A stretch of DNA of 64,000 nucleotides, taken from Comamonadaceae bacterium OH2545_COT-014. Lineage in GTDB: Bacteria; Pseudomonadota; Gammaproteobacteria; Burkholderiales; Burkholderiaceae_C. Below the pieces are notes generated by a model. That model was not told the DNA's origin. It was given only the letters and a program-made list of their open reading frames with translations, and did no database searches. The first letter of the stretch is position 1; every line of letters begins with the position of its first letter. Below, piece after piece: positions 1-64,000 of the stretch. The stretch covers positions 62,001 through 126,000 of the forward strand of contig RQYR01000005.1 of NCBI GenBank assembly GCA_003859965.1, in the 5' to 3' direction. The position numbers and the translations under genes are program-made.

Positions 1-815
1 TCAACCCCATTGCCAGCCAGATGAGCGTCATGCGCTCGTCCCTGCTGGGGTCTTTGCTACAGGTTTTGAAGTTCAACGTGGACCGCCGGGCCGAGCGCGT
101 GCGCGTGTTCGAGTTGGGCCGCGTGTTCCTGCGCGATGCCTCGGTGCCCACGGGCGAGGCCAGCGTGCAAGGCGTGCACCAACCCATGCGCGTGGCCGGA
201 CTGGCCTATGGCCCCACGGCCCGGCAGGGCTGGCAAGGGCGGCAGGCGCCGGTCGATTTCTATGACGTCAAGGGCGACGTGGAAGCCCTGCTGTCGCCGG
301 CCCAGGCCAGCTTTGCGTCGGCCCAGCATCCGGCCATGCACCCAGGCCGCTGCGCCAGCGTGGCACTGAACGGCCAGGTGATCGGCCATGTGGGCGAGCT
401 GCACCCGCGCTGGCGCCAGGCCTGGGAACTGCCACAGGCGCCCGTGCTGTTCGAACTGGCGCTGGACGCCGTGCTCGCCCGCGCCCTGCCGCAAGCGCAG
501 CGCGTGCCGCGCCAGCTGGCCTCCGAGCGTGACCTGGCCGTGGTGGTGCCTGAGCGCGTGACCCATGCCGAGCTGATGCAGGCCGTGCATGCCGCACCCA
601 CGCAAGGCTTGCTCAAGGGCGCGCAACTGTTCGACGTGTACCGCCCCAAGGCTGGCGCGGCTGCGGGCGGCGTGGCCGAAGGTGAAAAGAGCCTGGCCGT
701 GCGCCTGACGCTGGGCAGCGACGACGCCACGCTGACTGACGAGCAGATCGACGCCACCGTCAAGGCCGTGCTGACGCAGCTCGAACGCGCGCTGGGCGCG
801 CGTCTGCGGGCCTGA
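1..815 (+). CDS. pheT: phenylalanyl-tRNA synthetase beta subunit, C-terminal part
   Basis: This is the 3' end of a gene that begins before the window; the reading frame enters at base 3 and runs open to a TGA at 813. PheT pairs with PheS to charge tRNA-Phe in the cytosol. The visible part begins in the catalytic-like core ([15 protein letters not shown], then [15 protein letters not shown]). It ends in a ferredoxin-fold anticodon-binding domain over roughly the last 95 residues ([29 protein letters not shown]). ihfA follows 57 bp later on the same strand, the usual pheST-ihfA order in proteobacteria. Identification is secure; only the N-terminal two-thirds is missing. Confidence 0.96.
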
Positions 816-871
816 GCGGGGTGTCCACGGTCACGCACCGCCGCCCATCCCACGAAGAAAGAGTCCAGAAC

Positions 872-1207
872 ATGCTCGAACTCTCCGTAGACAGTCTCGA
901 AACCTCGGCGCTTACAAAGGCACAGTTGGCCGACTTGCTGTTCGAGCAGATCGGTCTGAACAAGCGCGAAGCCAAGGACATGGTTGATGCGTTTTTCGAG
1001 CTCATCAGCGCCAGCCTCATCGCGGGCGATGACGTCAAGCTCTCCGGCTTCGGCAACTTCCAGATGCGAATCAAGGCGCCCCGCCCTGGGCGCAACCCGC
1101 GCACGGGCGAGCTGATTCCCATTGAGGCACGCCGTGTCGTGACGTTTCACGCCAGCCAGAAGCTCAAGGATCAGGTTCAAGGCGACGCAACCGCGCCTGG
1201 GTTGTGA
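872..1207 (+). CDS. ihfA: integration host factor subunit alpha
   Basis: IhfA forms a heterodimer with IhfB that bends DNA sharply at specific sites. The 111-residue product has the whole HU/IHF fold: [20 protein letters not shown] helices, the GFGNF turn, and the DNA-binding beta arm with [11 protein letters not shown]. The ATG at 872 is chosen because AAGAAAGAG lies about 8 bp upstream and family members start near MLELS. An in-frame GTG at 821 would add 17 residues and sit 5 bp after the pheT stop. The gene probably shares a transcript with pheT. It converges with lolA. Confidence 0.95.
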
Positions 1208-1317
1208 ATAGGCTTTGGGAGCCGCCCGGCGCATGAGCCGCCATGCGGTCTGCGCGGGCCGCGCACCCGGCAGATGGGCGCGCCAGTGAAAGCCGGAAAA
1301 AGCCCGCGGAACCGGCT

Positions 1318-2067
1318 TCAGGGCCGGATCACATCCGCCCCCGCTGGCGGCGTGAACTGGAAACGGCTGGCGGGCAGGCTGGGGTTGAGCTGAAAGTCGT
1401 TGAAAGTCAGCACCGAGCGTTGGCCGAAGCTGTCCAGAATTTCCAGCGTGCCCAGAACGGGGCCGCCGCTGGCGGGCTTGAAGCCGACGCGAATGCTTTG
1501 CAACTGCCCGTCGCGCGACTTGGGCACGGCCTTGACCCACTGCTGGCCATCGCTGTCGGGCTCATCGCTCAAGGTGAAGTCTTTTTCCAGCGCCTTCAGG
1601 CTGGATGCGGCCGCCACGATGGCGGCGGGCGTGGCGCCCAGAACCTCGTCTTGCGCGCGGGCAGTCACTTGCTCCAGATCCACGTCATGCAACCAGAGCG
1701 TTTTGCCGTCAGCCACGATGGTTTGGGCAAACGGCTTGGCGTAGTCGAAGCGAAACTGCCCGGGGCGATGGAATTCGAAAGTGCCGCTGGATGTTTTGCT
1801 GCGCGCGGCCTGCCCCGACTTGGGCGGGGCTGTCACCACCTGGGTGAAGCGGGCCTGCCCGGTGCGCGCGGTCTGCACGAACTGGGCCAGTGCCTCCATG
1901 CCGCCAGCGGCCCATGCCGCCGTGGGCAGCCCCACAGCGGCCAATGCCGCCGCCGCCACGGCGAAGGCCGCGCGCAGCCGGGGAAAAGGAAGGGGAGGGC
2001 GGGGACGCGCGTGAATGCGCGAATGACCGCGTGAATAAGCAGAGGAAAAAGTGCGGGCGTTGTTCAT
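1318..2067 (-). CDS. lolA: outer-membrane lipoprotein carrier protein LolA
   Basis: LolA is the periplasmic chaperone that takes lipoproteins released by LolCDE and passes them to LolB at the outer membrane. The protein has a signal peptide (Arg-rich start, AFAVAAAALAAVGL core, cleavage near AWA) and the LolA core: ARFTQVV, SGTFEFHRPGQFRFDY, QTIVADGKTLWLHD and LEILDSFGQRSVLTF. The ATG at 2067 gives a long 50-residue leader. In-frame starts further upstream (2103, 2121, 2169) cannot be excluded, since none has a clear ribosome site. ftsK lies upstream on the same strand, a common betaproteobacterial arrangement, but the 469-bp gap is filled with two repeat elements. Confidence 0.92.
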   Translation of the reverse strand: MNNARTFSSAYSRGHSRIHARPRPPLPFPRLRAAFAVAAAALAAVGLPTAAWAAGGMEALAQFVQTARTGQARFTQVVTAPPKSGQAARSKTSSGTFEFHRPGQFRFDYAKPFAQTIVADGKTLWLHDVDLEQVTARAQDEVLGATPAAIVAAASSLKALEKDFTLSDEPDSDGQQWVKAVPKSRDGQLQSIRVGFKPASGGPVLGTLEILDSFGQRSVLTFNDFQLNPSLPASRFQFTPPAGADVIRP

Positions 2068-2156
2068 GACGGGTTGTGATTCAGGCCGGACGGCGAGGTT
2101 CATGGCTGCTGCAAAGAGATACATGCAGGGCCAACTGCGCATGATGTCACCGGAAA

Positions 2157-2219
2157 TTTTGCTATACAAAATATAGCTTCTAAGGCAGTATGGGCATGCC
2201 TAAAAGGCTTTTTATGGCT
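2157..2219 (+). repeat. family 2 AT-rich double-hairpin repeat, complete copy
   Basis: This is the cleanest copy of the short repeat. GCTAT (2161-2165) pairs with ATAGC (2173-2177) around an A-rich loop. A second part follows with GGGCATGCC, then AAAAGGC and a T-run (2206-2213). It lies upstream of lolA, 63 bp before the family 1 repeat. The same layout recurs about sixteen times in the window. Confidence 0.75.
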
Positions 2220-2282
2220 ATGGTGGATGGGTGCCATGCCCGCGTGCGGGCCAAGCCGGGTATGGCAGGGCGCAAAGGCGTA

Positions 2283-2466
2283 AGAACCTGTTCAAAGCCT
2301 CGGCGCGAGTGGCCGCAAGCGGTTTGGGATGGGATGCCAGGCGCAAAACGTGGCCAATGGCTCGTGATAGCCCATGATAGCCTGGGATATTGGCCAGTTT
2401 TACAACGCCGCAGACCGCCCAAATCCGCTGAGAGAGCCCGCCGTGCAGGGACTTTGAACAGGTTCT
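2283..2466 (-). repeat. family 1 repeat, copy A (complete, 184 bp)
   Basis: The element is bounded by a perfect 15-bp inverted repeat, AGAACCTGTTCAAAG at 2283-2297 and its complement at 2452-2466. Its left half matches the complement of the right half of the copy at 53950-54113 almost base for base (AAACCGCTTGCGG region, GGCGCAAAACG, GGCCAATGGCTCGTG). It is therefore inserted in the opposite orientation to that copy. It lies in the ftsK-lolA gap, and no transposase is encoded. Confidence 0.8.
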
Positions 2467-2536
2467 AAGAGACGTTGCTCTGTCTTGTTTCCCCATGCTG
2501 GGCATCACCGTTTGCGCCGTGCGTGCCCGGCCCGCG

Positions 2537-4870
2537 TCAGTCGCGCGCGGGCACCAGAATGTCGCGCTGGCCGCGCTCGTTCATGGGGCCGACGAGGCCG
2601 GCGTTTTCCATGTCTTCCACCAGCCGGGCGGCCCGGTTGTAGCCAATCTTGAGGTGGCGCTGCACCAGCGAGATGCTGGCTTTGCGGTTTTTGAGCACCA
2701 CTTCCACGGCCTGGTCGTACATGGGGTCTTTTTCGCCGCCTTCGCCGCCGTCGCCCGGCAAGCCGCCCTCGCCATCGGCGGCGGCGCCTTCCAGCACGCC
2801 TTCGATGTAATTGGGCTCGCCCTGGCTTTTGAGGTATTCAACCACGCGGTGCACTTCGTCATCGCCGACGAAGGCACCGTGAACGCGCTGGGGCAGGCCG
2901 GTGCCGGCGGGCTGGTAGAGCATGTCGCCCATGCCCAGCAGGGCTTCGGCGCCCATTTGGTCAAGGATGGTGCGGCTGTCGATCTTGCTGGACACCTGAA
3001 ACGCGATGCGCGTGGGAATGTTGGCCTTGATCAGGCCGGTGATCACGTCCACGCTGGGGCGCTGCGTGGCCAGGATCAGGTGGATGCCGGCCGCGCGCGC
3101 CTTTTGCGCCAGGCGGGCGATCAGCTCTTCGATCTTCTTGCCCACCACCATCATCAGGTCGGCCAGCTCGTCAATGATGACGACGATGTAGGGCAGGCGC
3201 TCCAGCGGTTCGGGGTCTTCGGGCGTGAGGCTGAAGGGGTTGTAGATGAACTCGCCGCGCGCCCGGGCCTCGTCGATCTTCTGGTTGAAGCCAGCCAGGT
3301 TGCGCACGCCGGCCTTGCTCATCAGTTTGTAGCGGCGCTCCATCTCGGCCACGCACCAGTTCAGGCCGTTGGCGGCCTGCTTCATGTCGGTGACCACGGG
3401 CGCCAGCAGGTGCGGAATGCCTTCGTAGACGCTCATCTCCAGCATCTTCGGGTCGATCATGAGCAGGCGCACGTCCTTGGGCTCGGCCTTGTACAGCAGG
3501 CTCAGGATCATGGCGTTGATGCCCACCGACTTGCCCGAGCCGGTGGTGCCGGCCACCATGACGTGCGGCATCTTGGCCAGGTCGGCCACCACGGGCTTGC
3601 CCACGATGTCCTTGCCCAGGCCCACGGTGAGCAGGCTCTTGGCGTCGTGATACACCTGTGAGCCCAGGATTTCCGACAGGCGGATCATCTGCCGCTTGGC
3701 GTTGGGCAGCTCCAGCGCCATGTAGTTCTTGCCGGGAATGGTCTCGATCACGCGGATGGACACCAGCGAGAGCGAGCGCGCCAGGTCTTTCGCCAGGTTG
3801 ACCACTTGCGCGCCCTTGACGCCGGTGGCCGGCTCGATCTCGTAGCGCGTGATCACCGGGCCGGGCGCGGCGGCCACCACGCGCACTTCCACGCCGAAGT
3901 CCTTGAGCTTTTTCTCGATCAGGCGGCTGGTCATCTCCAGCGTGTCGGCGGCCACCGTTTCCTGGCGGCCCGGGGCGGCGTCCAGCAGATCCACCTGGGG
4001 CAGCGGGCTGTCGGGCATGTCGGTGAACAAGGGTTTTTGCTTTTCCTTGGCCACGCGCTCGCTCCTGGGTACTTCGGTCAGCGACGGTTCAATCAGCACA
4101 GGCGCGGGCGGATGTTCCTCGCTGACCTCGCGCTCGTGGTGCACTACTTCCTCGCGCTCGCGGGCGGCTTGCTGGCCCAGCTTCACGTCCTGCGCCAGCG
4201 CTCGGCGGGCGCGGCCGCGCTCAATCAGGGAAAAAACCCCGGCGCCAATGCGCTCGGCCAGACGGCTCCAGGAAAAGCGGAACACCAAGGCCACACCGGC
4301 CACGCTGGCGGCAATGCCTAACAGGGCCGAGCCGGTAAAGCCCAGCCACTTCACGGCTACCGGGCCGCCCAGCGTGCCCAGCACGCCGCCGGCGGCGCCA
4401 GGCAAGGCGGCGTCCCAGCGGTAAAGGCGCGTCCATTCCAACCCGCAGCTGGCGGCCATCAGCAGCGCCAGGCCGATCCAGAAAGCAGTGCGGGTGGCCA
4501 GAAAGCGGCTCCACCAGCCTGCTTCGGCCGAAAGGGGCGTGTCGGTCACGCGCATCCAGCGCGCCACACCGGCCAGCCAGGCCCGCAGGCCAGCGGCCAG
4601 CATCCACCAGGCGGAAAAGCCGAAGAGCACGTAAGTCAGATCAGCCAGCCAGGCGCCCAGCTGGCCGGCCCAGTTGCGCACTGGGCCGACGCCTGCGCCA
4701 GAGGTGGACCAGGCAGCATCCAGCGGTGAATAGGTGGCCAGCGCCAGCGTGGCAAAAAGCAGCAGAGCCAGGCCGGCGACCAGCGTCAGCTCTTGCGCGA
4801 AACGGCTGAGGCCAGAGCGCGGCGCCGCGTCACCAGCCTGCGAATTGAGGGTGTTGAGTGAGTAAGCCAT
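2537..4870 (-). CDS. ftsK: DNA translocase FtsK
   Basis: FtsK is a septum-anchored hexameric ATPase that pumps chromosome termini apart and activates XerCD recombination at dif. The 777-residue protein has four or so membrane segments in the first 190 residues and a short charged linker. The motor domain follows, with Walker A GTTGSGKS near residue 440 and Walker [14 protein letters not shown]-terminal winged-helix gamma domain ([20 protein letters not shown]) recognises KOPS. It is shorter than E. coli FtsK because the linker is short, as in many betaproteobacteria. lolA lies downstream and a Crp/Fnr gene upstream, both on the same strand. Confidence 0.97.
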
Positions 4871-4986
4871 GGATAAAAAACCAGCTCGTGAGCTTACCGC
4901 ACGACGCCCTGGTTGCTGGCCCCTCGACGCTGAAACAGAAACACAAGGGCTTGCGGTGTCACGGGCCGCAAGGCGCGCCGCCGACG

Positions 4987-5018
4987 AAAAAAGCGGCCTG
5001 CTACCACTGGCAGGCCGC
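4987..5018 (-). terminator. rho-independent terminator after the Crp/Fnr gene
   Basis: On the minus strand GCGGCCTG (5018-5011) pairs with CAGGCCGC (5000-4993) and is followed by six Ts (4992-4987). It lies about 50 bp past the stop of the Crp/Fnr-type gene and upstream of ftsK, so the two genes are probably transcribed separately. Confidence 0.8.
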
Positions 5019-5070
5019 GAGGCATGGCACTCAAGAGGGAGTAAGGCGGGCGCGGAGTAAAGCGTGCGGC

Positions 5071-5745
5071 TTAGCCCAGCGTGTTCAGTCGTTCCTTGAT
5101 GACGATCGAGCCGCCTTCCTGCGTTTCAATGAAGCCCCGCTCTTCCAGATCCTTCATGACGCGGCTCACCATCTCACGCGAGGCGCCGACCATCTTGGCG
5201 ATGTCCTGACGGGAAATTTTTTCGCGGATGAGAAGCTCGCCTTGACCGTCATCGGTCGCAAACTCCAGCAGCGCGCGCGCCACGCGGCCATACACGTCCA
5301 TCAGGGCCAGCGACTCGATCTTGCGGTCGGCCTGCCGCAAGCGCTGCACCAGGCCGCGCATGATGGCGTAGGCCATGGAGGTGTTTTCCGGCAGGCAGCG
5401 GGCGAATTCCGTGCGGCTGAGCATCAGCACGTCAGTCTGCACTTCGGCACGAACGGTGGCCGAGTGCGGTTCGTTGTCGATCAGGCTCATCTCGCCAATG
5501 TGGTCGCCTGGCTGCAGCGTGGCCAGAATCACTTCACGGCCGCGGGTGTCTGCCGTGAGCACGCGCGCCCGGCCGTTGAGCAGAATGAACAGGGCATTGG
5601 TTTTCTTGCCCTGTTCAACAATCACTTCGCCGCGCTTGAAACGCCGCTTGACCACCGCCTCGGCCACCGCCGCCGCCTGAGGTTCCGTCAGCATGGAAAA
5701 CAGCGGTACCCGACGGATCAACTCCAAACTCGAGAGCATGGTCAT
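5071..5745 (-). CDS. Crp/Fnr-family transcriptional regulator
   Basis: This 224-residue regulator has a cyclic-nucleotide-binding-type beta barrel ([38 protein letters not shown]), a dimer helix, and a C-terminal winged helix ([20 protein letters not shown]). The recognition helix carries the E..SR pattern seen in FNR-type proteins. The N terminus has no cysteine cluster, so it is not an oxygen-sensing [4Fe-4S] FNR. The effector is unknown; [15 protein letters not shown] resembles the cyclic-nucleotide pocket of CRP. The ATG at 5745 has GAGG 7 bp upstream; a TTG at 5757 would add four residues. It is divergent from trxB across 149 bp, so it may regulate trxB or itself. Confidence 0.88.
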
Positions 5746-5840
5746 ATCTAACCTCAAGCAATGTCTTCTCTAAAATGGGGAGCGTCTGAGCCAGCGGCCG
5801 CCTGACGCACAAGGCACTTTCGCGCGGAGCACTTTTTTAA

Positions 5841-6848
<1,008 letters not shown>

Positions 6849-6871
6849 TGTGGTTTGACATTCAGCCAGGC

Positions 6872-6877
6872 TATAAT
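6872..6877 (+). promoter_or_regulatory. -10 element TATAAT upstream of rpmB
   Basis: A consensus TATAAT lies 24 bp after the trxB stop and about 185 bp before rpmB. A TTGACA at 6855-6860 is only 11 bp away, too close to act as the -35 partner, so the -35 element is not identified. The implied transcript has a long structured leader. Confidence 0.5.
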
Positions 6878-6900
6878 GCGCGGCTTTGCTGAAACTTGGT

Positions 6901-6927
6901 GCGTGCTGGCTGCCCGCCAGCGCACGC
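6901..6927 (+). promoter_or_regulatory. GC-rich hairpin in the rpmB leader
   Basis: GCGTGCTGGC pairs with GCCA..GCACGC, with a 2-nt bulge, near the 5' end of the predicted rpmB-rpmG transcript. There is no T-run after it, so it is not a simple terminator. Ribosomal-protein leaders often fold for feedback control; that role here is inference. Confidence 0.35.
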
Positions 6928-7063
6928 ATCCAGCAAAAACGGGTTACCGCCACCCTTTCTGGCGAGGTGAGGCGGAACGCTCACGAAAACACAGCTTGTC
7001 TTTTCTTGCAGGTTGCTTTTTCGCCGCAGCGGCCGCCGTTTAAAAGCATCGGAGTGTCCACAC

Positions 7064-7297
7064 ATGGCACGCGTCTGTGACGTCACGGGCAAAAAGCCCA
7101 TGGTCGGGAACAACGTTTCCCACGCCAACAACAAAACCAAGCGCCGGTTCCTGCCGAACCTGCAATACCGCCGTTTCTGGGTCGAGAGCGAAAACCGCTG
7201 GGTGCGACTGCGCGTCTCCAGCGCCGCGCTGCGACTGATCGACAAGAATGGCATTGACGCCGTGCTCGCCGACATGCGCGCACGCGGCCAAGCCTGA
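7064..7297 (+). CDS. rpmB: 50S ribosomal protein L28
   Basis: This 77-residue basic protein matches L28 throughout: [48 protein letters not shown] and RLIDKNGID. It is a structural component of the large ribosomal subunit. rpmG follows after 23 bp, the usual rpmB-rpmG operon. The start follows from the conserved N terminus; GGAG lies about 10 bp upstream. Confidence 0.97.
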
Positions 7298-7320
7298 TTC
7301 ACTAGCCAAAGGAGCACATC

Positions 7321-7491
7321 ATGGCCACCAAAGGCGGACGCGAAAAAATCAAGCTGGAATCCACGGCCGGCACCGGTCACTTCTACACCACCAGCAAGAA
7401 CAAGAAAACCATGCCCGAGAAAATGTCGATCATGAAGTTCGACCCCAAAGCTCGCAAGCATGTGGAATACAAGGAAGTCAAGCTGAAGTGA
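7321..7491 (+). CDS. rpmG: 50S ribosomal protein L33
   Basis: This small gene encodes 56 residues beginning [14 protein letters not shown] and ending in a Lys-rich tail ([17 protein letters not shown]). It has the L33 pattern of [11 protein letters not shown] followed by [10 protein letters not shown]33 sits near the ribosomal E site. The protein lacks the zinc-binding CxxC pairs found in some L33 forms, so it is the zinc-free type. An AAAGGAG site lies 6 bp before the ATG. It is co-transcribed with rpmB. Confidence 0.96.
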
Positions 7492-7577
7492 TTTCGGCCT
7501 TTCTGGCTTTCAGCGCTTGAAGCGGCCCGCGCCATGCAGAGCGTGGGCCTCTTTCATTCAAAAAAGCAATAGACCCC

Positions 7578-7665
7578 GGAGGTGTGGCAGAGTGGTCGAT
7601 TGCACCGGTCTTGAAAACCGGCAACGGGCAACCGTTCGTGAGTTCGAATCTCACCGCCTCCGCCA
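7578..7665 (+). tRNA. tRNA-Ser (anticodon TGA)
   Basis: An 88-nt class II tRNA with acceptor arms GGAGGTG and CGCCTCC. The anticodon loop CTTGAAA reads TGA, there is a long variable arm (CAACGGGCAACCGTTCG), a GTTCGAATC T arm, and an encoded CCA. It reads UCA and related serine codons. A terminator follows 28 bp later. Confidence 0.96.
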
Positions 7666-7693
7666 GTCCCCCCGATGCCGGGAAGGCATACAG

Positions 7694-7726
7694 GCCGCTC
7701 TCAGTCTGAGAGCGGCTTTTTTCTTT
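7694..7726 (+). terminator. rho-independent terminator after tRNA-Ser
   Basis: GCCGCTCTCA (7694-7703) pairs perfectly with TGAGAGCGGC (7707-7716) and is followed by TTTTTTCTTT. It ends the tRNA-Ser transcript. The stretch from 7727 to 7908 that follows shows no gene. Confidence 0.9.
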
Positions 7727-7908
7727 CGGTGAATCAATTCCTTTGCTGTGCCGTGTAGGCCCAATTCAGCTTGGGGAACTGCTAGTCAGCCAATGGGGCT
7801 CGTCTGCACTGCCGTCAGCCCGGGCCTATACGCGGGGGGCCACTATTTCGCCCTTCACGCTTGCCTCGGACCCATGATGAGTAGGCGGGGGAAGCCGCGT
7901 CCTGCTGC

Positions 7909-8631
7909 TCAGCCCTTCAGCAGCCCTACCGCCACGGCCGTGGCGTGCAAGTGGCGGGCGAACTGTGCGTAGCCCTGGGCATTGGCATGCACGGCGTCGC
8001 TGCGCAGGCCGGGCTGGGCCAGCACATTGCTCCAGCCATCGCGCAGCAGCGGGAGCTTCAGTTCGCGCGCTGTCTCGGCGTAAAGCGGGTGATCGCTGAG
8101 TTGGCCCAATGCGGCGGCCAGGCTCAGGCGTGGCACGGCCACGATCAGCACTTGTGCGCCGGCTTGCAGGGCTTGCTGGCAGATGGCGCGCAAGTTGGCG
8201 CGGGTGGCTGCCTCGGGCTGGCGCCGCAGAAAGTCGTTGCCGCCGATGCTGACGATCACGAGGGCGGGCCGGTGTGCTTGCAAGAGCGCGGGCAGTCGCT
8301 CCAGCGCCTGGGTGGAGGTGTCGCCGGGGATACCTGCGTTGATGAGGCGCCAGCCCGTCAGGCTGGCCAGCACGCTGGGGTAGTCGCTGCCAGCGGGGGC
8401 GCCGGTGCCGTGGGTGAGGGAGTCGCCCAGGGCCAGCACGGTGGCGCCAGCGGGCACGGGCTGCGCGGCGGCCGGGCGGCGGCAGGCGCTGAGCAGCGCA
8501 GGGGCCAGGGTCGCAGTCAGCAGGGCATGCAGCCAGGCGCGGCGCGGCAAGGAGGGCGGGGCAGCGGATACACCCGCAGCGTGAGTACTCGCAGCGGGGG
8601 CGCCGGGGGCGGCAGTGCGCAGGCAGTTCAA
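7909..8631 (-). CDS. SGNH/GDSL-family esterase (TesA-like), probable lipoprotein
   Basis: This 240-residue protein is an SGNH hydrolase: block I ALGDSLTHG with the catalytic Ser, block III IGGNDFLR, and the C-terminal catalytic pair in SDAVHANAQG. Such enzymes hydrolyse short acyl esters or thioesters, often in the periplasm. An Arg-containing leader followed by LLSAC looks like a lipobox, suggesting a membrane-anchored form. The assigned start is a TTG that overlaps the gshA stop (TTGA). No ATG exists before the lipobox and no clear ribosome site is seen, so the start is uncertain. The substrate is unknown. Confidence 0.85.
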   Translation of the reverse strand: MNCLRTAAPGAPAASTHAAGVSAAPPSLPRRAWLHALLTATLAPALLSACRRPAAAQPVPAGATVLALGDSLTHGTGAPAGSDYPSVLASLTGWRLINAGIPGDTSTQALERLPALLQAHRPALVIVSIGGNDFLRRQPEAATRANLRAICQQALQAGAQVLIVAVPRLSLAAALGQLSDHPLYAETARELKLPLLRDGWSNVLAQPGLRSDAVHANAQGYAQFARHLHATAVAVGLLKG

Positions 8632-10253
8632 GGGGCGCTGTCCAGGGCCGGGCGCTGGTCTCCGCCGCCCAGGCTCAGGCGGGCTGCGGAGGTGTATTCG
8701 CGCCGGTAGGTTTCAAAAGGCATGTCGTCGGCCGCTTCGATCTCGCGCTGCTGCGTGACCGATTGCGCAGCCAGCGCGGCAAAGCGTTCGTGCAGTGCGG
8801 CATCGGGCGGGCACGCCAATAGCTGGGCGCGCGCGATGGCTGAGCGCTCACCGGCAAAGGCGGCAAAGCTGTGGCCTTGCGCCTGCATGGCGGCCAGCAC
8901 CCGGGCCGATGGCAGGCTCGCTGGCTCGGCGAGTGCGGCGCGGGCGGCGTCCAGCGCGGCGCGGTGCGTGCCGTGGTCTGGCGCGGCGCTGGGGCAGATG
9001 GGGGCGGCGGTGTCGGCTGCGGGGATGGCGGCATCCAGGGCGTCGGCCAGCGGGGCCAGTTCGTCCAGCAATTCGGCGGCCCAATCCATCAGCGGCACTT
9101 CGCGGCCCCCGCGTTCCAGCTTCAGGCCAAGCTCGCGCCCGCGTTCGGCGGTGCGGTGCTGGTTGCGGCCCAGCGCGGCGATTTCGCCGGGGCTGTCGGG
9201 CGGGCTGTCGCTGAGCAGGCAGTGCAGCAGGAACAGGTCGAGAAAGCGCATGGTGGGCGCGTCGATACCCACGGCCAGGAAGGGGTTGAGGTCCATCAGC
9301 CGCACTTCCACGTATTCCACGCCGCGCGCGCGCAAGGCGTGCAAGGGGCGTTCGCCAGTCTGGATGACGCGCTTGGGCCGGATGGCGCCGTAGAACTCGT
9401 TTTCGATTTGCAGCAGCGTGGTGGCCAGCTGGTTGTAGTCGCCCCCCGGGTTGCGGATGCCAATGGCCTCGTAGGGCGGGTAGGGCTGGGTTAGCGCTTC
9501 GTGCAGCGAGGCGGCGTAGCCTTCCAGGCCGTTGTAGCTCACGGCCAGGCCGGCTTGCGCTTCGCTCTGGTAGCCCAGGCGGCCCATGCGCAGCGAGGTG
9601 GCGTGCGGCAGGTACATGGTTTTGCCGTCATCTCCCAGCGGTTGCAGGCTGTGCGTGCGGCCCCGCACAAAGCAGCTGCACACGGCGGGCGAGGCGCCAA
9701 ACAGCAGCAGCAGCAAAAAGGCATGGCGGCGGAAGTTGCGGATGAGGGCGAAGTACTGTTCGCTGGTCAGCCCCGGCAGCGACCAGTTGTAGTGAATGCC
9801 CGAGATGGTTTGCATGCGCCGCCCGTAGCGGTGCCCCAGCCCCATGCGGTAAACGCTCTTGGCGCGCGCCACGTTGCTGGTGCCGTAGTAACCCAGCGGA
9901 ATCATCTCGTCGGGCGGCAGGCCGCAAGGCATGCTGGATGCCCACAGCAATTCGTCGCCCAGCGCGGCCATTTCATGGCACACCACGCGGTGGATTTGCG
10001 TCAACTCTTCCAGGCAGGCGCCGATGCTGGCGTGCACGCCAGTCACCAGCTCCAGCTGCGATTCGCTGAAATCGGTGGTGATGTGCGGGTGCGTCAGCGG
10101 CGACCCCAGCGCCGCCGGGTGGGGCGTGAGCGCCAGCGTCCCGTCAGGCCGCGTGCGCAGGCTCTCTTTCTCAAGGCCGCGCCGCATGCCGCGCAACGCC
10201 TCGGCGGGCAGCGCCGCCAGGCGCGCTTGCAGCGCTTTGCTTCGTGGGGTCAT
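8628..10253 (-). CDS. gshA: glutamate-cysteine ligase
   Basis: GshA joins glutamate and cysteine using ATP, the first and limiting step of glutathione synthesis. The 541 residues match the proteobacterial class I enzyme (E. coli is 518): LRGMRRGLEKESLR, TTDFSESQLELVT, ASSMPCGLPPDE, YYGTSNVARAKSVYR, ISGIHYNWSLP and YVEVRLMDLNPF. The 4-bp stop/start overlap with the downstream esterase suggests a two-gene operon. It is divergent from the Nudix gene. Confidence 0.96.
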   Translation of the reverse strand: MTPRSKALQARLAALPAEALRGMRRGLEKESLRTRPDGTLALTPHPAALGSPLTHPHITTDFSESQLELVTGVHASIGACLEELTQIHRVVCHEMAALGDELLWASSMPCGLPPDEMIPLGYYGTSNVARAKSVYRMGLGHRYGRRMQTISGIHYNWSLPGLTSEQYFALIRNFRRHAFLLLLLFGASPAVCSCFVRGRTHSLQPLGDDGKTMYLPHATSLRMGRLGYQSEAQAGLAVSYNGLEGYAASLHEALTQPYPPYEAIGIRNPGGDYNQLATTLLQIENEFYGAIRPKRVIQTGERPLHALRARGVEYVEVRLMDLNPFLAVGIDAPTMRFLDLFLLHCLLSDSPPDSPGEIAALGRNQHRTAERGRELGLKLERGGREVPLMDWAAELLDELAPLADALDAAIPAADTAAPICPSAAPDHGTHRAALDAARAALAEPASLPSARVLAAMQAQGHSFAAFAGERSAIARAQLLACPPDAALHERFAALAAQSVTQQREIEAADDMPFETYRREYTSAARLSLGGGDQRPALDSAP

Positions 10254-10357
10254 AAAGTCACCGCTTTCCTCCGGAACAGGGGCACGGAAGGTATCACAGC
10301 CCTGTTTTTCAGCCAGGGCTTGCGGGCATCGGTCCAGTCGCCCTCACAATGCGGCGG

Positions 10358-11245
10358 ATGGAACTGAACCAAGCCACCCTGGACACCCCCGCGCGCGATG
10401 CCGCCAGCATCGTCATGCTGCGTGACGGCCCGGCCGGCCTGCAAGTGCTGCTGGTGCGCCGCCATGCCAATGCCACCGACCTGGGCGGCGCCTGCGTTTT
10501 CCCCGGCGGCAAGGTGGATGCTGGCGACAGCGCCCCCGAGGCGCTGGCACGGCTGGATGTGGCCGCCGACGGGCTGCCCGCCCGCCTGGGCGAGCACGCG
10601 CTGGCCCCGCACGAAGCAGCCGCCTTCTTCGTGGCCGCCGCGCGGGAGGCGTTTGAAGAAGTGGGCCTGCTCTACACGCACCACGGCGGCCCGGCCGCCA
10701 CGGGCCTGGACGCCGCCGCCCGCGCCAGCCTGCTGGACGGCACACAGGCCTTTGCCGCCCTGCTGGCGCGCCAGGGGCTGACGCTGGACACGGCCGCGCT
10801 CGTGCCCTGGTCGCGCTGGATCACCCCGCGCCAGCCCGCCGTGATGACCCGGCGCTTCGATACCCGCTTTTTCCTCGCGGCCGCCCCCGCCGGGCAAACC
10901 CCGGTGGGTGACGATCACGAAGTGACCGAACTGCTCTGGCTCACCCCGCGCGAGGCGCTGGCCCGCTACCGCGACCATCTCATTGACCTGGCGCCGCCGC
11001 AAATCATCAGCCTTGCGCATCTGGCTCGCTACGCCAGCGCGGCCCAGGCGCTGCAAGACGCCCGCCAGCGCCCGCCGCCCCGCATTGCGCCCGAGCCTTT
11101 TCTGCACCACGGCGCGCGCGCCCTGAGCTACCCGGGCGACCCCTGCCACAGCGAAACCGGCCGCGCCCTGCCCACCCCCACCCGGCTGGTGTTCCAGAAC
11201 CGGCGCTTTCTGCCCGAAGAAGGCTTTGACGCCTTTTTTGCCTGA
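10358..11245 (+). CDS. Nudix hydrolase with interrupted Nudix box (NUDT19-like)
   Basis: This protein of about 295 residues is a Nudix hydrolase. The motif is split: the glycine part VFPGGKVDAGD is separated by some 35 residues from the catalytic helix AAREAFEEVGLLY, instead of the usual contiguous 23-residue box. Such an insertion is known in the NUDT19 group, which cleaves CoA derivatives; assigning that substrate here is inference. The middle region WSRWITPRQPAVMTRRFDTRFFL fits the same group. The ATG at 10358 is preferred over the one at 10349 because a CACAAT -10-like hexamer ends 7 bp before it. There is no ribosome site at either. Confidence 0.85.
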   Translation: MELNQATLDTPARDAASIVMLRDGPAGLQVLLVRRHANATDLGGACVFPGGKVDAGDSAPEALARLDVAADGLPARLGEHALAPHEAAAFFVAAAREAFEEVGLLYTHHGGPAATGLDAAARASLLDGTQAFAALLARQGLTLDTAALVPWSRWITPRQPAVMTRRFDTRFFLAAAPAGQTPVGDDHEVTELLWLTPREALARYRDHLIDLAPPQIISLAHLARYASAAQALQDARQRPPPRIAPEPFLHHGARALSYPGDPCHSETGRALPTPTRLVFQNRRFLPEEGFDAFFA

Positions 11246-11268
11246 GAGTCGTGGCGGCAGGTTTGCAT

Positions 11269-11330
11269 TGAAATACTGCCTTCAGGCACAACCCATCAAG
11301 AAAGTTTGCTATCTTTTTTGATATTTTGAC
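11269..11330 (-). repeat. family 2 AT-rich repeat, intergenic copy
   Basis: Read on the minus strand it has the GATATC/GATAGC-type AT hairpin, then GCCTGAAGGCAGTATTTCA, matching the end of the other copies. It fills most of the gap between the Nudix gene and the TolC-type gene. Confidence 0.65.
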
Positions 11331-11394
11331 GGCACGGCGCAAGGCGGCATGACAGAATGCCCCCTGTTTTTCATGCACGCTTCCACGCCCCGCC

Positions 11395-12753
11395 ATGCCT
11401 GCTTCTGCCCGCCCGTTTGCCGTTACTGCCGTCGCGGCCGCGCTGCTTGCCTTGACTGCCCTGGCCGCGCCGGCCGCGGCGCAATCGCTGGTGCAGCTGT
11501 ACGAAGCCGCGCACCAGCACGACGCCGCCTTGCAATCAGCCCGCGCCCAGATGGACGCCGCCCAGGCCCGCGCCGCCCAGGCCCGCGCCGGGTTGCTGCC
11601 GCAAGCGGGCCTGAACTTGGGCGCCAGCCGCACGCACAGCGACGTGAACCTGGGCGGCGCCGACCATGGCCGTGCGTTCGGCCAGTACCAGGCCGCGCTG
11701 GCGGCCTCGCAGCCGCTGTACCGGCCCGCCAGCCGCATCGCCTGGCAGCAGGGCAAGCACCTGGCCGAAGCAGCCCAGGCCCAGTGGACCGCCGCCGGGC
11801 AAGACCTGGTCGTGCGCGTGGCGCAAGCCTATTTCGACGTGCTGGCCGCCCAGGACGCTGTGACCCTGGCGCGCGCCCTCAAGGCCGCCGTGGCGCAGCA
11901 GCGCGAGGCGGCGCACCAGCACTTTGAAGCGGGCAACGCCACCATCACCGACAGCCGCGAGGCCGAGGCCCGGCACGACCTGGCCCATGCCCAGGAAGTG
12001 GCGGCCGACAACGAACTGCGCGTGGCCCGCCTGGCGCTGGAGCAGCTCACCGGCCGCAGCGGCGTGGCGCCCCGCCCGCTGGCCACCCCGGTGGCGCTGC
12101 CCGCGCCCCAGCCCGACAGCGCCGACGCCTGGGCCGCGCTGGCGGCCAGCGTTCACCCCGCGCTGCACCAGGCCCGCCTGGCGCTGGACGTGGCCCGCCT
12201 GGAAACCGACAAGGCCAAAACCGGCCACCTGCCCACGGTGGAGCTGCAAGCCAGCTACGCCTGGCAGCACTACCCTGACGGCAACCCCGCCATCAGCCCC
12301 GCGCCCTTTGCCCGCTACCGCGCACGCAACGCCACCCTTGGCGTGACGGTCAACGTGCCGCTGTTTGCCGGCTTTGCCGTGCAAAACCGCGTGCGCGAAA
12401 CCCTGTCGCTGCAAGACAAGGCCCGCGCGGATCTGGAAAACGCCGAACGCCAGGTCACCCAGGCCACCCGCGCCGCCTTTCATGGCGTGCAGTCGGCGCT
12501 GGCGCAGGTCAAGGCGCTGGAAGCGGCGGAACAAAGCAGCCTGACGGCGCTGGAAGCCAACCGCACGGGCTATGAAGTGGGCGTGCGCATCAATATCGAC
12601 GTGCTCAACGCCCAGAGCCAGCTCTACCAAACCCGGCGCGACCTGGCCCGCGCCCGCTACGCCGCGCTCACCGGCCTGCTGCGCCTCAAGCAAGCCAGCG
12701 GCACCCTGCAACCGCGCGATTTGCAGCCTATCAACGCGCTGCTGGCGCCCTGA
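11395..12753 (+). CDS. TolC-family outer-membrane channel protein
   Basis: A 452-residue TolC-type outer-membrane factor with a Sec signal peptide (cleavage after APAAAQ near residue 30). It has the duplicated coiled-coil layout: Ala/Gln-rich helices at 45-80 and 150-220, beta strands near LPTVELQASYAWQ and ATLGVTVNVPLFAG, and a second helical half with TGYEVGVRINIDVLNAQSQL. These trimers form the exit duct for type I secretion or efflux pumps. No adaptor or inner-membrane pump lies beside it, so its partners are unknown. The stop codon's last A is the first base of a family 1 repeat. Confidence 0.92.
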   Translation: MPASARPFAVTAVAAALLALTALAAPAAAQSLVQLYEAAHQHDAALQSARAQMDAAQARAAQARAGLLPQAGLNLGASRTHSDVNLGGADHGRAFGQYQAALAASQPLYRPASRIAWQQGKHLAEAAQAQWTAAGQDLVVRVAQAYFDVLAAQDAVTLARALKAAVAQQREAAHQHFEAGNATITDSREAEARHDLAHAQEVAADNELRVARLALEQLTGRSGVAPRPLATPVALPAPQPDSADAWAALAASVHPALHQARLALDVARLETDKAKTGHLPTVELQASYAWQHYPDGNPAISPAPFARYRARNATLGVTVNVPLFAGFAVQNRVRETLSLQDKARADLENAERQVTQATRAAFHGVQSALAQVKALEAAEQSSLTALEANRTGYEVGVRINIDVLNAQSQLYQTRRDLARARYAALTGLLRLKQASGTLQPRDLQPINALLAP

Positions 12754-12835
12754 GAACCTGTTCAAAGTCCCTGCGCGGCGGGCACGCCAGCGGATTGGGG
12801 CGGTCTGCGGCGTTGCAAAGCCTTGCCGGGCCATC
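12753..12835 (+). repeat. family 1 repeat, copy B (left half only)
   Basis: AGAACCTGTTCAAAGTC starts on the last A of the TolC-type stop codon. GCGGCGGGCA, AGCGGATTGGGGCGGTC and TGCGGCGTTGCAAAG follow as in the copy at 48125. The right half and right inverted repeat are missing; the sequence decays before the HIT gene. Confidence 0.7.
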
Positions 12836-12986
12836 AGCCCAGGCTGTGCCTCATGCAAAAGGCGGCGCCTTGCAGCGCATGGAAATCGCAGCCGTCAAAC
12901 ACCCCCCCGCCACCCGTCTTGCAGGCATGACAGATGGCTTGCCCGCCCCTTGCGCGCCTTGCCCGCCCTGCGCGCCGGAACTGGCC

Positions 12987-13448
12987 TCAAGCGCGGGCCG
13001 CCGGCTCGGCAGGCAGTGCCGCGCGCAGCCGGGCCGCATAGTCTTGCAGCACGGCCATGCCCGGTTCCTGGCGTGGCCAGATCAGGCCCACGCCATCGTC
13101 CTCATGGCGCGGCACCACGTGCAGGTGAACATGGCCCACCGTTTGCCCGCCCGCCGCGCCGTTGGCTTGCAGCAGGGTCAGGCCCGCCGGGGCAAAGGCG
13201 GCCTGCGCGGCCTGGGCAACGCGGTGGGCGGTGCGCATCATGGCGGCGGCTTCCCCGGGTGTCAGCTCCAGCAGGGTGGCTGCATGGCGCTTGGTGGCCA
13301 CCAGCACATGGCCGGGCGTGACCTGGCCGAGATCCATGAACGCCAGGGTGGTTTCATCTTCGTACACGCGCGCGGCCGGGATTTCCCCCGCCACCAGCCG
13401 GCAGAAGATGCACTGGCCAGGGGGCGAGGTGTCAACGAACATGGGCAT
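12987..13448 (-). CDS. HIT-family nucleotide hydrolase/transferase
   Basis: A 153-residue histidine-triad protein. The catalytic motif is GHVHLHVVPR (His-x-His-x-His) near residue 113, with an N-terminal CIFCRLVAGEIPAARVYEDE typical of HinT/HIT proteins, which hydrolyse nucleoside phosphoramidates or dinucleotides. Length and order match the family. Only one of the usual zinc ligands can be argued (CIFC). It converges with the TolC-type gene across a repeat fragment. Confidence 0.92.
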   Translation of the reverse strand: MPMFVDTSPPGQCIFCRLVAGEIPAARVYEDETTLAFMDLGQVTPGHVLVATKRHAATLLELTPGEAAAMMRTAHRVAQAAQAAFAPAGLTLLQANGAAGGQTVGHVHLHVVPRHEDDGVGLIWPRQEPGMAVLQDYAARLRAALPAEPAARA

Positions 13449-13555
13449 GGCGGTCTTTCGGCAAAGGCGGCAGAAAAAGGGGCAGTGTAGGCGCGCCGTG
13501 GCCGGTGGCTGGCCCGTGAATTCCCCAGTGTTTCGCCGGTTCCTGAAAGGCGGGG

Positions 13556-14125
13556 CTACCGGGCCAATGGCGTGAAAGCGGGCGCCAGCGGCGTGTCCGC
13601 CGGCATGGCTTGGCGTGGGGGCAGCGGCTCGGGCGTTGCGGGCGGGGGCGCGGCCGTGGCGGCGGCATCGCCCTGGGCGGCTTGCTTGCCGGGCTTGGGC
13701 ATCTCAAGCGTGGCGCGCTGCGCGCCGCCTTCGGTGGCGATGACCACCGCATGCGGGGCCACGGCGTGCACCACCCAGCCGTCCTGGATGGCGGCGCCCA
13801 CGCGGTAGGGCTTGGGGGGCTGGCCGTCCAGCGCCAGCAGGGCCGCGCCGCGGCCACCCTGCGTGACCACGCCGCGCAGGGCCAGGCGGCTGGCAATGGG
13901 CGGGGGCGGCGGCGCGGCCACCGGGGCCGCCGCCACGGCGCCCAGCGCGCGCGCCACGGCTTGCACATCGACCGGCGGCAAGCCAGCCGTGCCCGCCACG
14001 GGGGCAGGCGCGGGCGCGGGGGAGCTGCCGCGCAGCGCCCAGAACAAGGCGCTGCCCGCCGCCAGCGCCCACAGCGCGAAGGCGGCCGCGGCGGGGGCCA
14101 GGCGTTCAGGTGTCAGGCGCGGCAT
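13556..14125 (-). CDS. gspC: type II secretion system protein GspC-like
   Basis: A 189-residue bitopic inner-membrane protein: one transmembrane helix at 12-32 (AFALWALAAGSALFWAL), a Pro/Ala-rich spacer, then the homology-region domain (RLALRGVVTQGGRGAALLALDG, YRVGAAIQDGWVVHAV). GspC links the inner-membrane platform to the GspD secretin. The protein ends in a Pro-rich tail with no PDZ domain, so it is a short GspC. It is transcribed divergently from gspG across 109 bp, and no other platform gene is present. Confidence 0.8.
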   Translation of the reverse strand: MPRLTPERLAPAAAAFALWALAAGSALFWALRGSSPAPAPAPVAGTAGLPPVDVQAVARALGAVAAAPVAAPPPPPIASRLALRGVVTQGGRGAALLALDGQPPKPYRVGAAIQDGWVVHAVAPHAVVIATEGGAQRATLEMPKPGKQAAQGDAAATAAPPPATPEPLPPRQAMPADTPLAPAFTPLAR

Positions 14126-14234
14126 GGGCCAAGCTGGAGGAAAAGGGCAGGGCAGGGCGCGAGCATGCGCCGATTATCATTGACGCCGGTTTTTTCTCCG
14201 CACTTTGCCAAGCCCTCGGGGCGCTTTTTTTCCC

Positions 14235-14675
14235 ATGCCTTTGCTCTCCCGTTCTGCCCGCTGGCGGCGCGCTGCCGGCTTCACGCTGATTGAGCTGATG
14301 GTGGTGCTGGTCATCATCGGCGTGCTGGCCGCGCTGATTGTGCCCAATGTGCTGGACCGCACCGACGATGCCCGCGCCACCGCCGCCCGCACCGACGTGA
14401 ACAACCTCATGCAGGCGCTCAAGCTCTACAAGCTGGACAACCTGCGCTACCCCACCGCCGAGCAGGGCTTGCAGGCGCTGACGGCCCGCCCCAGCGCCCC
14501 GCCCGCGCCGCCCAACTGGCGCCCGTATCTCGACAAACTGCCCAATGACCCCTGGGGCCGCCCCTACCAGTACCTCAACCCCGGCGTGAAGGGCGAGGTG
14601 GACGTGATGAGCTTTGGCGCCGATGGCGCCAGCGGCGGCGAGGGCAAGGATGCCGATATCGGCAGCTGGCAGTAA
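14235..14675 (+). CDS. gspG: type II secretion major pseudopilin GspG
   Basis: GspG polymerises into the pseudopilus that pushes substrates through the secretin. The 146-residue precursor has a short basic leader, the prepilin peptidase site G|FTLIE, and the hydrophobic helix LMVVLVIIGVLAALIVPNVL. The globular domain has the GspG marks LYKLDNLRYPTAEQGLQAL and NDPWGRPYQYLNPG. The ATG at 14235 gives a leader of normal length; a TTG at 14205 would add ten residues. It is first in a gspGHIJK run. Confidence 0.95.
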   Translation: MPLLSRSARWRRAAGFTLIELMVVLVIIGVLAALIVPNVLDRTDDARATAARTDVNNLMQALKLYKLDNLRYPTAEQGLQALTARPSAPPAPPNWRPYLDKLPNDPWGRPYQYLNPGVKGEVDVMSFGADGASGGEGKDADIGSWQ

Positions 14676-14729
14676 CAGAGGCCTTGGCCGCACTACGGCG
14701 CGCGCCTTTGCAGCGTGCCTGCGGCCAGA

Positions 14730-14790
14730 TTGCTCCTGATTTTGTAGCTGCTTGCGCCGCATCCATGGGCCATCAAGCCGTTTTTCATGC
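14730..14790 (+). repeat. family 2 AT-rich repeat containing the gspH start codon
   Basis: GCTCCTGATTTTGTAGC (14732-14748), then TGCTTGCGC, then ATGGGCCATCAAGCC and GTTTTTCATGC, matching the consensus closely. The gspH ATG at 14765 lies inside it, and the element codes for the first nine residues of the leader. Confidence 0.7.
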
Positions 14791-15220
14791 ACGCCCCCCG
14801 CGTGGCTTCACCCTGCTGGAGCTGATGGTGGTGGTCAGCATCATCGCGCTGGGCACGGCGCTGGCGGGGCTGGCGCTGCGCGACGGCGGCCAGGCCGCGC
14901 TGGAGCGCGACGCGGCGCGGCTGGCGGCGCTGTTCGAGTCGGCCCGCGCGCTCTCGCGCGCCAGCGGCGTGCCGGTGCGCTGGCGGCCCACGGCCGAAGG
15001 CTTTGCGTTCGACGGCCTGCCGCCCACGGCCACGCCGCTGCCCACGCAGTGGCTGGATGCCGGCACCGCCGTGCAAGGCAACGCCCCCGTGCTGCTGGGG
15101 CCAGACCCCATCATCGCCCCCCAGGCCGTGGTGCTGCACCGGCGCGGCAGCGCCGGCTTGCCACTGCGTGTGGCCACCGACGGGCTGCGCCCTTTCAGTG
15201 TGGGCGCGGTCACGCCATGA
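14765..15220 (+). CDS. gspH: type II secretion minor pseudopilin GspH
   Basis: A 151-residue pseudopilin: leader MGHQAVFHARPPRG, cleavage before FTLLE, and hydrophobic helix LMVVVSIIALGTALAGLAL. The soluble domain has RDAARLAALFESARALSRAS and GVPVRWRPTAEGFAF, as in GspH. It belongs to the tip complex of the pseudopilus. The ATG at 14765 gives a 14-residue leader; an in-frame TTG at 14684 would give 41. The start codon and most of the leader are encoded by a family 2 repeat. Its stop overlaps the gspI start (ATGA). Confidence 0.9.
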   Translation: MGHQAVFHARPPRGFTLLELMVVVSIIALGTALAGLALRDGGQAALERDAARLAALFESARALSRASGVPVRWRPTAEGFAFDGLPPTATPLPTQWLDAGTAVQGNAPVLLGPDPIIAPQAVVLHRRGSAGLPLRVATDGLRPFSVGAVTP

Positions 15221-15723
15221 GGGCCGCCGTGCCATCCGCCATGCCGCCGTTTGCTATCAAAAAAGAAGCTGCTTGGGCAGAATGGGTGGGCCGCAAGGCC
15301 GTTTTTGCTTGCAAATGCCCTGCTTGCAGTCGCACTGCCTTCAATCGCCCTGCCTGCAATCGTTCTGGGGCGGGCCAGGGCGGCTTCACCCTGATCGAAG
15401 TCATGGTGGCGCTGGCCATCACCGCCATCGCGCTGGTAGCCGGGCTGAAAGCCGCCGCTGCGCTGGCCGACAACGCCGCGCGGCAAGACCGCGTGCTGCT
15501 GGCGCAGGTGTGCGCGGAAAACGCGCTCATCGAACTCAAGCTCACCCGCCAGCTGCCCGGCGTGGGCGACAGCACCCTGTCCTGCACGCAGGGCGGGCGC
15601 GCATTCGAAGTCACGCGCAGCGTGCGCCCCACGCCCAACCCCAACTTCCGCCGCGTCGAAGCCATCGTGCGGCAAGACGCCGTGCAGGTGGTGCAAGTCA
15701 CCACCCTCATCGGGCGTTATTGA
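15217..15723 (+). CDS. gspI: type II secretion minor pseudopilin GspI
   Basis: A 168-residue pseudopilin with cleavage site G|FTLIE at 56/57, helix VMVALAITAIALVAGLKAA, and the GspI-typical QVCAENALIELKL. GspI nucleates the tip complex with GspJ and GspK. The leader is very long: 56 residues from the ATG coupled to the gspH stop, 48 from the ATG at 15241, or 33 from a GTG at 15286. No shorter start exists. The leader includes a family 2 repeat and a Cys-rich stretch (CKCPACSRTAFNRPACN) coded by an imperfect CTGCxxCAATCG repeat. Confidence 0.9.
   Translation: MRAAVPSAMPPFAIKKEAAWAEWVGRKAVFACKCPACSRTAFNRPACNRSGAGQGGFTLIEVMVALAITAIALVAGLKAAAALADNAARQDRVLLAQVCAENALIELKLTRQLPGVGDSTLSCTQGGRAFEVTRSVRPTPNPNFRRVEAIVRQDAVQVVQVTTLIGRY
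15251..15312 (+). repeat. family 2 AT-rich repeat inside the gspI leader
   Basis: TTGCTATCAAAAAAGAAGCTG, then GGGTGGGCCGCAAGGCC and GTTTTTGC. It is in frame and codes for about residues 12-32 of the GspI precursor, all upstream of the prepilin cleavage site. Confidence 0.7.
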
Positions 15724-15740
15724 GCCAGCCGGGGCCGCCC

Positions 15741-16682
15741 ATGCACCGTCCGCCGTGCCTGCTACGCCGCCACTTGGCGCGTCATCGCGTGCGCCCCTGC
15801 GCCCCCCGCGCCTCCCGCCTCCCCCGTCCCGCGCGCGGCTTTACTCTGGTGGAAGTGCTGGTGGCCCTGACCATCATGGCCGTCATGGCCGGGCTGAGCT
15901 GGCGCGCCATTGACGGCATGGCCCGCGCGCAGGCGCACACCCGCCAACATGCCGACGGCGTGCTGGCCCTGCAAGCCGGGCTGGCCCAGTGGCGGGCCGA
16001 TCTGGACGCGCTGGCCATCTGGCGGCAGGCGCCTGCGCTGCCGCCGCCCCAGCAGCGCGTGCCGCCCCCCGGCACGCCGCCAGGGCAGGCGCCCGATGCC
16101 GCCGCCACGCTGGCCGCCCGCAGCCTGGCGTGGGACGGCCGCGTGCTGCGGCTGACACGCACCGCCAGCGTGCCCCTGCCCGTGCCCGCATCCTTGCCTG
16201 GCGCCGCCCCGCCGCCCGTGCGCGCGGCGCCGCTGCGCCTGGCGGGCGAGGCCGCGCCACCCGGCGCCGCCTTGCCCCTGCCCGCCAGCGCCCTGCACGT
16301 GGTGGCGTGGACACGCAGCCCCGCCGGCCAGTGGTGGCGCTGGCAATCCCCCCCCTTGCACACCTGGGGCGACTGGGCCAGCGCCTGGGACAGCGCCCTG
16401 CGCTGGGGCCAGACCGCCGATACGCCCGGCGCCGCCACAGCCAGCGGCGGCCAGGCCGTGCCCGTGGCCGCCGTGCTGGACTGGCAGCTGCACTACTTTC
16501 TGGGCAACGCCTGGTTCAACCCCTTGTCCAGCACCGCCCAAGGCGCCAGCCAGCGCGACATGCAGCGCCTGCCCGAAGCCGTGCGCCTGCACCTCACGCT
16601 CGCGCCCGGCCAGGCCATCAGCGGCCCGCTGGTGCTGGACTGGGTTTCGCCCCACTTCACCCCCGTGGGAGATCAGTCATGA
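15741..16682 (+). CDS. gspJ: type II secretion minor pseudopilin GspJ
   Basis: A 313-residue precursor with an Arg/Pro-rich leader of about 32 residues, cleavage site G|FTLVE and helix VLVALTIMAVMAGLSWRAIDGM. The GspJ-type body includes LALQAGLAQWRADLDAL and, near the end, RLPEAVRLHLTLA. It is longer than usual (about 200-240) because of Pro/Ala-rich insertions around 110-190. GspJ binds GspI and GspK in the tip complex. The stop overlaps the gspK start (ATGA), so translation is probably coupled. Confidence 0.9.
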   Translation: MHRPPCLLRRHLARHRVRPCAPRASRLPRPARGFTLVEVLVALTIMAVMAGLSWRAIDGMARAQAHTRQHADGVLALQAGLAQWRADLDALAIWRQAPALPPPQQRVPPPGTPPGQAPDAAATLAARSLAWDGRVLRLTRTASVPLPVPASLPGAAPPPVRAAPLRLAGEAAPPGAALPLPASALHVVAWTRSPAGQWWRWQSPPLHTWGDWASAWDSALRWGQTADTPGAATASGGQAVPVAAVLDWQLHYFLGNAWFNPLSSTAQGASQRDMQRLPEAVRLHLTLAPGQAISGPLVLDWVSPHFTPVGDQS

Positions 16683-17722
16683 ACGGCCCGCGCTGCGGCG
16701 GCAGGGCCGCCCGCCCGTGGCCCGGCGGCCCGCGTCAAGCCGCCCGCGCGCGCCATGCGCACCGTGGCGCGGCGCTGCTGGCCGCCATGCTCACCGTGGC
16801 GCTGGTGGCCACGCTGGCCGCCGCCGCGCTGTGGCAGCAATGGCGCGGCGTGGAGGTGGAAGCGGCCGAGCGCACCCGCGTGCAATCCAGCTGGCTGCTG
16901 GGCGGCGCGCTGGACTGGGGCCGCCTCATCCTGCGCGTGGACAGCGATTTGCAAATGGATCACCTGGGCGAACCCTGGGCCGTGCCGCTGGCCGAAGCGC
17001 GCCTGTCCACCTTTCTCACCGCCGGGGCTGACACCACCGACCTGGGGCGCGACGCCTTTCTCTCCGGCGGCATCGCCGACTTGCAGGCCCGCATGAACCT
17101 GCGCCACCTGGCGCCCGCGCCCGGCGCCGACCCGCGCCTGACGCTGGAAAACTACCTGCGCTTCGAGCGCCTGTTCGACCTGCTCGGCCTGCCCGCCACC
17201 GAACTGCGCGCCCTGGCCGACCACCTGGCCGCCGCCCAGGCCGCCCTGCACGAAGCGCCGCAGGGCCAGGCGGCGCTGGCCGCGCCCATGCCGCTGCACC
17301 CCGGCCAGCTGGGCTGGCTGGGCGTGTCACCCGCCACGCAGGCCGCGCTGGCGCCTTACATCACCGTGCTGCCGCAGCCCACGCACATCAACCTCAACAC
17401 CGCCAGCGCCCCCGTCATCCACGCCGTCACCGGCATTGACCTGGCCAGCGCCGAACGCCTGGTGGCCGCCCGCGCCAGCCAGCCCTTCAAAAGCCTCACC
17501 CACGCTGCTGACGCCGCGGGCGCTGCGCGCACCCTGCTGCTGGCCTGCCCGCCCCAGTGGTGCGACGTGCGCTCCAGCTTCTTCGAAGTGCGCGGCCGCC
17601 TGCGCCTGGACGACGTGGCACTGGAAGAAATTGCCGCCGTGCAGCGCGGCGCCGGGCGCTATCCGCCCGTCATCCCCCTGTGGCGGCTGCGCGTGCCGCT
17701 GAGCCTGCCCGCGGGTGACTAA
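16679..17722 (+). CDS. gspK: type II secretion minor pseudopilin GspK
   Basis: A 347-residue GspK, the large cap of the pseudopilus tip. After a basic Arg/His-rich leader comes RGAALLAAMLTVALVATLAAA, the pilin helix. The prepilin site is of the GspK type, without the FTLIE signature. The body has RMNLRHL, a helical insertion, and the GspK mark THINLNTASAPVIHAVTGI with a helix-hairpin-helix-like follow-on (LASAERLVAARASQPFKSL). No gspL or gspM follows; the next gene is unrelated. Confidence 0.92.
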   Translation: MNGPRCGGRAARPWPGGPRQAARARHAHRGAALLAAMLTVALVATLAAAALWQQWRGVEVEAAERTRVQSSWLLGGALDWGRLILRVDSDLQMDHLGEPWAVPLAEARLSTFLTAGADTTDLGRDAFLSGGIADLQARMNLRHLAPAPGADPRLTLENYLRFERLFDLLGLPATELRALADHLAAAQAALHEAPQGQAALAAPMPLHPGQLGWLGVSPATQAALAPYITVLPQPTHINLNTASAPVIHAVTGIDLASAERLVAARASQPFKSLTHAADAAGAARTLLLACPPQWCDVRSSFFEVRGRLRLDDVALEEIAAVQRGAGRYPPVIPLWRLRVPLSLPAGD

Positions 17723-17857
17723 GGGGCGGCTGGCGCGCGTTTCCCGCCTGCGCGGTGCCGCAAGGCCCGCACTGCCCAGGCGCGCTGTGCCGCGTGCGAC
17801 ACCGGGCGTTGGCGCCAGGGGCGCCATGCATCCGCTGCCAGGCACATCAGCGGACCT

Positions 17858-17918
17858 GCTTTTCAAAAACAATAGCGAACAAGCCTTGCACATCAAGCCT
17901 GCAAGGCGTTTTTGAAGC
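17858..17918 (+). repeat. family 2 AT-rich repeat in the gap after gspK
   Basis: TTTTCAAAAACAATAGC, then AAGCCTTGCACATCAAGCC and GCAAGGCGTTTTTGAAGC. It is the only structure seen in the 323-bp stretch 17723-18045 besides the ribosome site of the next gene. The CAAGCCTTGC / GCAAGGC pairing with the T-run could act as a terminator after gspK. Confidence 0.65.
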
Positions 17919-18045
17919 CCGCCTCGGGCTGGCGTTCCTGCCGGAGCCAAGCGCCTGCTGGCCAGCGGGCTATGCTGCGGCGTGGCGTGCCGCTTTTGGC
18001 AAGCGGTCATGCACATCCCCTAAACCACAACGCTCAGGAGACACC

Positions 18046-19518
18046 ATGCCCAAAATAGACTCACCCTGCATCCTGACGGCGCTGGCCGCCGCGGTTGCCC
18101 TGACGGCCTGTGGCGGCGATGGCGGTGACGTTCCCGCGCCCGTGCCGCCGCCTGCATCGGTGCCAAGCCCAGCACCAGCACCAGCACCAGCACCAGCGCC
18201 AGCGCCAGCGCCAGCTCCAGCACCTGCACCTGCACCTGCACCTGCACCTGCACCTGCACCTGCCACCATCAACCCCTTCGACCGTCTGTACGCGCCCCAT
18301 TTCCGTCTCAAGCCGCTGGCGGCTGACCCTATCGCGCCGGCGGCCAAACCCCTGCGGGCGCAGAGCCTGAGCGATGCTTTCATTGACCCGGCCTACGGCA
18401 CGCGCCTGTACCGCGCCACGGCGGCCAATGAGGGGCAGGGCCGGCATTTGCGGCATGAATACAGCCGCCGCCAGGCGTTCAACGCCGATCACACGCGCTA
18501 TCTGGCGCAGGACGGGCGGGGCTACTGGTATCTGTATGACGCGCAGACCTTCCGGCAGATCAAGGTGCTGCCCGGCTTTGCCGGCGATAGCGAACCCATC
18601 TGGCACCCCAGCGACCCGCGCAAGGTGTACCTGACCAGCACCAACGGCGGAATGGTCTGGTGGGAGCAGGATGTGGAGACGGACCAGCGGCAAGTGCTGT
18701 TCGACTTCACCGGCCAAACGCCGTGGCCGCAGGCGCGCGCGTTCTGGACCAAGGGCGAGGGCACGATGAGCGCCGATGGCCGCTATCTGGCGCTGATGGC
18801 CTCTTCCTACAGCGAACAGACCGGGCGCAACACCATTTACGGCCTGCTGATGTTGGACGTGCAGCGGAAAAAGATTGTCGGCATGCTGGACGCGGCCAAC
18901 TTCCCCAAGCCCCACGCCTGGCCCGACCACATCAGCACCTCGCCCAGCGGCAAGTACGCCGTGCCTTCATGGGGCAAGGGCGAGGGCGGCACGCGCGCTT
19001 ACACGCGCGACTTCAGCGCCTCCAAGCTGCTGCTGGACGGCAGCCAGCATTCCGACCTGGCCTTCGGCCCGAACCGCGAGGACATGTTCGTTTACACCGA
19101 CTACGACACGGGCCGCATCGTCGCGCGCAACATGGACACGCTGCAAAGCTTTGACATCACTGCCATCTACCAGGGCGACAGCGAAGGCTACAGCGCCCAC
19201 ATCAGCGGCCAGGCGTTTGACAAACCGGGCTGGGTGGTCATCTCCACCTATGCCGACTTCGCGCGCAATGGCAGCGTGTCGCCCGCGCCCACCCTGCGGC
19301 CGCAGTACCGCAAGGTGTTCCTGGCGGAGCTCAAGCCGGGCGGGCGCTTGCTCAGCGTGGCCCACATCCGCGCGGGCAAGACGAATGGCAAGGACTACTA
19401 CGCCGAGCCGCAGGCCAGCGCCTCACGCGACCTGAGCCGCATCATCTTTGCCAGCAACTTTGGCGAAGGCGCGCCGGACGACTACATCATCGGCCTGCCC
19501 AGCGGATTCGACCGCTGA
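18046..19518 (+). CDS. lipoprotein with Ala-Pro linker and probable beta-propeller domain
   Basis: A 490-residue protein not firmly recognised. It begins with a lipoprotein signal (ALAAAVALTAC, lipobox Cys at 24), then GGDGGD and an (Ala-Pro)n linker of about 35 residues. A domain of roughly 410 residues follows, with repeated propeller-like blocks (ADHTRYLAQDGRGYWYLYD, DPRKVYLTSTNGGMVWW, SADGRYLALMAS, SPSGKYAVPSWGKG, DLSRIIFASNFG). These resemble TolB/oligogalacturonate-lyase-type propellers, but no catalytic residues can be named. AGGAG lies 5 bp before the ATG. It may be a surface or periplasmic binding protein; function unknown. Confidence 0.75.
   Translation: MPKIDSPCILTALAAAVALTACGGDGGDVPAPVPPPASVPSPAPAPAPAPAPAPAPAPAPAPAPAPAPAPAPATINPFDRLYAPHFRLKPLAADPIAPAAKPLRAQSLSDAFIDPAYGTRLYRATAANEGQGRHLRHEYSRRQAFNADHTRYLAQDGRGYWYLYDAQTFRQIKVLPGFAGDSEPIWHPSDPRKVYLTSTNGGMVWWEQDVETDQRQVLFDFTGQTPWPQARAFWTKGEGTMSADGRYLALMASSYSEQTGRNTIYGLLMLDVQRKKIVGMLDAANFPKPHAWPDHISTSPSGKYAVPSWGKGEGGTRAYTRDFSASKLLLDGSQHSDLAFGPNREDMFVYTDYDTGRIVARNMDTLQSFDITAIYQGDSEGYSAHISGQAFDKPGWVVISTYADFARNGSVSPAPTLRPQYRKVFLAELKPGGRLLSVAHIRAGKTNGKDYYAEPQASASRDLSRIIFASNFGEGAPDDYIIGLPSGFDR
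18169..18265 (+). repeat. 6-bp tandem repeat coding for (Ala-Pro)n
   Basis: About sixteen units of CCAGCA, CCAGCG or CCTGCA in blocks, coding Pro-Ala. The block structure, four CCAGCA then CCAGCG then seven CCTGCA, suggests slippage expansion, so the linker length probably varies between strains. Confidence 0.85.
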
Positions 19519-19599
19519 TTTCGAGCCTGAACGGCCGGGTGGCGCGCCATGCCGCCCCGGCGCGAAGGGTGGCTGGCAAACCGCGAAGCGGGCTGGGCG

Positions 19600-19624
19600 C
19601 CGGCGCGCTCTTTGAACAGGTTTT
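19600..19624 (-). repeat. family 1 repeat, copy G (end fragment)
   Basis: On the minus strand AAAACCTGTTCAAAGAGCGC starts on the last A of the TAA stop of the HAD hydrolase gene. Only the outer end is recognisable; the following GC-rich sequence no longer matches. Confidence 0.55.
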
Positions 19625-20463
19625 TATGCCGCGCGCGCGGCCAGCACGGCTTGCGCCACTTCGGCGAAGCCGGCGCCGCGCTCGCCGCGGGCCACGTAGC
19701 GCGGCAGGTGCGCCAGCTGGGGCACGAAGCGGGCGATATTGGCCACGCCCACGCTGTGGATGAAGTGCTGGAACATGCGCTGGTCGTTGGTGGAGTCGCC
19801 CACGTAAACCCAGCGGTCCATCTCGGCGGCCAGGTCGCGGCCCAGCAGTTCGCGCACGATCCAGTGCGCGCCGCTGAGCTTGTCGTACGCGCCGATCCAG
19901 CCGTTGATGTGGATGCTGCTGATGGTGGCGTTCAGCCCCTCGGCGCGCATCAGCGCGGCGGCCTGTTCGATGCGCTCGGGCGGCAGCTGCGTGAATTCGC
20001 TGTGGTCGATGGCGATGTCGGTTTCGCGCCCGGCCGAGTCCTGCGCCAGCGTGGCGCCTGGCACTTCGCGCAGCACGCGCGCGGCCACGGCTTGCAGGCG
20101 GGCATGGTTGGCGGCACGGGTGGCGGCGTCTTGTTGATATAGTTTTGATAGCTGCTTAGGCCCATCTGGTATGCCTTGGGAGGCTTTTCCATTGAAAGTC
20201 CCGGCGCCGGGGCCAATCAGCGCCACGGCGCCGTTTTCGGCCACGATGGCGTTGACGGGCCAGCGCAGCGCGAACGGTTCGCTCCAGCCGGCGGGGCGGC
20301 CGGTGATGGCGATCACGGGCAGGCCCGCCGCGCGCAGGCGGGCGATGGCGTTTAGCGCGTCGGCGGTGATGGCGCCGTCGGTGGTGAGGGTGTCGTCGAT
20401 GTCGGTGAAAACGCCAGTGATGTGGCGCCATGCGCCTTGGGCAAGCTGGTCCAGGGGGGTCAT
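19624..20463 (-). CDS. HAD-superfamily (subfamily IIB) hydrolase
   Basis: A 279-residue HAD phosphatase: motif I FTDIDDTLT (nucleophile Asp at 20), motif II VIAITGRP, and motif IV VYVGDSTNDQRMF. The length and cap between motifs II and III fit the Cof/IIB type, which dephosphorylates sugar phosphates and similar metabolites. The exact substrate is unknown. Residues about 91-110 (KASQGIPDGPKQLSKLYQQ) are coded by an in-frame family 2 repeat, so the cap carries a lineage-specific insert. Confidence 0.88.
   Translation of the reverse strand: MTPLDQLAQGAWRHITGVFTDIDDTLTTDGAITADALNAIARLRAAGLPVIAITGRPAGWSEPFALRWPVNAIVAENGAVALIGPGAGTFNGKASQGIPDGPKQLSKLYQQDAATRAANHARLQAVAARVLREVPGATLAQDSAGRETDIAIDHSEFTQLPPERIEQAAALMRAEGLNATISSIHINGWIGAYDKLSGAHWIVRELLGRDLAAEMDRWVYVGDSTNDQRMFQHFIHSVGVANIARFVPQLAHLPRYVARGERGAGFAEVAQAVLAARAA
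20135..20192 (+). repeat. family 2 AT-rich repeat inside the HAD hydrolase gene
   Basis: GATATAGTTTTGATAGCTGC, then GGCCCATCTGGTATGCC and GGGAGGCTTTTCC. It lies antisense to the coding strand and is fully open in the HAD reading frame. Confidence 0.65.
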
Positions 20464-20514
20464 GCGGAAAGTCGTCGGGTATCCGGGGTGAAAAAGCAGC
20501 GGGGCCGTGCGGCA

Positions 20515-20547
20515 GGCAAAACAAAGGCCCGCCTGGGGGCGAGCCTT
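20515..20547 (-). terminator. probable terminator after the S41 protease gene
   Basis: On the minus strand AAGGCTCGC pairs, with one mismatch, with GGCGGGCCTT around a short C-rich loop, followed by TGTTTTG. It lies about 56 bp past the stop of the S41 gene. Confidence 0.5.
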
Positions 20548-20602
20548 GGAGCCATTGGGCCATGGACGCCTGGCGCGTGGCTCAGGCGTTCATGGCAGCC
20601 GG

Positions 20603-22150
20603 TCAGGGCAGCAGGATGCTACCCGGTATCGGCGGGCGTTCCTGCATGGCAATGCCGCCGGGCGCGGGTGCGGGCGCGTGCTTGGGCGCGCTGGCCTGTG
20701 CCCGGCACTGGCCGGTTTGCATGTGGTGTAGGGCGGTGGCAAACATGTTTTCGTTCACGTGGCCCAGCGGGTGATCGAAGTCGTCATGGGCCGCGCAGGT
20801 GGGCGTGAAGCCGGCCGCGTAGTCGCCAAAGCCCTGGTGGTTCACACCCTGGAACTCGATGGGATAGACGGCCTTGTCGCAGTTGTCGCGCCGCGAGAAG
20901 CCGTAGGGCTTGCCGCAGGTGGCGCCGCCGACCAGCACCACATCGACCCCCACGCCGCGCAGCCCGTTGACAGTGGCTTCGCTGGCCGAGCAGGTGTTGC
21001 CCGTGGCCAGCACGTACACGCGCGGCAGGTTCAGCGCGGGCAGCGCCATGCCCTGGGCGTAACGGCTGCCCGGCGGGCTGTAGAGCAGCTGGGTGGAGAA
21101 GGGCAGCACGCTCTGGCGTGTTTCGGCCGCGCGCTTGTCGCTGTACTGGAACTGCTGGAACACCTTGCCGTTGGCCGCCGGGCCGGCCAGCATGGCGCTG
21201 AGCGAGGCGGCCGCGTACAGGTAGCCGCCGCCGTTGTAGCGCATGTCGAGGATGACGTGGTTGACGTGGCGCTCTTTCAGCGCGGCCATGGTGTCGATCA
21301 GGCGGTCTTGCGCGGCGTTGGAAAAGTCGTTGAACACCAGGTAGCCCACGCGCTGGCCGCCCACCGTGTCGGCGGCGGCGAAGGGCACCGGGTCTTCCTG
21401 CAGCGGCTGCGCGCGCAGCGTGACCTGGCGCGCGGCGGAAGTGGGGGTGTCGCGCACGGTGAAGGTGACATAGGCGTCGGGCCGGTTGGGGAACCAGCTG
21501 TCCACGTTGGTGTCGAGCACGTCCACCAGCTGGGCGCCGCGCGCCAGTCCGGCCTGGTCGGCCGGCGAGCCTTTGGCGACCAGCGCGATGCGCTGGCGCC
21601 CGCTGGCGTCCTTGGCCCAGCGCAGGCCGTAGCTCACGCTGGCGCCGCTGGAGAGGCTGTCGGCTATCGCTTTCGAGGTGATGAAGCTGAAACGGTCCTT
21701 GGCCTGGCCGTGGCGGTCGGGCGTTTTGACCAGCAGGCTGAAGAAATAGTCTTCCACCGTGCCGCCGGTGGTGGCATTGCGGTCGTTGATCTCGCGGTAC
21801 CAGAGGTATTTCTCGTCGAGATAGGAACGGATGAAGCGGCGCTCGCCCTCGGGCGTGCAGACGTTGGCAACCGAATCGGACGGCGGATGGCCCGATGGAG
21901 ACGGCGCCGGCGAAGGAGAAGGCGCGGGGGAAGGCGATGGGGCCGGCGCGGGCGCGGGCGAGGGCGAGGGCGAGGGTGCGGGAGGTGGGGCGGCCTCATC
22001 GCCGCCGCTGCCGCCGCAGGCCACCAATTGGGCCAAGGCCAGCAGCGAGGCCGAGAGGGCCAGCATGGGGCGCGAAGGTTGCGGATGGCGCGAATGGCCC
22101 GAGTGGCCCGGATGGCCCGTGGCAGGGCGGGGCGGCGGGGTCAATGGCAT
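20603..22150 (-). CDS. S41-family peptidase, lipoprotein
   Basis: A 515-residue probable lipoprotein (LLALAQLVAC, then GGSGGDE) with a long Pro/Ser/Ala linker at about 52-88. The body is a C-terminal-processing-type peptidase. It has an N-terminal cap (EKYLWYREIND), a PDZ-like region (GSPADQAGLARGAQLVDV), then the catalytic domain VILDMRYNGGGY, NTCSASEATVNGLRGV (nucleophile Ser) and GGATCGKPYGF (Lys). The extra C-terminal tail is Cys- and His-containing. A good AGGAG site lies 7 bp before the ATG. The linker architecture mirrors the lipoprotein gene at 18046. Confidence 0.88.
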   Translation of the reverse strand: MPLTPPPRPATGHPGHSGHSRHPQPSRPMLALSASLLALAQLVACGGSGGDEAAPPPAPSPSPSPAPAPAPSPSPAPSPSPAPSPSGHPPSDSVANVCTPEGERRFIRSYLDEKYLWYREINDRNATTGGTVEDYFFSLLVKTPDRHGQAKDRFSFITSKAIADSLSSGASVSYGLRWAKDASGRQRIALVAKGSPADQAGLARGAQLVDVLDTNVDSWFPNRPDAYVTFTVRDTPTSAARQVTLRAQPLQEDPVPFAAADTVGGQRVGYLVFNDFSNAAQDRLIDTMAALKERHVNHVILDMRYNGGGYLYAAASLSAMLAGPAANGKVFQQFQYSDKRAAETRQSVLPFSTQLLYSPPGSRYAQGMALPALNLPRVYVLATGNTCSASEATVNGLRGVGVDVVLVGGATCGKPYGFSRRDNCDKAVYPIEFQGVNHQGFGDYAAGFTPTCAAHDDFDHPLGHVNENMFATALHHMQTGQCRAQASAPKHAPAPAPGGIAMQERPPIPGSILLP

Positions 22151-22211
22151 GACGGGGCTCCTGGTAAATGAAAAACGCCATTATTTGGCACCCCAATATG
22201 ACGCCAGGCTT

Positions 22212-23168
22212 TCAGCCGTCTCCCAAATCCACGGAAAGAGGTTGATTGGGTACACGACTTACATCGTGATGCAAAAAAGCAATCACAAACTGGATGCCGA
22301 TGATGATGGGCAGCGCCGCCAGCATCACGGTGCCGCTGGTGGCCGGCGCGCCCGTGGCCAGGCTGTGCAGCCACTGGGACACGCCAAACACCGTGCCCAG
22401 CGCCAGCAGCAGACCCCCGGCCATGCTGTAAAGACTGCCGATGTTGAAGTCGCGCACCAGGTACTGGTAGACGTAGCGTTTGAAAAAGCGCGTGGTGTGC
22501 TTGGCCAGGAACTCGGGCAGCACCTTGGAGACCTTGAGGCTGGACTCCTCGTCGGCATAGACCGAATCCATGGGAATGTCGCGCACCACGGCGCGCACCA
22601 GGTTCAGGTGGTAGAGCATGTCGCTCTCGAAAAAATAGCGCTTTTCCAGCTTGTGCAGGGGCAGCTCGCGCAGCACGCGGGTGTGGATGGCGGTGTAGCC
22701 GTTGGTCGGGTCCATGGTGGCCCAGTAGCCCGTGCTGAACTTGTTGATGAACGACAGGGCCGCGTTGCCGAACAGGCGGATGGGCGGCATGCCGCGTAGC
22801 GACTCGGGGCGGAAGAAGCGGTTGCCCTTGGTGTAGTCGGCCAGCCCGCGAGCGATGGGGCGCACGAAGTGGGCAATCAGCGCCGGGTCCATCTGCCCGT
22901 CGCCATCAACCTTCACCACCACGTCCATGCCATCATCCAGCGCGGCCCGGTAGGCGGTGGCTACTGCGCCGCCCACGCCCTGGTTCTCGTCATGGAACAG
23001 TACACGCACGCGCGGGTCAGCGCAGCGCTGCTGCACCAGCGCGCCGCTGCCGTTGGGGCACTGGTCATCCACCACGTAAATGCGCTGCACCAGTGGCGGC
23101 ATGCGCGCGATCACGTCCAGCACGTGGTTTTGCACCTTGTAGCTGGGAATGGCGACGGCGATCTTCAT
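22212..23168 (-). CDS. GT2 glycosyltransferase, polyprenyl-phosphate type (GtrB-like)
   Basis: A 318-residue family 2 glycosyltransferase. The N-terminal catalytic domain has VAIPSYKVQN, IYVVDDQCPNGSG, DENQGVGGA and the metal-binding VDGDGQMDP. Two transmembrane helices lie at the C terminus (YSMAGGLLLALGTVFGV, GTVMLAALPIIIGIQFVI). This is the layout of GtrB/DPM1 enzymes, which transfer a sugar from a nucleotide donor to undecaprenyl phosphate on the inner face of the membrane. It follows the small transporter gene by 4 bp, so the two are surely co-transcribed. Confidence 0.9.
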   Translation of the reverse strand: MKIAVAIPSYKVQNHVLDVIARMPPLVQRIYVVDDQCPNGSGALVQQRCADPRVRVLFHDENQGVGGAVATAYRAALDDGMDVVVKVDGDGQMDPALIAHFVRPIARGLADYTKGNRFFRPESLRGMPPIRLFGNAALSFINKFSTGYWATMDPTNGYTAIHTRVLRELPLHKLEKRYFFESDMLYHLNLVRAVVRDIPMDSVYADEESSLKVSKVLPEFLAKHTTRFFKRYVYQYLVRDFNIGSLYSMAGGLLLALGTVFGVSQWLHSLATGAPATSGTVMLAALPIIIGIQFVIAFLHHDVSRVPNQPLSVDLGDG

Positions 23169-23172
23169 GGCA

Positions 23173-23529
23173 TCAGGCCCCAGGCGCGCGGGCCGCCAGC
23201 GTCACGCCCGCCAGAATCAAGGCGCCGCCAGCCAGCGTTTGCCAATGCAGCGGCTCTTTCAGCAGCAGCCAGGCCAGCACCGGAACGATCAGGAATGCCA
23301 GCCCCATGAAGGGGTAGGCCAGGTGCAGGGGGGCATGACGCAGGATCCAGATCCAGCCCAGGGTGGTAACGCCGTACAGCGCCAGCGACACGATGAGCCA
23401 GCCGTTGGTGGCCCAGTCCCACAGCCCCGGCTGGGCAGGCAGGGCCGCTGCCGCTTTCTTGAAAAGCAGCTGGCCCAGGGAGATGCAGAGGACGCAGAGG
23501 AGGGTGAGGAGAGTCAGGAGCGCGTTCAT
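23173..23529 (-). CDS. small four-helix EamA/SMR-type membrane transporter (ArnE/F-like)
   Basis: A 118-residue protein of four transmembrane helices (LLTLLCVLCISLGQLLF, GWLIVSLALYGVTTLGWIW, YPFMGLAFLIVPVLAWLLL, LAGGALILAGVTLA). It has the EamA/SMR features SLGQLLFKKA and LHLAYPFMGL seen in ArnE/ArnF-type flippase subunits. Placed between a GtrB-like transferase and a GT-C-like enzyme, it is the best candidate to flip the lipid-linked sugar to the periplasmic face. That role is inference. Confidence 0.85.
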   Translation of the reverse strand: MNALLTLLTLLCVLCISLGQLLFKKAAAALPAQPGLWDWATNGWLIVSLALYGVTTLGWIWILRHAPLHLAYPFMGLAFLIVPVLAWLLLKEPLHWQTLAGGALILAGVTLAARAPGA

Positions 23530-23571
23530 GCCATCGGATGCCAGAGCCTTGGGTGGAAAGAGGTGAGTGGT

Positions 23572-26500
23572 TCAAATGTCGTCAGCCCGGTAAGGCTGGA
23601 TGGGGATGCCTTCCAGTACCAGCGAACGTGCCGCTTCGGCCATGGTTGACCGCAGCAGCTGCGCACCGTGCCAATGCACGATGGTGCCCGCAGGGCAGTG
23701 AAACACCAGATGCAGGCGGCCTGATGCGGCAGGCCGCAGGCTGCCGTTGCCCCGCATGGCGTAGAGGTGCGGCTGGCCGTCCGGCTGGGCATGAAAAATG
23801 GGGCGCGGGATGTACCACCCGATTTCGGGTGAAGGCACGTCCAGGGCAACGTGGATTTTTTTGCACTGCCGGTCTGGACGGGGCGGGGACATGGCGAGTT
23901 TGAAGCGCCAAATGGCATTTTGAAACTGCTGTGGCTCCTCCGTCAGCGTGAAGGGCACGGACAGTGTGCTGGGCGCTTCGCCGGAAAGTACCCAGGCGCC
24001 GTCTGCGGTACGCCGGGCATGCGACATGCTTGCGGTGCCCATGTGATCGCGGCCCAGCACCAGCGTGGTGGGGCCGGGGCGCGCAGGGTCCATGGACCAG
24101 GAAGCGTGCCGAACCGCCGATTGCGTGGCCGCCTTGGCTGCCGCCAGCAGCAGGCTGACGACCAGTAGCGCAACGGGAATCTGCAAGACCGCACGCCAGC
24201 CCGGGCCCAGCCTGTCCGCCAGCGCGCTGGCCATGAGGGCGGCGCCCATACCGGCAAGTGGCATCAGCAGCAAATCCATCAGGAACGTGCTGTAGCGCGT
24301 GTTGTAAAGCACCGGCACCAGCTGCGCCGCCATGCCCAGAGCCATCAGCAAGATGAACAGTGCCAGCCCGGTTTGCCGTGCGTTCTGAAGGTGCTTGCCT
24401 GCCGGCGCCACGGCCGCAGGGGAGCCGGCTTTTCTCCTGAGAACCCAGTGTCCATGAGCCAGGCAGATGGCGCCGCCCAGAATGGCCAGCCATTCAAAAA
24501 GACGAAACCGGTGCAGCTTGCTTTGAAAGACCAGGTCTTCCGCGCCATAAAACAGCCAGGCTTTCAGCTTGAACCAGAAAAAAGCCAGGTTATCCTGCCA
24601 GGTCGTGGCCTGAATGATGCCGAACGCCACACGCGATTGCGCCTGATCGGCCTGGATATGCAAGGGTGAGCCTTTGCTGGCGGGTGCGGCCATGTCGGAT
24701 ACCACGCCGGCATCGTATGTGAAACCGCCGTAGACAGGTTCTATCCCCATCTTGAACGGGCTGAGCCCGTAAAACAGGCCGGAGCCTGCGCCGGTGCTGA
24801 TACCCCAATAAGAAAAGCTCACCCCGTTCTTGACCACCACCAGGGCAGGCAGGGCCAGTGCAAGTGCCAGCGCCAACACGGTCTGCCGGTTGACGACCGC
24901 GCCGTGATCCAGGCGCCACTGTGGTTTGAAGCGGTACAGGGCGAGCAGGCCGACCAACACAGCCAGGGCAAGCAGGGTGTAGATCTGCCACACGGGGCGC
25001 ACCAGCAGCGTGATGGCCAGCCCGGCTGTGGCGGCAAACAGCCACGCCGTGCGCCAGCGGGGAGCCAGCAGATATTCCGCCAGGCCAGTGAGAAACAGCA
25101 GCAGGCCAAACATGTAAGGCGGTTCGGTCAGTACTTGCGGGACGTAACTGGCCAGGTCCGGAAAGTGTGTCAGCAAGGCGGTGGCGACCATGCCGGCCAC
25201 CAGACCGCCCAGCCGCGTGGCCAAGTGCCACATCAGGACGATGGACAGCAGATAAAGCACGCTATTGGCAATCTGGGTCATTACCGGATCTGCGCCCCAC
25301 ATCGCGGGCCATAAGTAGCTCAATGGCGCCACATGAAGGCTGGCCATGTCCGTTGTCAGAAATTCCCAGGGATTGGCGAGAAATTTGCGCGCATTGGGAA
25401 GATAGGTCCAGTAGGCGTCGCCGTTCAGCTCGGCATCAGGGGCTGGGAAGAAGTGAATGACCTGCTGCAACGCGGTTGTCAGCATCCAAGCCAGCCAGGC
25501 GGCTGAAAAAAGAAAGCGCAGCCAATGCACCTGGCTTGCATTGAAAAAAAGGTTTTGCACGCCTTTGGGCAGTGCAATGGCACGCGCCTCGCGTTTGGCA
25601 GCGCGCCTGGTAGGCTTCAATCGCAAAGCGTGCTTCTCAACGGTATGCCAGGAGATATAGGCAAACACCAGGGTCGTGATTGAGGCCAAAATCAGGGTGG
25701 TTGCAAATCCAGCCTCCGGCCACATTTTTTGGATAATTGTTTGCTGAATGGGAAAGGCAAAAAGATACAGCCCGTACGAAGGATCGCCCCAACGGCCGAA
25801 ACGGCAAATGACTGGCCATGACCGGGTTCCAATGTAAATCACCAGAAATGGAAAAATCAGAAACAGTGATGTGTTGCGCCAGTTGAATAGCCAAGCCAAA
25901 GTGGCCAGTGCGCCCAATATAAGCCACCAGGCTCGGGGGTGTTGCTGCCAGCGGGGTTGAAGAATGGACAGGGCGGACCCCATCAGGAAAAATGCGCTGA
26001 GCTCTCTGCCTGAATGTATTTTCCCTGTCACATCAGGGTTGTTGTTCACGAAGAACCACACCATGTAAACGGCAATGGAAAGCAGCCATACTCTCTGCCA
26101 TTTCATGAGGCCCAGCAAACCGGCTAGGGCCAGAACGGCATAACAGCGGACTTCCAGGGGAATAGTCCACAAGGAGCCGTTGACGGACGGGCTGTGAGGA
26201 TTGTTTTCAAAGACGCCTGGCAGCACGAAAACAATTTGCATGCGCAGTGCCTTCAGATAATCGAATGTGGCGGGATGAAGCCAGTAGTCAGAGAGGCTTA
26301 ATGTCGTGACCCAGGCGCCAAGTACATAAGCTGTCAATATGACCACCACGGTCAGCGCTGGCCAAATGCGCAAAATGCGCCTCAAGCTGAAGCGGATGAA
26401 ATGGGGGTCTTTGTACCAACTGGCTGTCACCAAATAGCCGCTGATAATGAAAAAAGTAATGACTGCCGTGGAGCCCCAGCTGCGAAGCCCCAGGAAAGAA

Positions 26501-26613
26501 GGCTCCGGCTGGCCGGTCAATGCAAAATGGTGACTCACAAGTACGGCAAAGGCTGCCGCAATGCGGATGGCATCAAAGTTATTGCTGTGCTGTTCGGGTG
26601 CCGGGGCCGCCAT
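23572..26613 (-). CDS. fusion of acyltransferase-3 (OafA-type) and GT-C-like membrane glycosyltransferase
   Basis: A 1013-residue multi-domain membrane protein. Residues 8-345 are an acyltransferase-3 module with about ten helices (NNFDAIRIAAAFAVLVSHHF, TFFIISGYLVTASW, RRILRIWPAL, GSLWTIPLEVRCYA). Residues 375-820 form a second polytopic module resembling GT-C or PMT-type glycosyltransferases, with an early acidic loop (PDAELNGDAYWTYLP). The last 180 residues are soluble and probably periplasmic. The protein could both transfer a flipped sugar and acylate the glycan. GAGGAA lies 6 bp before the ATG, 20 bp after prfC. The first half is visibly more AT-rich than its neighbours. Confidence 0.82.
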   Translation of the reverse strand: MAAPAPEQHSNNFDAIRIAAAFAVLVSHHFALTGQPEPSFLGLRSWGSTAVITFFIISGYLVTASWYKDPHFIRFSLRRILRIWPALTVVVILTAYVLGAWVTTLSLSDYWLHPATFDYLKALRMQIVFVLPGVFENNPHSPSVNGSLWTIPLEVRCYAVLALAGLLGLMKWQRVWLLSIAVYMVWFFVNNNPDVTGKIHSGRELSAFFLMGSALSILQPRWQQHPRAWWLILGALATLAWLFNWRNTSLFLIFPFLVIYIGTRSWPVICRFGRWGDPSYGLYLFAFPIQQTIIQKMWPEAGFATTLILASITTLVFAYISWHTVEKHALRLKPTRRAAKREARAIALPKGVQNLFFNASQVHWLRFLFSAAWLAWMLTTALQQVIHFFPAPDAELNGDAYWTYLPNARKFLANPWEFLTTDMASLHVAPLSYLWPAMWGADPVMTQIANSVLYLLSIVLMWHLATRLGGLVAGMVATALLTHFPDLASYVPQVLTEPPYMFGLLLFLTGLAEYLLAPRWRTAWLFAATAGLAITLLVRPVWQIYTLLALAVLVGLLALYRFKPQWRLDHGAVVNRQTVLALALALALPALVVVKNGVSFSYWGISTGAGSGLFYGLSPFKMGIEPVYGGFTYDAGVVSDMAAPASKGSPLHIQADQAQSRVAFGIIQATTWQDNLAFFWFKLKAWLFYGAEDLVFQSKLHRFRLFEWLAILGGAICLAHGHWVLRRKAGSPAAVAPAGKHLQNARQTGLALFILLMALGMAAQLVPVLYNTRYSTFLMDLLLMPLAGMGAALMASALADRLGPGWRAVLQIPVALLVVSLLLAAAKAATQSAVRHASWSMDPARPGPTTLVLGRDHMGTASMSHARRTADGAWVLSGEAPSTLSVPFTLTEEPQQFQNAIWRFKLAMSPPRPDRQCKKIHVALDVPSPEIGWYIPRPIFHAQPDGQPHLYAMRGNGSLRPAASGRLHLVFHCPAGTIVHWHGAQLLRSTMAEAARSLVLEGIPIQPYRADDI

Positions 26614-26633
26614 GCTGATTTCCTCGGGGTTTT

Positions 26634-28262
26634 TCAGGCTCCCAGCAACTCCAGCCCCGCGTGCTCGCGCAGCGGGTGAAACAGCACCTTCGGAAAACGC
26701 TCTTGCGCCAGGCGCACGTCATAGGGGCTGGTGCACAGGTACGCCAGCGCGCCCGCCGCGTCGTGCGCCATGCGCAGGGGGTAAGTGGTTTCAAACTCGC
26801 GCAAATCTTGCGGCGTATCGGCCGTGATCCAGCGCGCGCCTGTGTATTGGCTACTTTCCAGCCGCACCTCGCAGTCGTACTCGGTTTTCAGACGGTGCTG
26901 CACCACTTCAAACTGCAATTGGCCAATGGCGCCCAGCAACATGTTGCCGCCCGCATCGGGCTTGAAGACCTGGATCGCCCCCTCCTCGCCCAATTGCAAC
27001 AAGCCCTGCTGCAACTGCTTGGTGCGCAGCGGGTTTTTCAGCACCACGGTGGCGAACATCTCTGGCGCAAAAAACGGCAGGCCGGTGAATTGCAAATTCG
27101 CGCCATCGGTGATGGTGTCGCCCAATTGCACGCCGCCGTGGGTGGTGAAGCCGATGATGTCGCCCGCAAAGGCCTCTTCCACCGCCTCGCGGCGCTGACT
27201 CATGAAGGTGACGACACTGGTGGGGCGCAGCTCTTTGCCGGTGCGCTGCACCTTCATCTTCATGCCGGGCTTGTACTGGCCGCTGGCCACGCGCACGAAG
27301 GCGATGCGGTCGCGGTGGTTGGCGTCCATGTTGGCCTGCACCTTGAAGACCACGCCAGAAAACGCCTTGTCCTCGGGGCGGATGGTGGTTTCCGTGGCCT
27401 CGCCATTCTTGGCGATCAGGCGGCTGATGCGCGGGCCGGGCGGGGGCGACATGTCCACCACGGCGTCCAGCACTTCCATCACGCCGAAGTTGTTCACGCC
27501 CGAGCCGAAGAACACGGGCGTGAGCTTGCCGGCCAGAAACGCCTCATGGTCCCACTCAGCCGATGCGCCCTGGGCCAGCTCCATGCTCTCCAGCGCATCG
27601 TCAAAGGTTTTGCCAAAACGCGCGCGCAGCTTGTCGGCCTCAGCCAAGGGGATGACTTCAAAGTCCTGCGGGCGCTTTTCGGTGCCGGCTTGGAACACCG
27701 TCATGCTCTGCGTGCGCAGGTTGATGATGCCGCCAAAGCTCTTGCCCTGGCCCACGGGCCAGGTGATGGGGCAGCAGGGCATACCCAGCTCGCGCTCCAC
27801 TTCATCAAGGATGTCCAGCGGGTCGCGCACCTCACGGTCCATCTTGTTGACGAAGGTGATGATGGGCGTGTCGCGCTGGCGGCAGACTTCGATCAGGCGG
27901 CGCGTCTGCGCCTCCACGCCGTTGGCCGCGTCGATCACCATCAGCGCCGAATCCACGGCGGTGAGCACGCGGTAGGTGTCCTCGGAAAAGTCCTTGTGGC
28001 CGGGCGTGTCCAGCAGGTTGATGACGTGCTCGCGGTAGCTCATCTGCATCACGCTCGATGCCACCGAGATGCCACGCTGCTTTTCGATCTCCATCCAGTC
28101 GGACGTGGCGTGGCGGCTGGCCTTGCGGCCCTTCACGGCCCCGGCGATCTGAATCGCGCCGGAGAACAGCAGCAGCTTTTCAGTCAGCGTGGTTTTACCC
28201 GCGTCCGGGTGGGAGATGATGGCGAAGGTGCGGCGGCGGCGGGTTTCTTTTTCGAAGCTCAC
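26634..28262 (-). CDS. prfC: peptide chain release factor 3
   Basis: RF3 is the GTPase that ejects RF1/RF2 from the ribosome after peptide release. The 542 residues (E. coli 529) carry G1 SHPDAGKTTLTE, the switch region RGISVASSVMQM, G3 DTPGHKDFSEDTYR and G4 NKMDRE, then the RF3-specific domains (EWDHEAFLAGKLTPVFFGSG, FSGVVFKVQANMDANHRDR). The start is a GTG and no strong ribosome site is visible. The glycosylation cassette begins 20 bp downstream on the same strand, and parDE lies 12 bp upstream. Confidence 0.97.
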   Translation of the reverse strand: MSFEKETRRRRTFAIISHPDAGKTTLTEKLLLFSGAIQIAGAVKGRKASRHATSDWMEIEKQRGISVASSVMQMSYREHVINLLDTPGHKDFSEDTYRVLTAVDSALMVIDAANGVEAQTRRLIEVCRQRDTPIITFVNKMDREVRDPLDILDEVERELGMPCCPITWPVGQGKSFGGIINLRTQSMTVFQAGTEKRPQDFEVIPLAEADKLRARFGKTFDDALESMELAQGASAEWDHEAFLAGKLTPVFFGSGVNNFGVMEVLDAVVDMSPPPGPRISRLIAKNGEATETTIRPEDKAFSGVVFKVQANMDANHRDRIAFVRVASGQYKPGMKMKVQRTGKELRPTSVVTFMSQRREAVEEAFAGDIIGFTTHGGVQLGDTITDGANLQFTGLPFFAPEMFATVVLKNPLRTKQLQQGLLQLGEEGAIQVFKPDAGGNMLLGAIGQLQFEVVQHRLKTEYDCEVRLESSQYTGARWITADTPQDLREFETTYPLRMAHDAAGALAYLCTSPYDVRLAQERFPKVLFHPLREHAGLELLGA

Positions 28263-28274
28263 GGGAAGGACTTA

Positions 28275-28598
28275 TCAGGGGTCGGTGGGGTGGTTCAGAT
28301 GGCGCGGCAGGTGGCTGGACTGGTGCAGCACGCGCAGCACGTCGATGTGCCGGTCGCGTTCCATGTAGAAGACGGCGAACGGGAAGTGCCCAAGCAGCCA
28401 GAAGCGCAGTCCCGCATGCGCGGGCGCCTGTGCGTAGCGCAGCGAGCCGGTGCCGGGCTGGCGGGCGATGTGGGTGAGGGCGGCCTCGTAATCCAGCAGA
28501 AAACGCTCGGCCACGCCATCGCCCGCGTGTTCCAGATACCAGCTCAGAGCGTCTTGCACATCGTGCGTGGCCTGCCAGTGCCGGCGCAGGGGCTTCAT
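28275..28598 (-). CDS. parE: ParE/RelE-superfamily toxin
   Basis: A 107-residue toxin of the ParE type: ALSWYLEHAGDGVAERFLLDYEAAL helices, then RYAQAPAHAGLRFWLLGHFPFAVFYME and IDVLRVLHQS strands. ParE proteins poison DNA gyrase, and RelE relatives cut mRNA; the ParE assignment rests on the ParD-type partner. Its ATG overlaps the parD stop (ATGA). It sits 12 bp before prfC. Confidence 0.88.
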   Translation of the reverse strand: MKPLRRHWQATHDVQDALSWYLEHAGDGVAERFLLDYEAALTHIARQPGTGSLRYAQAPAHAGLRFWLLGHFPFAVFYMERDRHIDVLRVLHQSSHLPRHLNHPTDP

Positions 28599-28864
28599 GC
28601 CACGCGCCGCTTGGTGGCGCGTGCGGCGTCGATGCGCGCTTGCAACTCGGCCAGATGTTCTTCAAGCGGGCGCGGGTCGATGGGCGAGTTCAGGCCCGCG
28701 TCGATCAGCGCCACGAAGCGCTCCTCGGCGGCGCGCTCCTCGTCGCGCCGCACCAGCTCGCGCATGTACTCGCTCACGCTGCTGTAGCCGCGCGCTTTCA
28801 CGCGCGCATCGACAAACGCCTTCAGCTCGTCGGGCAGGGAGATGTTCATCGTCACGGTTCGCAT
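28595..28864 (-). CDS. parD: ParD-family ribbon-helix-helix antitoxin
   Basis: An 89-residue antitoxin: RHH domain RTVTMNISLPDELKAFVDAR with YSSVSEYMRELVRRDEERAA, then a helical toxin-binding tail (PRPLEEHLAELQARIDAA). ParD represses its own promoter and neutralises ParE. The ATG at 28864 is preceded at 8 bp by a GACAAT hexamer, so the message may be leaderless. No ribosome site is seen. The stop overlaps parE. Confidence 0.9.
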   Translation of the reverse strand: MRTVTMNISLPDELKAFVDARVKARGYSSVSEYMRELVRRDEERAAEERFVALIDAGLNSPIDPRPLEEHLAELQARIDAARATKRRVA

Positions 28865-28872
28865 GGCCGCGG

Positions 28873-28878
28873 ATTGTC
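28873..28878 (-). promoter_or_regulatory. -10-like hexamer GACAAT of parD
   Basis: GACAAT on the minus strand ends 8 bp before the parD ATG. Transcription starting 6-8 bp after it would begin at or next to the start codon. The flanking GGCAAGGCTTGCC (28886-28898) is a near-perfect palindrome and a possible ParD operator. Confidence 0.4.
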
Positions 28879-28917
28879 GCAGGCTTGGCAAGCCTTGCCA
28901 ACGCGCGGCATGGGCGC

Positions 28918-28947
28918 AGGGCGGCGCGGGGACTCTGAACAGGTTCT
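28918..28947 (-). repeat. family 1 repeat, copy F (end fragment)
   Basis: On the minus strand AGAACCTGTTCAGAGTCC follows TG, as in other copies. Only the terminal 25-30 bp are recognisable. The remaining 28948-29161 holds no gene, only a small GCCTGC-TTTT-GCAGGC hairpin at 29083-29098. Confidence 0.6.
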
Positions 28948-29161
28948 CATAACCATGCTTTTCAAGCGCTTTGGTCCCGCAGTGCCAAGCGCTCTTACCC
29001 CAAGCCTCTCCCGCCAGCGGGTGAGGGAGCGTGATCGCGGCATGGGGTAAACGGCACGCCGGATGCAAGGGGCGCACGGCATGCCTGCTTTTGCAGGCGT
29101 GGCGAAGGATGGCTTGCGGGGCGCTTGGGTATCCGGGGCACACAAGACTTTGCGCAGGCTT

Positions 29162-30745
29162 TCAGTGTGCGCCCCCCGCGCTGACGCCCAGCGCCTGGTA
29201 CAGCTGCGCCTGGGCCAGCAGGAGCTGGAGCTGGGCGTCCACCTCGGCCTGCTCGGCCTGGCGGCGCGCTTCCTGGGCGTCCAGCCAGTGGCGCAGGGCG
29301 ATGGCGCCGGCGCGGTAGCGCACTTCGGTCAGCGCCTCGGTGTGGCGCGCCTGGGCCGTCAGGGCGGCGTGGCGCTGTGCGGCCTGTTGCAGCGTGGCGG
29401 TGGCGGAGAGGGCGTTTTCCACTTCCTGCAAGGCGGTGAGCACGCTTTGGCGGTAGGCGGTGACGGCCTGTTCGTAGTCGTTCTGGGCGATTTGCGGGTT
29501 GCGGCGCAGCTCGCCCAGGTTGAGAAAGGGCAGGCTCAGGCCCGCGCCCAGGCTGGCCACGGGGTTGGCCAGGATGCGCAGCAGCGCCTGGCTGCTGGTG
29601 CCCAGCGCGCCGGTGAGGCTGAAGGCGGGGTAGAAGGCCAGGCGCTCGGCCTGCACCTTGGCCAGCGCAGCGCGCAGGCGCCAGTGGGCGGCGCGCAGGT
29701 CGGGCCGGCGCGCCAGCAGCTCGGCGGGCACGCCGGGGCGGGGCATGGCGCGGGCGGCGGCGCCGGGCGGCAGGCGCGCGGGTTCGGCCAGGCCGCCGGG
29801 CAGCGGGCCGGGCGGGGCGTCCAGCAGCAGGGCCAGGGCGTGGCGCATTTCGGTGCGCTGCTGGGTGAGGGTGAGCAGGGCCAGGGCCTGGGTTTGCACG
29901 GCCTGGCGGGCTTGCGACAGGTCCAGCCCGCTGACGGCGCCGGCCTCGTACTGGGCCTGGGTCAGCGCCAGGGTGCGGCGGGCGTGTTCCAGGCTGTGGC
30001 GGGCCGCGTCCAGGCGCTGGTTCTGGGCCGCGAGCTGCCAGTACTGGCGCACCACGCTGGCGGCCAGCAGGGCGGCGGTGGCGTCGGCGTCGAAGGCGCT
30101 GGCCTGGTGTTCGAAGGCGGCCATGTCGGCCAGGGTGGCGAGCCGGCCCCACAGGTCAAGCTCCCAGGCTACGCCCAGGCTGGCGCCAAAGCCATGGGTG
30201 CGGGCGGCGCGCGTGTCTTCGCCCGACAGCGGCTGGCGGGCGCTGGCGTGGAGGTTGCCGCTGGCGCTGGGCAGCAAGGTGGCGCCCGCGGCCTCGGCGC
30301 GCAGGCGGGCGTTGCGCAGCTTGAGGGCGGCGGCGGCCAGGCTGCCGTGGCGGGCCAGGGCGTGGGCCACGGCCTGGTCGAGCGCGGGTTCGCGGTACTG
30401 GCGCCACCAAGCGGGGGCGATGCCGTGGGCGGTGTGTACGGTATCTGCGGCGTCACCCGCCGCCGCGTCCAGGCGCAGCGCCCCGGCGGCCGGATCGGCG
30501 TGCGGCGCGGCCGCCGCTGCATCGGCCAGCGGCGCGACGGACGCCGCGTGCATCCAGGCGGCAGGCACGGCGGGGTGCGCGGGGGCGGGCACGGGGCGGT
30601 GGGCGCAGGCGCCAAGCAGCAGGGCGCTGGCGATCAGCGCGGCCCAGGGGCGGTGGCGCGCTGCGCCAGCGGGCGGGCGATGGGCATCAAAAAAGGCTTT
30701 TGCGCCCGTGCAGCGGGCGTGGGAAGCTATCAAAAACATAGTCAT
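29162..30745 (-). CDS. efflux outer-membrane lipoprotein, NodT/OprM family
   Basis: A 527-residue outer-membrane factor with a lipobox (IASALLLGAC, Cys near 46) and the paired OEP coiled-coil domains. These carry the NodT marks WWRQYREPALDQAV, SLGVAWELDLWGR, PAELLARRPDLRAAHWRLRA and FYPAFSLTGALG. It would supply the exit duct for MacAB, encoded directly upstream. The ATG at 30745 overlaps the macB stop (ATGA). Residues 2-22 (TMFLIASHARC...) are encoded by a family 2 repeat, so the stretch before the Arg/Trp-rich signal is an add-on. Confidence 0.92.
   Translation of the reverse strand: MTMFLIASHARCTGAKAFFDAHRPPAGAARHRPWAALIASALLLGACAHRPVPAPAHPAVPAAWMHAASVAPLADAAAAAPHADPAAGALRLDAAAGDAADTVHTAHGIAPAWWRQYREPALDQAVAHALARHGSLAAAALKLRNARLRAEAAGATLLPSASGNLHASARQPLSGEDTRAARTHGFGASLGVAWELDLWGRLATLADMAAFEHQASAFDADATAALLAASVVRQYWQLAAQNQRLDAARHSLEHARRTLALTQAQYEAGAVSGLDLSQARQAVQTQALALLTLTQQRTEMRHALALLLDAPPGPLPGGLAEPARLPPGAAARAMPRPGVPAELLARRPDLRAAHWRLRAALAKVQAERLAFYPAFSLTGALGTSSQALLRILANPVASLGAGLSLPFLNLGELRRNPQIAQNDYEQAVTAYRQSVLTALQEVENALSATATLQQAAQRHAALTAQARHTEALTEVRYRAGAIALRHWLDAQEARRQAEQAEVDAQLQLLLAQAQLYQALGVSAGGAH
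30681..30743 (-). repeat. family 2 AT-rich repeat at the N terminus of the efflux lipoprotein gene
   Basis: On the minus strand CTATGTTTTTGATAGC, then CACGCCCGCTGCACGGGCG and AAAAGCCTTTTTTGATGCCC. It starts just inside the ATG and is open in frame. Confidence 0.65.
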
Positions 30746-32892
30746 GGCCGGGCCAGGGCCTCCACGGGGTTGAGCCTTGCGGCGTTGCGCGCGGGCCAGA
30801 AGCCGAAGCACAGGCCGATCAGGCTGGCGCAGGCCACGGCCAGGGCGATGGCGCCGGGCGAGAACACCAGCCGCACGTGCTGGCCCACGGCCTGCTGGAT
30901 GAGCCAGCCCAGCCCCAGCGCCAGGGCAATGCCCAGCAGCCCGCCCAGCAGGCAGACGAACACGGCCTCGATGAGAAACTGCTGCAGGATGTCGCCGCGC
31001 CGCGCGCCCACGGCCATGCGGATGCCGATTTCGTGCGTGCGCTCGGTCACGCTCACCAGCATGATGTTCATCACGCCGATGCCGCCCACCACCAGCGCGA
31101 TGACGGCGATGGAGGAGATGAACAGGCGCAGCACCAGCGTGGTTTTTTCCACCGTGGCGCGGAAGGTGTCGCTGTTGTGGGTGAAAAAATCCTTGGCGCC
31201 GTGGCGCTGGCGCAGCAGGCGGGTGATGTCGGCCTCGGCCTGCTTCATCGCGGCGTCGTCGCGCACGCGCACGGTGATGGCTTGCAGCGTCTGGCTGCCG
31301 GTCAGGCGCCCCATCACGGTGGTGTAGGGCAGCCAGATTTGCACGCCCTCGCTGGGGCCGAAGGTGCTCTGGCGCGGCGCGGTCACGCCGATCACGCGCG
31401 CGGGCACCTGGCCCAGCAGGATGATGCGGCCCAGCGGGTCCTCGCCCGGGGCGAACAGGGCGCGGCGCGCGTGGGGGTTGATCACGGCCTCCAGCGCCAG
31501 GCGGCGCACGCCGTCTTCGTCAAAGGCCACGCCGGCGGCCAGGCGCTCGCCGCGCACGGCGAAGAACTGCGCGCCCACGCCTTGCACGGCGGCGCTTTTC
31601 TCGCGGTTGCCGTGGCGCGCGGTGACGCTGGCCTGCACCGTCGGCGTGACGCTGTGCACGAAGGGCAGCGCGGCCAGCGCCTGGGCGTCGGCCGCTTGCA
31701 GGCTGTGCACAGCGCTGGCGCGCAAATCGCCAAAGTCGCTGCCGGGAAAGATGTCGATGGTGTTGGTGCCCAGCGCGCTGATGTCGGCCAGGATCTGGCG
31801 CTTGGAGCCTTCGCCCAGCGCGTTGACCAGCGCCACCGAGACGATGCCGATGATGATGCCCAGCATGGTCAGCAGCGTGCGCATGCGGTGCGCCGCCATG
31901 GCGCGCACGGCCATGCGCGCGGCTTCGCGCAGGCGCGCGGCCCCGCCGGCCAGCCCGCCGCCGTGGCCGGGCCGGGCGGCGGGGGGCAGGGCGGGGGCGG
32001 CCGTGGCCGTGCCCGCTTCCGCGCTCGCTTCGGTGTTCGCTGCTGTGCCTGCTTCAGTACCCGCTGCCGTGCCCGCGCCGGCTTCTGCCGTGGCCGTTGG
32101 CCGGGCGGGGCCGGTGGCGGCAAGGGCCGCGGTGGCGGGCGGCTGCGCGCCGTCATGCGTGATGCGCCCGTCCTCGATCTGGATGATGCGCCGCGCATGG
32201 GCGGCCACCTTGGCGTCGTGCGTGACCAGGATGACGGTGTGCCCGGCGGCGTTCAGCTCTTGCAGGATGCGCATGACTTGCTCGCCGGTGGCGCTGTCGA
32301 GCGCGCCGGTGGGCTCGTCGGCCAGCACCACGCTGCCGCCGTTCATCAGCGCGCGGGCGATGGACACGCGCTGCTGCTGCCCGCCCGAGAGCTGGCCCGG
32401 CTTGTGGTGCAGCCGCGCCTGCATGCCCAGCCGCGCCAGCAGCGCGGCCGAGCGCGCGCGCCGCGCCGCCGTGCCCAGGCCGGCGTAGATGGCGGGCATT
32501 GCCACGTTTTCCTGCGCGCTCAGGCCGCCCAGCAACTGGTAGCGCTGGAACACGAAGCCGAAGTGCTCGCGTCGCAGCCGCGCCAGCTCGTCCGGCGTCA
32601 TGGCCTGCGTTTCCTGGCCCGCGAAGCGGTAGCTGCCGCGCGTGGGCTGGTCCAGGCAGCCGATCAGGTTCATCAGCGTGGACTTGCCGGAGCCGGAGGG
32701 GCCGACGATGGCCACCATCTCGCCCGCGTGGATGCGCAGGTTCACGTCCTGCAGCACGGCCACCACGCCGTCGCCGGCCGGAAATTCGCGCGTGATGCCG
32801 CGCAGCGCGATCAGCGGCGCGGCCTCTGCCGTGGCCGTGGCGGGCGGCGGGCTGGCGGCGGCGGGGCCGGGGCCGTGCGGGGCGCTGGTCAC
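30742..32892 (-). CDS. macB: macrolide export ATP-binding/permease protein MacB
   Basis: MacB couples ATP hydrolysis to efflux or lipopeptide/toxin export with MacA and an outer-membrane duct. The 716 residues contain Walker A GPSGSGKST near 65, signature LSGGQQQR and Walker B VVLADEPTGALD. The MacB core follows: TM1 TMLGIIIGIVSVALVN, a periplasmic domain, and three C-terminal helices with TERTHEIGIRMAVGAR. The linker between the ATPase and TM1 is enlarged by an Ala/Glu/Gly/Thr repeat (about 255-310). The start is a GTG overlapping the macA stop (GTGA). Confidence 0.95.
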   Translation of the reverse strand: MTSAPHGPGPAAASPPPATATAEAAPLIALRGITREFPAGDGVVAVLQDVNLRIHAGEMVAIVGPSGSGKSTLMNLIGCLDQPTRGSYRFAGQETQAMTPDELARLRREHFGFVFQRYQLLGGLSAQENVAMPAIYAGLGTAARRARSAALLARLGMQARLHHKPGQLSGGQQQRVSIARALMNGGSVVLADEPTGALDSATGEQVMRILQELNAAGHTVILVTHDAKVAAHARRIIQIEDGRITHDGAQPPATAALAATGPARPTATAEAGAGTAAGTEAGTAANTEASAEAGTATAAPALPPAARPGHGGGLAGGAARLREAARMAVRAMAAHRMRTLLTMLGIIIGIVSVALVNALGEGSKRQILADISALGTNTIDIFPGSDFGDLRASAVHSLQAADAQALAALPFVHSVTPTVQASVTARHGNREKSAAVQGVGAQFFAVRGERLAAGVAFDEDGVRRLALEAVINPHARRALFAPGEDPLGRIILLGQVPARVIGVTAPRQSTFGPSEGVQIWLPYTTVMGRLTGSQTLQAITVRVRDDAAMKQAEADITRLLRQRHGAKDFFTHNSDTFRATVEKTTLVLRLFISSIAVIALVVGGIGVMNIMLVSVTERTHEIGIRMAVGARRGDILQQFLIEAVFVCLLGGLLGIALALGLGWLIQQAVGQHVRLVFSPGAIALAVACASLIGLCFGFWPARNAARLNPVEALARP

Positions 32893-34118
32893 GGCGTGTC
32901 CGGCGCGGCGCCGTCCTCGCTGGCGCTGGCGTCGTCCAGGGCGGCGGTGGCGGCAGCATCCTCGGCTTGGCCGGTGATCACGCGCTCGCCTTCCTGCAAG
33001 CCCTCCAGCACCTGCACGTGCACGCGGTTGTTCAGCCCGGTGCGCACGGGGCGCGACTCCACGCGCGCGTGGCGGCCTTCGCCGCTGAGCACGCGCACGG
33101 TGGGGCGGCCGTCAGCGCCCGGCGCGCCCAGCGCGGCGGCGGGCACGGCCAGCGCCTGCGGCGCGCGCGCCACCACGATGTGCACCTGCGCCGTCATGGA
33201 CACGCGCAACCGCCCCTCGGGGTTGGGCGCGTGCAGCACGCCGTTGTAGTAGATGGCGCCTTGCGTGGCGGCGGCGCTGGTGGCGTTGGCGTCACTGGCC
33301 TGGGCCTGGCCGGGCGGCGGCAGCAGGTCAATGGCGTGCAGCGTGGTGGCGTGGCGCTGCTCCGGCTCGCCCAGCAGGGTGAACCAGGCGGGCATGCCGG
33401 GCTTGACGCGGGGCACGTCGGCCTCGGAAATCTGCGCCTCGATCTGCATGGTGTCCAGCTGCGCCAGCTTGACGATGGTGGGGGTGGAAATGGCGGCGTT
33501 CACGGTCTGCCCCTGCTCGGTGACGATGGCGACCACGGTGCCGTCCATGGGCGCGGCGATGCGCGTGTAGCCCAGGTTGGCGCGCGCGGTTTCGGCCTTG
33601 AGCGTGGCCTGCGCCAGCTGCGCGGCGCTGGTTTTCAGATCGGCCTGGGCGGCGGCCAGCTGGTTTTGCGCGGCCTGCCATTCGGCGCGCGAGGTGGCGT
33701 CGCGCGCCAGCATGTCCTGCTGGCGCTGCAGGTTCTGGCGCGCCAGCGTCAGCGCCGCCTGGCGCGAGGCGCGTTGCGCCTTCAGCGATTCGATGCCGGC
33801 CAGCTCGTCACGCAGCGCGTTGCGCTGGGTGGTGGCGTCGATCTCGGCAATCAGCTGGCCCTGCCGCACCTGGTCGCCCACTTTCACATGCAGCGCCTTG
33901 ACCTGCCCCGTGGCCTGCGCGCCCACGTTGATCATGCGCGCGGCGCGGATGGTGCCGGTGGCCAGCACCGTGTCTTCCAGGTCCATGCGCTGCACGGGGG
34001 CGGTGACCCAGCGGGGCGCGGCCGGGCGGCGGGCGGCCAGCCACCAGGCGGCGGCGCCTGCCAGCAGCAGCGCCAGCAGCAGCCAGCGCCAGGGGTGTCG
34101 GCGAAAAGATGTCCACAT
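32889..34118 (-). CDS. macA: MacA-type periplasmic adaptor protein
   Basis: A 409-residue membrane-fusion protein: one N-terminal helix (WRWLLLALLLAGAAAWWLAA), half-lipoyl motif ATGQVKALHVKVGDQVRQGQLIAEID, a coiled-coil hairpin (about 105-185) and barrel ANLGYTRIAAPMDGTVVAIV. The membrane-proximal domain ends with ALAVPAAALG. It links MacB to the outer-membrane duct and stimulates its ATPase. It is first in the macA-macB-duct operon, whose three genes overlap by 4 bp each. Start ATG 34118. Confidence 0.95.
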   Translation of the reverse strand: MWTSFRRHPWRWLLLALLLAGAAAWWLAARRPAAPRWVTAPVQRMDLEDTVLATGTIRAARMINVGAQATGQVKALHVKVGDQVRQGQLIAEIDATTQRNALRDELAGIESLKAQRASRQAALTLARQNLQRQQDMLARDATSRAEWQAAQNQLAAAQADLKTSAAQLAQATLKAETARANLGYTRIAAPMDGTVVAIVTEQGQTVNAAISTPTIVKLAQLDTMQIEAQISEADVPRVKPGMPAWFTLLGEPEQRHATTLHAIDLLPPPGQAQASDANATSAAATQGAIYYNGVLHAPNPEGRLRVSMTAQVHIVVARAPQALAVPAAALGAPGADGRPTVRVLSGEGRHARVESRPVRTGLNNRVHVQVLEGLQEGERVITGQAEDAAATAALDDASASEDGAAPDTP

Positions 34119-34186
34119 TTGAAAAAAGCGCCAAGCGTGGCCGTGACCGAAAGCGCCAAAGTGTAGTCCAGGGCTGGCATGGGCAA

Positions 34187-34242
34187 TGAATAAAAACCCA
34201 GTTAAGGCTTTATTTTGTAAGAAATGATGCTATTAATAAATG
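34187..34242 (-). repeat. family 2 AT-rich repeat between macA and ahcY
   Basis: On the minus strand TTTATTAATAGCATC, then AAAATAAAGCCTTAAC and GGGTTTTTATTC. It lies in the divergent macA-ahcY gap, about 30 bp upstream of the ahcY -10 element. Any -35 sequence is therefore at its edge. Confidence 0.6.
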
Positions 34243-34273
34243 AGTGATTGGCGGCCGCGCGCGCCGCCGCGCC

Positions 34274-34279
34274 TATAAT
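34274..34279 (+). promoter_or_regulatory. -10 element TATAAT of ahcY
   Basis: TATAAT lies 12 bp before the predicted riboswitch, so transcription would start almost exactly at its 5' end. A possible -35, TTGGCG at 34248-34253, is 20 bp away, longer than ideal. Confidence 0.6.
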
Positions 34280-34290
34280 CCGCCCCTGCC

Positions 34291-34370
34291 TTCGAGGAGC
34301 GTTGCAGCGCCGCTTGCCGGTGTGAGGCTCGGTGGCACATCTCCCTTCTTTTCGCAACGACGCTCGCCCA
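34291..34370 (+). promoter_or_regulatory. S-adenosylhomocysteine (SAH) riboswitch of ahcY
   Basis: The leader shows the conserved SAH-aptamer blocks in order: CGAGGAGCGTTGCA (34293-34306), GTGAGGCTCGG (34322-34332) and CGCAACGACGCTC (34353-34365). GAGCG pairs with CGCTC, and CGAG with CTCG for the pseudoknot-like core. SAH riboswitches are known upstream of ahcY in beta- and gammaproteobacteria and turn expression on when SAH accumulates. The placement, 74 bp before the ahcY ATG and just after a TATAAT, fits. Confidence 0.85.
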
Positions 34371-34443
34371 CTGATCGCGTGTGGTGAGCCTGTGTGTTCA
34401 CCCGCCAGTGGTTTTGCCAATTGCCCTGCCTCTGGAGCCAACC

Positions 34444-35877
<1,434 letters not shown>

Positions 35878-35888
35878 GCCCAAGGGCC

Positions 35889-36491
35889 ATGCACCGCCAG
35901 GTTTCACGTCATATGCCGCCACGTGCAGGCAGCGCCCCCCGCCCCAAGGCGGGCGGGCTGCTGCTGACCGCGTTTTTCTTGGCCCTGCTTGCCGGTGCCA
36001 TGGCGGCTTTGCTGTGGAACGGGTTGCGTCTGGCGTGGGCAATGCCTGTACCAACGCTGCTCATCACAGCACTGCTGGCTGCTGCCACCACCAGGTTTTA
36101 TTGCCATGACCGCAAGGAAGGCCGACGGCGGCAGCAGAACCTGCAAGCCCTGGCGCTAAGCCGCAGCGGCCAAGGCATTTGCCAATTTGCCCGCCAGGCC
36201 CATTGCCGCCAGAATGATCCTTGGGTGGTGCGTGCGGTGTACGAGGCGCTCGCCGCCGAAGCGGGTGCAGTGGCAGGCAACGGCCACTCCTTTCCCGTGC
36301 GATGGGAAGACGACTTGGCACAAACGCTGTGTATCGACAGCGACTCCATGGAGTTGGACATCGTGACTGAGGTCGCACGTCGCGCTGGTCGGAGTCTGGA
36401 AGGCACCCAGCACAACCCGTGGTACGACAAAGTTCAAACCGCAGGCGATCTGGTGCGTTTTTTCAATGCGCAACCGCGTGTTGTGGGTTAA
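35889..36491 (+). CDS. hypothetical two-helix membrane protein
   Basis: A 200-residue protein I do not recognise. It has a basic N terminus, two close transmembrane helices (LLLTAFFLALLAGAMAALLW, MPVPTLLITALLAAATT), then a cytosolic domain of about 130 residues. That domain carries Cys and His (ICQFARQAHCRQNDPWVVRAVYEAL) and an acidic segment (WEDDLAQTLCIDSDSMELDIV). The AT-rich, less biased codons of its second half differ from ahcY. It begins 11 bp after ahcY and 105 bp before the holin-like gene. The acidic part resembles short acyl-carrier-like helices, but this is not strong enough to name. Confidence 0.6.
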   Translation: MHRQVSRHMPPRAGSAPRPKAGGLLLTAFFLALLAGAMAALLWNGLRLAWAMPVPTLLITALLAAATTRFYCHDRKEGRRRQQNLQALALSRSGQGICQFARQAHCRQNDPWVVRAVYEALAAEAGAVAGNGHSFPVRWEDDLAQTLCIDSDSMELDIVTEVARRAGRSLEGTQHNPWYDKVQTAGDLVRFFNAQPRVVG

Positions 36492-36595
36492 GCGCAAGCA
36501 ACAAACTTCTTACATGTGCGTGGCGTTGGCCGGTATGAGCCGCAGGCGCCACGGACATGGCTTTCATTTCCAAAACCTGCAAAGGAGCCTTGCCT

Positions 36596-36940
36596 ATGCT
36601 GTCCCTTTTGATTACGTGGCTGCTCAGCGCGCTGGCGCTGATGGCCGTGGCCTACATGCTGCCCGGCGTGCGGATCACCAATTTCAAGAACGCCCTGCTG
36701 GCGGCCGTGATCCTGGGCCTGATCAACGCCGTGCTGCGTCCCGTGCTGCTGGTGCTGACCTTCCCCATCACGGTGCTCACGCTTGGCCTGTTCGTGCTGG
36801 TGCTCAACGGCCTGCTGTTCTGGCTGGCCAGCAGCCTCATCCGCGGCTTCCAGGTCTCGGGCTTCTGGTCGGGCGTGTTCGGCGCCTTGCTCTACAGCCT
36901 CATCAACTGGGGGCTGAACAGCTGGCGTGTGGCTGGCTGA
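36596..36940 (+). CDS. phage-holin-family (YvlD-like) small membrane protein
   Basis: A 114-residue protein with four transmembrane helices. It carries the family pattern LPGVRITNFKNALLAAVILGLINAVLRPVL, LTFPITVLTLGLFVLVLNGLLFW and a C-terminal GALLYSLINW. Despite the family name it is a widespread chromosomal membrane protein of unknown role, not a sign of prophage. AGGAG lies 8 bp before this ATG. It is commonly found between ahcY and metF in Burkholderiales, as here. Confidence 0.88.
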   Translation: MLSLLITWLLSALALMAVAYMLPGVRITNFKNALLAAVILGLINAVLRPVLLVLTFPITVLTLGLFVLVLNGLLFWLASSLIRGFQVSGFWSGVFGALLYSLINWGLNSWRVAG

Positions 36941-36959
36941 AGGAGGCACGGGCCTTCTC

Positions 36960-37769
36960 ATGCGCGCCGATCAACTGCTGATGCACAGCGGCCTGGCGCA
37001 AACGCGCTCGCAGGCGCAGCGCCTGATCGCCGCTGGCGTGCAGTGGCGCTTGCCGGGCGCCGCCACTTGGCAGACGGTGCGCAAGAACGGCGATGAGCTG
37101 CCCGCCACGGCGCAGCTTCAGTTGCTGGATGCCGCCGAGGCGCGCTACGTCTCGCGCGGCGGCCTGAAGCTGGAAGGCGCGCTGGCCGCCACCGGGCTGG
37201 ACGTGCGCGGCTGGCGCTGCCTGGATGTGGGCCAGAGCACTGGCGGCTTTACCGACTGCCTGCTGGCGCACGGCGCGGCGCACGTGACGGGCGTGGACGT
37301 GGGCCACGGCCAGTTGCATCCGCGGCTGGCGCAGGATGCGCGCGTCACGGCCATTGAGGGGGTCAACGCACGGCATCTGGATGCTACTTTATTGATAGCT
37401 TCTTGCGCCCAACTGGCGGGCCTGAAGGGCATTTTTGACCCGTCATGCCAGGCCGAGGCAGGGCCGCCTTACGCGCTGATCGTGGGTGATTTGTCCTTTA
37501 TCTCGCTCACGCTGGTGCTGCCTGCGCTGGCGCCGCTGCTGGACGCGGGCGGGCAGGCGCTGATGCTGGTCAAACCGCAGTTCGAGCTGCAGGCGCACCA
37601 GATCGGCAAGGGCGGCATCGTGCGCGATGCGGCGCTTTACACCCAGGTGGAACAGCGCCTGCGCGCCGCCTGCGAAGGCGCGGGCCTGCGCGTGCGCCAA
37701 TGGCTGCCCAGCCCCATTGCCGGGGGCGACGGCAACCGCGAATTTTTCATTCACGCCAGCCGGGTGTGA
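36960..37769 (+). CDS. tlyA: TlyA-family rRNA (cytidine-2'-O)-methyltransferase
   Basis: A 269-residue protein. An N-terminal S4-like RNA-binding domain (MRADQLLMHSGLAQTRSQAQRLIAAG) precedes a FtsJ-type Rossmann methyltransferase: SRGGLKLEGAL, CLDVGQSTGGFTDCLLAHGA, GVDVGHGQLHPRL, LIVGDLSFISL and MLVKPQFELQAHQIGKGGIVRD. TlyA methylates 16S/23S rRNA; some homologues also act as haemolysins. Residues about 141-160 are encoded by a family 2 repeat placed between the SAM-binding strands, where homologues usually run on directly. AGGAGG lies 12 bp upstream, rather far. Confidence 0.92.
   Translation: MRADQLLMHSGLAQTRSQAQRLIAAGVQWRLPGAATWQTVRKNGDELPATAQLQLLDAAEARYVSRGGLKLEGALAATGLDVRGWRCLDVGQSTGGFTDCLLAHGAAHVTGVDVGHGQLHPRLAQDARVTAIEGVNARHLDATLLIASCAQLAGLKGIFDPSCQAEAGPPYALIVGDLSFISLTLVLPALAPLLDAGGQALMLVKPQFELQAHQIGKGGIVRDAALYTQVEQRLRAACEGAGLRVRQWLPSPIAGGDGNREFFIHASRV
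37382..37440 (+). repeat. family 2 AT-rich repeat inside tlyA
   Basis: GCTACTTTATTGATAGC (37383-37399), then TTCTTGCGCCC, GGCGGGCCTGAAGGGC and ATTTTTGACC. It is open in the tlyA frame and codes about 20 residues (ATLLIASCAQLAGLKGIFD). Confidence 0.7.
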
Positions 37770-37786
37770 GCTTTTCCCCGCTTGTC

Positions 37787-38611
37787 ATGACGGTTTCACT
37801 CAGCCTTGAATTCTTTCCGCCCAAAACACCCGAAGGCGCCCAGAAGCTGCGCGCCACGCGGCAGCAGCTTTATGCGCTGAAGCCGGAGTTCTGCTCCGTT
37901 ACCTTTGGCGCGGGCGGCTCCACGCAAGATGGCACGCTGGCGGCCGTGCGCGAAATCCTGGCCGAAGGCGTGCCCGCCGCGCCGCACCTGTCGTGCATTG
38001 GGCAAACGCGCGAAAGCATCCGCCAGCGCCTGGCCGATTACCGCGCCGCCGGGGTGCGCCGCATCGTGGCCCTGCGCGGCGACTTGCCCAGCGGCTACGG
38101 CGGCGGCGGCGAGTTCCGTTACGCCAGCGACCTGGTGGCCTTCATCCGCGCCGAAACGGGCGGCCACTTTCACCTGGAGGTGGCGGCCTACCCGGAAATG
38201 CACCCCCAGGCGCGCTCGCCCGCCGCCGATCTGGATGCCTTTGCCACCAAGGTGGCGGCGGGGGCTGATTCGGCCATCACCCAGTATTTCTTCAACGCCG
38301 ACGCCTACTTCCGCTTTCGGGACGAGCTGGCCGCGCGCGGCCTGCACGTGCCGGTGGTGCCGGGCATCATGCCCATCACCAATTCCACGCAGTTGCTGCG
38401 CTTTTCGGATGCCTGCGGCGCCGAGGTGCCGCGCTGGGTGCGCTTGCGGCTGGAAAGCCTGGGCGATGACACGGCCAGCATCCGCGCCTTTGGCCTGGAC
38501 GTGGTGAGCGCGCTTTGCCAGCGCCTGCTGCAAGGCGGCGCGCCGGGCCTGCACCTCTACACCATGAACCAGAGCGCCGCCGCGCTGGCACTGGCGCAGC
38601 GGCTGGGCTGA
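37787..38611 (+). CDS. metF: methylenetetrahydrofolate reductase
   Basis: MetF reduces methylene-THF to methyl-THF with FAD and NADH, feeding methionine synthesis. The 274 residues match the bacterial enzyme: [73 protein letters not shown] and LHLYTMNQS. With ahcY at the head of the cluster it closes the SAM cycle. No ribosome site precedes the ATG, which sits 17 bp after tlyA, so coupling is likely. The last A of the TGA stop is the first base of a family 1 repeat. Confidence 0.97.
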
Positions 38612-38695
38612 GAACCGGTTCAAAAGCCCGGCGCGGCGGGCATTCCAGCGGATGCGGGCGGTCTGTCTGCTTCCCGGTGCAAAGTCTCGCCATGG
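38611..38695 (+). repeat. family 1 repeat, copy E (left half)
   Basis: AGAACCGGTTCAAAAGCCC begins on the last base of the metF stop codon. GGCGCGGCGGGCATTCCAGCGG and GCGGTCTGTC follow as in the complete copies. The right inverted repeat is absent; the sequence fades before the rlpA promoter. Confidence 0.65.
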
Positions 38696-38770
38696 CGCGG
38701 CGCATGGCCCGTTCACAAGCGATTGCAATTTGGCGCGTGCCGGGCGGTAGTGGCCGCATGGCGGGCTGGC

Positions 38771-38776
38771 TAGAAT
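38771..38776 (+). promoter_or_regulatory. -10-like hexamer TAGAAT of rlpA
   Basis: TAGAAT ends 8 bp before the rlpA ATG, so a start 6-8 bp downstream would give a leaderless or nearly leaderless message. There is no ribosome site before the ATG, which agrees. No convincing -35 is seen. Confidence 0.4.
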
Positions 38777-38784
38777 CGCGCCCC

Positions 38785-39564
38785 ATGTCCCGGCAACCCT
38801 CGGCCGGCCGTCCCCTGTCAGGGGCATGGCTGGCTCGCCAAGGCGCATTTCTCGGGCTGGCTGGCGCGCTCGTGCTGGCCACGCCAGCGGTTCTCGCCCA
38901 GACGGCTTCGCCCGTCGCCTCCAGCGCCTTCATCACTTCCTCTGCCTCGTGCGCCCCTGGCACGCGCGATATGCGCTGCCCTGGCTATGCCGGCTTTACG
39001 CCCCGCGTGGGCGAAAGCGCGGCCGAGCCTGAGCCCGGGGTGACGCCACTGTCTCCGGCATCCCCGCCGCCCGCGGCTGTGCCAGCATTGCCCGATGCGC
39101 CCGCCGCCGCGCCGCCAACGCGGCGGCGCGGCGCGGTCAGGCAGGCGGCGCCCGCTGTATCTTCACCGGCCAGGGGTGAGCGCGAGTTGGGGCGCGGCAG
39201 CGCCTCGTGGTATGGCCCCGGCTTTCATGGCCGCACCACGGCCAACGGCGAGCGCTTCAACATGCACGAGCTGACCGCCGCGCACAAAACCCTGCCCTTT
39301 GGCACCCGCGTGCTGGTGCACAACCCGCGCAATGGCAAACAGGTGGTGGTGCGCATCAATGACCGCGGCCCTTATGCGCGCGGCCGCATCATTGACTTGA
39401 GCTATGCCGCGGCCAAGGCCGTGGGCCTGAAGTCACGCGGCCACGGCCTGGTGGTGTTGCGCGAAGCCGGGCCCAAGGCGCCCCGCAGCACCCGCCATCG
39501 CCGCGCAGCCCCTGCCGGCAGCGAGGTGGATGTGGCCGAGGCTGCTGGCGGGCCGTCTATCTGA
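38785..39564 (+). CDS. rlpA: RlpA-family septal-ring lytic transglycosylase
   Basis: A 259-residue exported protein with a signal peptide ([18 protein letters not shown]), a Pro/Ala-rich spacer, and the double-psi beta-barrel domain at about 130-225. That domain has [57 protein letters not shown] and the catalytic Asp in NDRGP. RlpA cleaves glycan strands lacking peptide stems. There is no lipobox Cys and no C-terminal SPOR domain, so it is a short form. The start rests on the promoter hexamer and the signal peptide. Confidence 0.9.
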
Positions 39565-39588
39565 CGCCTATTCCTGAATCACCTGCCC

Positions 39589-39662
39589 CAAGGTTTTTCG
39601 CAGCCCTTTTGGCCTGCACAGGCACGAGGCAAGGCAGCCTCTGGGGCGCGCGAAAAACCTTG
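39589..39662. repeat. 13-bp inverted repeat in the rlpA-rlmJ gap
   Basis: CAAGGTTTTTCGC (39589-39601) is the perfect complement of GCGAAAAACCTTG (39650-39662), with a smaller hairpin GCCTGCACAGGC inside the loop. It lies between convergent rlpA and rlmJ. It may be a bidirectional terminator or a structured RNA. The rest of 39663-39810 shows nothing. Confidence 0.55.
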
Positions 39663-39810
39663 CCTTGGCGGCGCGGCTGCCTTCAGACACTTCAACATCT
39701 TGAATGAAGCTGCGCGCTGCCTGTGCGCCTGTGCTCGTGTCAGAAGGTTTTGTGGATTGGGGCGGCTTTCCTTGCGCTCCCGGACAAGGGGGGGCAGAAC
39801 AGGAGGGCGC

Positions 39811-40806
39811 TTACCGCGCGCCGCCGCCTTCTTCCACATGCCAGCCCTGGCCTGGCCCGCGTTTGAGTGTTTGCAGCACGGTCGGCAGGGCTGCGCGCAA
39901 GCGGGGAGCCAGTGTGTGCGGCGGGTTGATGACGAACATGCCGCTGGCGGACAGGCCAGGGCGGCGCGGCTTGTCTCGGGTGAGAGCCGCAGCGGCATCA
40001 GCGGCGGGCTGCCCGATGGACAGCGTGGCGTGCAGCCAGGGGCGCTGCGCCTGTATGGCCAGGGTTTTCAGGCGGCGCGGCAGGCCATGCGCCTCGGGGC
40101 GCGCAATGATGGGATACCACACCAGGAACACCCCGTTGGCGAAACGTTTGAGGGCGGTCTGCACTGTCGTGGCGGTGCGCGTGTAGTCGGTCTTGATCTC
40201 GTAACTGGGATCGATCAGCACCAGCGCCCGGCGTGAGCCGCCAGGGGCTGCCGGGGGCGGCAGCAGGGCGGGCAGGGCTTCAAAACCGTCTTGCGCCTGC
40301 ACGCTGATCTGGCGGCCCGCATCCAGCTGGGCCACGTTGGCTTGCAGCGCCCGGCTGTCACTGGGGTGCAGCTCGAACAGGCGCAGCCGGTCGCGCACGG
40401 CGGCGCGCGCGGGTTCGGCCATCAGCCGCTGCATGAGAAAGGGCGAGCCGGGGTAAATGCGAACCGGCCCGGCAGCGGTGTTGAAGCTGGCCACCATCGA
40501 CAGGTAATCCTGCAAGGCGTCGTCTTCGGTGGCGGCATCCGTGGCGCCGGGCTCATCCGGCCGGGCGGGCGCACGCGGGCTGCGTGAGCCGTGGGCCGCC
40601 AGCAAGGGCAGCACGCCTTCCGTCGCTTCGCCAGAGGTCTGGGCAGCATCGCCGTCCAGCCGGTACAGGCCCGCGCCCGCGTGCGTATCCACCAGCGTGA
40701 GCGGGGCGCTTTTGCGCATCAGGTGGCGCAATGTGGCGATGAGGGTAAGGTGCTTGAGCACGTCGGCATGGTTGCCAGCGTGAAAGGCGTGACGATAGCT
40801 GAACAT
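39811..40806 (-). CDS. rlmJ: 23S rRNA (adenine(2030)-N6)-methyltransferase RlmJ
   Basis: RlmJ methylates A2030 of 23S rRNA using SAM. The 331-residue protein starts MFSYRHAFHAGNHADVLKHL, the family's characteristic N terminus, and contains DTHAGAGLYRLDG (SAM), GSPFLMQRLM, ELHPSDSRAL, the catalytic LVLIDPSYEIKTDY and FLVWYPI, then GMFVINPPHTL. It is about 50 residues longer than E. coli RlmJ because of an acidic Pro-rich insertion near 70-90. A TAACAT hexamer ends 7 bp before the ATG. It is divergent from rplM. Confidence 0.95.
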   Translation of the reverse strand: MFSYRHAFHAGNHADVLKHLTLIATLRHLMRKSAPLTLVDTHAGAGLYRLDGDAAQTSGEATEGVLPLLAAHGSRSPRAPARPDEPGATDAATEDDALQDYLSMVASFNTAAGPVRIYPGSPFLMQRLMAEPARAAVRDRLRLFELHPSDSRALQANVAQLDAGRQISVQAQDGFEALPALLPPPAAPGGSRRALVLIDPSYEIKTDYTRTATTVQTALKRFANGVFLVWYPIIARPEAHGLPRRLKTLAIQAQRPWLHATLSIGQPAADAAAALTRDKPRRPGLSASGMFVINPPHTLAPRLRAALPTVLQTLKRGPGQGWHVEEGGGAR

Positions 40807-40832
40807 GGCAGGCATGTTACATGCCGGGCTGC

Positions 40833-40838
40833 TACAAT
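40833..40838 (+). promoter_or_regulatory. -10 element TACAAT of the rplM-rpsI operon
   Basis: TACAAT lies 173 bp before the rplM ATG, next to the divergent rlmJ start. A -35 is not clear. It implies a leader of about 165 nt. Confidence 0.5.
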
Positions 40839-40880
40839 CCGCAGCTTTTTGCAGCGCCTTCTTGGCTCCGCGGCAAAACG

Positions 40881-40924
40881 CCCGCCTTTTCCCCGGCATG
40901 CCTTGTGCGGCCGCAAAAGGCGGG
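40881..40924 (+). promoter_or_regulatory. hairpin in the rplM-rpsI leader
   Basis: CCCGCCTTTT (40881-40890) is perfectly complementary to AAAAGGCGGG (40915-40924), with a 24-nt loop containing GCGGCCGC. It lies in the 5' leader, not followed by Ts, so it is a candidate autoregulatory structure for the L13/S9 operon. Confidence 0.45.
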
Positions 40925-41011
40925 TGAAACCACCTAAGAGGTTCCCGCAAGAGGAATGCCGACCGTGGAAAAGAGCCAGCCAAACCAACTCATTCCCATC
41001 AAGGAAACCGT

Positions 41012-41455
41012 ATGAAAACGTTCAGCGCAAAACCTGCTGACGTGACGCACGAGTGGTTTGTGATTGACGCCACCGACAAGGTGCTCGGACGGGTCGCCAG
41101 CGAAGTGGCCCTCCGTCTGCGCGGCAAGCACAAAGCCATTTACACGCCTCACGTCGATACCGGCGATTACATCGTCGTGGTCAACGCCTCCAAGCTCAAG
41201 GTCACCGGCGCCAAGGAGCTGGACAAGAAGTATTACCGCCACACCGGTTACCCGGGCGGCATTCGCGAGACCAACTTCCGCGACCTGCAGGCCAAGCACC
41301 CCGGCCGCGCGCTGGAAAAGGCTGTCAAGGGCATGCTGCCCAAGGGTCCGCTGGGCTACGCCATGATCAAGAAGCTGAAGGTGTATGGCGGTGCAGAGCA
41401 CCCGCACACCGCGCAGCAGCCCAAGGTGCTTGAAATTGCAGGAGTGGCGAAATGA
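41012..41455 (+). CDS. rplM: 50S ribosomal protein L13
   Basis: A 147-residue L13: [71 protein letters not shown], and [20 protein letters not shown]. It is an early large-subunit assembly protein. AAGGAAA lies 7 bp upstream. Its stop overlaps the rpsI start by 4 bp, so L13 and S9 are translationally coupled. Confidence 0.98.
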
Positions 41456-41844
41456 TTGGTGAATGGAACAACGGCACCGGCCGCCGCAAGACCAGCGTGG
41501 CCCGCGTGTTTCTGAAAAAAGGCAGCGGCAAGATCACCGTGAATGGCAAGCCCATTGAGCAGTTCTTTGGCCGCCAGACCTCCATCATGATCGCCAAGCA
41601 GCCGCTGGTGCTGACCGACAACGTGGAAGCGTTCGATGTCATGGTCAACGTGCATGGCGGTGGTGAATCCGGCCAGGCTGGCGCCGTGCGCCATGGCATT
41701 ACCCGTGCCCTGATCGACTACGACGCTAACCTGAAGCCCGCCCTGTCGGCAGCTGGTTATGTCACGCGCGACGCCCGCGAGGTGGAACGCAAGAAGGTCG
41801 GCCTGCACTCCGCACGCCGCCGCAAGCAGTTCAGCAAGCGCTGA
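41452..41844 (+). CDS. rpsI: 30S ribosomal protein S9
   Basis: A 130-residue S9: [52 protein letters not shown], and the Arg/Lys-rich tail [14 protein letters not shown] that reaches the decoding centre. It overlaps rplM by ATGA and is followed by a terminator. Confidence 0.98.
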
Positions 41845-41906
41845 TCCGCCTGCGGGATGCGTCTGGCGGCTGCCAGAGGCGTCACAAGTGGCCGATGGCC
41901 GCCACG

Positions 41907-41943
41907 AAAACCGCGCCCGCCCTTTGGCGGTCGCGGTTTTTTG
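41907..41943 (+). terminator. terminator of the rplM-rpsI operon
   Basis: AAAACCGCG-C-CCGCC pairs with GGCGG-T-CGCGGTTTT (one internal mismatch, CTTT loop) and is followed by more Ts. It lies 63 bp after the rpsI stop. Confidence 0.85.
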
Positions 41944-42002
41944 TTGGGGGCGTGGTAAAAGCAGGCGTTGCAGACCAGAAACCACGCAGGAGATTCAAGT
42001 CT

Positions 42003-42482
42003 ATGTTGGGCCTCAAGAAACAACCTTCCGTACGCAGCACGATTGGTGCCGGCATGCGCGTTCAAGGGCCGTGCACATTCGAGGACGGCCTGCAGATTGA
42101 CGGCGAGGTCACGGGCGACGTGCTGGCCGAGCCGGGCCGTCCCAGTACCTTGGTGATTGGTGAAACGGGGTGTGTGCATGGGGCCATCCGGGCAGACCAT
42201 GTGGTCATTGCAGGCCGCATTACCGGGCCGGTTCAGGCACATGATTTGCTGGAGCTGCGCGCCACCGCGCATGTGCAGGGTGATGTGCAGTACAAAACGC
42301 TGGAAATGCAGCAAGGCGCGGTGATCGCGGGACAGTTGCAGCCACAGCTGACGCCGCCACCGGCCGAGCCTCAGGTATTCAGTGGGTTCACGCCGCCGGA
42401 CACGGAAGCCGCCGCCGTTCAGGAACCCGTTGAACCCACCTTGGATTTCGCCCCGGAGCCAGACAAAGACCGACTGTTTTGA
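42003..42482 (+). CDS. bactofilin-family cytoskeletal protein
   Basis: A 159-residue bactofilin (DUF583). A short basic N terminus is followed by a right-handed beta-helix: STIGAGMRVQGPCTFEDGLQ, IDGEVTGDVLAEPGRPSTLVIGETGCVHGAIRADHVVIAGRITGPVQAHDLLELRATAHVQGD and YKTLEMQQGAVIAGQL. These six-residue-period turns end in a disordered Pro/Glu tail. Bactofilins polymerise without nucleotide and position cell-wall enzymes. A LytM peptidase encoded 600 bp away is a typical functional partner. AGGAGA lies about 10 bp before the ATG. Confidence 0.92.
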   Translation: MLGLKKQPSVRSTIGAGMRVQGPCTFEDGLQIDGEVTGDVLAEPGRPSTLVIGETGCVHGAIRADHVVIAGRITGPVQAHDLLELRATAHVQGDVQYKTLEMQQGAVIAGQLQPQLTPPPAEPQVFSGFTPPDTEAAAVQEPVEPTLDFAPEPDKDRLF

Positions 42483-42524
42483 TAGACTTTTGCCCCTCCC
42501 ACACATCTGTCTACAGGAGCTTCC

Positions 42525-42902
42525 ATGAATGCCGCCGCTGAAACCCAAGCTGTTCCCGCAGCCATGCCCGATCCCATTGTTTTTACTGACAGTGCGGCTG
42601 CCAAGGTGGCAGAACTGATCGCCGAGGAAGGCAACCCTGACCTGAAGCTGCGTGTTTTCGTGCAGGGTGGCGGGTGTTCGGGTTTTCAGTACGGCTTCAC
42701 GTTCGATGAAATCACCAATGACGACGACACCACCATGACCAAAAATGGCGTGTCGCTGCTGATTGATGCCATGAGCTACCAGTATCTGGTGGGCGCTGAG
42801 ATCGACTACAAGGAAGACTTGCAGGGGGCGCAGTTTGTGATCAAGAACCCCAATGCGCAAACCACTTGTGGCTGTGGTTCATCGTTTTCCGTGGCCGAAT
42901 AA
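42525..42902 (+). CDS. erpA: iron-sulfur cluster insertion protein ErpA
   Basis: A 125-residue A-type carrier that delivers Fe-S clusters to target proteins. It has the three conserved cysteines in [11 protein letters not shown] and TTCGCGSSF, and the ErpA-type [37 protein letters not shown] lies 6 bp upstream of the ATG. A strong terminator follows, shared with the convergent peptidase gene. Confidence 0.97.
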
Positions 42903-42951
42903 GACAAGGCTTTTCACTGCCTTCTCGGTGCCGGTCTGTTTGGCATTCGCC

Positions 42952-42986
42952 ATGAAAAAAAGCGCCTTTGAAGGCGCTTTTTTTCA
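42952..42986. terminator. bidirectional terminator between erpA and the LytM peptidase gene
   Basis: AAAAAAAGCGCCTT and AAGGCGCTTTTTTT form an almost perfect palindrome with Ts on both strands. It can terminate erpA on the plus strand and the peptidase gene on the minus strand. The remaining 42987-43080 shows nothing. Confidence 0.9.
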
Positions 42987-43080
42987 TGTGGGCGATTAAC
43001 TGCCAAAAAGAAACTGGCGGGGGCTAGGAAAAGCGCCACAGCCCGGCCAGCGTGCCGGACGTTGCGCGGGATGCAAGCGT

Positions 43081-44451
43081 TTACTCGAAGGTGGCGCTGG
43101 CGATCCGGTCGGCCGCTGCCAGTTGCATCTTCATCTCGTCTGCCAGTTTGGCGAAGGCCGCCTTGCCATCCGGGGAAACGGGGATGAACTCGCGCTGCTC
43201 AGCCAGGGCGGTCACGGGGTTGATGGGCTGGTTGTCCACACGGAATTCGAAATGCAGGTGCGGGCCAGTGGAGCGGCCCGTGGAGCCGACCGCGCCGATG
43301 GTTTCGCCCTGCATCACGTTGTCGCCCGCCTTGACGTCAATGCGTGACAGATGGGCATACACGGTGGAGTCCTTGCCGCGATGCTGGATATAGATCACGT
43401 TGCCATAGCCGTTTTGCACGCCGGCAAACGTCACCACGCCGTCACCAATGGTGCGCACGGGCGTGCCCGTGGCGGCGGCGTAGTCCACGCCGGTGTGTTC
43501 GTGCGTGTAGCCCAGAATGGGGTGGCGGCGTGCGCCGAAATCGCTGGTGATGCGCAGCACGGGCAGCGGCGCGGCCAGGTAGGCTTTGCGCAAGCTCTGG
43601 CCTTCAAAGTTGTAGTAGGCGCCTTTGTCGGCGCCCGCCTCCCGGAACCAGATGGCCTGATGCGTTTTGCCGCGATTGATGAATTCGGCGCTTAGGATGC
43701 GGCCGGCCCGCACGGGTTCGCCGTCGGCTTCCAGCGTTTCGTAAACGATGGAGAAGCGGTCGCCACGGCGCAGGGATTTGTGGAAGTCGATTTCCGAGCC
43801 AAAGATTTCGGTGAGCTGGCGTGTCACGCTGTCGGGCAGGCCGGCCGCGTCGGTGGCGGCGAACAGCGTGCTGTGAATGGCGCCGCTGGCCAGGCGCTGG
43901 CTGGCTGCCAGCGGGGCTGTTTCCACACGGGCTGAAAAGCCGGTGTCGGTTTTGCGGACGACCAGGCGCTTGAAATCCTGGCTGTCGGCTTTTTCCACCC
44001 AGTGCGTGCGCAGGGAAAGCAGAGCCTGACGGTCATTGACCTCGGCGGTCACGGTACGGCCGGAACGGCTGAACAATGCCTGGCGGGCCAAGGTGTGGCG
44101 GCGCAGGAAGCTGGCGGCCTCCGGGTCGGCAATGCCCAGGCGCGCCAACAGCGCCTCGGGGGTGTCGGCGGCGCGCGTGAGTTCGCTGCGGTAGAGGGTG
44201 AAGCTGTGGGTGTCCAGGGCGCTGCCCTGATCGGGCAGGGCTTGCAGCGCCACAGGCTCGGCCACCAGCCGCACGGTTTCCGTGGGGACGGCGGGGGCCA
44301 GTGAGGCCACGGCAAACGCCGCGCCGCCGCCGCCCAGCAGGAAAGCGGCCATGACAGCGGTGATGCGCTTGGGGTGGCGCTGAATCAGGTCTGCGAGCGC
44401 GAGGCCGGAGGAAATCAGGTGTTGTTTCACGGGGCGGAGCGTCGATGGCAT
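43081..44451 (-). CDS. M23 (LytM-type) murein endopeptidase, MepM-like
   Basis: A 456-residue envelope protein with one N-terminal helix (RITAVMAAFLLGGGGAAFAVASL), a long periplasmic region with an OapA/LysM-like segment, and a C-terminal LytM domain. The domain has zinc ligands in RRHPILGYTHEHTGVDYAAATG and GPHLHFEFRV (HxH), indicating an active D,D-endopeptidase. It cleaves peptide cross-links so that peptidoglycan can expand. The ATG at 44451 is preferred to a TTG one codon earlier. It is divergent from tyrS and convergent with erpA. Confidence 0.93.
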   Translation of the reverse strand: MPSTLRPVKQHLISSGLALADLIQRHPKRITAVMAAFLLGGGGAAFAVASLAPAVPTETVRLVAEPVALQALPDQGSALDTHSFTLYRSELTRAADTPEALLARLGIADPEAASFLRRHTLARQALFSRSGRTVTAEVNDRQALLSLRTHWVEKADSQDFKRLVVRKTDTGFSARVETAPLAASQRLASGAIHSTLFAATDAAGLPDSVTRQLTEIFGSEIDFHKSLRRGDRFSIVYETLEADGEPVRAGRILSAEFINRGKTHQAIWFREAGADKGAYYNFEGQSLRKAYLAAPLPVLRITSDFGARRHPILGYTHEHTGVDYAAATGTPVRTIGDGVVTFAGVQNGYGNVIYIQHRGKDSTVYAHLSRIDVKAGDNVMQGETIGAVGSTGRSTGPHLHFEFRVDNQPINPVTALAEQREFIPVSPDGKAAFAKLADEMKMQLAAADRIASATFE

Positions 44452-44628
44452 CAATAGGTCAGGGCGGGCGCCCGGCGGGTGTGGCGGGGCGCATGGTCAA
44501 AGCTTTGGGCAAAGTGGATAAGGGCGAATTGAAATGCCTGCCCCATACAATTGCCCCCTTGGAGGCCGCTGCCACAAAATCGTTCAAGTATATCGGCGCC
44601 TGAATTTGCCTACAAGCCAAAAATCCTT

Positions 44629-45867
44629 ATGAATCAAGCACCTGTTACAAGCCATCCGGTAACGGAGCGTGTGCGTGAGGCGATGCAGATCAGCCTGCGC
44701 GGCTGCGACGAACTGCTGCCGCAAGAAGACTGGCTGCAAAAGCTCGCCAAGGCCGAGGCCACGGGCCAGCCGCTGCGCATCAAGCTGGGACTGGACCCCA
44801 CCGCGCCCGACATTCACCTGGGCCACACCGTGGTGTTGAACAAGATGCGCCAGTTGCAAGACCTGGGCCACCAGGTCATCTTCCTGATCGGCGATTTCAC
44901 CGGCCTGATTGGCGACCCCAGCGGGCGCAACACCACGCGCCCGCCGCTCACGGCCGAGCAGGTCAAGGCCAACGCCGAAACCTATTACAAGCAAGCCAGC
45001 CTGGTGCTGGATCCCGCCCGCACCGAGATTCGCTACAACAGTGAATGGTGCGACCAGCTGGGCACGCGCGGCATGATCGAGTTGGCCGCCAAATACACCG
45101 TGGCGCGCATGATGGAGCGCAACGACTTTCACGACCGCTTCCATGCGGGCACCTCCATCAGCGTGCACGAATTCTTGTATCCGCTGCTGCAGGGCTACGA
45201 CTCGGTGGCGCTCAAAAGCGATCTGGAATTGGGCGGTACCGACCAGAAGTTCAACCTGCTCATGGGCCGCCACCTGCAGGCCGAATACGGGCAAGCGCCG
45301 CAGTGTGTGCTGACCATGCCGCTGCTCGAGGGGCTGGACGGCGTGGAAAAGATGAGCAAGAGCAAGGGCAACTACATCGGCATCACCGAAGACGCCAACA
45401 CCATGTTTGCCAAGGTGCTTTCCATCAGCGACGAGCTGATGTGGCGCTGGTACACGTTGCTTTCGTTCAAGAGCCTGGCCGAGATTGATGCGCTCAAGGC
45501 CGAGGTGGCCGCAGGCCGCAACCCCAAAGAGGCCAAGGTCATGCTCGCCAAGGAAATCACCACGCGCTTTCACAGCGCGCAGGCGGCAGAAGCGGCCGAG
45601 CAGGACTTCATCAACCGTTCGCGCGGCGGCGTGCCCGATGACATTCCCGAAGTGCAACTGACGGCGGGCGAGGGCGGCCTGGGCATTGGCCTGGTGCTCA
45701 AGCAATCGGGCCTGGCGCCTTCTACCAGCGAGGCCAACCGCCTGATCGACGGCGGCGGCGTGCGCGTGGACTCCAGCGTCATCAGCGACAAGGGGCTGAA
45801 GCTGGCCGCAGGCACGTACGTGGTGCAAGTGGGCAAGCGCAAGTTCGCGCGGGTCACGCTCGGCTGA
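44629..45867 (+). CDS. tyrS: tyrosyl-tRNA synthetase
   Basis: A 412-residue class I synthetase: the HIGH motif as HLGHT, the KMSKS motif intact ([11 protein letters not shown]), [51 protein letters not shown], and a C-terminal S4 domain ([18 protein letters not shown]). It belongs to the TyrRS form common in betaproteobacteria. The ATG at 44629 lacks a strong ribosome site. A TACAAT at 44547-44552 could be its -10, giving a leader of about 70 nt. Confidence 0.97.
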
Positions 45868-45890
45868 CCGGCGGCCAGGGCCAGGTGCGC

Positions 45891-46151
45891 ATGAAAACCT
45901 CTCTCGACATTCAAGACAGCCTGTTGGCCGAAGCCCGCGCGCTGGCGGCGCGCCAGGGTTTGAGCCTGACGCGCGTGGTCGAGCAGGCGCTGCGCCTGCG
46001 GCTGGATCAGGCCGCCGCCGCCACGCCAGCGCGCCGTGCCGCGCCCGTGTTCCGTGACGGCACCGGCCTGGCGCCGGGGCTGGACGCCACCTGCACGCGC
46101 CACTGGCTGGACGCCGATGCGCCCGTGCATGACACGCCCGAAACGCGCTGA
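45891..46151 (+). CDS. vapB: VapB-type antitoxin
   Basis: An 86-residue protein with an N-terminal ribbon-helix-helix (MKTSLDIQDSLLAEARALAARQGLSLTRVVEQAL) as in type II antitoxins of PIN toxins, and an acidic, His-containing C-terminal tail likely to occupy the toxin's active site. It starts 23 bp after tyrS and ends 11 bp before the PIN gene. The ATG is preceded by GTGCGC, an alternative start two codons earlier. Confidence 0.8.
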   Translation: MKTSLDIQDSLLAEARALAARQGLSLTRVVEQALRLRLDQAAAATPARRAAPVFRDGTGLAPGLDATCTRHWLDADAPVHDTPETR

Positions 46152-46162
46152 GGTCTTAGCCC

Positions 46163-46597
46163 ATGCTGCCTGACGCCAATGTCATCGTGGCCGCCTCGCG
46201 GGCCGACCACCCTTGCCACGCCGCCGCGCACCGCTGGCTGCAAGGCATGGGCGGCGCGCCCCTGTCGCTGGCGATGCCGGTGGCCGCCGACTTTCTGCGC
46301 CTGGTCACCCACCCCCGCGTGTTTCCCGCCCCCACGCCCGTGGCTGATGCCGTGGCCTTTGTGGACTGGCTGCTGCAAGACGCGGGCGCCCAGTGGGCCG
46401 CCAGCGGCGCGCCCGGCAGTGCGGAATGGCCCGCGCTGCGCCAGTTGGTGCTGGAAGGGCTGTTCAGCGGCCACCAGGTGTCCGATGCGTACCTGGCCGC
46501 CCTGGCCCGTTCTCGCGGCGAGCCCTGCGTCACCTTCGACACGGGCATGCGCCGGCTACTGCCGCGCTCGCTGCTGGTGCTGCTGCCGGTGAGCTGA
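46163..46597 (+). CDS. vapC: VapC-type PIN-domain toxin
   Basis: A 144-residue PIN nuclease: DANVIVAASRADHPCHAAAHRWL, AADFLRLVTHPRVF, VSDAYLAALA and FDTGMRRL give the acidic cluster D4, D43, D108, D126. The second position is Asp where most VapC proteins have Glu, a conservative change. VapC proteins cut specific RNAs. It pairs with the upstream antitoxin and ends 5 bp before ccmA, so it may be read with the ccm genes. Confidence 0.88.
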   Translation: MLPDANVIVAASRADHPCHAAAHRWLQGMGGAPLSLAMPVAADFLRLVTHPRVFPAPTPVADAVAFVDWLLQDAGAQWAASGAPGSAEWPALRQLVLEGLFSGHQVSDAYLAALARSRGEPCVTFDTGMRRLLPRSLLVLLPVS

Positions 46598-46602
46598 GGG
46601 GC

Positions 46603-47229
46603 ATGACGGACGCCGCCGCCCTGATCGACGTTCGCGGCTGGGCGGGCGAACGCGGCGGCGTGCTCCTGTGGGGGCCGCTGGATCTGCGCGTGTGCGCGGG
46701 CGACGTGGTGCATGTGCAAGGCCCCAACGGCAGCGGCAAAACCACGCTGCTGCGTACGCTGGCCGGCCTGCGCCCGCCCGCGCTGGCGGCGCACACCGCC
46801 CTGTGCCATGACGCCTGGTGGGTCGGCCACGCCAGTCCCCTGGCCGACGAGCTGGACGCCGCCGCCAACCTGCGCCTGTGGCTGCAGGCTGCCGCCGCCC
46901 CCGTGCCAGCCGCTGCCGGCCATACCGATTCCGCGCACCTGCACACACGCCTGCACGCATACCTGCACGACCAGGGCGTGCCGCAGGGCCGGCCGGTGCG
47001 CCAGCTCTCCGCCGGGCAGCGCCGCAAGCTGGCCCTGGCCCCGCTGGCCCTGGCCCCGCGCGCGCTGTGGCTGCTGGACGAACCGTTTGACGCGCTCGAC
47101 ACCGCTGCCTGCACCCGTCTGGCAGCCCAGGCCGCCAGCCATGTGGCGCGCGGCGGCGCCATCGTGCTCACCAGCCACCAGCCGCTGCCAACCGGCTTTC
47201 CGGCGGCCCGCCTGCTGCGGCTGGGCTGA
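46603..47229 (+). CDS. ccmA: heme exporter ATP-binding protein CcmA
   Basis: CcmA is the ATPase of the CcmABCD complex that releases holo-CcmE. The 208 residues have Walker A GPNGSGKTTLLRTLAGL, signature LSAGQRRKLALA and Walker B LWLLDEPFDALD. A His-rich insertion near 105-125 (HTDSAHLHTRLHAYLHD) separates the halves. AGGGG lies just before the ATG. It is the first ccm gene, and a 206-bp gap holding a family 2 repeat follows before ccmB. Confidence 0.93.
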   Translation: MTDAAALIDVRGWAGERGGVLLWGPLDLRVCAGDVVHVQGPNGSGKTTLLRTLAGLRPPALAAHTALCHDAWWVGHASPLADELDAAANLRLWLQAAAAPVPAAAGHTDSAHLHTRLHAYLHDQGVPQGRPVRQLSAGQRRKLALAPLALAPRALWLLDEPFDALDTAACTRLAAQAASHVARGGAIVLTSHQPLPTGFPAARLLRLG

Positions 47230-47266
47230 AGGCGGGTGGCATGCCCGGGTGCCGGTGAGTTTCATG

Positions 47267-47323
47267 CATGAAAAATGCCGTTAAGGCAGATGGTTCCAGG
47301 ATTTATTGCTATGGTTTTTATGG
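47267..47323 (-). repeat. family 2 AT-rich repeat between ccmA and ccmB
   Basis: On the minus strand CCATAAAAACCATAGC, then TGGAACCATCTGCC and TTAACGGCATTTTTCATG. It splits ccmA from ccmB, genes that are usually adjacent. Confidence 0.65.
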
Positions 47324-47435
47324 TTCCTAGACAAGCGGGCGCCTCGTGGCCAGGCGTGGCGCGGCGGCCCGGCCACGGCTTGGCCGGGGCTTGGCCGGGC
47401 CGGGGTGCGTCCGTCCGTGCCGATGGGGCGGGCGC

Positions 47436-48125
47436 ATGAGCACCGGGGGCGTGCTGCGCGCCGTGTTCCTGCGCCCGTGGCTGGCCGCGTGGCGCCAGCC
47501 GGCCGACGGGCTGTGGCATGCGCTGTTCTTCGTGGTGGTGGCCAGCCTGTTTCCGCTGTCGATGCGGCCGGAGCCGGCCACGCTGGCCCTGCTGGCGCCC
47601 GGCGTGCTGTGGGTGGGCGCTTTGCTGGCCGTGCTGCTGGCGTGCGCCCGGCTGTTTCAGGATGAGCTGGCGCAAGGCTGGGTGGACCAATGGCTGTTGA
47701 CCTGCGCGCGCACCGGCCTGCCGCTGTCGCTGCTGGTGGCGGCGCGGCTGGCGGCGCAATGGGCGCTGACGGCGCTGCCCGTGCTGGCCGTGGCGCCGCT
47801 GGTGGCCGTGCAGTTCGGCCTGGGCGGCGCGGCGCTGGGCGTGCTGCTGGCGGCGCTGGCGCTGGGCACGGCGGCGCTGGTGCTCATCACCGGCGTGGCG
47901 GCGGCGCTGGCCGGGGGCGTGCGCGGCGCGGCCCTGCTGGTCATGCTGATCGTGCTGCCGCTGGTCACGCCCGCGCTGGTGTTCGGCAGCATGGCCGTGC
48001 ATGCGGCCATGCGCGGCGCATCGCCCGTGGCGGAGCTGGCCTTGCTGGGCGCCATGCTGGCGGTGCTGGCGCTGGTGTGCCCGCTGCTGGCGGCCGCAGG
48101 CCTTAAAGCGGCGGCGGAGCACTGA
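47436..48125 (+). CDS. ccmB: heme exporter membrane protein CcmB
   Basis: A 229-residue membrane protein with six helices: LWHALFFVVVASLFPLSM, LLAPGVLWVGALLAVLLA, LVAARLAAQWALTALPVLAV and others. It has the CcmB marks ARLFQDELAQGWVDQWLL and VLPLVTPALVFGS. It forms the ABC permease with CcmA and CcmC. The ATG at 47436 is used because family members start shortly before FLRPWL. The last A of its TGA stop begins a complete family 1 repeat. Confidence 0.93.
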   Translation: MSTGGVLRAVFLRPWLAAWRQPADGLWHALFFVVVASLFPLSMRPEPATLALLAPGVLWVGALLAVLLACARLFQDELAQGWVDQWLLTCARTGLPLSLLVAARLAAQWALTALPVLAVAPLVAVQFGLGGAALGVLLAALALGTAALVLITGVAAALAGGVRGAALLVMLIVLPLVTPALVFGSMAVHAAMRGASPVAELALLGAMLAVLALVCPLLAAAGLKAAAEH

Positions 48126-48289
48126 AAACCTGTTCAAGATCTCTGCGCGGCGTAGCAAGCAAGCGGATGGGGGCGGTCTGCTTCCGTTGCAAAGCCTTGT
48201 CATAGCGCGAGCCGTGGCTGCGTTTTGCGCCTTGCGGTCTATCCCCAATCGCTTGTTGCCCACTCGCGCCGAGATCTTGAACAGGTTTT
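48125..48289 (+). repeat. family 1 repeat, copy C (complete, 165 bp)
   Basis: Bounded by a perfect 19-bp inverted repeat, AAAACCTGTTCAAGATCTC at 48125-48143 and its complement at 48271-48289. Compared with other copies both ends carry the same substitutions (AAG to AGAT), so the two ends have changed together. It starts on the last base of the ccmB stop codon and separates ccmB from ccmC. Confidence 0.82.
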
Positions 48290-48377
48290 GAACGCCGGAC
48301 GGGCGCGGCCTGCTGCGTTGATGAATGAAAAGCTGCCTGGGGCCGTGGCGGCGGGGGGCGGCGCATGTTCACGGAAA

Positions 48378-48389
48378 TTGACGCGCGTC
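48378..48389. promoter_or_regulatory. TTGACGCGTCAA palindrome upstream of ccmC
   Basis: A perfect 12-bp palindrome resembling a Crp/Fnr-type operator, but with a 2-bp rather than 4-bp spacer between TTGAC and GTCAA. Its centre is about 62 bp before the transcription start implied by the TAGAGT hexamer, a usual activator position. Binding by any particular regulator is inference. Confidence 0.4.
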
Positions 48390-48432
48390 AAAAAACACGA
48401 GCTAAATCAAGGCGGCGCCTGCGCGGCGCGGC

Positions 48433-48438
48433 TAGAGT
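48433..48438 (+). promoter_or_regulatory. -10-like hexamer TAGAGT of ccmC
   Basis: TAGAGT ends 8 bp before the ccmC ATG, the same geometry as at rlpA, parD and the CHRD gene. It suggests a second, nearly leaderless promoter inside the ccm locus. The 320-bp stretch 48126-48446 thus holds a repeat, a palindrome and this promoter. Confidence 0.4.
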
Positions 48439-48446
48439 CGGCGGCC

Positions 48447-49250
48447 ATGTCACTGGCTCCCGTGTTTTTCCGTTACGCCGCGCCCAGCCGCCTGCACGCG
48501 CTGGCCGGGCGCTGGGTGCGGCCCTGCCTGTGGCTGGCGCTGGCGCTGCTGCTGCCCGGGCTGTGGCTGGCGCTGGTGGCCACGCCGGCCGACGCGGTGC
48601 AGGGCGAGGGCTACCGCATGCTGTTCGTGCATGTACCGGCGGCGTGGATGTCGATGTGGATCTACGCTGTCATTGCGTTCTGGAGCTTCGTGGGCTTGGT
48701 GTGGCGCACGCGCGCCTCGCACCTGATGGCGCATGCGCTGGCGCCCACGGGGGCGGTGTTCGCCTTTTTGTCGCTGGTCACCGGCGCGCTGTGGGGCAAG
48801 CCCATGTGGGGTACTTGGTGGGTGTGGGACGCGCGGCTGACCACCTCGCTGCTGCTGCTGTTCATTTACCTGGGCTATCTGGCGCTGCTGCGCGCGCATG
48901 AGGGCCAGGCCAGCGCCGACCGGCCGTGCGCCGTGCTGGGCCTGCTGGGCGCGCTGAATCTGCCAGTCATCTATTTTTCCGTGCACTGGTGGAACACGTT
49001 GCACCAGGGCGCCAGCATCCGGCCCGATGGGGTGAGCATGCCCGGCGCCACGCTGGCTGGGCTGCTGCTGATGACGGGCGCGGCCTGGGCCTGGAGCTTT
49101 GCCACCGCCTTCAAGCGCGTGCGCCTGCTGATCGAGGCGCGCGAAGCGCACGCCCGCTGGCTGCAAAGCCTGCAAACGGCGGGAGGACAAACACTTGCGC
49201 CCGCCGCCCCGCCCAACCCGCCTGCCCCGCTGGAGAACGCCCATGCCTGA
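48447..49250 (+). CDS. ccmC: heme transporter/handling protein CcmC
   Basis: A 267-residue six-helix membrane protein with the periplasmic tryptophan-rich heme motif WGTWWVWDARLTTSLLLL and the conserved His-bearing loops (LFVHVPAAWMSMW, YFSVHWWNTLHQGAS). CcmC attaches heme to CcmE. Length is close to family norm plus a Pro-rich C-terminal tail. The stop overlaps ccmD by 8 bp. Confidence 0.96.
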   Translation: MSLAPVFFRYAAPSRLHALAGRWVRPCLWLALALLLPGLWLALVATPADAVQGEGYRMLFVHVPAAWMSMWIYAVIAFWSFVGLVWRTRASHLMAHALAPTGAVFAFLSLVTGALWGKPMWGTWWVWDARLTTSLLLLFIYLGYLALLRAHEGQASADRPCAVLGLLGALNLPVIYFSVHWWNTLHQGASIRPDGVSMPGATLAGLLLMTGAAWAWSFATAFKRVRLLIEAREAHARWLQSLQTAGGQTLAPAAPPNPPAPLENAHA

Positions 49251-49524
49251 CTGGCTCCACGCCCTGCAACCGTGGTGGCCTGACCTGGCCGCCTTCTGGC
49301 GCATGGGCCGCCACGGCGCTTACGTGTGGCCCGCCTTCGGGCTGTGCGCGCTGGCGCTGGCGCTGGAATGGTGGGCGCTGGCCCGTCATGCCGCGCGGCT
49401 GCGCCAAATGCAGTCCCTCGCGGCCCAGGCCACTCGGCCCGTGGCGGCGGGCGCGCCCTGTCACGACCCCTCTCACACCGCCCCCGCGCCGCAGGCGGCG
49501 GATGCTGCCACCACCGCCCCATGA
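49243..49524 (+). CDS. ccmD: heme exporter protein CcmD
   Basis: A 93-residue protein with one transmembrane helix preceded by the CcmD mark FWRMGRHGAYVWPAFGL. It stabilises the CcmABC-CcmE complex. The C-terminal Ala/Pro/His tail makes it longer than usual (45-75). GGAGA lies 6 bp upstream, within ccmC. The stop overlaps the ccmE start (ATGA). Confidence 0.88.
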   Translation: MPDWLHALQPWWPDLAAFWRMGRHGAYVWPAFGLCALALALEWWALARHAARLRQMQSLAAQATRPVAAGAPCHDPSHTAPAPQAADAATTAP

Positions 49525-49997
49525 ACACCGCCACACACCCGCCCGCCGCTTCTTCCGCCCCGGCCTGGACGCCGCGCCGCCGCCGCCTGCTTGCACTCAG
49601 CGCCGCCCTGCTGGCGGGCGGGGTGGCGCTGGCGCTGGTGCTGCGCGCCTTCAATGACAACCTGGTCTTCTTCCTGACCCCCACGCAGATTGCGGCGGGC
49701 GAGGCCGCCGGGCGCGACAGCCTGCGCGTGGGCGGCATGGTGCAGGCCGGTTCCATCCAGCGCGCCGAAGGCAGCCTGCAAGTGCGCTTTGCGCTGACCG
49801 ACTACAGCCACAGCGTGCCCGTGGTGTACGAGGGCGTGCTGCCCGACCTGTTCGTCGAAGGCAAGGGCGCCGTGGCCCAGGGCCGGCTGGACGGGCAGGG
49901 CGTGCTGATCGCCAGCGAGGTGCTGGCCAAGCACGACGAAAACTACACCGCGCCCGGCATGCCGGCGCACCCTGGCGCGCCCGTCGCCAAGCCCTGA
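49521..49997 (+). CDS. ccmE: cytochrome c-type biogenesis heme chaperone CcmE
   Basis: A 158-residue periplasmic OB-fold protein anchored by one N-terminal helix (RRLLALSAALLAGGVALALVL). It contains FFLTPTQIAAGEAAGRDSLRVGGMV and the heme-binding HDENY motif (HxxxY) near the C terminus. The His carries heme covalently before transfer to CcmF. It overlaps ccmD by ATGA; the next gene starts 1 bp after its stop. Confidence 0.97.
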   Translation: MNTATHPPAASSAPAWTPRRRRLLALSAALLAGGVALALVLRAFNDNLVFFLTPTQIAAGEAAGRDSLRVGGMVQAGSIQRAEGSLQVRFALTDYSHSVPVVYEGVLPDLFVEGKGAVAQGRLDGQGVLIASEVLAKHDENYTAPGMPAHPGAPVAKP

Positions 49998-49998
49998 C

Positions 49999-50469
49999 AT
50001 GCGCGTGAACCTGGCCACCACGCTGGATTGCGGCTTGGAACAAGCCGTGGCGCACGTGATGACGCCGCGCCTGCTGTGCCATGTGGCCCGCCCCTGGGTG
50101 CGTTTCGCGCCCGAGCCGGGGCACCGCTTTCCGGCCACTTGGCAAGAAGGCACGCACTGGGTGCGGCTGCGGCTGTTTGGCTGCGTGCCGCTGGGGCGGC
50201 AGGCCATCGTGATCTCCACGCCGCCTGCGCCCATGCCTGGCGGCTTCGCGCTGCGCGACAACGGCCACAGCGCGCTCATCCGCCGGTGGGATCATCTCAT
50301 CACCATCGAACCGCTGGCCGACGGCCGCGTGCGCTATGGCGACCGGGTGGACATTCAGGCCGGGTGGCTCACGCCGCTGGTCTGGCTGTTTGCCCAGGGC
50401 TTTTACCGGCACCGGCAGCGCCGCTGGAAAAAACTGGCCGCCACGGGCTTCAACTACCCAGCGGTCTGA
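49999..50469 (+). CDS. SRPBCC-like conserved hypothetical protein in the ccm operon
   Basis: A 156-residue soluble protein that looks like a START/SRPBCC ligand-binding fold: VNLATTLDCGLEQAVAHVMTPRLLCHVARPWV, WQEGTHWVRLRLFGCVPLG, IRRWDHLITIEPLADGRVRYGDRVDIQAGW, and a final basic helix (WLFAQGFYRHRQRRWKKLA). It starts 1 bp after ccmE and ends 44 bp before ccmF, so it is translated with the heme maturation genes. It is not one of the named Ccm proteins, and no function can be given from sequence. Confidence 0.75.
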   Translation: MRVNLATTLDCGLEQAVAHVMTPRLLCHVARPWVRFAPEPGHRFPATWQEGTHWVRLRLFGCVPLGRQAIVISTPPAPMPGGFALRDNGHSALIRRWDHLITIEPLADGRVRYGDRVDIQAGWLTPLVWLFAQGFYRHRQRRWKKLAATGFNYPAV

Positions 50470-50513
50470 GCGCGGCTTGCCACGCGCCACCTGGGCCGCT
50501 TCCGTTTCACCCC

Positions 50514-52601
50514 ATGCTCCCTGAACTTGCCCATCTGCTGCTCATCCTGGCCTTTGCCGCCGCTGCCGCCCAGGCCTGGGCCGGGCTGGGGCCGCGGGCG
50601 CAGCCCAGGCTGGCGCGGGTGGCGCTGGCCTGGCAGGTGGCGGGCATTGCCGGGGCATTCGCGCTGCTGGGCCATGCCTTCGTGCAGGACGACTTCTCCG
50701 TCACCTACGTGGTGCAGCATGGCCACAGCCAGCTGCCGCTGCTGTACAAGCTGTCGGCCATCTGGGGCGGGCATGAAGGCTCGCTGCTGCTGTGGGTGCT
50801 GATACTGGCGCTGTGGTCGGCCCTGGCCGCGTGGCGGCTGCCGCAGGCGGTGGGCGCGGCGCGGTTTGCTACTGAAAAAGTAGCTGACAGCGCCCGTCCC
50901 TACGGCCTTGACGGGCATTTTGATGCAAATCCGGCCAGCGGCCTGCATTACGCCACGCGCGTGCTGGGCGTGCTGGCGCTGGTGTCGCTGGCCATGCTGG
51001 CCTTCGTGCTGCTGACCTCCAACCCCTTCATGCGCCTGCTGCCCGCCGCCGAGGAAGGGCAAAGCCTGAACCCGCTGCTGCAAGACCCCGGCCTGGCGCT
51101 GCACCCGCCGCTGCTGTATGTGGGCTACGTGGGCACCGCCGTGCCTTTTGCCATGACGCTGGCCGTGCTGGCCTGGGGCGCGCCGCAGGCGGGTGGGGGC
51201 GCGGCCTGGGTGCGCGCCATGCGGCCCTTCGTGCTGTGGGCCTGGGCGTTTTTGTCGCTGGGCATCGCGCTGGGTTCGTGGTGGGCGTATTACGAGCTGG
51301 GCTGGGGAGGCTGGTGGTTCTGGGACCCGGTGGAAAACGCCTCTTTCATGCCCTGGCTGGCGCTGGCCGCGCTGGCGCACACCCTGGCCGCGCGCGAAGG
51401 GCGGCGCACCCTGCCGCACTGGACGGCCATGCTCGCCATTGGCGCGTTCATGCTGGCGCTGCTGGGGCTGTTTCTGGTGCGCTCGGGCGTCATCACCTCG
51501 GTGCATGCGTTTGCCACCGACCCGCGCCGGGGCGTGTTCCTGCTGGCGCTGATGGCCGCCTTTCTGCTGGGTGCCATGGGCCTGTACGCGCGCCATGCCG
51601 TGCGCCTGACAGACGCGCGCGCGCCGCTGGGCACAGCGCTGGCCTCGCGCGAAACGGCCATCTTGCTGAACAACCTGCTGCTCACCGTGGCCTGCGCCAG
51701 CGTGCTGCTGGGCACGCTGTACCCGCTGGCGCTGGATGCGCTGCAAATGGGCAAGATCAGCGTGGGGCCACCGTATTTCAACGCCGTGATCGGCCCGCCG
51801 TTCCTGGCCCTGCTGGCCTTGCTGATCCCCGTGAACCGCCTGCGCTGGGGGCAGGGGCTGGATGCAGCCACGCGCCGCGCCCTGGGCGGCGGCGCGCTGG
51901 CGCTGGCCGTGCTGGCGGCGCTGCTGTGGGCCTGGCTGCGCGCCACGCAGGGCCGCGCCAGCGTGGCGGTAGCCCTCAGCCTGGCGCTGGCCGTGGGCGT
52001 GGCCGCGGGCACGCTGCGCTGGGCCGCGCCGCGCTGGCGGCACATGACGGCGGCGCAATGGGGCATGAGCGTGGCGCATCTTGGCGTGGCCGTGTTCGCC
52101 GCCGGCGTGGCCATGGTGGGCGGCTACGGCGTGGAACGCGACGTGCGCCTGTCGCCCGCCGCCACGGCGGATGGGGCCAGCGCCGCGGATACGGCAAATG
52201 CCGCGGAGGCCGGGGCGCAAAGCCAGCACATCATCGGCGGCTGTGCGCTGCACTTCGACAAAGTGCAGCCCGCGCGCGGGCCCAACTACGCCGCGCTGGC
52301 CGGACACTTCACGCTGCGCTGCCCCGGCGAGCCCGAGCGCGCCCTGGTGGCCGAAAAGCGCGACTACCCCGGCAGCAGCATGCCCATGACCGAAAGCGCC
52401 ATCCGCTGGGGGCTGACGCACGATATCTACGTGGCCCTGGGCGAGCCGCTGCAGGCCACGCCCTACGGCGCCTGGAGCGTGCGCGTGCAGCACAAGCCGC
52501 TGATGCGCTGGGTCTGGGGCGGCGTGGTGCTGATGGCGCTGGGCGCGCTGCTGGCCGCCGGCGGGCGGCGTTACCGGCCGCGGCCGGCGGCGCAGGCGTA
52601 G
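50514..52601 (+). CDS. ccmF: heme lyase subunit CcmF
   Basis: CcmF receives heme from CcmE and ligates it to apocytochrome c. The 695-residue polytopic protein has about fifteen helices. It has the heme motif GWGGWWFWDPVENASF (WWD domain), conserved His regions (VVQHGHSQLPLLYKLSAIWGGHEGS, LLQDPGLALHPPLLYVGYVG) and a large periplasmic C-terminal loop. Residues about 118-137 (FATEKVADSARPYGLDGHFD) are encoded by an in-frame family 2 repeat, lying in the loop before TM4. No ribosome site is obvious before the ATG. Confidence 0.96.
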   Translation: MLPELAHLLLILAFAAAAAQAWAGLGPRAQPRLARVALAWQVAGIAGAFALLGHAFVQDDFSVTYVVQHGHSQLPLLYKLSAIWGGHEGSLLLWVLILALWSALAAWRLPQAVGAARFATEKVADSARPYGLDGHFDANPASGLHYATRVLGVLALVSLAMLAFVLLTSNPFMRLLPAAEEGQSLNPLLQDPGLALHPPLLYVGYVGTAVPFAMTLAVLAWGAPQAGGGAAWVRAMRPFVLWAWAFLSLGIALGSWWAYYELGWGGWWFWDPVENASFMPWLALAALAHTLAAREGRRTLPHWTAMLAIGAFMLALLGLFLVRSGVITSVHAFATDPRRGVFLLALMAAFLLGAMGLYARHAVRLTDARAPLGTALASRETAILLNNLLLTVACASVLLGTLYPLALDALQMGKISVGPPYFNAVIGPPFLALLALLIPVNRLRWGQGLDAATRRALGGGALALAVLAALLWAWLRATQGRASVAVALSLALAVGVAAGTLRWAAPRWRHMTAAQWGMSVAHLGVAVFAAGVAMVGGYGVERDVRLSPAATADGASAADTANAAEAGAQSQHIIGGCALHFDKVQPARGPNYAALAGHFTLRCPGEPERALVAEKRDYPGSSMPMTESAIRWGLTHDIYVALGEPLQATPYGAWSVRVQHKPLMRWVWGGVVLMALGALLAAGGRRYRPRPAAQA
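50865..50926 (+). repeat. family 2 AT-rich repeat inside ccmF
   Basis: TTTGCTACTGAAAAAGTAGC (hairpin GCTACTGAAAAAGTAGC), then GCGCCCGTCCCTACGGCC and TTGACGGGCATTTTGATGC. It is fully open in the ccmF frame. Confidence 0.72.
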
Positions 52602-52604
52602 GGC

Positions 52605-53165
52605 ATGGGCGCCGCAGGCAGGACGGGGATGAGGGAAGGGGCGTGGCGCCTGTGGCGCACGCTGCTGGCGCTGGCCTGGGCCATCGTCTCGCTGCTGGCC
52701 GTGGGGGCGGGCCTGATGCTGGGCCTGAGTCATGCGCTGGCCCGGCATTACGCGCCGGGCCAAACGCCCGATGCACCGTTCATGGTGCTGGTCCGCAGCG
52801 CCAGCGACCCTCGCCCGCGTGCCGTGTTCTGGAACCGGCTGACCCCGGACATGCAGCCCGTCACCCAGCCCATGACCTTGCCCGCCGACGTCCACGGCAG
52901 CGGCTTCGCGCGCCTGAAAGCCGTGGGTCCGGACACCTGGGAGCTGTTTGTGGATCTGGACACGGCCCAGCTCCACCAGCGCTACCGGGTCGTCAACGGA
53001 CAGATCCATCCCTTGTACGTGCGCAGCCACAACATCGTGCTGGGCGGGCTGGCGTGGATGCTGGCGTTTCCCGTGTGGGGGCTGTGCCGCTGGGGGTGGC
53101 GGCGCTGGCGGCGCGGGCGCTCGGGGGCGCCCCTGTCATGCGGCCGTGAGTGCCGGCATGAATAG
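52605..53165 (+). CDS. hypothetical two-helix membrane protein in the ccm operon
   Basis: A 186-residue protein I do not recognise. A helix near the N terminus (LLALAWAIVSLLAVGAGLML), a periplasmic part of about 100 residues without cysteine (DAPFMVLVRSASDPRPRAVFWNRL, LKAVGPDTWELFVDLDTAQL), and a C-terminal helix (VLGGLAWMLAFPVWGLCRWGW) with an Arg-rich end. It starts 3 bp after ccmF, so it is in the operon. The next 152 bp hold no gene. An ATG at residue 9 is an alternative start. Whether it takes part in heme handling is unknown. Confidence 0.65.
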   Translation: MGAAGRTGMREGAWRLWRTLLALAWAIVSLLAVGAGLMLGLSHALARHYAPGQTPDAPFMVLVRSASDPRPRAVFWNRLTPDMQPVTQPMTLPADVHGSGFARLKAVGPDTWELFVDLDTAQLHQRYRVVNGQIHPLYVRSHNIVLGGLAWMLAFPVWGLCRWGWRRWRRGRSGAPLSCGRECRHE

Positions 53166-53317
53166 CTGCCGCAAGAAGTGGTTCCGTATGCCCTTGTACC
53201 CCTTTCTTTTTTGGTGTCCGATGTGTCCATACCCGCTTCGGCGGATGACCGCAGGCCGCAACAGAAGGCCGCCAGCGCCCCGCGGTCGCTGCGGTCGCAT
53301 GAGTGACGAGGTTTTTC

Positions 53318-53899
53318 ATGACTGAACCATCACCCGGTTTGCCCGCCCCCGCCCCCCGCCGCCGCTGGCCCCTGTGGGCGGCCTTTGCCGCCGTGGCCGC
53401 GCTGCTGGCCTTGCTGGCCGTGGGGTTGACGCGCGACCCGCGCCAGCTGCCCAGCGCCCTCATCGGCCAGCCGTGGCCGGCGCGCGATCTGCCACTGCTG
53501 GAAACGCCCGATCGCCGCATGGGCCCGCAACACTGGCGCGGCAAGGCGCGCGTGGTGAACCTGTGGGCCTCCTGGTGCGCCACCTGCCAGCAGGAACACC
53601 CGGCGCTGATGCGCCTGGCCGCCGAACTGAAAGCCGCCGGCCATGCCGACCAGCTCATCGGCCTGAACTACAAGGACCAGCGCGCCGCCGCGCTGGGCTG
53701 GCTGGGGCGGCACGGCAACCCGTTCTTCGCCTCGCTGCAAGACGCCGATGGCCGGCTGGGCATTGACCTGGGCGTGTACGGCGCGCCCGAAACCTTCGTC
53801 ATTGACGCGCAAGGCATCATCCGCGCCAAATACGTGGGCGCGCTCACCGATGACATCGTGCGCGCCCAGATCCAACCCTTGCTGGAGCAACAGCGATGA
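53318..53899 (+). CDS. ccmG: thiol:disulfide interchange protein CcmG/DsbE
   Basis: A 193-residue membrane-anchored thioredoxin-fold protein: N-terminal helix WPLWAAFAAVAALLALLAVGL, the active site WASWCATCQQEHP, and the CcmG-type GLNYKDQRAAALGWL and GAPETFVIDAQGIIRAKYVG with cis-Pro. It reduces apocytochrome c or CcmH so heme can be attached. ACGAGG lies 6 bp before the ATG; a GTG at 53303 is less likely. Its stop overlaps an ATG in the ccmH frame. Confidence 0.95.
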   Translation: MTEPSPGLPAPAPRRRWPLWAAFAAVAALLALLAVGLTRDPRQLPSALIGQPWPARDLPLLETPDRRMGPQHWRGKARVVNLWASWCATCQQEHPALMRLAAELKAAGHADQLIGLNYKDQRAAALGWLGRHGNPFFASLQDADGRLGIDLGVYGAPETFVIDAQGIIRAKYVGALTDDIVRAQIQPLLEQQR

Positions 53900-54669
53900 A
53901 TGCTTTCACCCGCCACGCCGCAGGCCGCCAGGCTACGGCGCACGGTCTTGGAGCCTGTTCAAAGCCCCTGCGCGGCGGGCATTCAAGCGGCTTTGGGCGG
54001 TCTGCGGCGTGGCCAAACTTGCCAATGGCACGAGCCATTGGCCGCGTTTTGCGCCTGGCATCCCATCCCAAACCGCTGATTGCCCACTCGCGCCGAGACT
54101 TTGAACGGTTTCTTAGGCTTTTTTGGGCCTTGAGGCATGCCTGTATTGCCTTGATAGCTATATTTTTCGCAGCAATTGCCAGCGCCCAGAACACCGCGCC
54201 GCCCGCCGCGGGCGCGCCCGACCCGCTGGCCGACCGCATGCACCGGCTCACGCAGGATTTGCGCTGCCTGGTGTGCCAGAACGAATCGCTGGCCGATTCG
54301 CACGCGCCGCTGGCCATGGACCTGAAGCGCGAAATCCGCACCCTGATGGCGCAAGGCCAGAGCGATGCGCAAATCCGCGACTTCCTCACCCAGCGTTATG
54401 GCGATTTCGTGAACTACCAGCCCCCGCTGCGCGCGGGCACTCTGCTGCTGTGGGCCGGCCCGCTGCTCATGCTGGGCGCGGGCGGCTGGCTGGTGTGGCG
54501 CAGCGTGCGCGCCAGCCAGCGCCGCCCGTTCGCCCATGGCGGCCCGGCCGGCAGCCACGGCGATGGCGCCACCCTGGGCGCGGGTGCGGCGGGCGGCCCT
54601 GATGGCGCTGGCGATGGCTGCCACGGCGGTGATGGCGGCGGCGGTGACTGCAGCGACGGAGGCAGGTGA
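53896..54669 (+). CDS. ccmH: cytochrome c maturation protein CcmH with repeat-derived N terminus
   Basis: CcmH is the periplasmic thiol protein that reduces the CxxCH motif of apocytochromes; its active site is LRCLVCQNESLADSHAPLA, followed by a C-terminal helix (TLLLWAGPLLMLGAGGWLVW). The frame opens at an ATG coupled to the ccmG stop (ATGA) and gives 257 residues, about 90 longer than usual at the N terminus. Residues 19-73 are coded by a family 1 repeat and 74-93 by a family 2 repeat; the latter forms the hydrophobic signal (ACIALIAIFFAAIASAQ). Alternative starts are ATG 54025 and TTG 54130. The Gly/Asp-rich tail is also unusual. Confidence 0.88.
   Translation: MNAFTRHAAGRQATAHGLGACSKPLRGGHSSGFGRSAAWPNLPMARAIGRVLRLASHPKPLIAHSRRDFERFLRLFWALRHACIALIAIFFAAIASAQNTAPPAAGAPDPLADRMHRLTQDLRCLVCQNESLADSHAPLAMDLKREIRTLMAQGQSDAQIRDFLTQRYGDFVNYQPPLRAGTLLLWAGPLLMLGAGGWLVWRSVRASQRRPFAHGGPAGSHGDGATLGAGAAGGPDGAGDGCHGGDGGGGDCSDGGR
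53950..54113 (+). repeat. family 1 repeat, copy D (complete, inside ccmH)
   Basis: GGAGCCTGTTCAAAGCCCC at the left and its degenerate complement GACTTTGAACGGTTTCT at the right. The interior (GCGGCGGGCATTCAAGCGG, GGGCGGTCTGCGGCG, TTGCCAATGGCACGAGCC) matches copy A in reverse. The ccmH frame stays open through all 164 bp. Confidence 0.8.
54115..54173 (-). repeat. family 2 AT-rich repeat encoding the CcmH signal segment
   Basis: On the minus strand TGCGAAAAATATAGC, then ACAGGCATGCC, TCAAGGCC and CAAAAAAGCCT. It starts 1-2 bp after the family 1 copy, so the two elements are back to back. Confidence 0.7.
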
Positions 54670-55511
54670 TGAGCGCCTGGCAAATGTTCATGGCCGCTGA
54701 CTGGCTCTGGCCTTTTGTGCTGCTGGGCATGGCGCTGGTGGGGCTGCTGACGGCCAGCCTGGTCTGGGCCAGCGGCAGCGAAGCAGCCTCGGCAACACAT
54801 GCAGCAAATGCAGCAAATGCAGCACAGACGCCCCGGCCCGCGCCGCGCAGCGCCTGGCTGTTCACGCTGGCCGTGCCCCTGCTGGTGATGGCGCTGTACG
54901 CCGCGCTGGGCCACCCGCGCGCCATCAACCCGCGCGAACGCCAGCCTGTGCCCGACGAAGCCGCCGAAACCATGGTGGGCAAGCTGGCCGAACGCCTGCA
55001 AAGCCAGCCTGACAACCTGCAAGGCTGGCTGATGCTGGCGCGCTCGTACAAGGTGCTGGGCCGCTACGCCGAATCCGCCCAAGCCTGGGAGCGCGCCAAG
55101 GATCTGGCCTGGAACGACGTGGACAGCCTGGCCGAATGGGCCGAGGCGCGCATTCTCAGCCAGGGCCAGCGCTTTGACCGCCGCAGCCAGGAGCTGCTGG
55201 CGCGCGCCATGAGCCTGGACCCCGACCACCCCGGCGTGCTGCTGCTGCGCGGCCTGGCCGCGCTGGACCGGGGCGACACCGACGCCGCGCGCAAAGCCTT
55301 CACCACCTTGCGCAACCAGTACCCCGACGCCAGCCCCGACCGCAACGCGCTGGACGCCGCGCTGGCCCAGATCGACGCGGGGCAGGATCCGCGCCAGCGG
55401 CGCGGTGAACCGGCGGGGCAAGGCAAGCCAGAAGCGCCGCCAGGGCCGGTGGATAAAGCCCAAGGCGCTCCTGAAAAAGGAGCGTCTGATAAAGTCCGGC
55501 CGGGCGGCTGA
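54669..55511 (+). CDS. ccmI: cytochrome c maturation protein CcmI (TPR protein)
   Basis: A 280-residue apocytochrome chaperone: two N-terminal helices (WPFVLLGMALVGLLTASLVW, SAWLFTLAVPLLVMALYAAL) and a TPR domain at about 105-235 (LAERLQSQPDNLQGWLMLARSYKVLGRYAESAQAWERA, LLARAMSLDPDHPGVLLLRGLAAL, ARKAFTTLRNQYPD). TPRs bind the C terminus of apocytochrome c. The ATG overlaps the ccmH stop. The last residues (APEKGASDKVRPGG) are coded by a family 2 fragment. Confidence 0.92.
   Translation: MSAWQMFMAADWLWPFVLLGMALVGLLTASLVWASGSEAASATHAANAANAAQTPRPAPRSAWLFTLAVPLLVMALYAALGHPRAINPRERQPVPDEAAETMVGKLAERLQSQPDNLQGWLMLARSYKVLGRYAESAQAWERAKDLAWNDVDSLAEWAEARILSQGQRFDRRSQELLARAMSLDPDHPGVLLLRGLAALDRGDTDAARKAFTTLRNQYPDASPDRNALDAALAQIDAGQDPRQRRGEPAGQGKPEAPPGPVDKAQGAPEKGASDKVRPGG
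55464..55495 (+). repeat. family 2 repeat fragment at the ccmI 3' end
   Basis: GGCGCTCCTGAAAAAGGAGCGTCTGATAAA has the first hairpin (GCTCCTGAAAAAGGAGC) and the following GTCTG of the variant in ygiQ; the second half is missing. It codes part of the CcmI tail. Confidence 0.45.
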
Positions 55512-55639
55512 AGCCGTGTGCCGCGCCCTTGCGGGGGCGTTAGCAGTGAGTGCGGCGCCCGCGCCAGTGGGCGGGCGGCTGGCGTGGCCGGCGGAGACAG
55601 CCGCCGTCAGCGGGGTCAGCGGGGCCGACTGGGGCAGGA

Positions 55640-56626
55640 TCAGGCCGCTGCCCGCGCCTTTTCGCCAAAGCCGTTGCGGCCCGGAAACTCCGGCGCCAGC
55701 GCGCGGGCGTTGGGCATCTTCAGCCACAGGCGCAGCATGCGGCGGCGCAGGTGGGGCTCGGGGTGGTCGTCGAAGGCGGTGCGCGAGTGCAGCACGGCGT
55801 AGTTGTTGGCGAACTGCATGTCGCCGGGCGCCAGCATCATGTCGAGCCGGGCCTCGGGCGCCTGCATGGCGGCGTCGAACACGTCCAGCGCCTCGCGCTC
55901 CACGCGCGACAGCGGCAGCTGGCGCACTTCGTGGCCCAGCTCGATGTACTGACGCAGGTAGCGGCAGGCCAGCTTGCCCTGGTGGTAGCTCAGCAGCGGC
56001 GAGAGGCTGGGCAGGTCTTCGCCCATGTGGGCGTAGTACCAGGGCCGGTAATACAGGCCCAGCAGCTCGGGGCGCGTGGCGAGGATGGTGTTGTAGACAT
56101 GGGCCACGCTGACCAGGCTGGACAGCCCGCCCTGGCGCGCCTGGCGCAGGCACAGCAGGCCCACCACGTCGGACGGGTCGGTGTGGTAGGGCAGGTACAG
56201 GTTCGTTTCGTAAACGCGGGTGTTCTTGTCGCTGGCGTCGCCCACGGCCATCACTTCGCCCAGCAAATCGCCACGCGGGTTTTGCCGCACGGGGGCGCCC
56301 AGGTGCAGGCCGATGCCGTAATAGATGGCGCGAATGTCGTCGTCGCTGTAGCGCTGCACGGGCAGGCCGCGCACCAGCACGAAGCCGTGGCCGTTTTCCA
56401 GCGCGTCGGCCCATTGGGCCAGCTCGGGCGCGAGGGCATGGATGGGAAAGTCGTCCCGCTCGAAGTCGGGGAAGGCCTTGCCGCTGGCCTTGAGCGCAGC
56501 CAGCGCGGCGTCGATAGTGGCAATGGCCCCGGGCGAGAGCGGGCGCTGCCAGGTGCTGTCGTTGGCAAGGTCGGCGCCTTTCCAGGCGGCGGGGCCGGTG
56601 ATGGGCTGGGTCAGGATCAGGCTCAT
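55640..56626 (-). CDS. TauD/TfdA-family Fe(II)/2-oxoglutarate dioxygenase
   Basis: A 328-residue dioxygenase with the 2-His-1-Asp iron site: PYHTDPSDVVGLLCL (HxD) and the distal His in NNYAVLHSRTAFDDHPE. The Arg of RRRMLRLWLKMP is in position to bind 2-oxoglutarate. Such enzymes hydroxylate small acids, for example taurine or aryloxyacetates; the natural substrate here is unknown and no transporter genes lie beside it. AAGGAG lies 9 bp before the ATG. It converges with ccmI. Confidence 0.9.
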   Translation of the reverse strand: MSLILTQPITGPAAWKGADLANDSTWQRPLSPGAIATIDAALAALKASGKAFPDFERDDFPIHALAPELAQWADALENGHGFVLVRGLPVQRYSDDDIRAIYYGIGLHLGAPVRQNPRGDLLGEVMAVGDASDKNTRVYETNLYLPYHTDPSDVVGLLCLRQARQGGLSSLVSVAHVYNTILATRPELLGLYYRPWYYAHMGEDLPSLSPLLSYHQGKLACRYLRQYIELGHEVRQLPLSRVEREALDVFDAAMQAPEARLDMMLAPGDMQFANNYAVLHSRTAFDDHPEPHLRRRMLRLWLKMPNARALAPEFPGRNGFGEKARAAA

Positions 56627-56876
56627 GGCGGAAGGCTCCTTGTGGGCAGCGTGAGAAGGTGGGCAAGTTTAGGAACAAATGGCTGGGTAGCAAATGTCCG
56701 AAATGCCCGAAATCTCCGGTGCGGCCACGCCTGGATGGCCGGGTACTGGCTGAAAGCCCCTTGGCGGCCAGGCACCGCGGGGGCGGGGCGTTGCGCGCTG
56801 CGGAGTCGAGGATTCTTCCCCCCAAAGCTGTGCGCCGCGCACTTGGCCGGCGCAGGCCAAGACTTTGGGCAGGCGC

Positions 56877-57437
56877 TTATTTCCAGCGCACCGGCTCGGT
56901 GCTGACGCTGCCCCGGTCCGAGGCGAGGGTGAGCACGCCGTCCAGCACGGTGGCTTGCAGCTGCATGCTGCGCTCGGCCAGGGCGGCCAGCGCCTGCGCG
57001 TCAGCGGCAGGCAGGCGCCAGACGGTGAGTTTGCCGAGGCGCGCGAGCTTGTGCGCCATGCCGCGCCACCACACGTCGGCGGCGGGGCCGTAGGCATACA
57101 CGGCCACGGCGTCGGCCCGGGCGCAGGCTTTGGCCAGCGCCCGTTCGTCGGGCTGGCCCACTTCAATCCACAGGCGCGTGCGGCCGGTGAAGTCGGTCAG
57201 CATCACGTCGGGTTCGTCCGGGCTGGACAGCCCGGCGCCAAAGCCGATGCGGGCATCGCCGCCGCACAGCGCCTGGGTCTGGTGGGCGTTCAGCGCCAGC
57301 GCGGCCAGCCGCATCATCATGCGTTCGTCGGTTTCGCTGGGGTGGCGCGCCAGGGTGAGCGGCAGATGCTCGTAATGGCCGTGGTCGATGTCGGACAGTT
57401 GCAGTTCAGCCTTGAAAACGGTGGATTTGAGTGCCAT
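56877..57437 (-). CDS. yaeQ: YaeQ-family protein
   Basis: A 186-residue protein matching YaeQ (DUF1512/PD-(D/E)XK-like fold): MALKSTVFKAELQLSDIDHGHYEHLPLTLARHPSETDERMMMRLAALAL, then EPDVMLTDFTGRTRLWIEVGQPDERALAKA and YAYGPAADVWW. The nuclease-like core residues (D in EPDVML, E in IEVGQP) are present, but activity is not established for the family. The ATG at 57437 is the conserved start; an upstream in-frame ATG is ignored. The 250 bp before TauD hold nothing clear. Confidence 0.92.
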   Translation of the reverse strand: MALKSTVFKAELQLSDIDHGHYEHLPLTLARHPSETDERMMMRLAALALNAHQTQALCGGDARIGFGAGLSSPDEPDVMLTDFTGRTRLWIEVGQPDERALAKACARADAVAVYAYGPAADVWWRGMAHKLARLGKLTVWRLPAADAQALAALAERSMQLQATVLDGVLTLASDRGSVSTEPVRWK

Positions 57438-57833
57438 GCGTAGTGCGAATGCGTGCCTCCCCGTGCGCGTGCAAGACGGCGCGGGCGGGCGTGAAACAGG
57501 GTAGGCCGCCAGTGTAGGCGGGGCGATAGCCGGCAAGACGATGAATGGCTTTCAGGCCGTATTTGCGGCCTGGGGCGCTATTGTTTTTGATGACGTTATG
57601 CGCCGCGCAAAGCAAAGAAGTGGTCGGGCAGGGTATTGGGGGGTGGAGGTGATGCGGCGGGGCGCTGCAAGGCCGGGCGCGCCAGTAAAATCCGCCGCGC
57701 TAATGCCTGCTTGCCGCGCGGGCGTTGTTTGCGGGTGCCAAGCCGCTGCCGGCCCAGGCATCCGCCAGTCAGCACCGGCACCGGCGAACGCAGCAGTTCG
57801 CTTTTTTGTTTTCAGCCAGCCAGAAACACGCGC
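57438..57833. other. 396-bp divergent gap between yaeQ and ppiD
   Basis: Contains a family 2 repeat fragment (57541-57592). The rest is GC-rich with no conserved ORF. No strong promoter is seen; ppiD transcription probably starts within the last 150 bp. Confidence 0.4.
57541..57592 (-). repeat. family 2 AT-rich repeat upstream of ppiD
   Basis: On the minus strand CGTCATCAAAAACAATAGC, then GCCCCAGGCCGCAAATACGGCC and TGAAAGCC. The second hairpin, GGCCGCAAATACGGCC, is well formed. The T-run is missing. Confidence 0.55.
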
Positions 57834-59768
57834 ATGTTCGATTTCGTCCGCCACCACACCAAACTGATCATGGGCCTGCTGTTCGTGCTCATCATCCCCT
57901 CGTTCGTGCTGTTCGGCATTGAGGGCTACACCCATTTCAACGAAGGCGCCAGCAAGGTTGCCACGGTGGACGGGCAGAGCATTTCACAGCAGGAATGGGA
58001 CCATGCGCACCGGCAGGAGGTGGAGCGCATCAGCGCCGCCAACCCCGGCATTGACGTGGCCCTGCTGGACACGCCCGAGATGAAATACGCCACGCTGGAG
58101 CGCCTGGTGCGCGAGCGCGTGCTGGCGGCGGCCGCGCAGAAGATGCACCTGGTGACCACCGACGCCAAGCTGGCCAACCAGCTCAAGCAGGACCCGTTTA
58201 TCGCCTCGCTCAACAAGCCCGATGGCACGCTCGACATGACGCTCTACCAGCAAACGCTGGCGCGCCAGGGGCTGACGCCCGAAGGCTTTGAAAACGGCGT
58301 GCGCGCCGACCTGTCGGCCCGCCAGGTGCTGGCCGGGCTGGTGCAAAGCGGCTTTGTGCCGCCCGCGCAGGCGGATGCGGCTCTCAGCGCCTTTCTTGAG
58401 CGGCGCGAAGCGCAGGTGCTGCGCCTGGCGCCCGCTGACTTTGCCAGCCAGGTCAAGCCAAGCGACGCCGACCTGGAAGCCTTCTACAAAAGCCATCTGG
58501 CCGACTACCAAGTGCCCGAGCGCGTTGACATCGAGTACGTGGTGCTCGACCTGGATTCGATCAAGAAAGGCCTGAGCGTCAGCGAACAAGAGCTGAAAAC
58601 CTATTACGACCAGAACGCGCCCAGCTTGGGCGCCAAGGAAGAGCGCCGCGCCAGCCACATCCTCGTGGTGGCGCCCAAGGACGCGCCCGCGGCCGAGCGC
58701 GAAAAGGCCAAGGCCGAAGCGGCCAAGCTGCTGGCCGAGCTGCGCCAGTCGCCCGACAGCTTTGCCGCCGTGGCCCAGCGCGCCTCGCAAGATGACACCA
58801 GCGCCGCCAGCGGGGGCGACCTGGGCTTCTTCCAGCAAGACCGGGGCATCGACCCCGCCATCGCCAAGGCCGCCTTTGCGCTGGGCAAGGGCGAGATCAG
58901 CGACGTGGTGGAAAGCGAATTCGGCTACCACATCGTCCGCCTGACCGACATCAAACCGGCCGTGGTGCCCAGCTTCGAGCAAATGCGCCCCAAACTGGAA
59001 GACCAGCTGCGCACGCAGCAGGCGCAGCGCCTGTTTGCCGAGCAGGGGGAAACCTTCCGCAACGACGTGTACGAACAGTCGGACAGCCTGCAACCCGTGG
59101 CAGAAAAACTCAAGCTCAACATCCAGACCGCCAGCGGCCTGAACCGCACCCCCGCGCCGGGCGCCACCGGCCCGCTGGCCCATGCGCCTTTCCTGTCGGC
59201 ACTGTTCGCCGCCGATGCGCTGGACAAGAAAAACAACACCGAGGCCATTGAATTCGCCCCCGGTCAGCTGGTGGCGGGCCGTGTGAGCAAGCACATGCCC
59301 GCCCATCCCCGCCCGTTCGAGGAGGTCAAAGCCGCGGTGCGCGAGCGTTTCATTGCCGAGCGCGCCGCCGAGCTGGCACGCAAGGATGGCGCCGCCAAAC
59401 TGGCGGCCTGGCAAGCCCAGCCTGCATCCGCCACCGGCTTGCCGGCGGCCGTGGTGCTGTCGCGCGACAACGCGCAGGGCCAGCCGGCGCGCCTGGTGGA
59501 AGCGGTGCTGCGCGCCGACGCCACCAAGCTGCCGGCCTTCGTGGGCGTGGACCTGGGCAGCGAAGGCTACGCGCTGGCCCGCGTGGGCAAAGTGCTGCCG
59601 CGCGCGGCGGACGAAGCCAGTGACGCGACGGCCCAGGCGCGCCAGCAGTATGAGCAGGCGTGGGGCGCGGCCGAGGCGCTGGCCTATTACGATCAGCTCA
59701 AGGCCCGCTTCAAGGCCGAAATCCTGGCCCCCGTGCCTGCGCCGGGCAGAGCCGCTGCGGAAAACTGA
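57834..59768 (+). CDS. ppiD: periplasmic folding chaperone PpiD (SurA_N/PPIC)
   Basis: A 644-residue protein anchored by one N-terminal helix (KLIMGLLFVLIIPSFVLFGI). It has a SurA-type chaperone domain (DGQSISQQEWDHAHRQEVER, RLVRERVLAAAAQKM) and a parvulin PPIase domain at about 265-365 (RRASHILVVAPKDAPAAERE, SGGDLGFFQQDRGIDPAIAKAAFAL, SEFGYHIVRLTDI). A C-terminal helical chaperone region completes it. PpiD works at the SecYEG exit on outer-membrane proteins. tRNA-His follows 28 bp later. No strong ribosome site is seen before the ATG. Confidence 0.95.
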   Translation: MFDFVRHHTKLIMGLLFVLIIPSFVLFGIEGYTHFNEGASKVATVDGQSISQQEWDHAHRQEVERISAANPGIDVALLDTPEMKYATLERLVRERVLAAAAQKMHLVTTDAKLANQLKQDPFIASLNKPDGTLDMTLYQQTLARQGLTPEGFENGVRADLSARQVLAGLVQSGFVPPAQADAALSAFLERREAQVLRLAPADFASQVKPSDADLEAFYKSHLADYQVPERVDIEYVVLDLDSIKKGLSVSEQELKTYYDQNAPSLGAKEERRASHILVVAPKDAPAAEREKAKAEAAKLLAELRQSPDSFAAVAQRASQDDTSAASGGDLGFFQQDRGIDPAIAKAAFALGKGEISDVVESEFGYHIVRLTDIKPAVVPSFEQMRPKLEDQLRTQQAQRLFAEQGETFRNDVYEQSDSLQPVAEKLKLNIQTASGLNRTPAPGATGPLAHAPFLSALFAADALDKKNNTEAIEFAPGQLVAGRVSKHMPAHPRPFEEVKAAVRERFIAERAAELARKDGAAKLAAWQAQPASATGLPAAVVLSRDNAQGQPARLVEAVLRADATKLPAFVGVDLGSEGYALARVGKVLPRAADEASDATAQARQQYEQAWGAAEALAYYDQLKARFKAEILAPVPAPGRAAAEN

Positions 59769-59796
59769 AAATTACAGGCTATAATCTCGCGCTTAC

Positions 59797-59873
59797 GGTG
59801 GCTGTAGCTCAGTTGGTAGAGTCCCAGATTGTGATTCTGGTCGTCGTGGGTTCGAGTCCCATCAGCCACCCCA
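59797..59873 (+). tRNA. tRNA-His (anticodon GTG)
   Basis: A 77-nt tRNA with acceptor arms GTGGCTG/CAGCCAC. It has the extra encoded G at position -1 paired with the discriminator C, as required for histidine identity. The anticodon loop ATTGTGATT reads GTG, there is a T arm GGTTCGAGTCC and an encoded CCA. A TATAAT (59780-59785) is 11 bp upstream. Confidence 0.96.
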
Positions 59874-59935
59874 ATTCATCGCCGCAGAGCGCTATGCATC
59901 CCGTAGCGACCGGCAGACCCTCGAACTGAATGAAA

Positions 59936-59975
59936 AAGCCGTCCGTGGCAAGCCATCACGGACGGCTTTGTTTTT
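59936..59975 (+). terminator. rho-independent terminator after tRNA-His
   Basis: AAGCCGTCCGTG (59936-59947) pairs perfectly with CACGGACGGCTT (59957-59968) and is followed by TGTTTTT. Confidence 0.88.
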
Positions 59976-60421
59976 GGGCGGGGCCTTTCCTTCTTTTGGG
60001 CAAGCCATTGGCAACGCTTGTTATTGGAGGCGTGCCTTTCCTTCAAGGGCTTGGCCCTTCGTGCCGCCATGTCGGCTGGCTGGCTACAGGCCGATGGGTG
60101 TGTGGAGCCAAGCGCGCGACCTGCATGTGCGCTAGGCCGATGGCAGGCCAGGAGAACCCGTAGGCCCAGGCCGCTTCTTTCTGGAGCGTGCTGAATGAAA
60201 GTGTGCTTTCAGGCTTTATTCACGCCATCTATTGCTATCGTTTTCATATTTTGGGGCTTGGCGGCCTGTCAGGCCCATGGTGCAAGGCTTGGCTGACCAA
60301 CCCGCCATGTCGCTGCGCGTATGACGCAGGAGATGACCTGGCGGCGTGCCGTAACGGCTTGCTACGCCTGCGGAGGGTCTGGCACAGGGCCGTGGGGTGG
60401 GCGGCGGTACGATCGCGTGCC
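59976..60421. other. 446-bp gap between tRNA-His and the CHRD gene
   Basis: No conserved reading frame is seen. It holds a family 2 repeat (60200-60252) and a TACGAT hexamer (60408-60413) ending 8 bp before the next ATG. The first 220 bp show only low-complexity Gly/Leu-type coding potential without a start context. Confidence 0.4.
60200..60252 (-). repeat. family 2 AT-rich repeat upstream of the CHRD gene
   Basis: On the minus strand AATATGAAAACGATAGC, then AATAGATGGCGTGAATAAAG and CCTGAAAGCACAC. The second hairpin is weak, so this is an older or degenerate copy. Confidence 0.5.
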
Positions 60422-60940
60422 ATGAGCGAGTTTTCTTCCCCCTTCAAGCGCCGCCGCGTCTGGCTGGGCGTGGTACTGGCGGGTGTGGCATGGCTGGCCG
60501 GCTGCAGTGGCGCGCCGCAGCGGCCCGCACCGGGCGTGATGGCGCCGCCCATTCGCACGCAACCGCAACGCCAGCCGGAGCTGGCCGCTTTTCGCGCCCG
60601 CCTGGATGGCGGGCAAGCCGTGCCGGCCAATGAAAGCCCTGCCCAGGGCGAGCTGGTGGCCGTGTTCAACCGCCAAAGCGGGCTGCTGCGCTGGAAGATT
60701 TCTTTCAGCGGCCTGAGCGGCCCGGTGACGGCGGCGCACTTCCACTCTCCCGCGATGGAAGGCGAGGTGGCGCGCGCCGTGCTGCCGGTGGGCCGCCGCC
60801 TCACCAGCCCTTACGAGGGCCGCGCCGTGCTCACGCCCGCGCAGCGCGCCAACCTGCTGGCAGGCCAGTGGTACGTGAACCTGCGCACCGCCCGCTACCC
60901 GGAGGGCGAAATTCGCGGTCAGCTCATTGAGCAATATTGA
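60422..60940 (+). CDS. CHRD-domain lipoprotein
   Basis: A 172-residue lipoprotein: basic start, hydrophobic core VWLGVVLAGVAWLAGC with lipobox, then a CHRD domain at about 55-170. The domain has LDGGQAVPANESPAQGELVAVFNRQSGLLRWKISFSGL, VTAAHFHSPAMEGE, LLAGQWYVNLRTARYPEGEIRGQL. CHRD domains occur in chordin and in many bacterial secreted proteins of unknown role; the AHFH pair may bind metal. The ATG follows a TACGAT hexamer by 8 bp and lacks a ribosome site. Confidence 0.88.
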   Translation: MSEFSSPFKRRRVWLGVVLAGVAWLAGCSGAPQRPAPGVMAPPIRTQPQRQPELAAFRARLDGGQAVPANESPAQGELVAVFNRQSGLLRWKISFSGLSGPVTAAHFHSPAMEGEVARAVLPVGRRLTSPYEGRAVLTPAQRANLLAGQWYVNLRTARYPEGEIRGQLIEQY

Positions 60941-61168
60941 TTGAGCGCTGATTGAGCGCTTGATGGCGCGTGCCCGCGCCAGGGCGCAGCGCCAGTGATG
61001 CAGTAGGACGGGCACGGCCGGGGTAATACGAGGGCAGTGCCAGCGAAAAACCGGGGCGCTCCCTACAATGCCGCCTTGTTTTTTCCCCGCCGCTCGCCCC
61101 CTCGCCTGGCCGCCTTGCCGCGCGCATCCAGGCGCCTTTTGCGGGCCGCCTTTTGCGATAGCCCTGCA

Positions 61169-63565
61169 ATGAACGCGCCCCGCCCCACGTACAAGGACGT
61201 TTCCTTCTTCCCGCGCGACGCCAAGCCGCTCACCAGCTACCGGCCCTTCTGGGCCAAGCGCTTTGGCACCGCGCCTTTTTTGCCCATGAGCCGCGCCGAG
61301 ATGGAGCAGCTGGGCTGGGACAGCTGCGACATCATCCTGGTGACGGGCGATGCCTACGTAGACCACCCCAGCTTCGGCATGTCCGTGATTGGCCGCGTGC
61401 TGGAGGCGCAGGGCTTTCGCGTCGGCATCATCGCCCAGCCCGATTGGCACAGCGCCGAGCCCTTCAAGGCGCTGGGCCGGCCCAACCTGTTCTGGGGCGT
61501 GACGGCGGGCAACATGGATTCGATGATCAACCGCTACACGGCCGATCGCAAAATCCGCAGCGACGACGCCTACACCCCCGGCAACGTGGGCGGCAAGCGG
61601 CCCGACCGCGCCGCCATCGTCTACAGCCAGCGCTGCCGCGAGGCCTACAAGGACGTGCCCATCATCCTGGGCGGCATCGAGGGCAGCCTGCGCCGCATCG
61701 CCCATTACGACTACTGGAGCGACAAGGTGCGCCGCTCCATCGTGGTGGACAGCAAGTGCGACCTGCTGCTCTATGGCAACGCCGAGCGCGCGCTGGTGGA
61801 AGTGGCGCACCGCCTGGCGCGGCGCGAGCCGGTGGCGCAGATCACCGACGTGCGCGGCACCGCCTTCGTGCGCCGCACGTTTGAGGCGGGCTGGCTGGAA
61901 ATTGACTCCACCGAAGTAGACCGCCCCGGCCGGGTGGACGAGCACCTCAACCCCTACCAAACCCCGGCCGGGCAAACGTGCAGCCAGAAGGCAGGGCAGG
62001 GCGGCGCGCTGGAGGGTGCTATGGATTCAGGAGCGTCTCAGGCAAGCCCATCCTGCCCTGATGGCCCAAAAGATGCCAAAGCCAGCACGGCCCCCGTGGC
62101 CCGGCCCATCATCGTGCGCCGCCCCGTGCGTGCCGACCGGGCGCACACCGTCATCCGCCTGCCCAGCTACGAGCAGGTCAAGGCCGACCCCGTGCTCTAC
62201 GCCCATGCCAACCGCGTGCTGCACCTGGAAACCAACCCCGGCAACGCCCGCGCCCTGGTGCAGCGCCACGGCGAAGGCGCCGCCGCGCGCGACGTGTGGA
62301 TCAACCCGCCGCCCATCCCGCTGACCACCGCCGAGATGGACCACGTCTTCGGCCTGCCCTACGCCCGCAGCCCGCACCCGGCCTACGCCGACGAACAAGG
62401 CCGCCACGACCGCGCCACCAAGATCCCCGCGTGGGAGATGATCCGCTTCAGCGTGAACATCATGCGCGGCTGCTTCGGCGGCTGCACCTTTTGCAGCATC
62501 ACCGAGCACGAAGGCCGCGTCATCCAGAGCCGCAGCGAGGACTCCATCGTGCGCGAGGTGGAAGAAATGCGCGACAAGGTGCAGGGCTTCACCGGCGTGG
62601 TGAGCGACCTGGGCGGCCCCACCGCCAACATGTATCGCTTGGGCTGCCGCTCGCCCGAGATCGAGGCCGCCTGCCGCAAGCCCAGCTGCGTCTACCCCGG
62701 CATCTGCCCCAACCTCGGCACCAACCACCACCCGCTCATCCGCATCTACCGCCGCGTGCGCGAACTGCCGGGCGTGAAGAAAGTGCTCATCGGCTCCGGC
62801 CTGCGCTACGACCTGGCCGTGCAATCGCCCGCCTACGTCAAGGAACTGGTGCAACACCACGTGGGCGGCTACCTCAAGATCGCGCCCGAGCACACTGAAG
62901 CTGGCCCGCTGTCGAAAATGATGAAGCCCGGCATCGGCACTTACGACCGCTTCAAGCAGATGTTCGAGCAGTACAGCGCCGAAGCGGGCAAGGAGCAATT
63001 CCTCATCCCCTACTTCATCGCCGCCCACCCCGGCACCACGGATGAAGACATGCTCAACCTCGCCCTGTGGCTCAAGAAAAACGGCTTCCGCGCCGACCAG
63101 GTGCAAGCCTTTTACCCCAGCCCCATGGCCACGGCTACCGCCATGTACCACACGGGCGTCAACACCTTGAAAGGCGTGCACCGCGACGATCGCGGCGAAA
63201 AGGTCGATACCGTCAAGGGCGAGCGCCGCCGCCGCTTGCACAAGGCTTTTTTGCGCTATCACGACCCCAACAACTGGCCCCTGCTGCGCGAGGCCCTACA
63301 ACGCATGGGCCGCGCCGACCTCATCGGCAACGGCAAGCATCACCTTATTCCGCGCTGGCAGCCCGTGACCGATGGCAGCTATCAAAGCGCCCGGCGCAGC
63401 AACAGCACGCCTTCACGGCCTGGGGGCAAGGGCGGCGGGGCAGGCAAGGCGGCCGCGTTCCAACCTAAAACGCCAGCGCCCAAGCCACGCACAGCCGGCG
63501 CCCAAGCCACCCGTGGCCGCTTGCTGACCCAACACACAGGCCTGCCCCCCAGGCGCGCCAAATAA
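61169..63565 (+). CDS. ygiQ: YgiQ-family radical SAM protein
   Basis: A 798-residue radical SAM protein of unknown reaction. The N-terminal YgiQ domain has [41 protein letters not shown] and [16 protein letters not shown]. The radical SAM core has the cluster motif CFGGCTFC (Cx3Cx2C) near residue 435 in [22 protein letters not shown], and the C terminus is basic with Pro/Lys repeats. Residues about 284-303 ([19 protein letters not shown]) are coded by a family 2 repeat in the linker between domains. The ATG at 61169 matches the family start; an upstream frame would add 44 residues. Confidence 0.93.
62018..62077 (+). repeat. family 2 repeat inside ygiQ
   Basis: GCTATGGATTCAGGAGCGTC, then AAGCCCATCCTGCCC and TGATGGCCCAAAAGATGCC. 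It is a variant copy with the GGAGCGTCT form seen at the ccmI end, and it is open in frame. Confidence 0.55.
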
Positions 63566-63648
63566 GCCGGCCCCTTGCAGCGAATGATGAATGGTTGAGG
63601 TTTGGTTTGATACCAAGGCGCTCGGGCCGCCAGTCAAAGGAGATGGAC

Positions 63649-64000
63649 ATGACGACACCAGGCAGCACCGCTGCGTTTGCTGACGTACTGGCGTTCTGGC
63701 TCGGCGCCTATCCGCTTGATGGGGCCGCCATGCAGCGCGTCAAGCCGCAGTGGTTCACAAAATCGGATGCTTTCGACACCTTGGTGCGCGCGCGTTTTGG
63801 CTCCACGATAGAAGCGGCGCTGGCAGGCGAATTGGACGTTTGGGCCGAAACGGCCGAAGGGCGGCTGGCCTTGCTGATCGTGCTGGACCAGTTCACGCGC
63901 AACGCTTTTCGCGGCCAGCCTCCAAGCTTTGCGGGTGACGCGCGGGCACTGGCCCTGGCGCAGCAGGGCTTGGCGTTGGGGCATGACCAGCAGGCGCCGC
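63649..64000 (+). CDS. DUF924-family protein, N-terminal part
   Basis: The first 117 residues of a gene that runs off the window. It reads MTTPGSTAAFADVLAFWLG, then QWFTKSDAFDTLVRARFG, AALAGELDVWAETAEGRLALLIVLDQFTRNAFRG and AGDARALALAQQGLALGHD, the DUF924 pattern (a TPR-like helical fold related to YPO3515-type proteins). AGGAG lies 6 bp before the ATG at 63649; an ATG two codons earlier is possible. Function unknown. Confidence 0.9.
   Translation, partial: MTTPGSTAAFADVLAFWLGAYPLDGAAMQRVKPQWFTKSDAFDTLVRARFGSTIEAALAGELDVWAETAEGRLALLIVLDQFTRNAFRGQPPSFAGDARALALAQQGLALGHDQQAP

Follow-up and report, generated by a model that had tools for sequence, protein, structure and literature searches.

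A dispersed palindromic repeat encodes the predicted signal-peptide core of CcmH in a group of related species and recurs at the start of other exported proteins

In the window, by which we mean the whole 64,000-nt stretch of Comamonadaceae bacterium OH2545_COT-014 DNA analyzed here, the 5′ part of ccmH is made up of two dispersed repeats in succession: a MITE-like element (family 1) and a palindromic repeat (family 2) whose copy encodes the hydrophobic segment of a presumed signal peptide (Table 1). The explanation that we regard as quite probable as a whole is that the family-2 copy forms the n- and h-regions of the CcmH signal peptide following an ancestral recruitment, that the MITE came later, and that translation begins at the ATGA-coupled start. 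Family 2 is also an element in the predicted signal peptides of at least three other families of exported proteins.

Table 1. Features at the ccmG–ccmH junction, in positions of the window.
Feature	Coordinates	Strand	Remarks
ccmG (thiol-disulfide interchange protein)	53303..53899	+	ORF; Pfam Redoxin, AhpC-TSA and Thioredoxin matches; stop overlaps ccmH start
Shine-Dalgarno-like GGAG	53884..53887	+	8 nt 5′ of the ccmH ATG; putative role
ccmH ORF, 257 aa	53896..54669	+	ATGA overlap with ccmG; Pfam CcmH
Left TNA-type trinucleotide TTG	53948..53950	+	possible target-site duplication; 30-copy alignment, by eye
Family 1, MITE-like, near-palindromic body, 162 bp	53951..54112	+	in frame in ccmH, residues 19-73
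Right TNA trinucleotide TTA	54113..54115	+	30-copy alignment, by eye
Family 2 copy encoding the hydrophobic signal segment	54116..54183	+	frame a; R2, R1 and matrix test
Presumed signal-peptide core and cleavage region (ACIALIAIFFAAIASAQ)	54139..54189	+	from the translation; putative
Remaining CcmH: LRCLVC, presumed C-terminal membrane segment, Gly/Asp/His/Cys-rich tail	54190..54669	+	segment and tail by eye

Pfam CcmH (PF03918) matches the translation from residue 92 onward (E 1.4e-41; 141.6 bits versus a gathering score of 25), and the LRCxxC motif that marks CcmH is present as LRCLVC. A Sec-type pattern of basic n-region, hydrophobic core and AXA site can be seen by eye (ALRH..ALIAIFFAAIASAQ), with a predicted n-region of ~80 residues, an unusual length for a Sec signal peptide. 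The first-pass annotation had proposed that a ccmH frame coupled to the ccmG stop reads through family 1 (residues 19-73) and then family 2, and this arrangement is borne out by the ORF, the repeat borders and the R2 and R1 profile matches described below. Its further proposal that the original start was displaced is not supported by the genus comparison: the ATGA overlap is retained, with the frame open from it, in all 11 genus junctions read (the junction table consists of these 11, with G042 left out). A consensus scan of the ccmG–ccmH junction found no promoter or terminator. The Gly/Asp/His/Cys-rich tail of CcmH (GGPDGAGDGCHGGDGGGGDCSDGGR, about 54590-54669) has an unusual look, and in ccmI a short tandem of GCAAAT-like units at 54796-54828 encodes repeated Ala-Asn. 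Elsewhere in the window, an SAH riboswitch match above the gathering score lies at 34288-34372.

Family 1 occurs in multiple similar short copies, as MITEs do, with at least 40 own-genome places at E ≤ 6.3e-22 (the best 40 of 161 candidates; 7 further rows among the 47 listed in the search are the opposite strand of copies already listed). Most aligned copies have terminal inverted repeats resembling GAACCTGTTCAAAG...CTTTGAACAGGTTC around a near-palindromic body, and the RNA fold of the MITE is strong (−88.4 kcal/mol, z −6.3, 0/200 shuffles as good). TNA target duplication is found in the MITEs of some IS5-like elements, and family 1 resembles such TNA/IS5-type MITEs in its terminal inverted repeats, TNA-type flanks, length of about 162 bp and copy number of at least 40. 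When 30 copies were aligned and their borders judged by eye, 11 of the 26 with readable borders had an identical TNA triplet on both sides, while the ccmH copy has TTG/TTA. Body and one TNA-type flank together measure 165 bp, which is exactly 55 codons. We considered whether the uninterrupted frame across the MITE reflects selection and rejected this, because 19 of the 30 aligned copies, that in ccmH among them, are open in the ccmH frame. A second family-1 copy (48108-48287) occupies the gap between ccmB and ccmC, starting near the ccmB stop; the mechanical ccmC ORF (48225) runs into this copy, and ccmC is therefore easily mis-called.

Family 2 encodes the CcmH residues after 73, to about 93-96, with the segment ACIALIAIFFAAIASAQ inside; the reading frame is the one in which the GCT of AGCTAT forms a codon (frame a). 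As BLAST detects this family poorly (20 family-2 rows at E ≤ 10 with the ccmH copy as query), profiles were built from copies outside ccmH: R2 from 9 own-genome copies, with seeds from BLAST with the ccmH copy, and R1 from 11 copies of relatives, with seeds from BLAST with the G023 ccmH copy. R2 matches ccmH at 54126-54178 (C35:116126-116178; E 2.7e-9, and 3.4e-11 when run on ccmH loci), and R1 at 54108-54183 (E 0.014). At E ≤ 0.0112, R2 finds at least 150 own-genome copies; ccmH is the 8th among the best 150, and all seven above it are training copies. Because the seeds came from BLAST with ccmH copies, the rank of ccmH under R2 and R1 is not fully blind; we rejected it as a fully blind test and added a matrix test. 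This INDEPENDENCE check used a matrix built on 136 copies of the same genome, none of which BLAST had retrieved with the ccmH copy as query, although it is not wholly independent, since R2 had found those 136. The ccmH copy scores 42.7 versus a leave-one-out median of 42.2 (65/136 copies lie above it) and ranks 6th of 127,870 window places, the five above coinciding with other R2 copies. The ccmH copy scores as a typical member of family 2, beyond chance. The earlier claims that family 2 harbors the only plausible export segment and that this segment is repeat DNA both hold, given the position of ACIALIAIFFAAIASAQ inside the R2 match and the rank of ccmH under the matrix. In family-2 copies outside the G000 type, the consensus has two hairpin motifs, AGCGCTTG..CAAGCGC and AGCTAT..ATAG; the family-2 part of ccmH has no stable RNA structure beyond chance (z 0.5).

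The family is large in several genomes. Among the best 150 candidates per genome, R1 copies at E ≤ 0.01 number at least 150 in G014, 144 in G010, 137 in G023, 85 in G015, 70 in G022, 54 in G008, and 17 each in G007 and G000. R1 matches at E ≤ 1e-4 occur in 16 of 60 genomes drawn from the bacterial family (best 80 candidates per genome), and five of these 16, all of other genera (G047, G048, G054, G066 and G082), have 26 or more matches.

Within the genus, 12 of 29 genomes have a ccmH match; the other 17, some of them incomplete, have none, and cytochrome c maturation system I therefore looks patchy in the genus. Family 2 is common to the ccmH 5′ end of eight of these 12 members, clear in six and decayed in two. 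R1 matches there on the same strand with E-values of 2.8e-14 (G023), 5.8e-12 (G010), 9e-9 (G008), 1.7e-7 (G014), 0.014 (G000) and 0.023 (G015), and weakly with 0.041 (G007) and 0.48 (G022); G001, G002, G006 and G042 have no R1 match at E ≤ 1 at this end. The E-values of G007 and G022 alone mean little, because R1 also matches these loci outside ccmH, at E 0.0016-0.16 (e.g., 0.051, 0.068 and 0.16). Scored with a matrix of 39 G014 copies, ccmH is the top-ranking place in G014, G022, G008, G010, G023 and G007 and the second-ranking one in G000 and G015, out of 6,470-6,824 places per locus. Under this matrix, G022 (−19.4) and G007 (−4.3) both score above the best place anywhere in the G002, G001, G006 and G042 loci (−30.0 to −35.2). 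The eight carriers form one group in a ccmG+ccmH tree of 34 loci (support 89, or 100 without G007), with the four non-carriers as its sister group (support 100). In 91 other ccmH loci, comprising 12 from other families of the order and 79 named records (identity up to 67%), family 2 matches at ccmH in 0/91, and one locus, L103, matches elsewhere.

This distribution separates the two repeats. A joint arrival of both is not supported, as family 2 is common to the eight-species clade and the MITE is found at ccmH only in this genome (1/11 genus junctions read). The junction comparison yielded no relative that lacks the repeats and encodes the same hydrophobic segment, the case named beforehand as refuting, because the relatives without family 2 found there encode different, ordinary-looking signal peptides. 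A hydrophobic core lies 30-39 residues before the LRC motif in 65 of 86 parsed ccmH loci (out of 92 loci attempted, with L077 as the single genus locus). In G001, one of the four non-carriers, the ccmH n-region (L010) holds a third palindromic sequence in frame, ATTCCCGC..GCGGGAAT; among 504 fetched loci, 10 contain this palindromic pattern, and several of the 10 are records that overlap at a single place.

Other genes, too, have family 2 in their signal-peptide regions. For a DUF2147 protein (identified by Pfam in the G000 and G023 copies), this is the case in 11/20 genus loci by R1 (E ≤ 0.012) and 10/20 by R2, most other loci having ordinary signal peptides by eye; AQM(T/S)P(V/I)GTW then follows in 15 of the 17 motif-parsed loci, with 3 loci unparsed. 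For a TPM-domain protein, the count is 10/24 loci at R1 E < 0.1, of which three fall at E 0.01-0.1, a range where chance matches occur, and 7/24 at E < 0.01; for a lipoprotein, it is 6/22 (E ≤ 1.7e-7). These 6 do not include L486 (G016, E 0.0076) and L492 (G021, E 0.001), where R1 matches antisense to the lipoprotein gene across its start; the palindrome may give a hydrophobic segment in reverse reading too. In the G023 lipoprotein (L260/L480), a further repeat-like stretch, SPSPRWGEGRGEGL, precedes family 2 in the n-region and parallels the MITE of ccmH. The signal segment of a DHOR protein of G008 (L174) is repeat-like by BLAST only and was left uncounted. In another genus (G054), a gene named TPM for its resemblance to those loci likewise has a family-2 copy as its signal peptide, and across two other genera 1 of 20 family-2 copies lies in a signal peptide. 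Copies also lie in frame inside lnt (L287), where the copy reads as the hydrophobic AAIFFAALW, and hemD (L349); an RlmI-like methyltransferase (L380, L195) has an internal in-frame copy, seen by eye only.

By our reading, most family-2 copies genome-wide lie outside signal peptides, with enrichment assessed roughly, by eye. Among the at least 150 own-genome copies, the N-terminal in-gene copies accepted by eye are those of ccmH, DUF2147, a C24 lipoprotein (start unsure, no Pfam match) and an outer-membrane efflux lipoprotein, the last in another frame. The 91 copies from other genomes (101 matches minus duplicates) include three, in ccmH, DUF2147 and the lipoprotein, all of G023. These counts consider same-strand genes only, and the remaining open frames, most of which seem to begin 3′ of the repeat, were discarded by eye. 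A signal-peptide-like segment in frame a is present in only about 10% of family-2 copies: a hydrophobic core with preceding net positive charge occurs in 15/150 own-genome and 11/91 other copies, in-gene copies included, compared with 0-3 and 0-1 copies in the other five frames and 3-7/964 random positions per frame. Counting the hydrophobic core alone, frame a gives 17 and 12 copies, and one antisense frame gives 9 and 8.

We propose that a family-2 palindromic repeat was recruited at ccmH in the ancestor of the eight species and kept in frame. One frame of the repeat would read as a run of basic residues and then ALAAI(L/F)(L/F)IA or a near variant, as in readings of the FKRF.PLALVLKALAAILLIA type. 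Because this frame reads a ready-made signal-peptide core, an in-frame copy near the 5′ end of a gene could take over the export signal, with the cleavage site probably supplied by the host flank; the older export signal would have become dispensable after the landing of family 2 and been lost. In this genome, the 55-codon MITE would later have been inserted between the coupled start and family 2, in a tolerant n-region, lengthening this cytoplasmic region to about 80 residues. CcmH would then be translated from the ATGA-coupled start and inserted N-in, with the repeat-encoded helix acting as a signal peptide or signal anchor; the positive charges ahead of the helix (RRDFERFLRLFWALRH) appear to fit this orientation.

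Signal peptides are of low complexity and mutually alike, and the resemblance to family 2 might then reflect convergence of proteins on a generic signal peptide, a reading that we find extremely improbable. If the likeness existed at the protein level only, resamples of synonymous codons would score the same as the observed sequence. With genome codon usage, 18 ccmH and DUF2147 segments instead gave z-scores of 3.8-7.6 and five further segments 5.2-9.1, versus −0.6 to 2.0 for five control signal peptides placed by eye; the segments beyond the eight from ccmH were picked for matching family 2. With GC3-matched resampling, 24 segments had z-scores of 2.0-5.6 (median 4.1), compared with −1.1 to 1.5 for the five controls. 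The observed score was reached by 0/5000 resamples in 17 of the 24 segments and 1, 1, 1, 2, 12, 25 and 161 times of 5000 in the other seven, the weak segments being those of G022 (z 2.6, 25/5000) and G007 (z 2.0, 161/5000). Pool copy L437, itself the G010 lipoprotein, was removed for the five further segments and for the GC3-matched run. The GC3 of 23 segments is also low (0.29-0.62 versus 0.84 in long genes), although two of the five controls are likewise at 0.62. The likeness thus extends to the DNA, beyond that of the peptide. An assembly error behind the MITE, or a decaying ccmH, is only marginally less improbable: some MITE copies do lie at contig ends (C46, C1 and C25), but the junction in question is internal to contig C35, ccmH has an intact frame and LRCLVC motif, and ccmI, which lies downstream, has an open frame.

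A more serious, though still unlikely, alternative is that translation starts inside the repeats, at ATG 54025 or TTG 54130, which would leave the MITE as untranslated leader sequence and give a signal peptide, MRHACIALIAIFFAAIASA, of ordinary length. A start at TTG 54130 would indeed give a signal peptide of textbook length. Neither internal start, however, has an AGGAG-like site 5′ of it by eye, in contrast to the GGAG 8 nt before 53896, and the retention of the overlap and open frame across the genus junctions also argues for the coupled start. As to the history of the in-gene copies, we are evenly divided on whether a single ancestral insertion at ccmH was followed by simple vertical descent, with no later rewriting by other copies. 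Place, strand and frame are identical in all eight clade members, and the nearest-neighbor lists are mixed for several species. On the other hand, the sisters G000 and G015 bear different family-2 types, and 9 of 12 in-gene copies best fit the subfamily of their own genome out of seven, where chance would give about 1.7, in a comparison whose pools are unequal (5-58 copies) and come from different picking models, with one pool copy being the G010 lipoprotein itself. Outside the 12 are ccmH of G007 and DUF2147 of G016, G011, G019, G003 and G020, from genomes without a pool, as well as DUF2147 of G008. As the nearest-neighbor lists are mixed, the own-genome fit stays a hint, and repeated rewriting of in-gene copies is plausible. 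The broader idea that family 2 is a portable signal-peptide cassette, repeatedly supplying and rewriting the signal peptides of orthologous exported proteins lineage by lineage, whether through new insertions or through gene conversion between its numerous copies, such that secretory signals in this bacterial family would co-evolve with a selfish repeat, we hold as tentative and somewhat doubtful.

The preferred reading, of an ancestrally recruited family-2 copy serving as n- and h-regions behind a coupled start, has partial precedents. REP elements are known by their GTAG/CGTC tag and associated RAYT transposase. For the present repeat family, no description was found in the full-text literature searched, which left most subscription journals outside its scope; the accessible part of PMC2755013 deals with CRISPR only. 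According to the accessible parts of the sources, a predicted repeat-derived signal peptide is already known from a Yersinia repeat, and the YPAL/RU-2 and ERIC/RU-1f fusions of enterobacteria mostly concern small or putative proteins (Delihas 2007, PMC2759123). Set apart from these by description, the present case concerns orthologous genes, including a core ccm gene, across many species and more than one gene family. Rickettsia palindromic elements (RPE; Ogata 2000, 2002) are, in the available portions of PMC2229807 and PMC10969869, dispersed palindromes in frame inside conserved genes, and the one insert with an assayed product is described as neutral or slightly detrimental. Compared by description with these portions, family 2 is likewise a dispersed palindrome found in frame in conserved genes (ccmH, DUF2147, TPM and, internally, lnt and hemD), but unlike RPE, it would take the place of an N-terminal export signal. 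A survey of signal-peptide gain and loss in Enterobacterales asked the same question of how whole signal peptides become inserted and, in the accessible part of the paper, considered transposable elements and found none near N-termini with ISEScan (PMC5952966). Short repeats like family 2 would probably escape an insertion-sequence finder. The kind of event is thus already known; what is new, as far as we have searched, is its maintenance in an orthologous core gene across many species and its recurrence across gene families and two genera, neither of which we found described in the full-text literature searched.

Gene starts in genomes bearing such repeats are easily mis-called. Comparing species that have the repeat in a given gene with species that lack it offers ready natural experiments. 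For the question of how whole signal peptides are gained or replaced, it matters that short dispersed repeats lie here in the predicted n- and h-regions of orthologous proteins from several gene families, one of which is a cytochrome c assembly factor.
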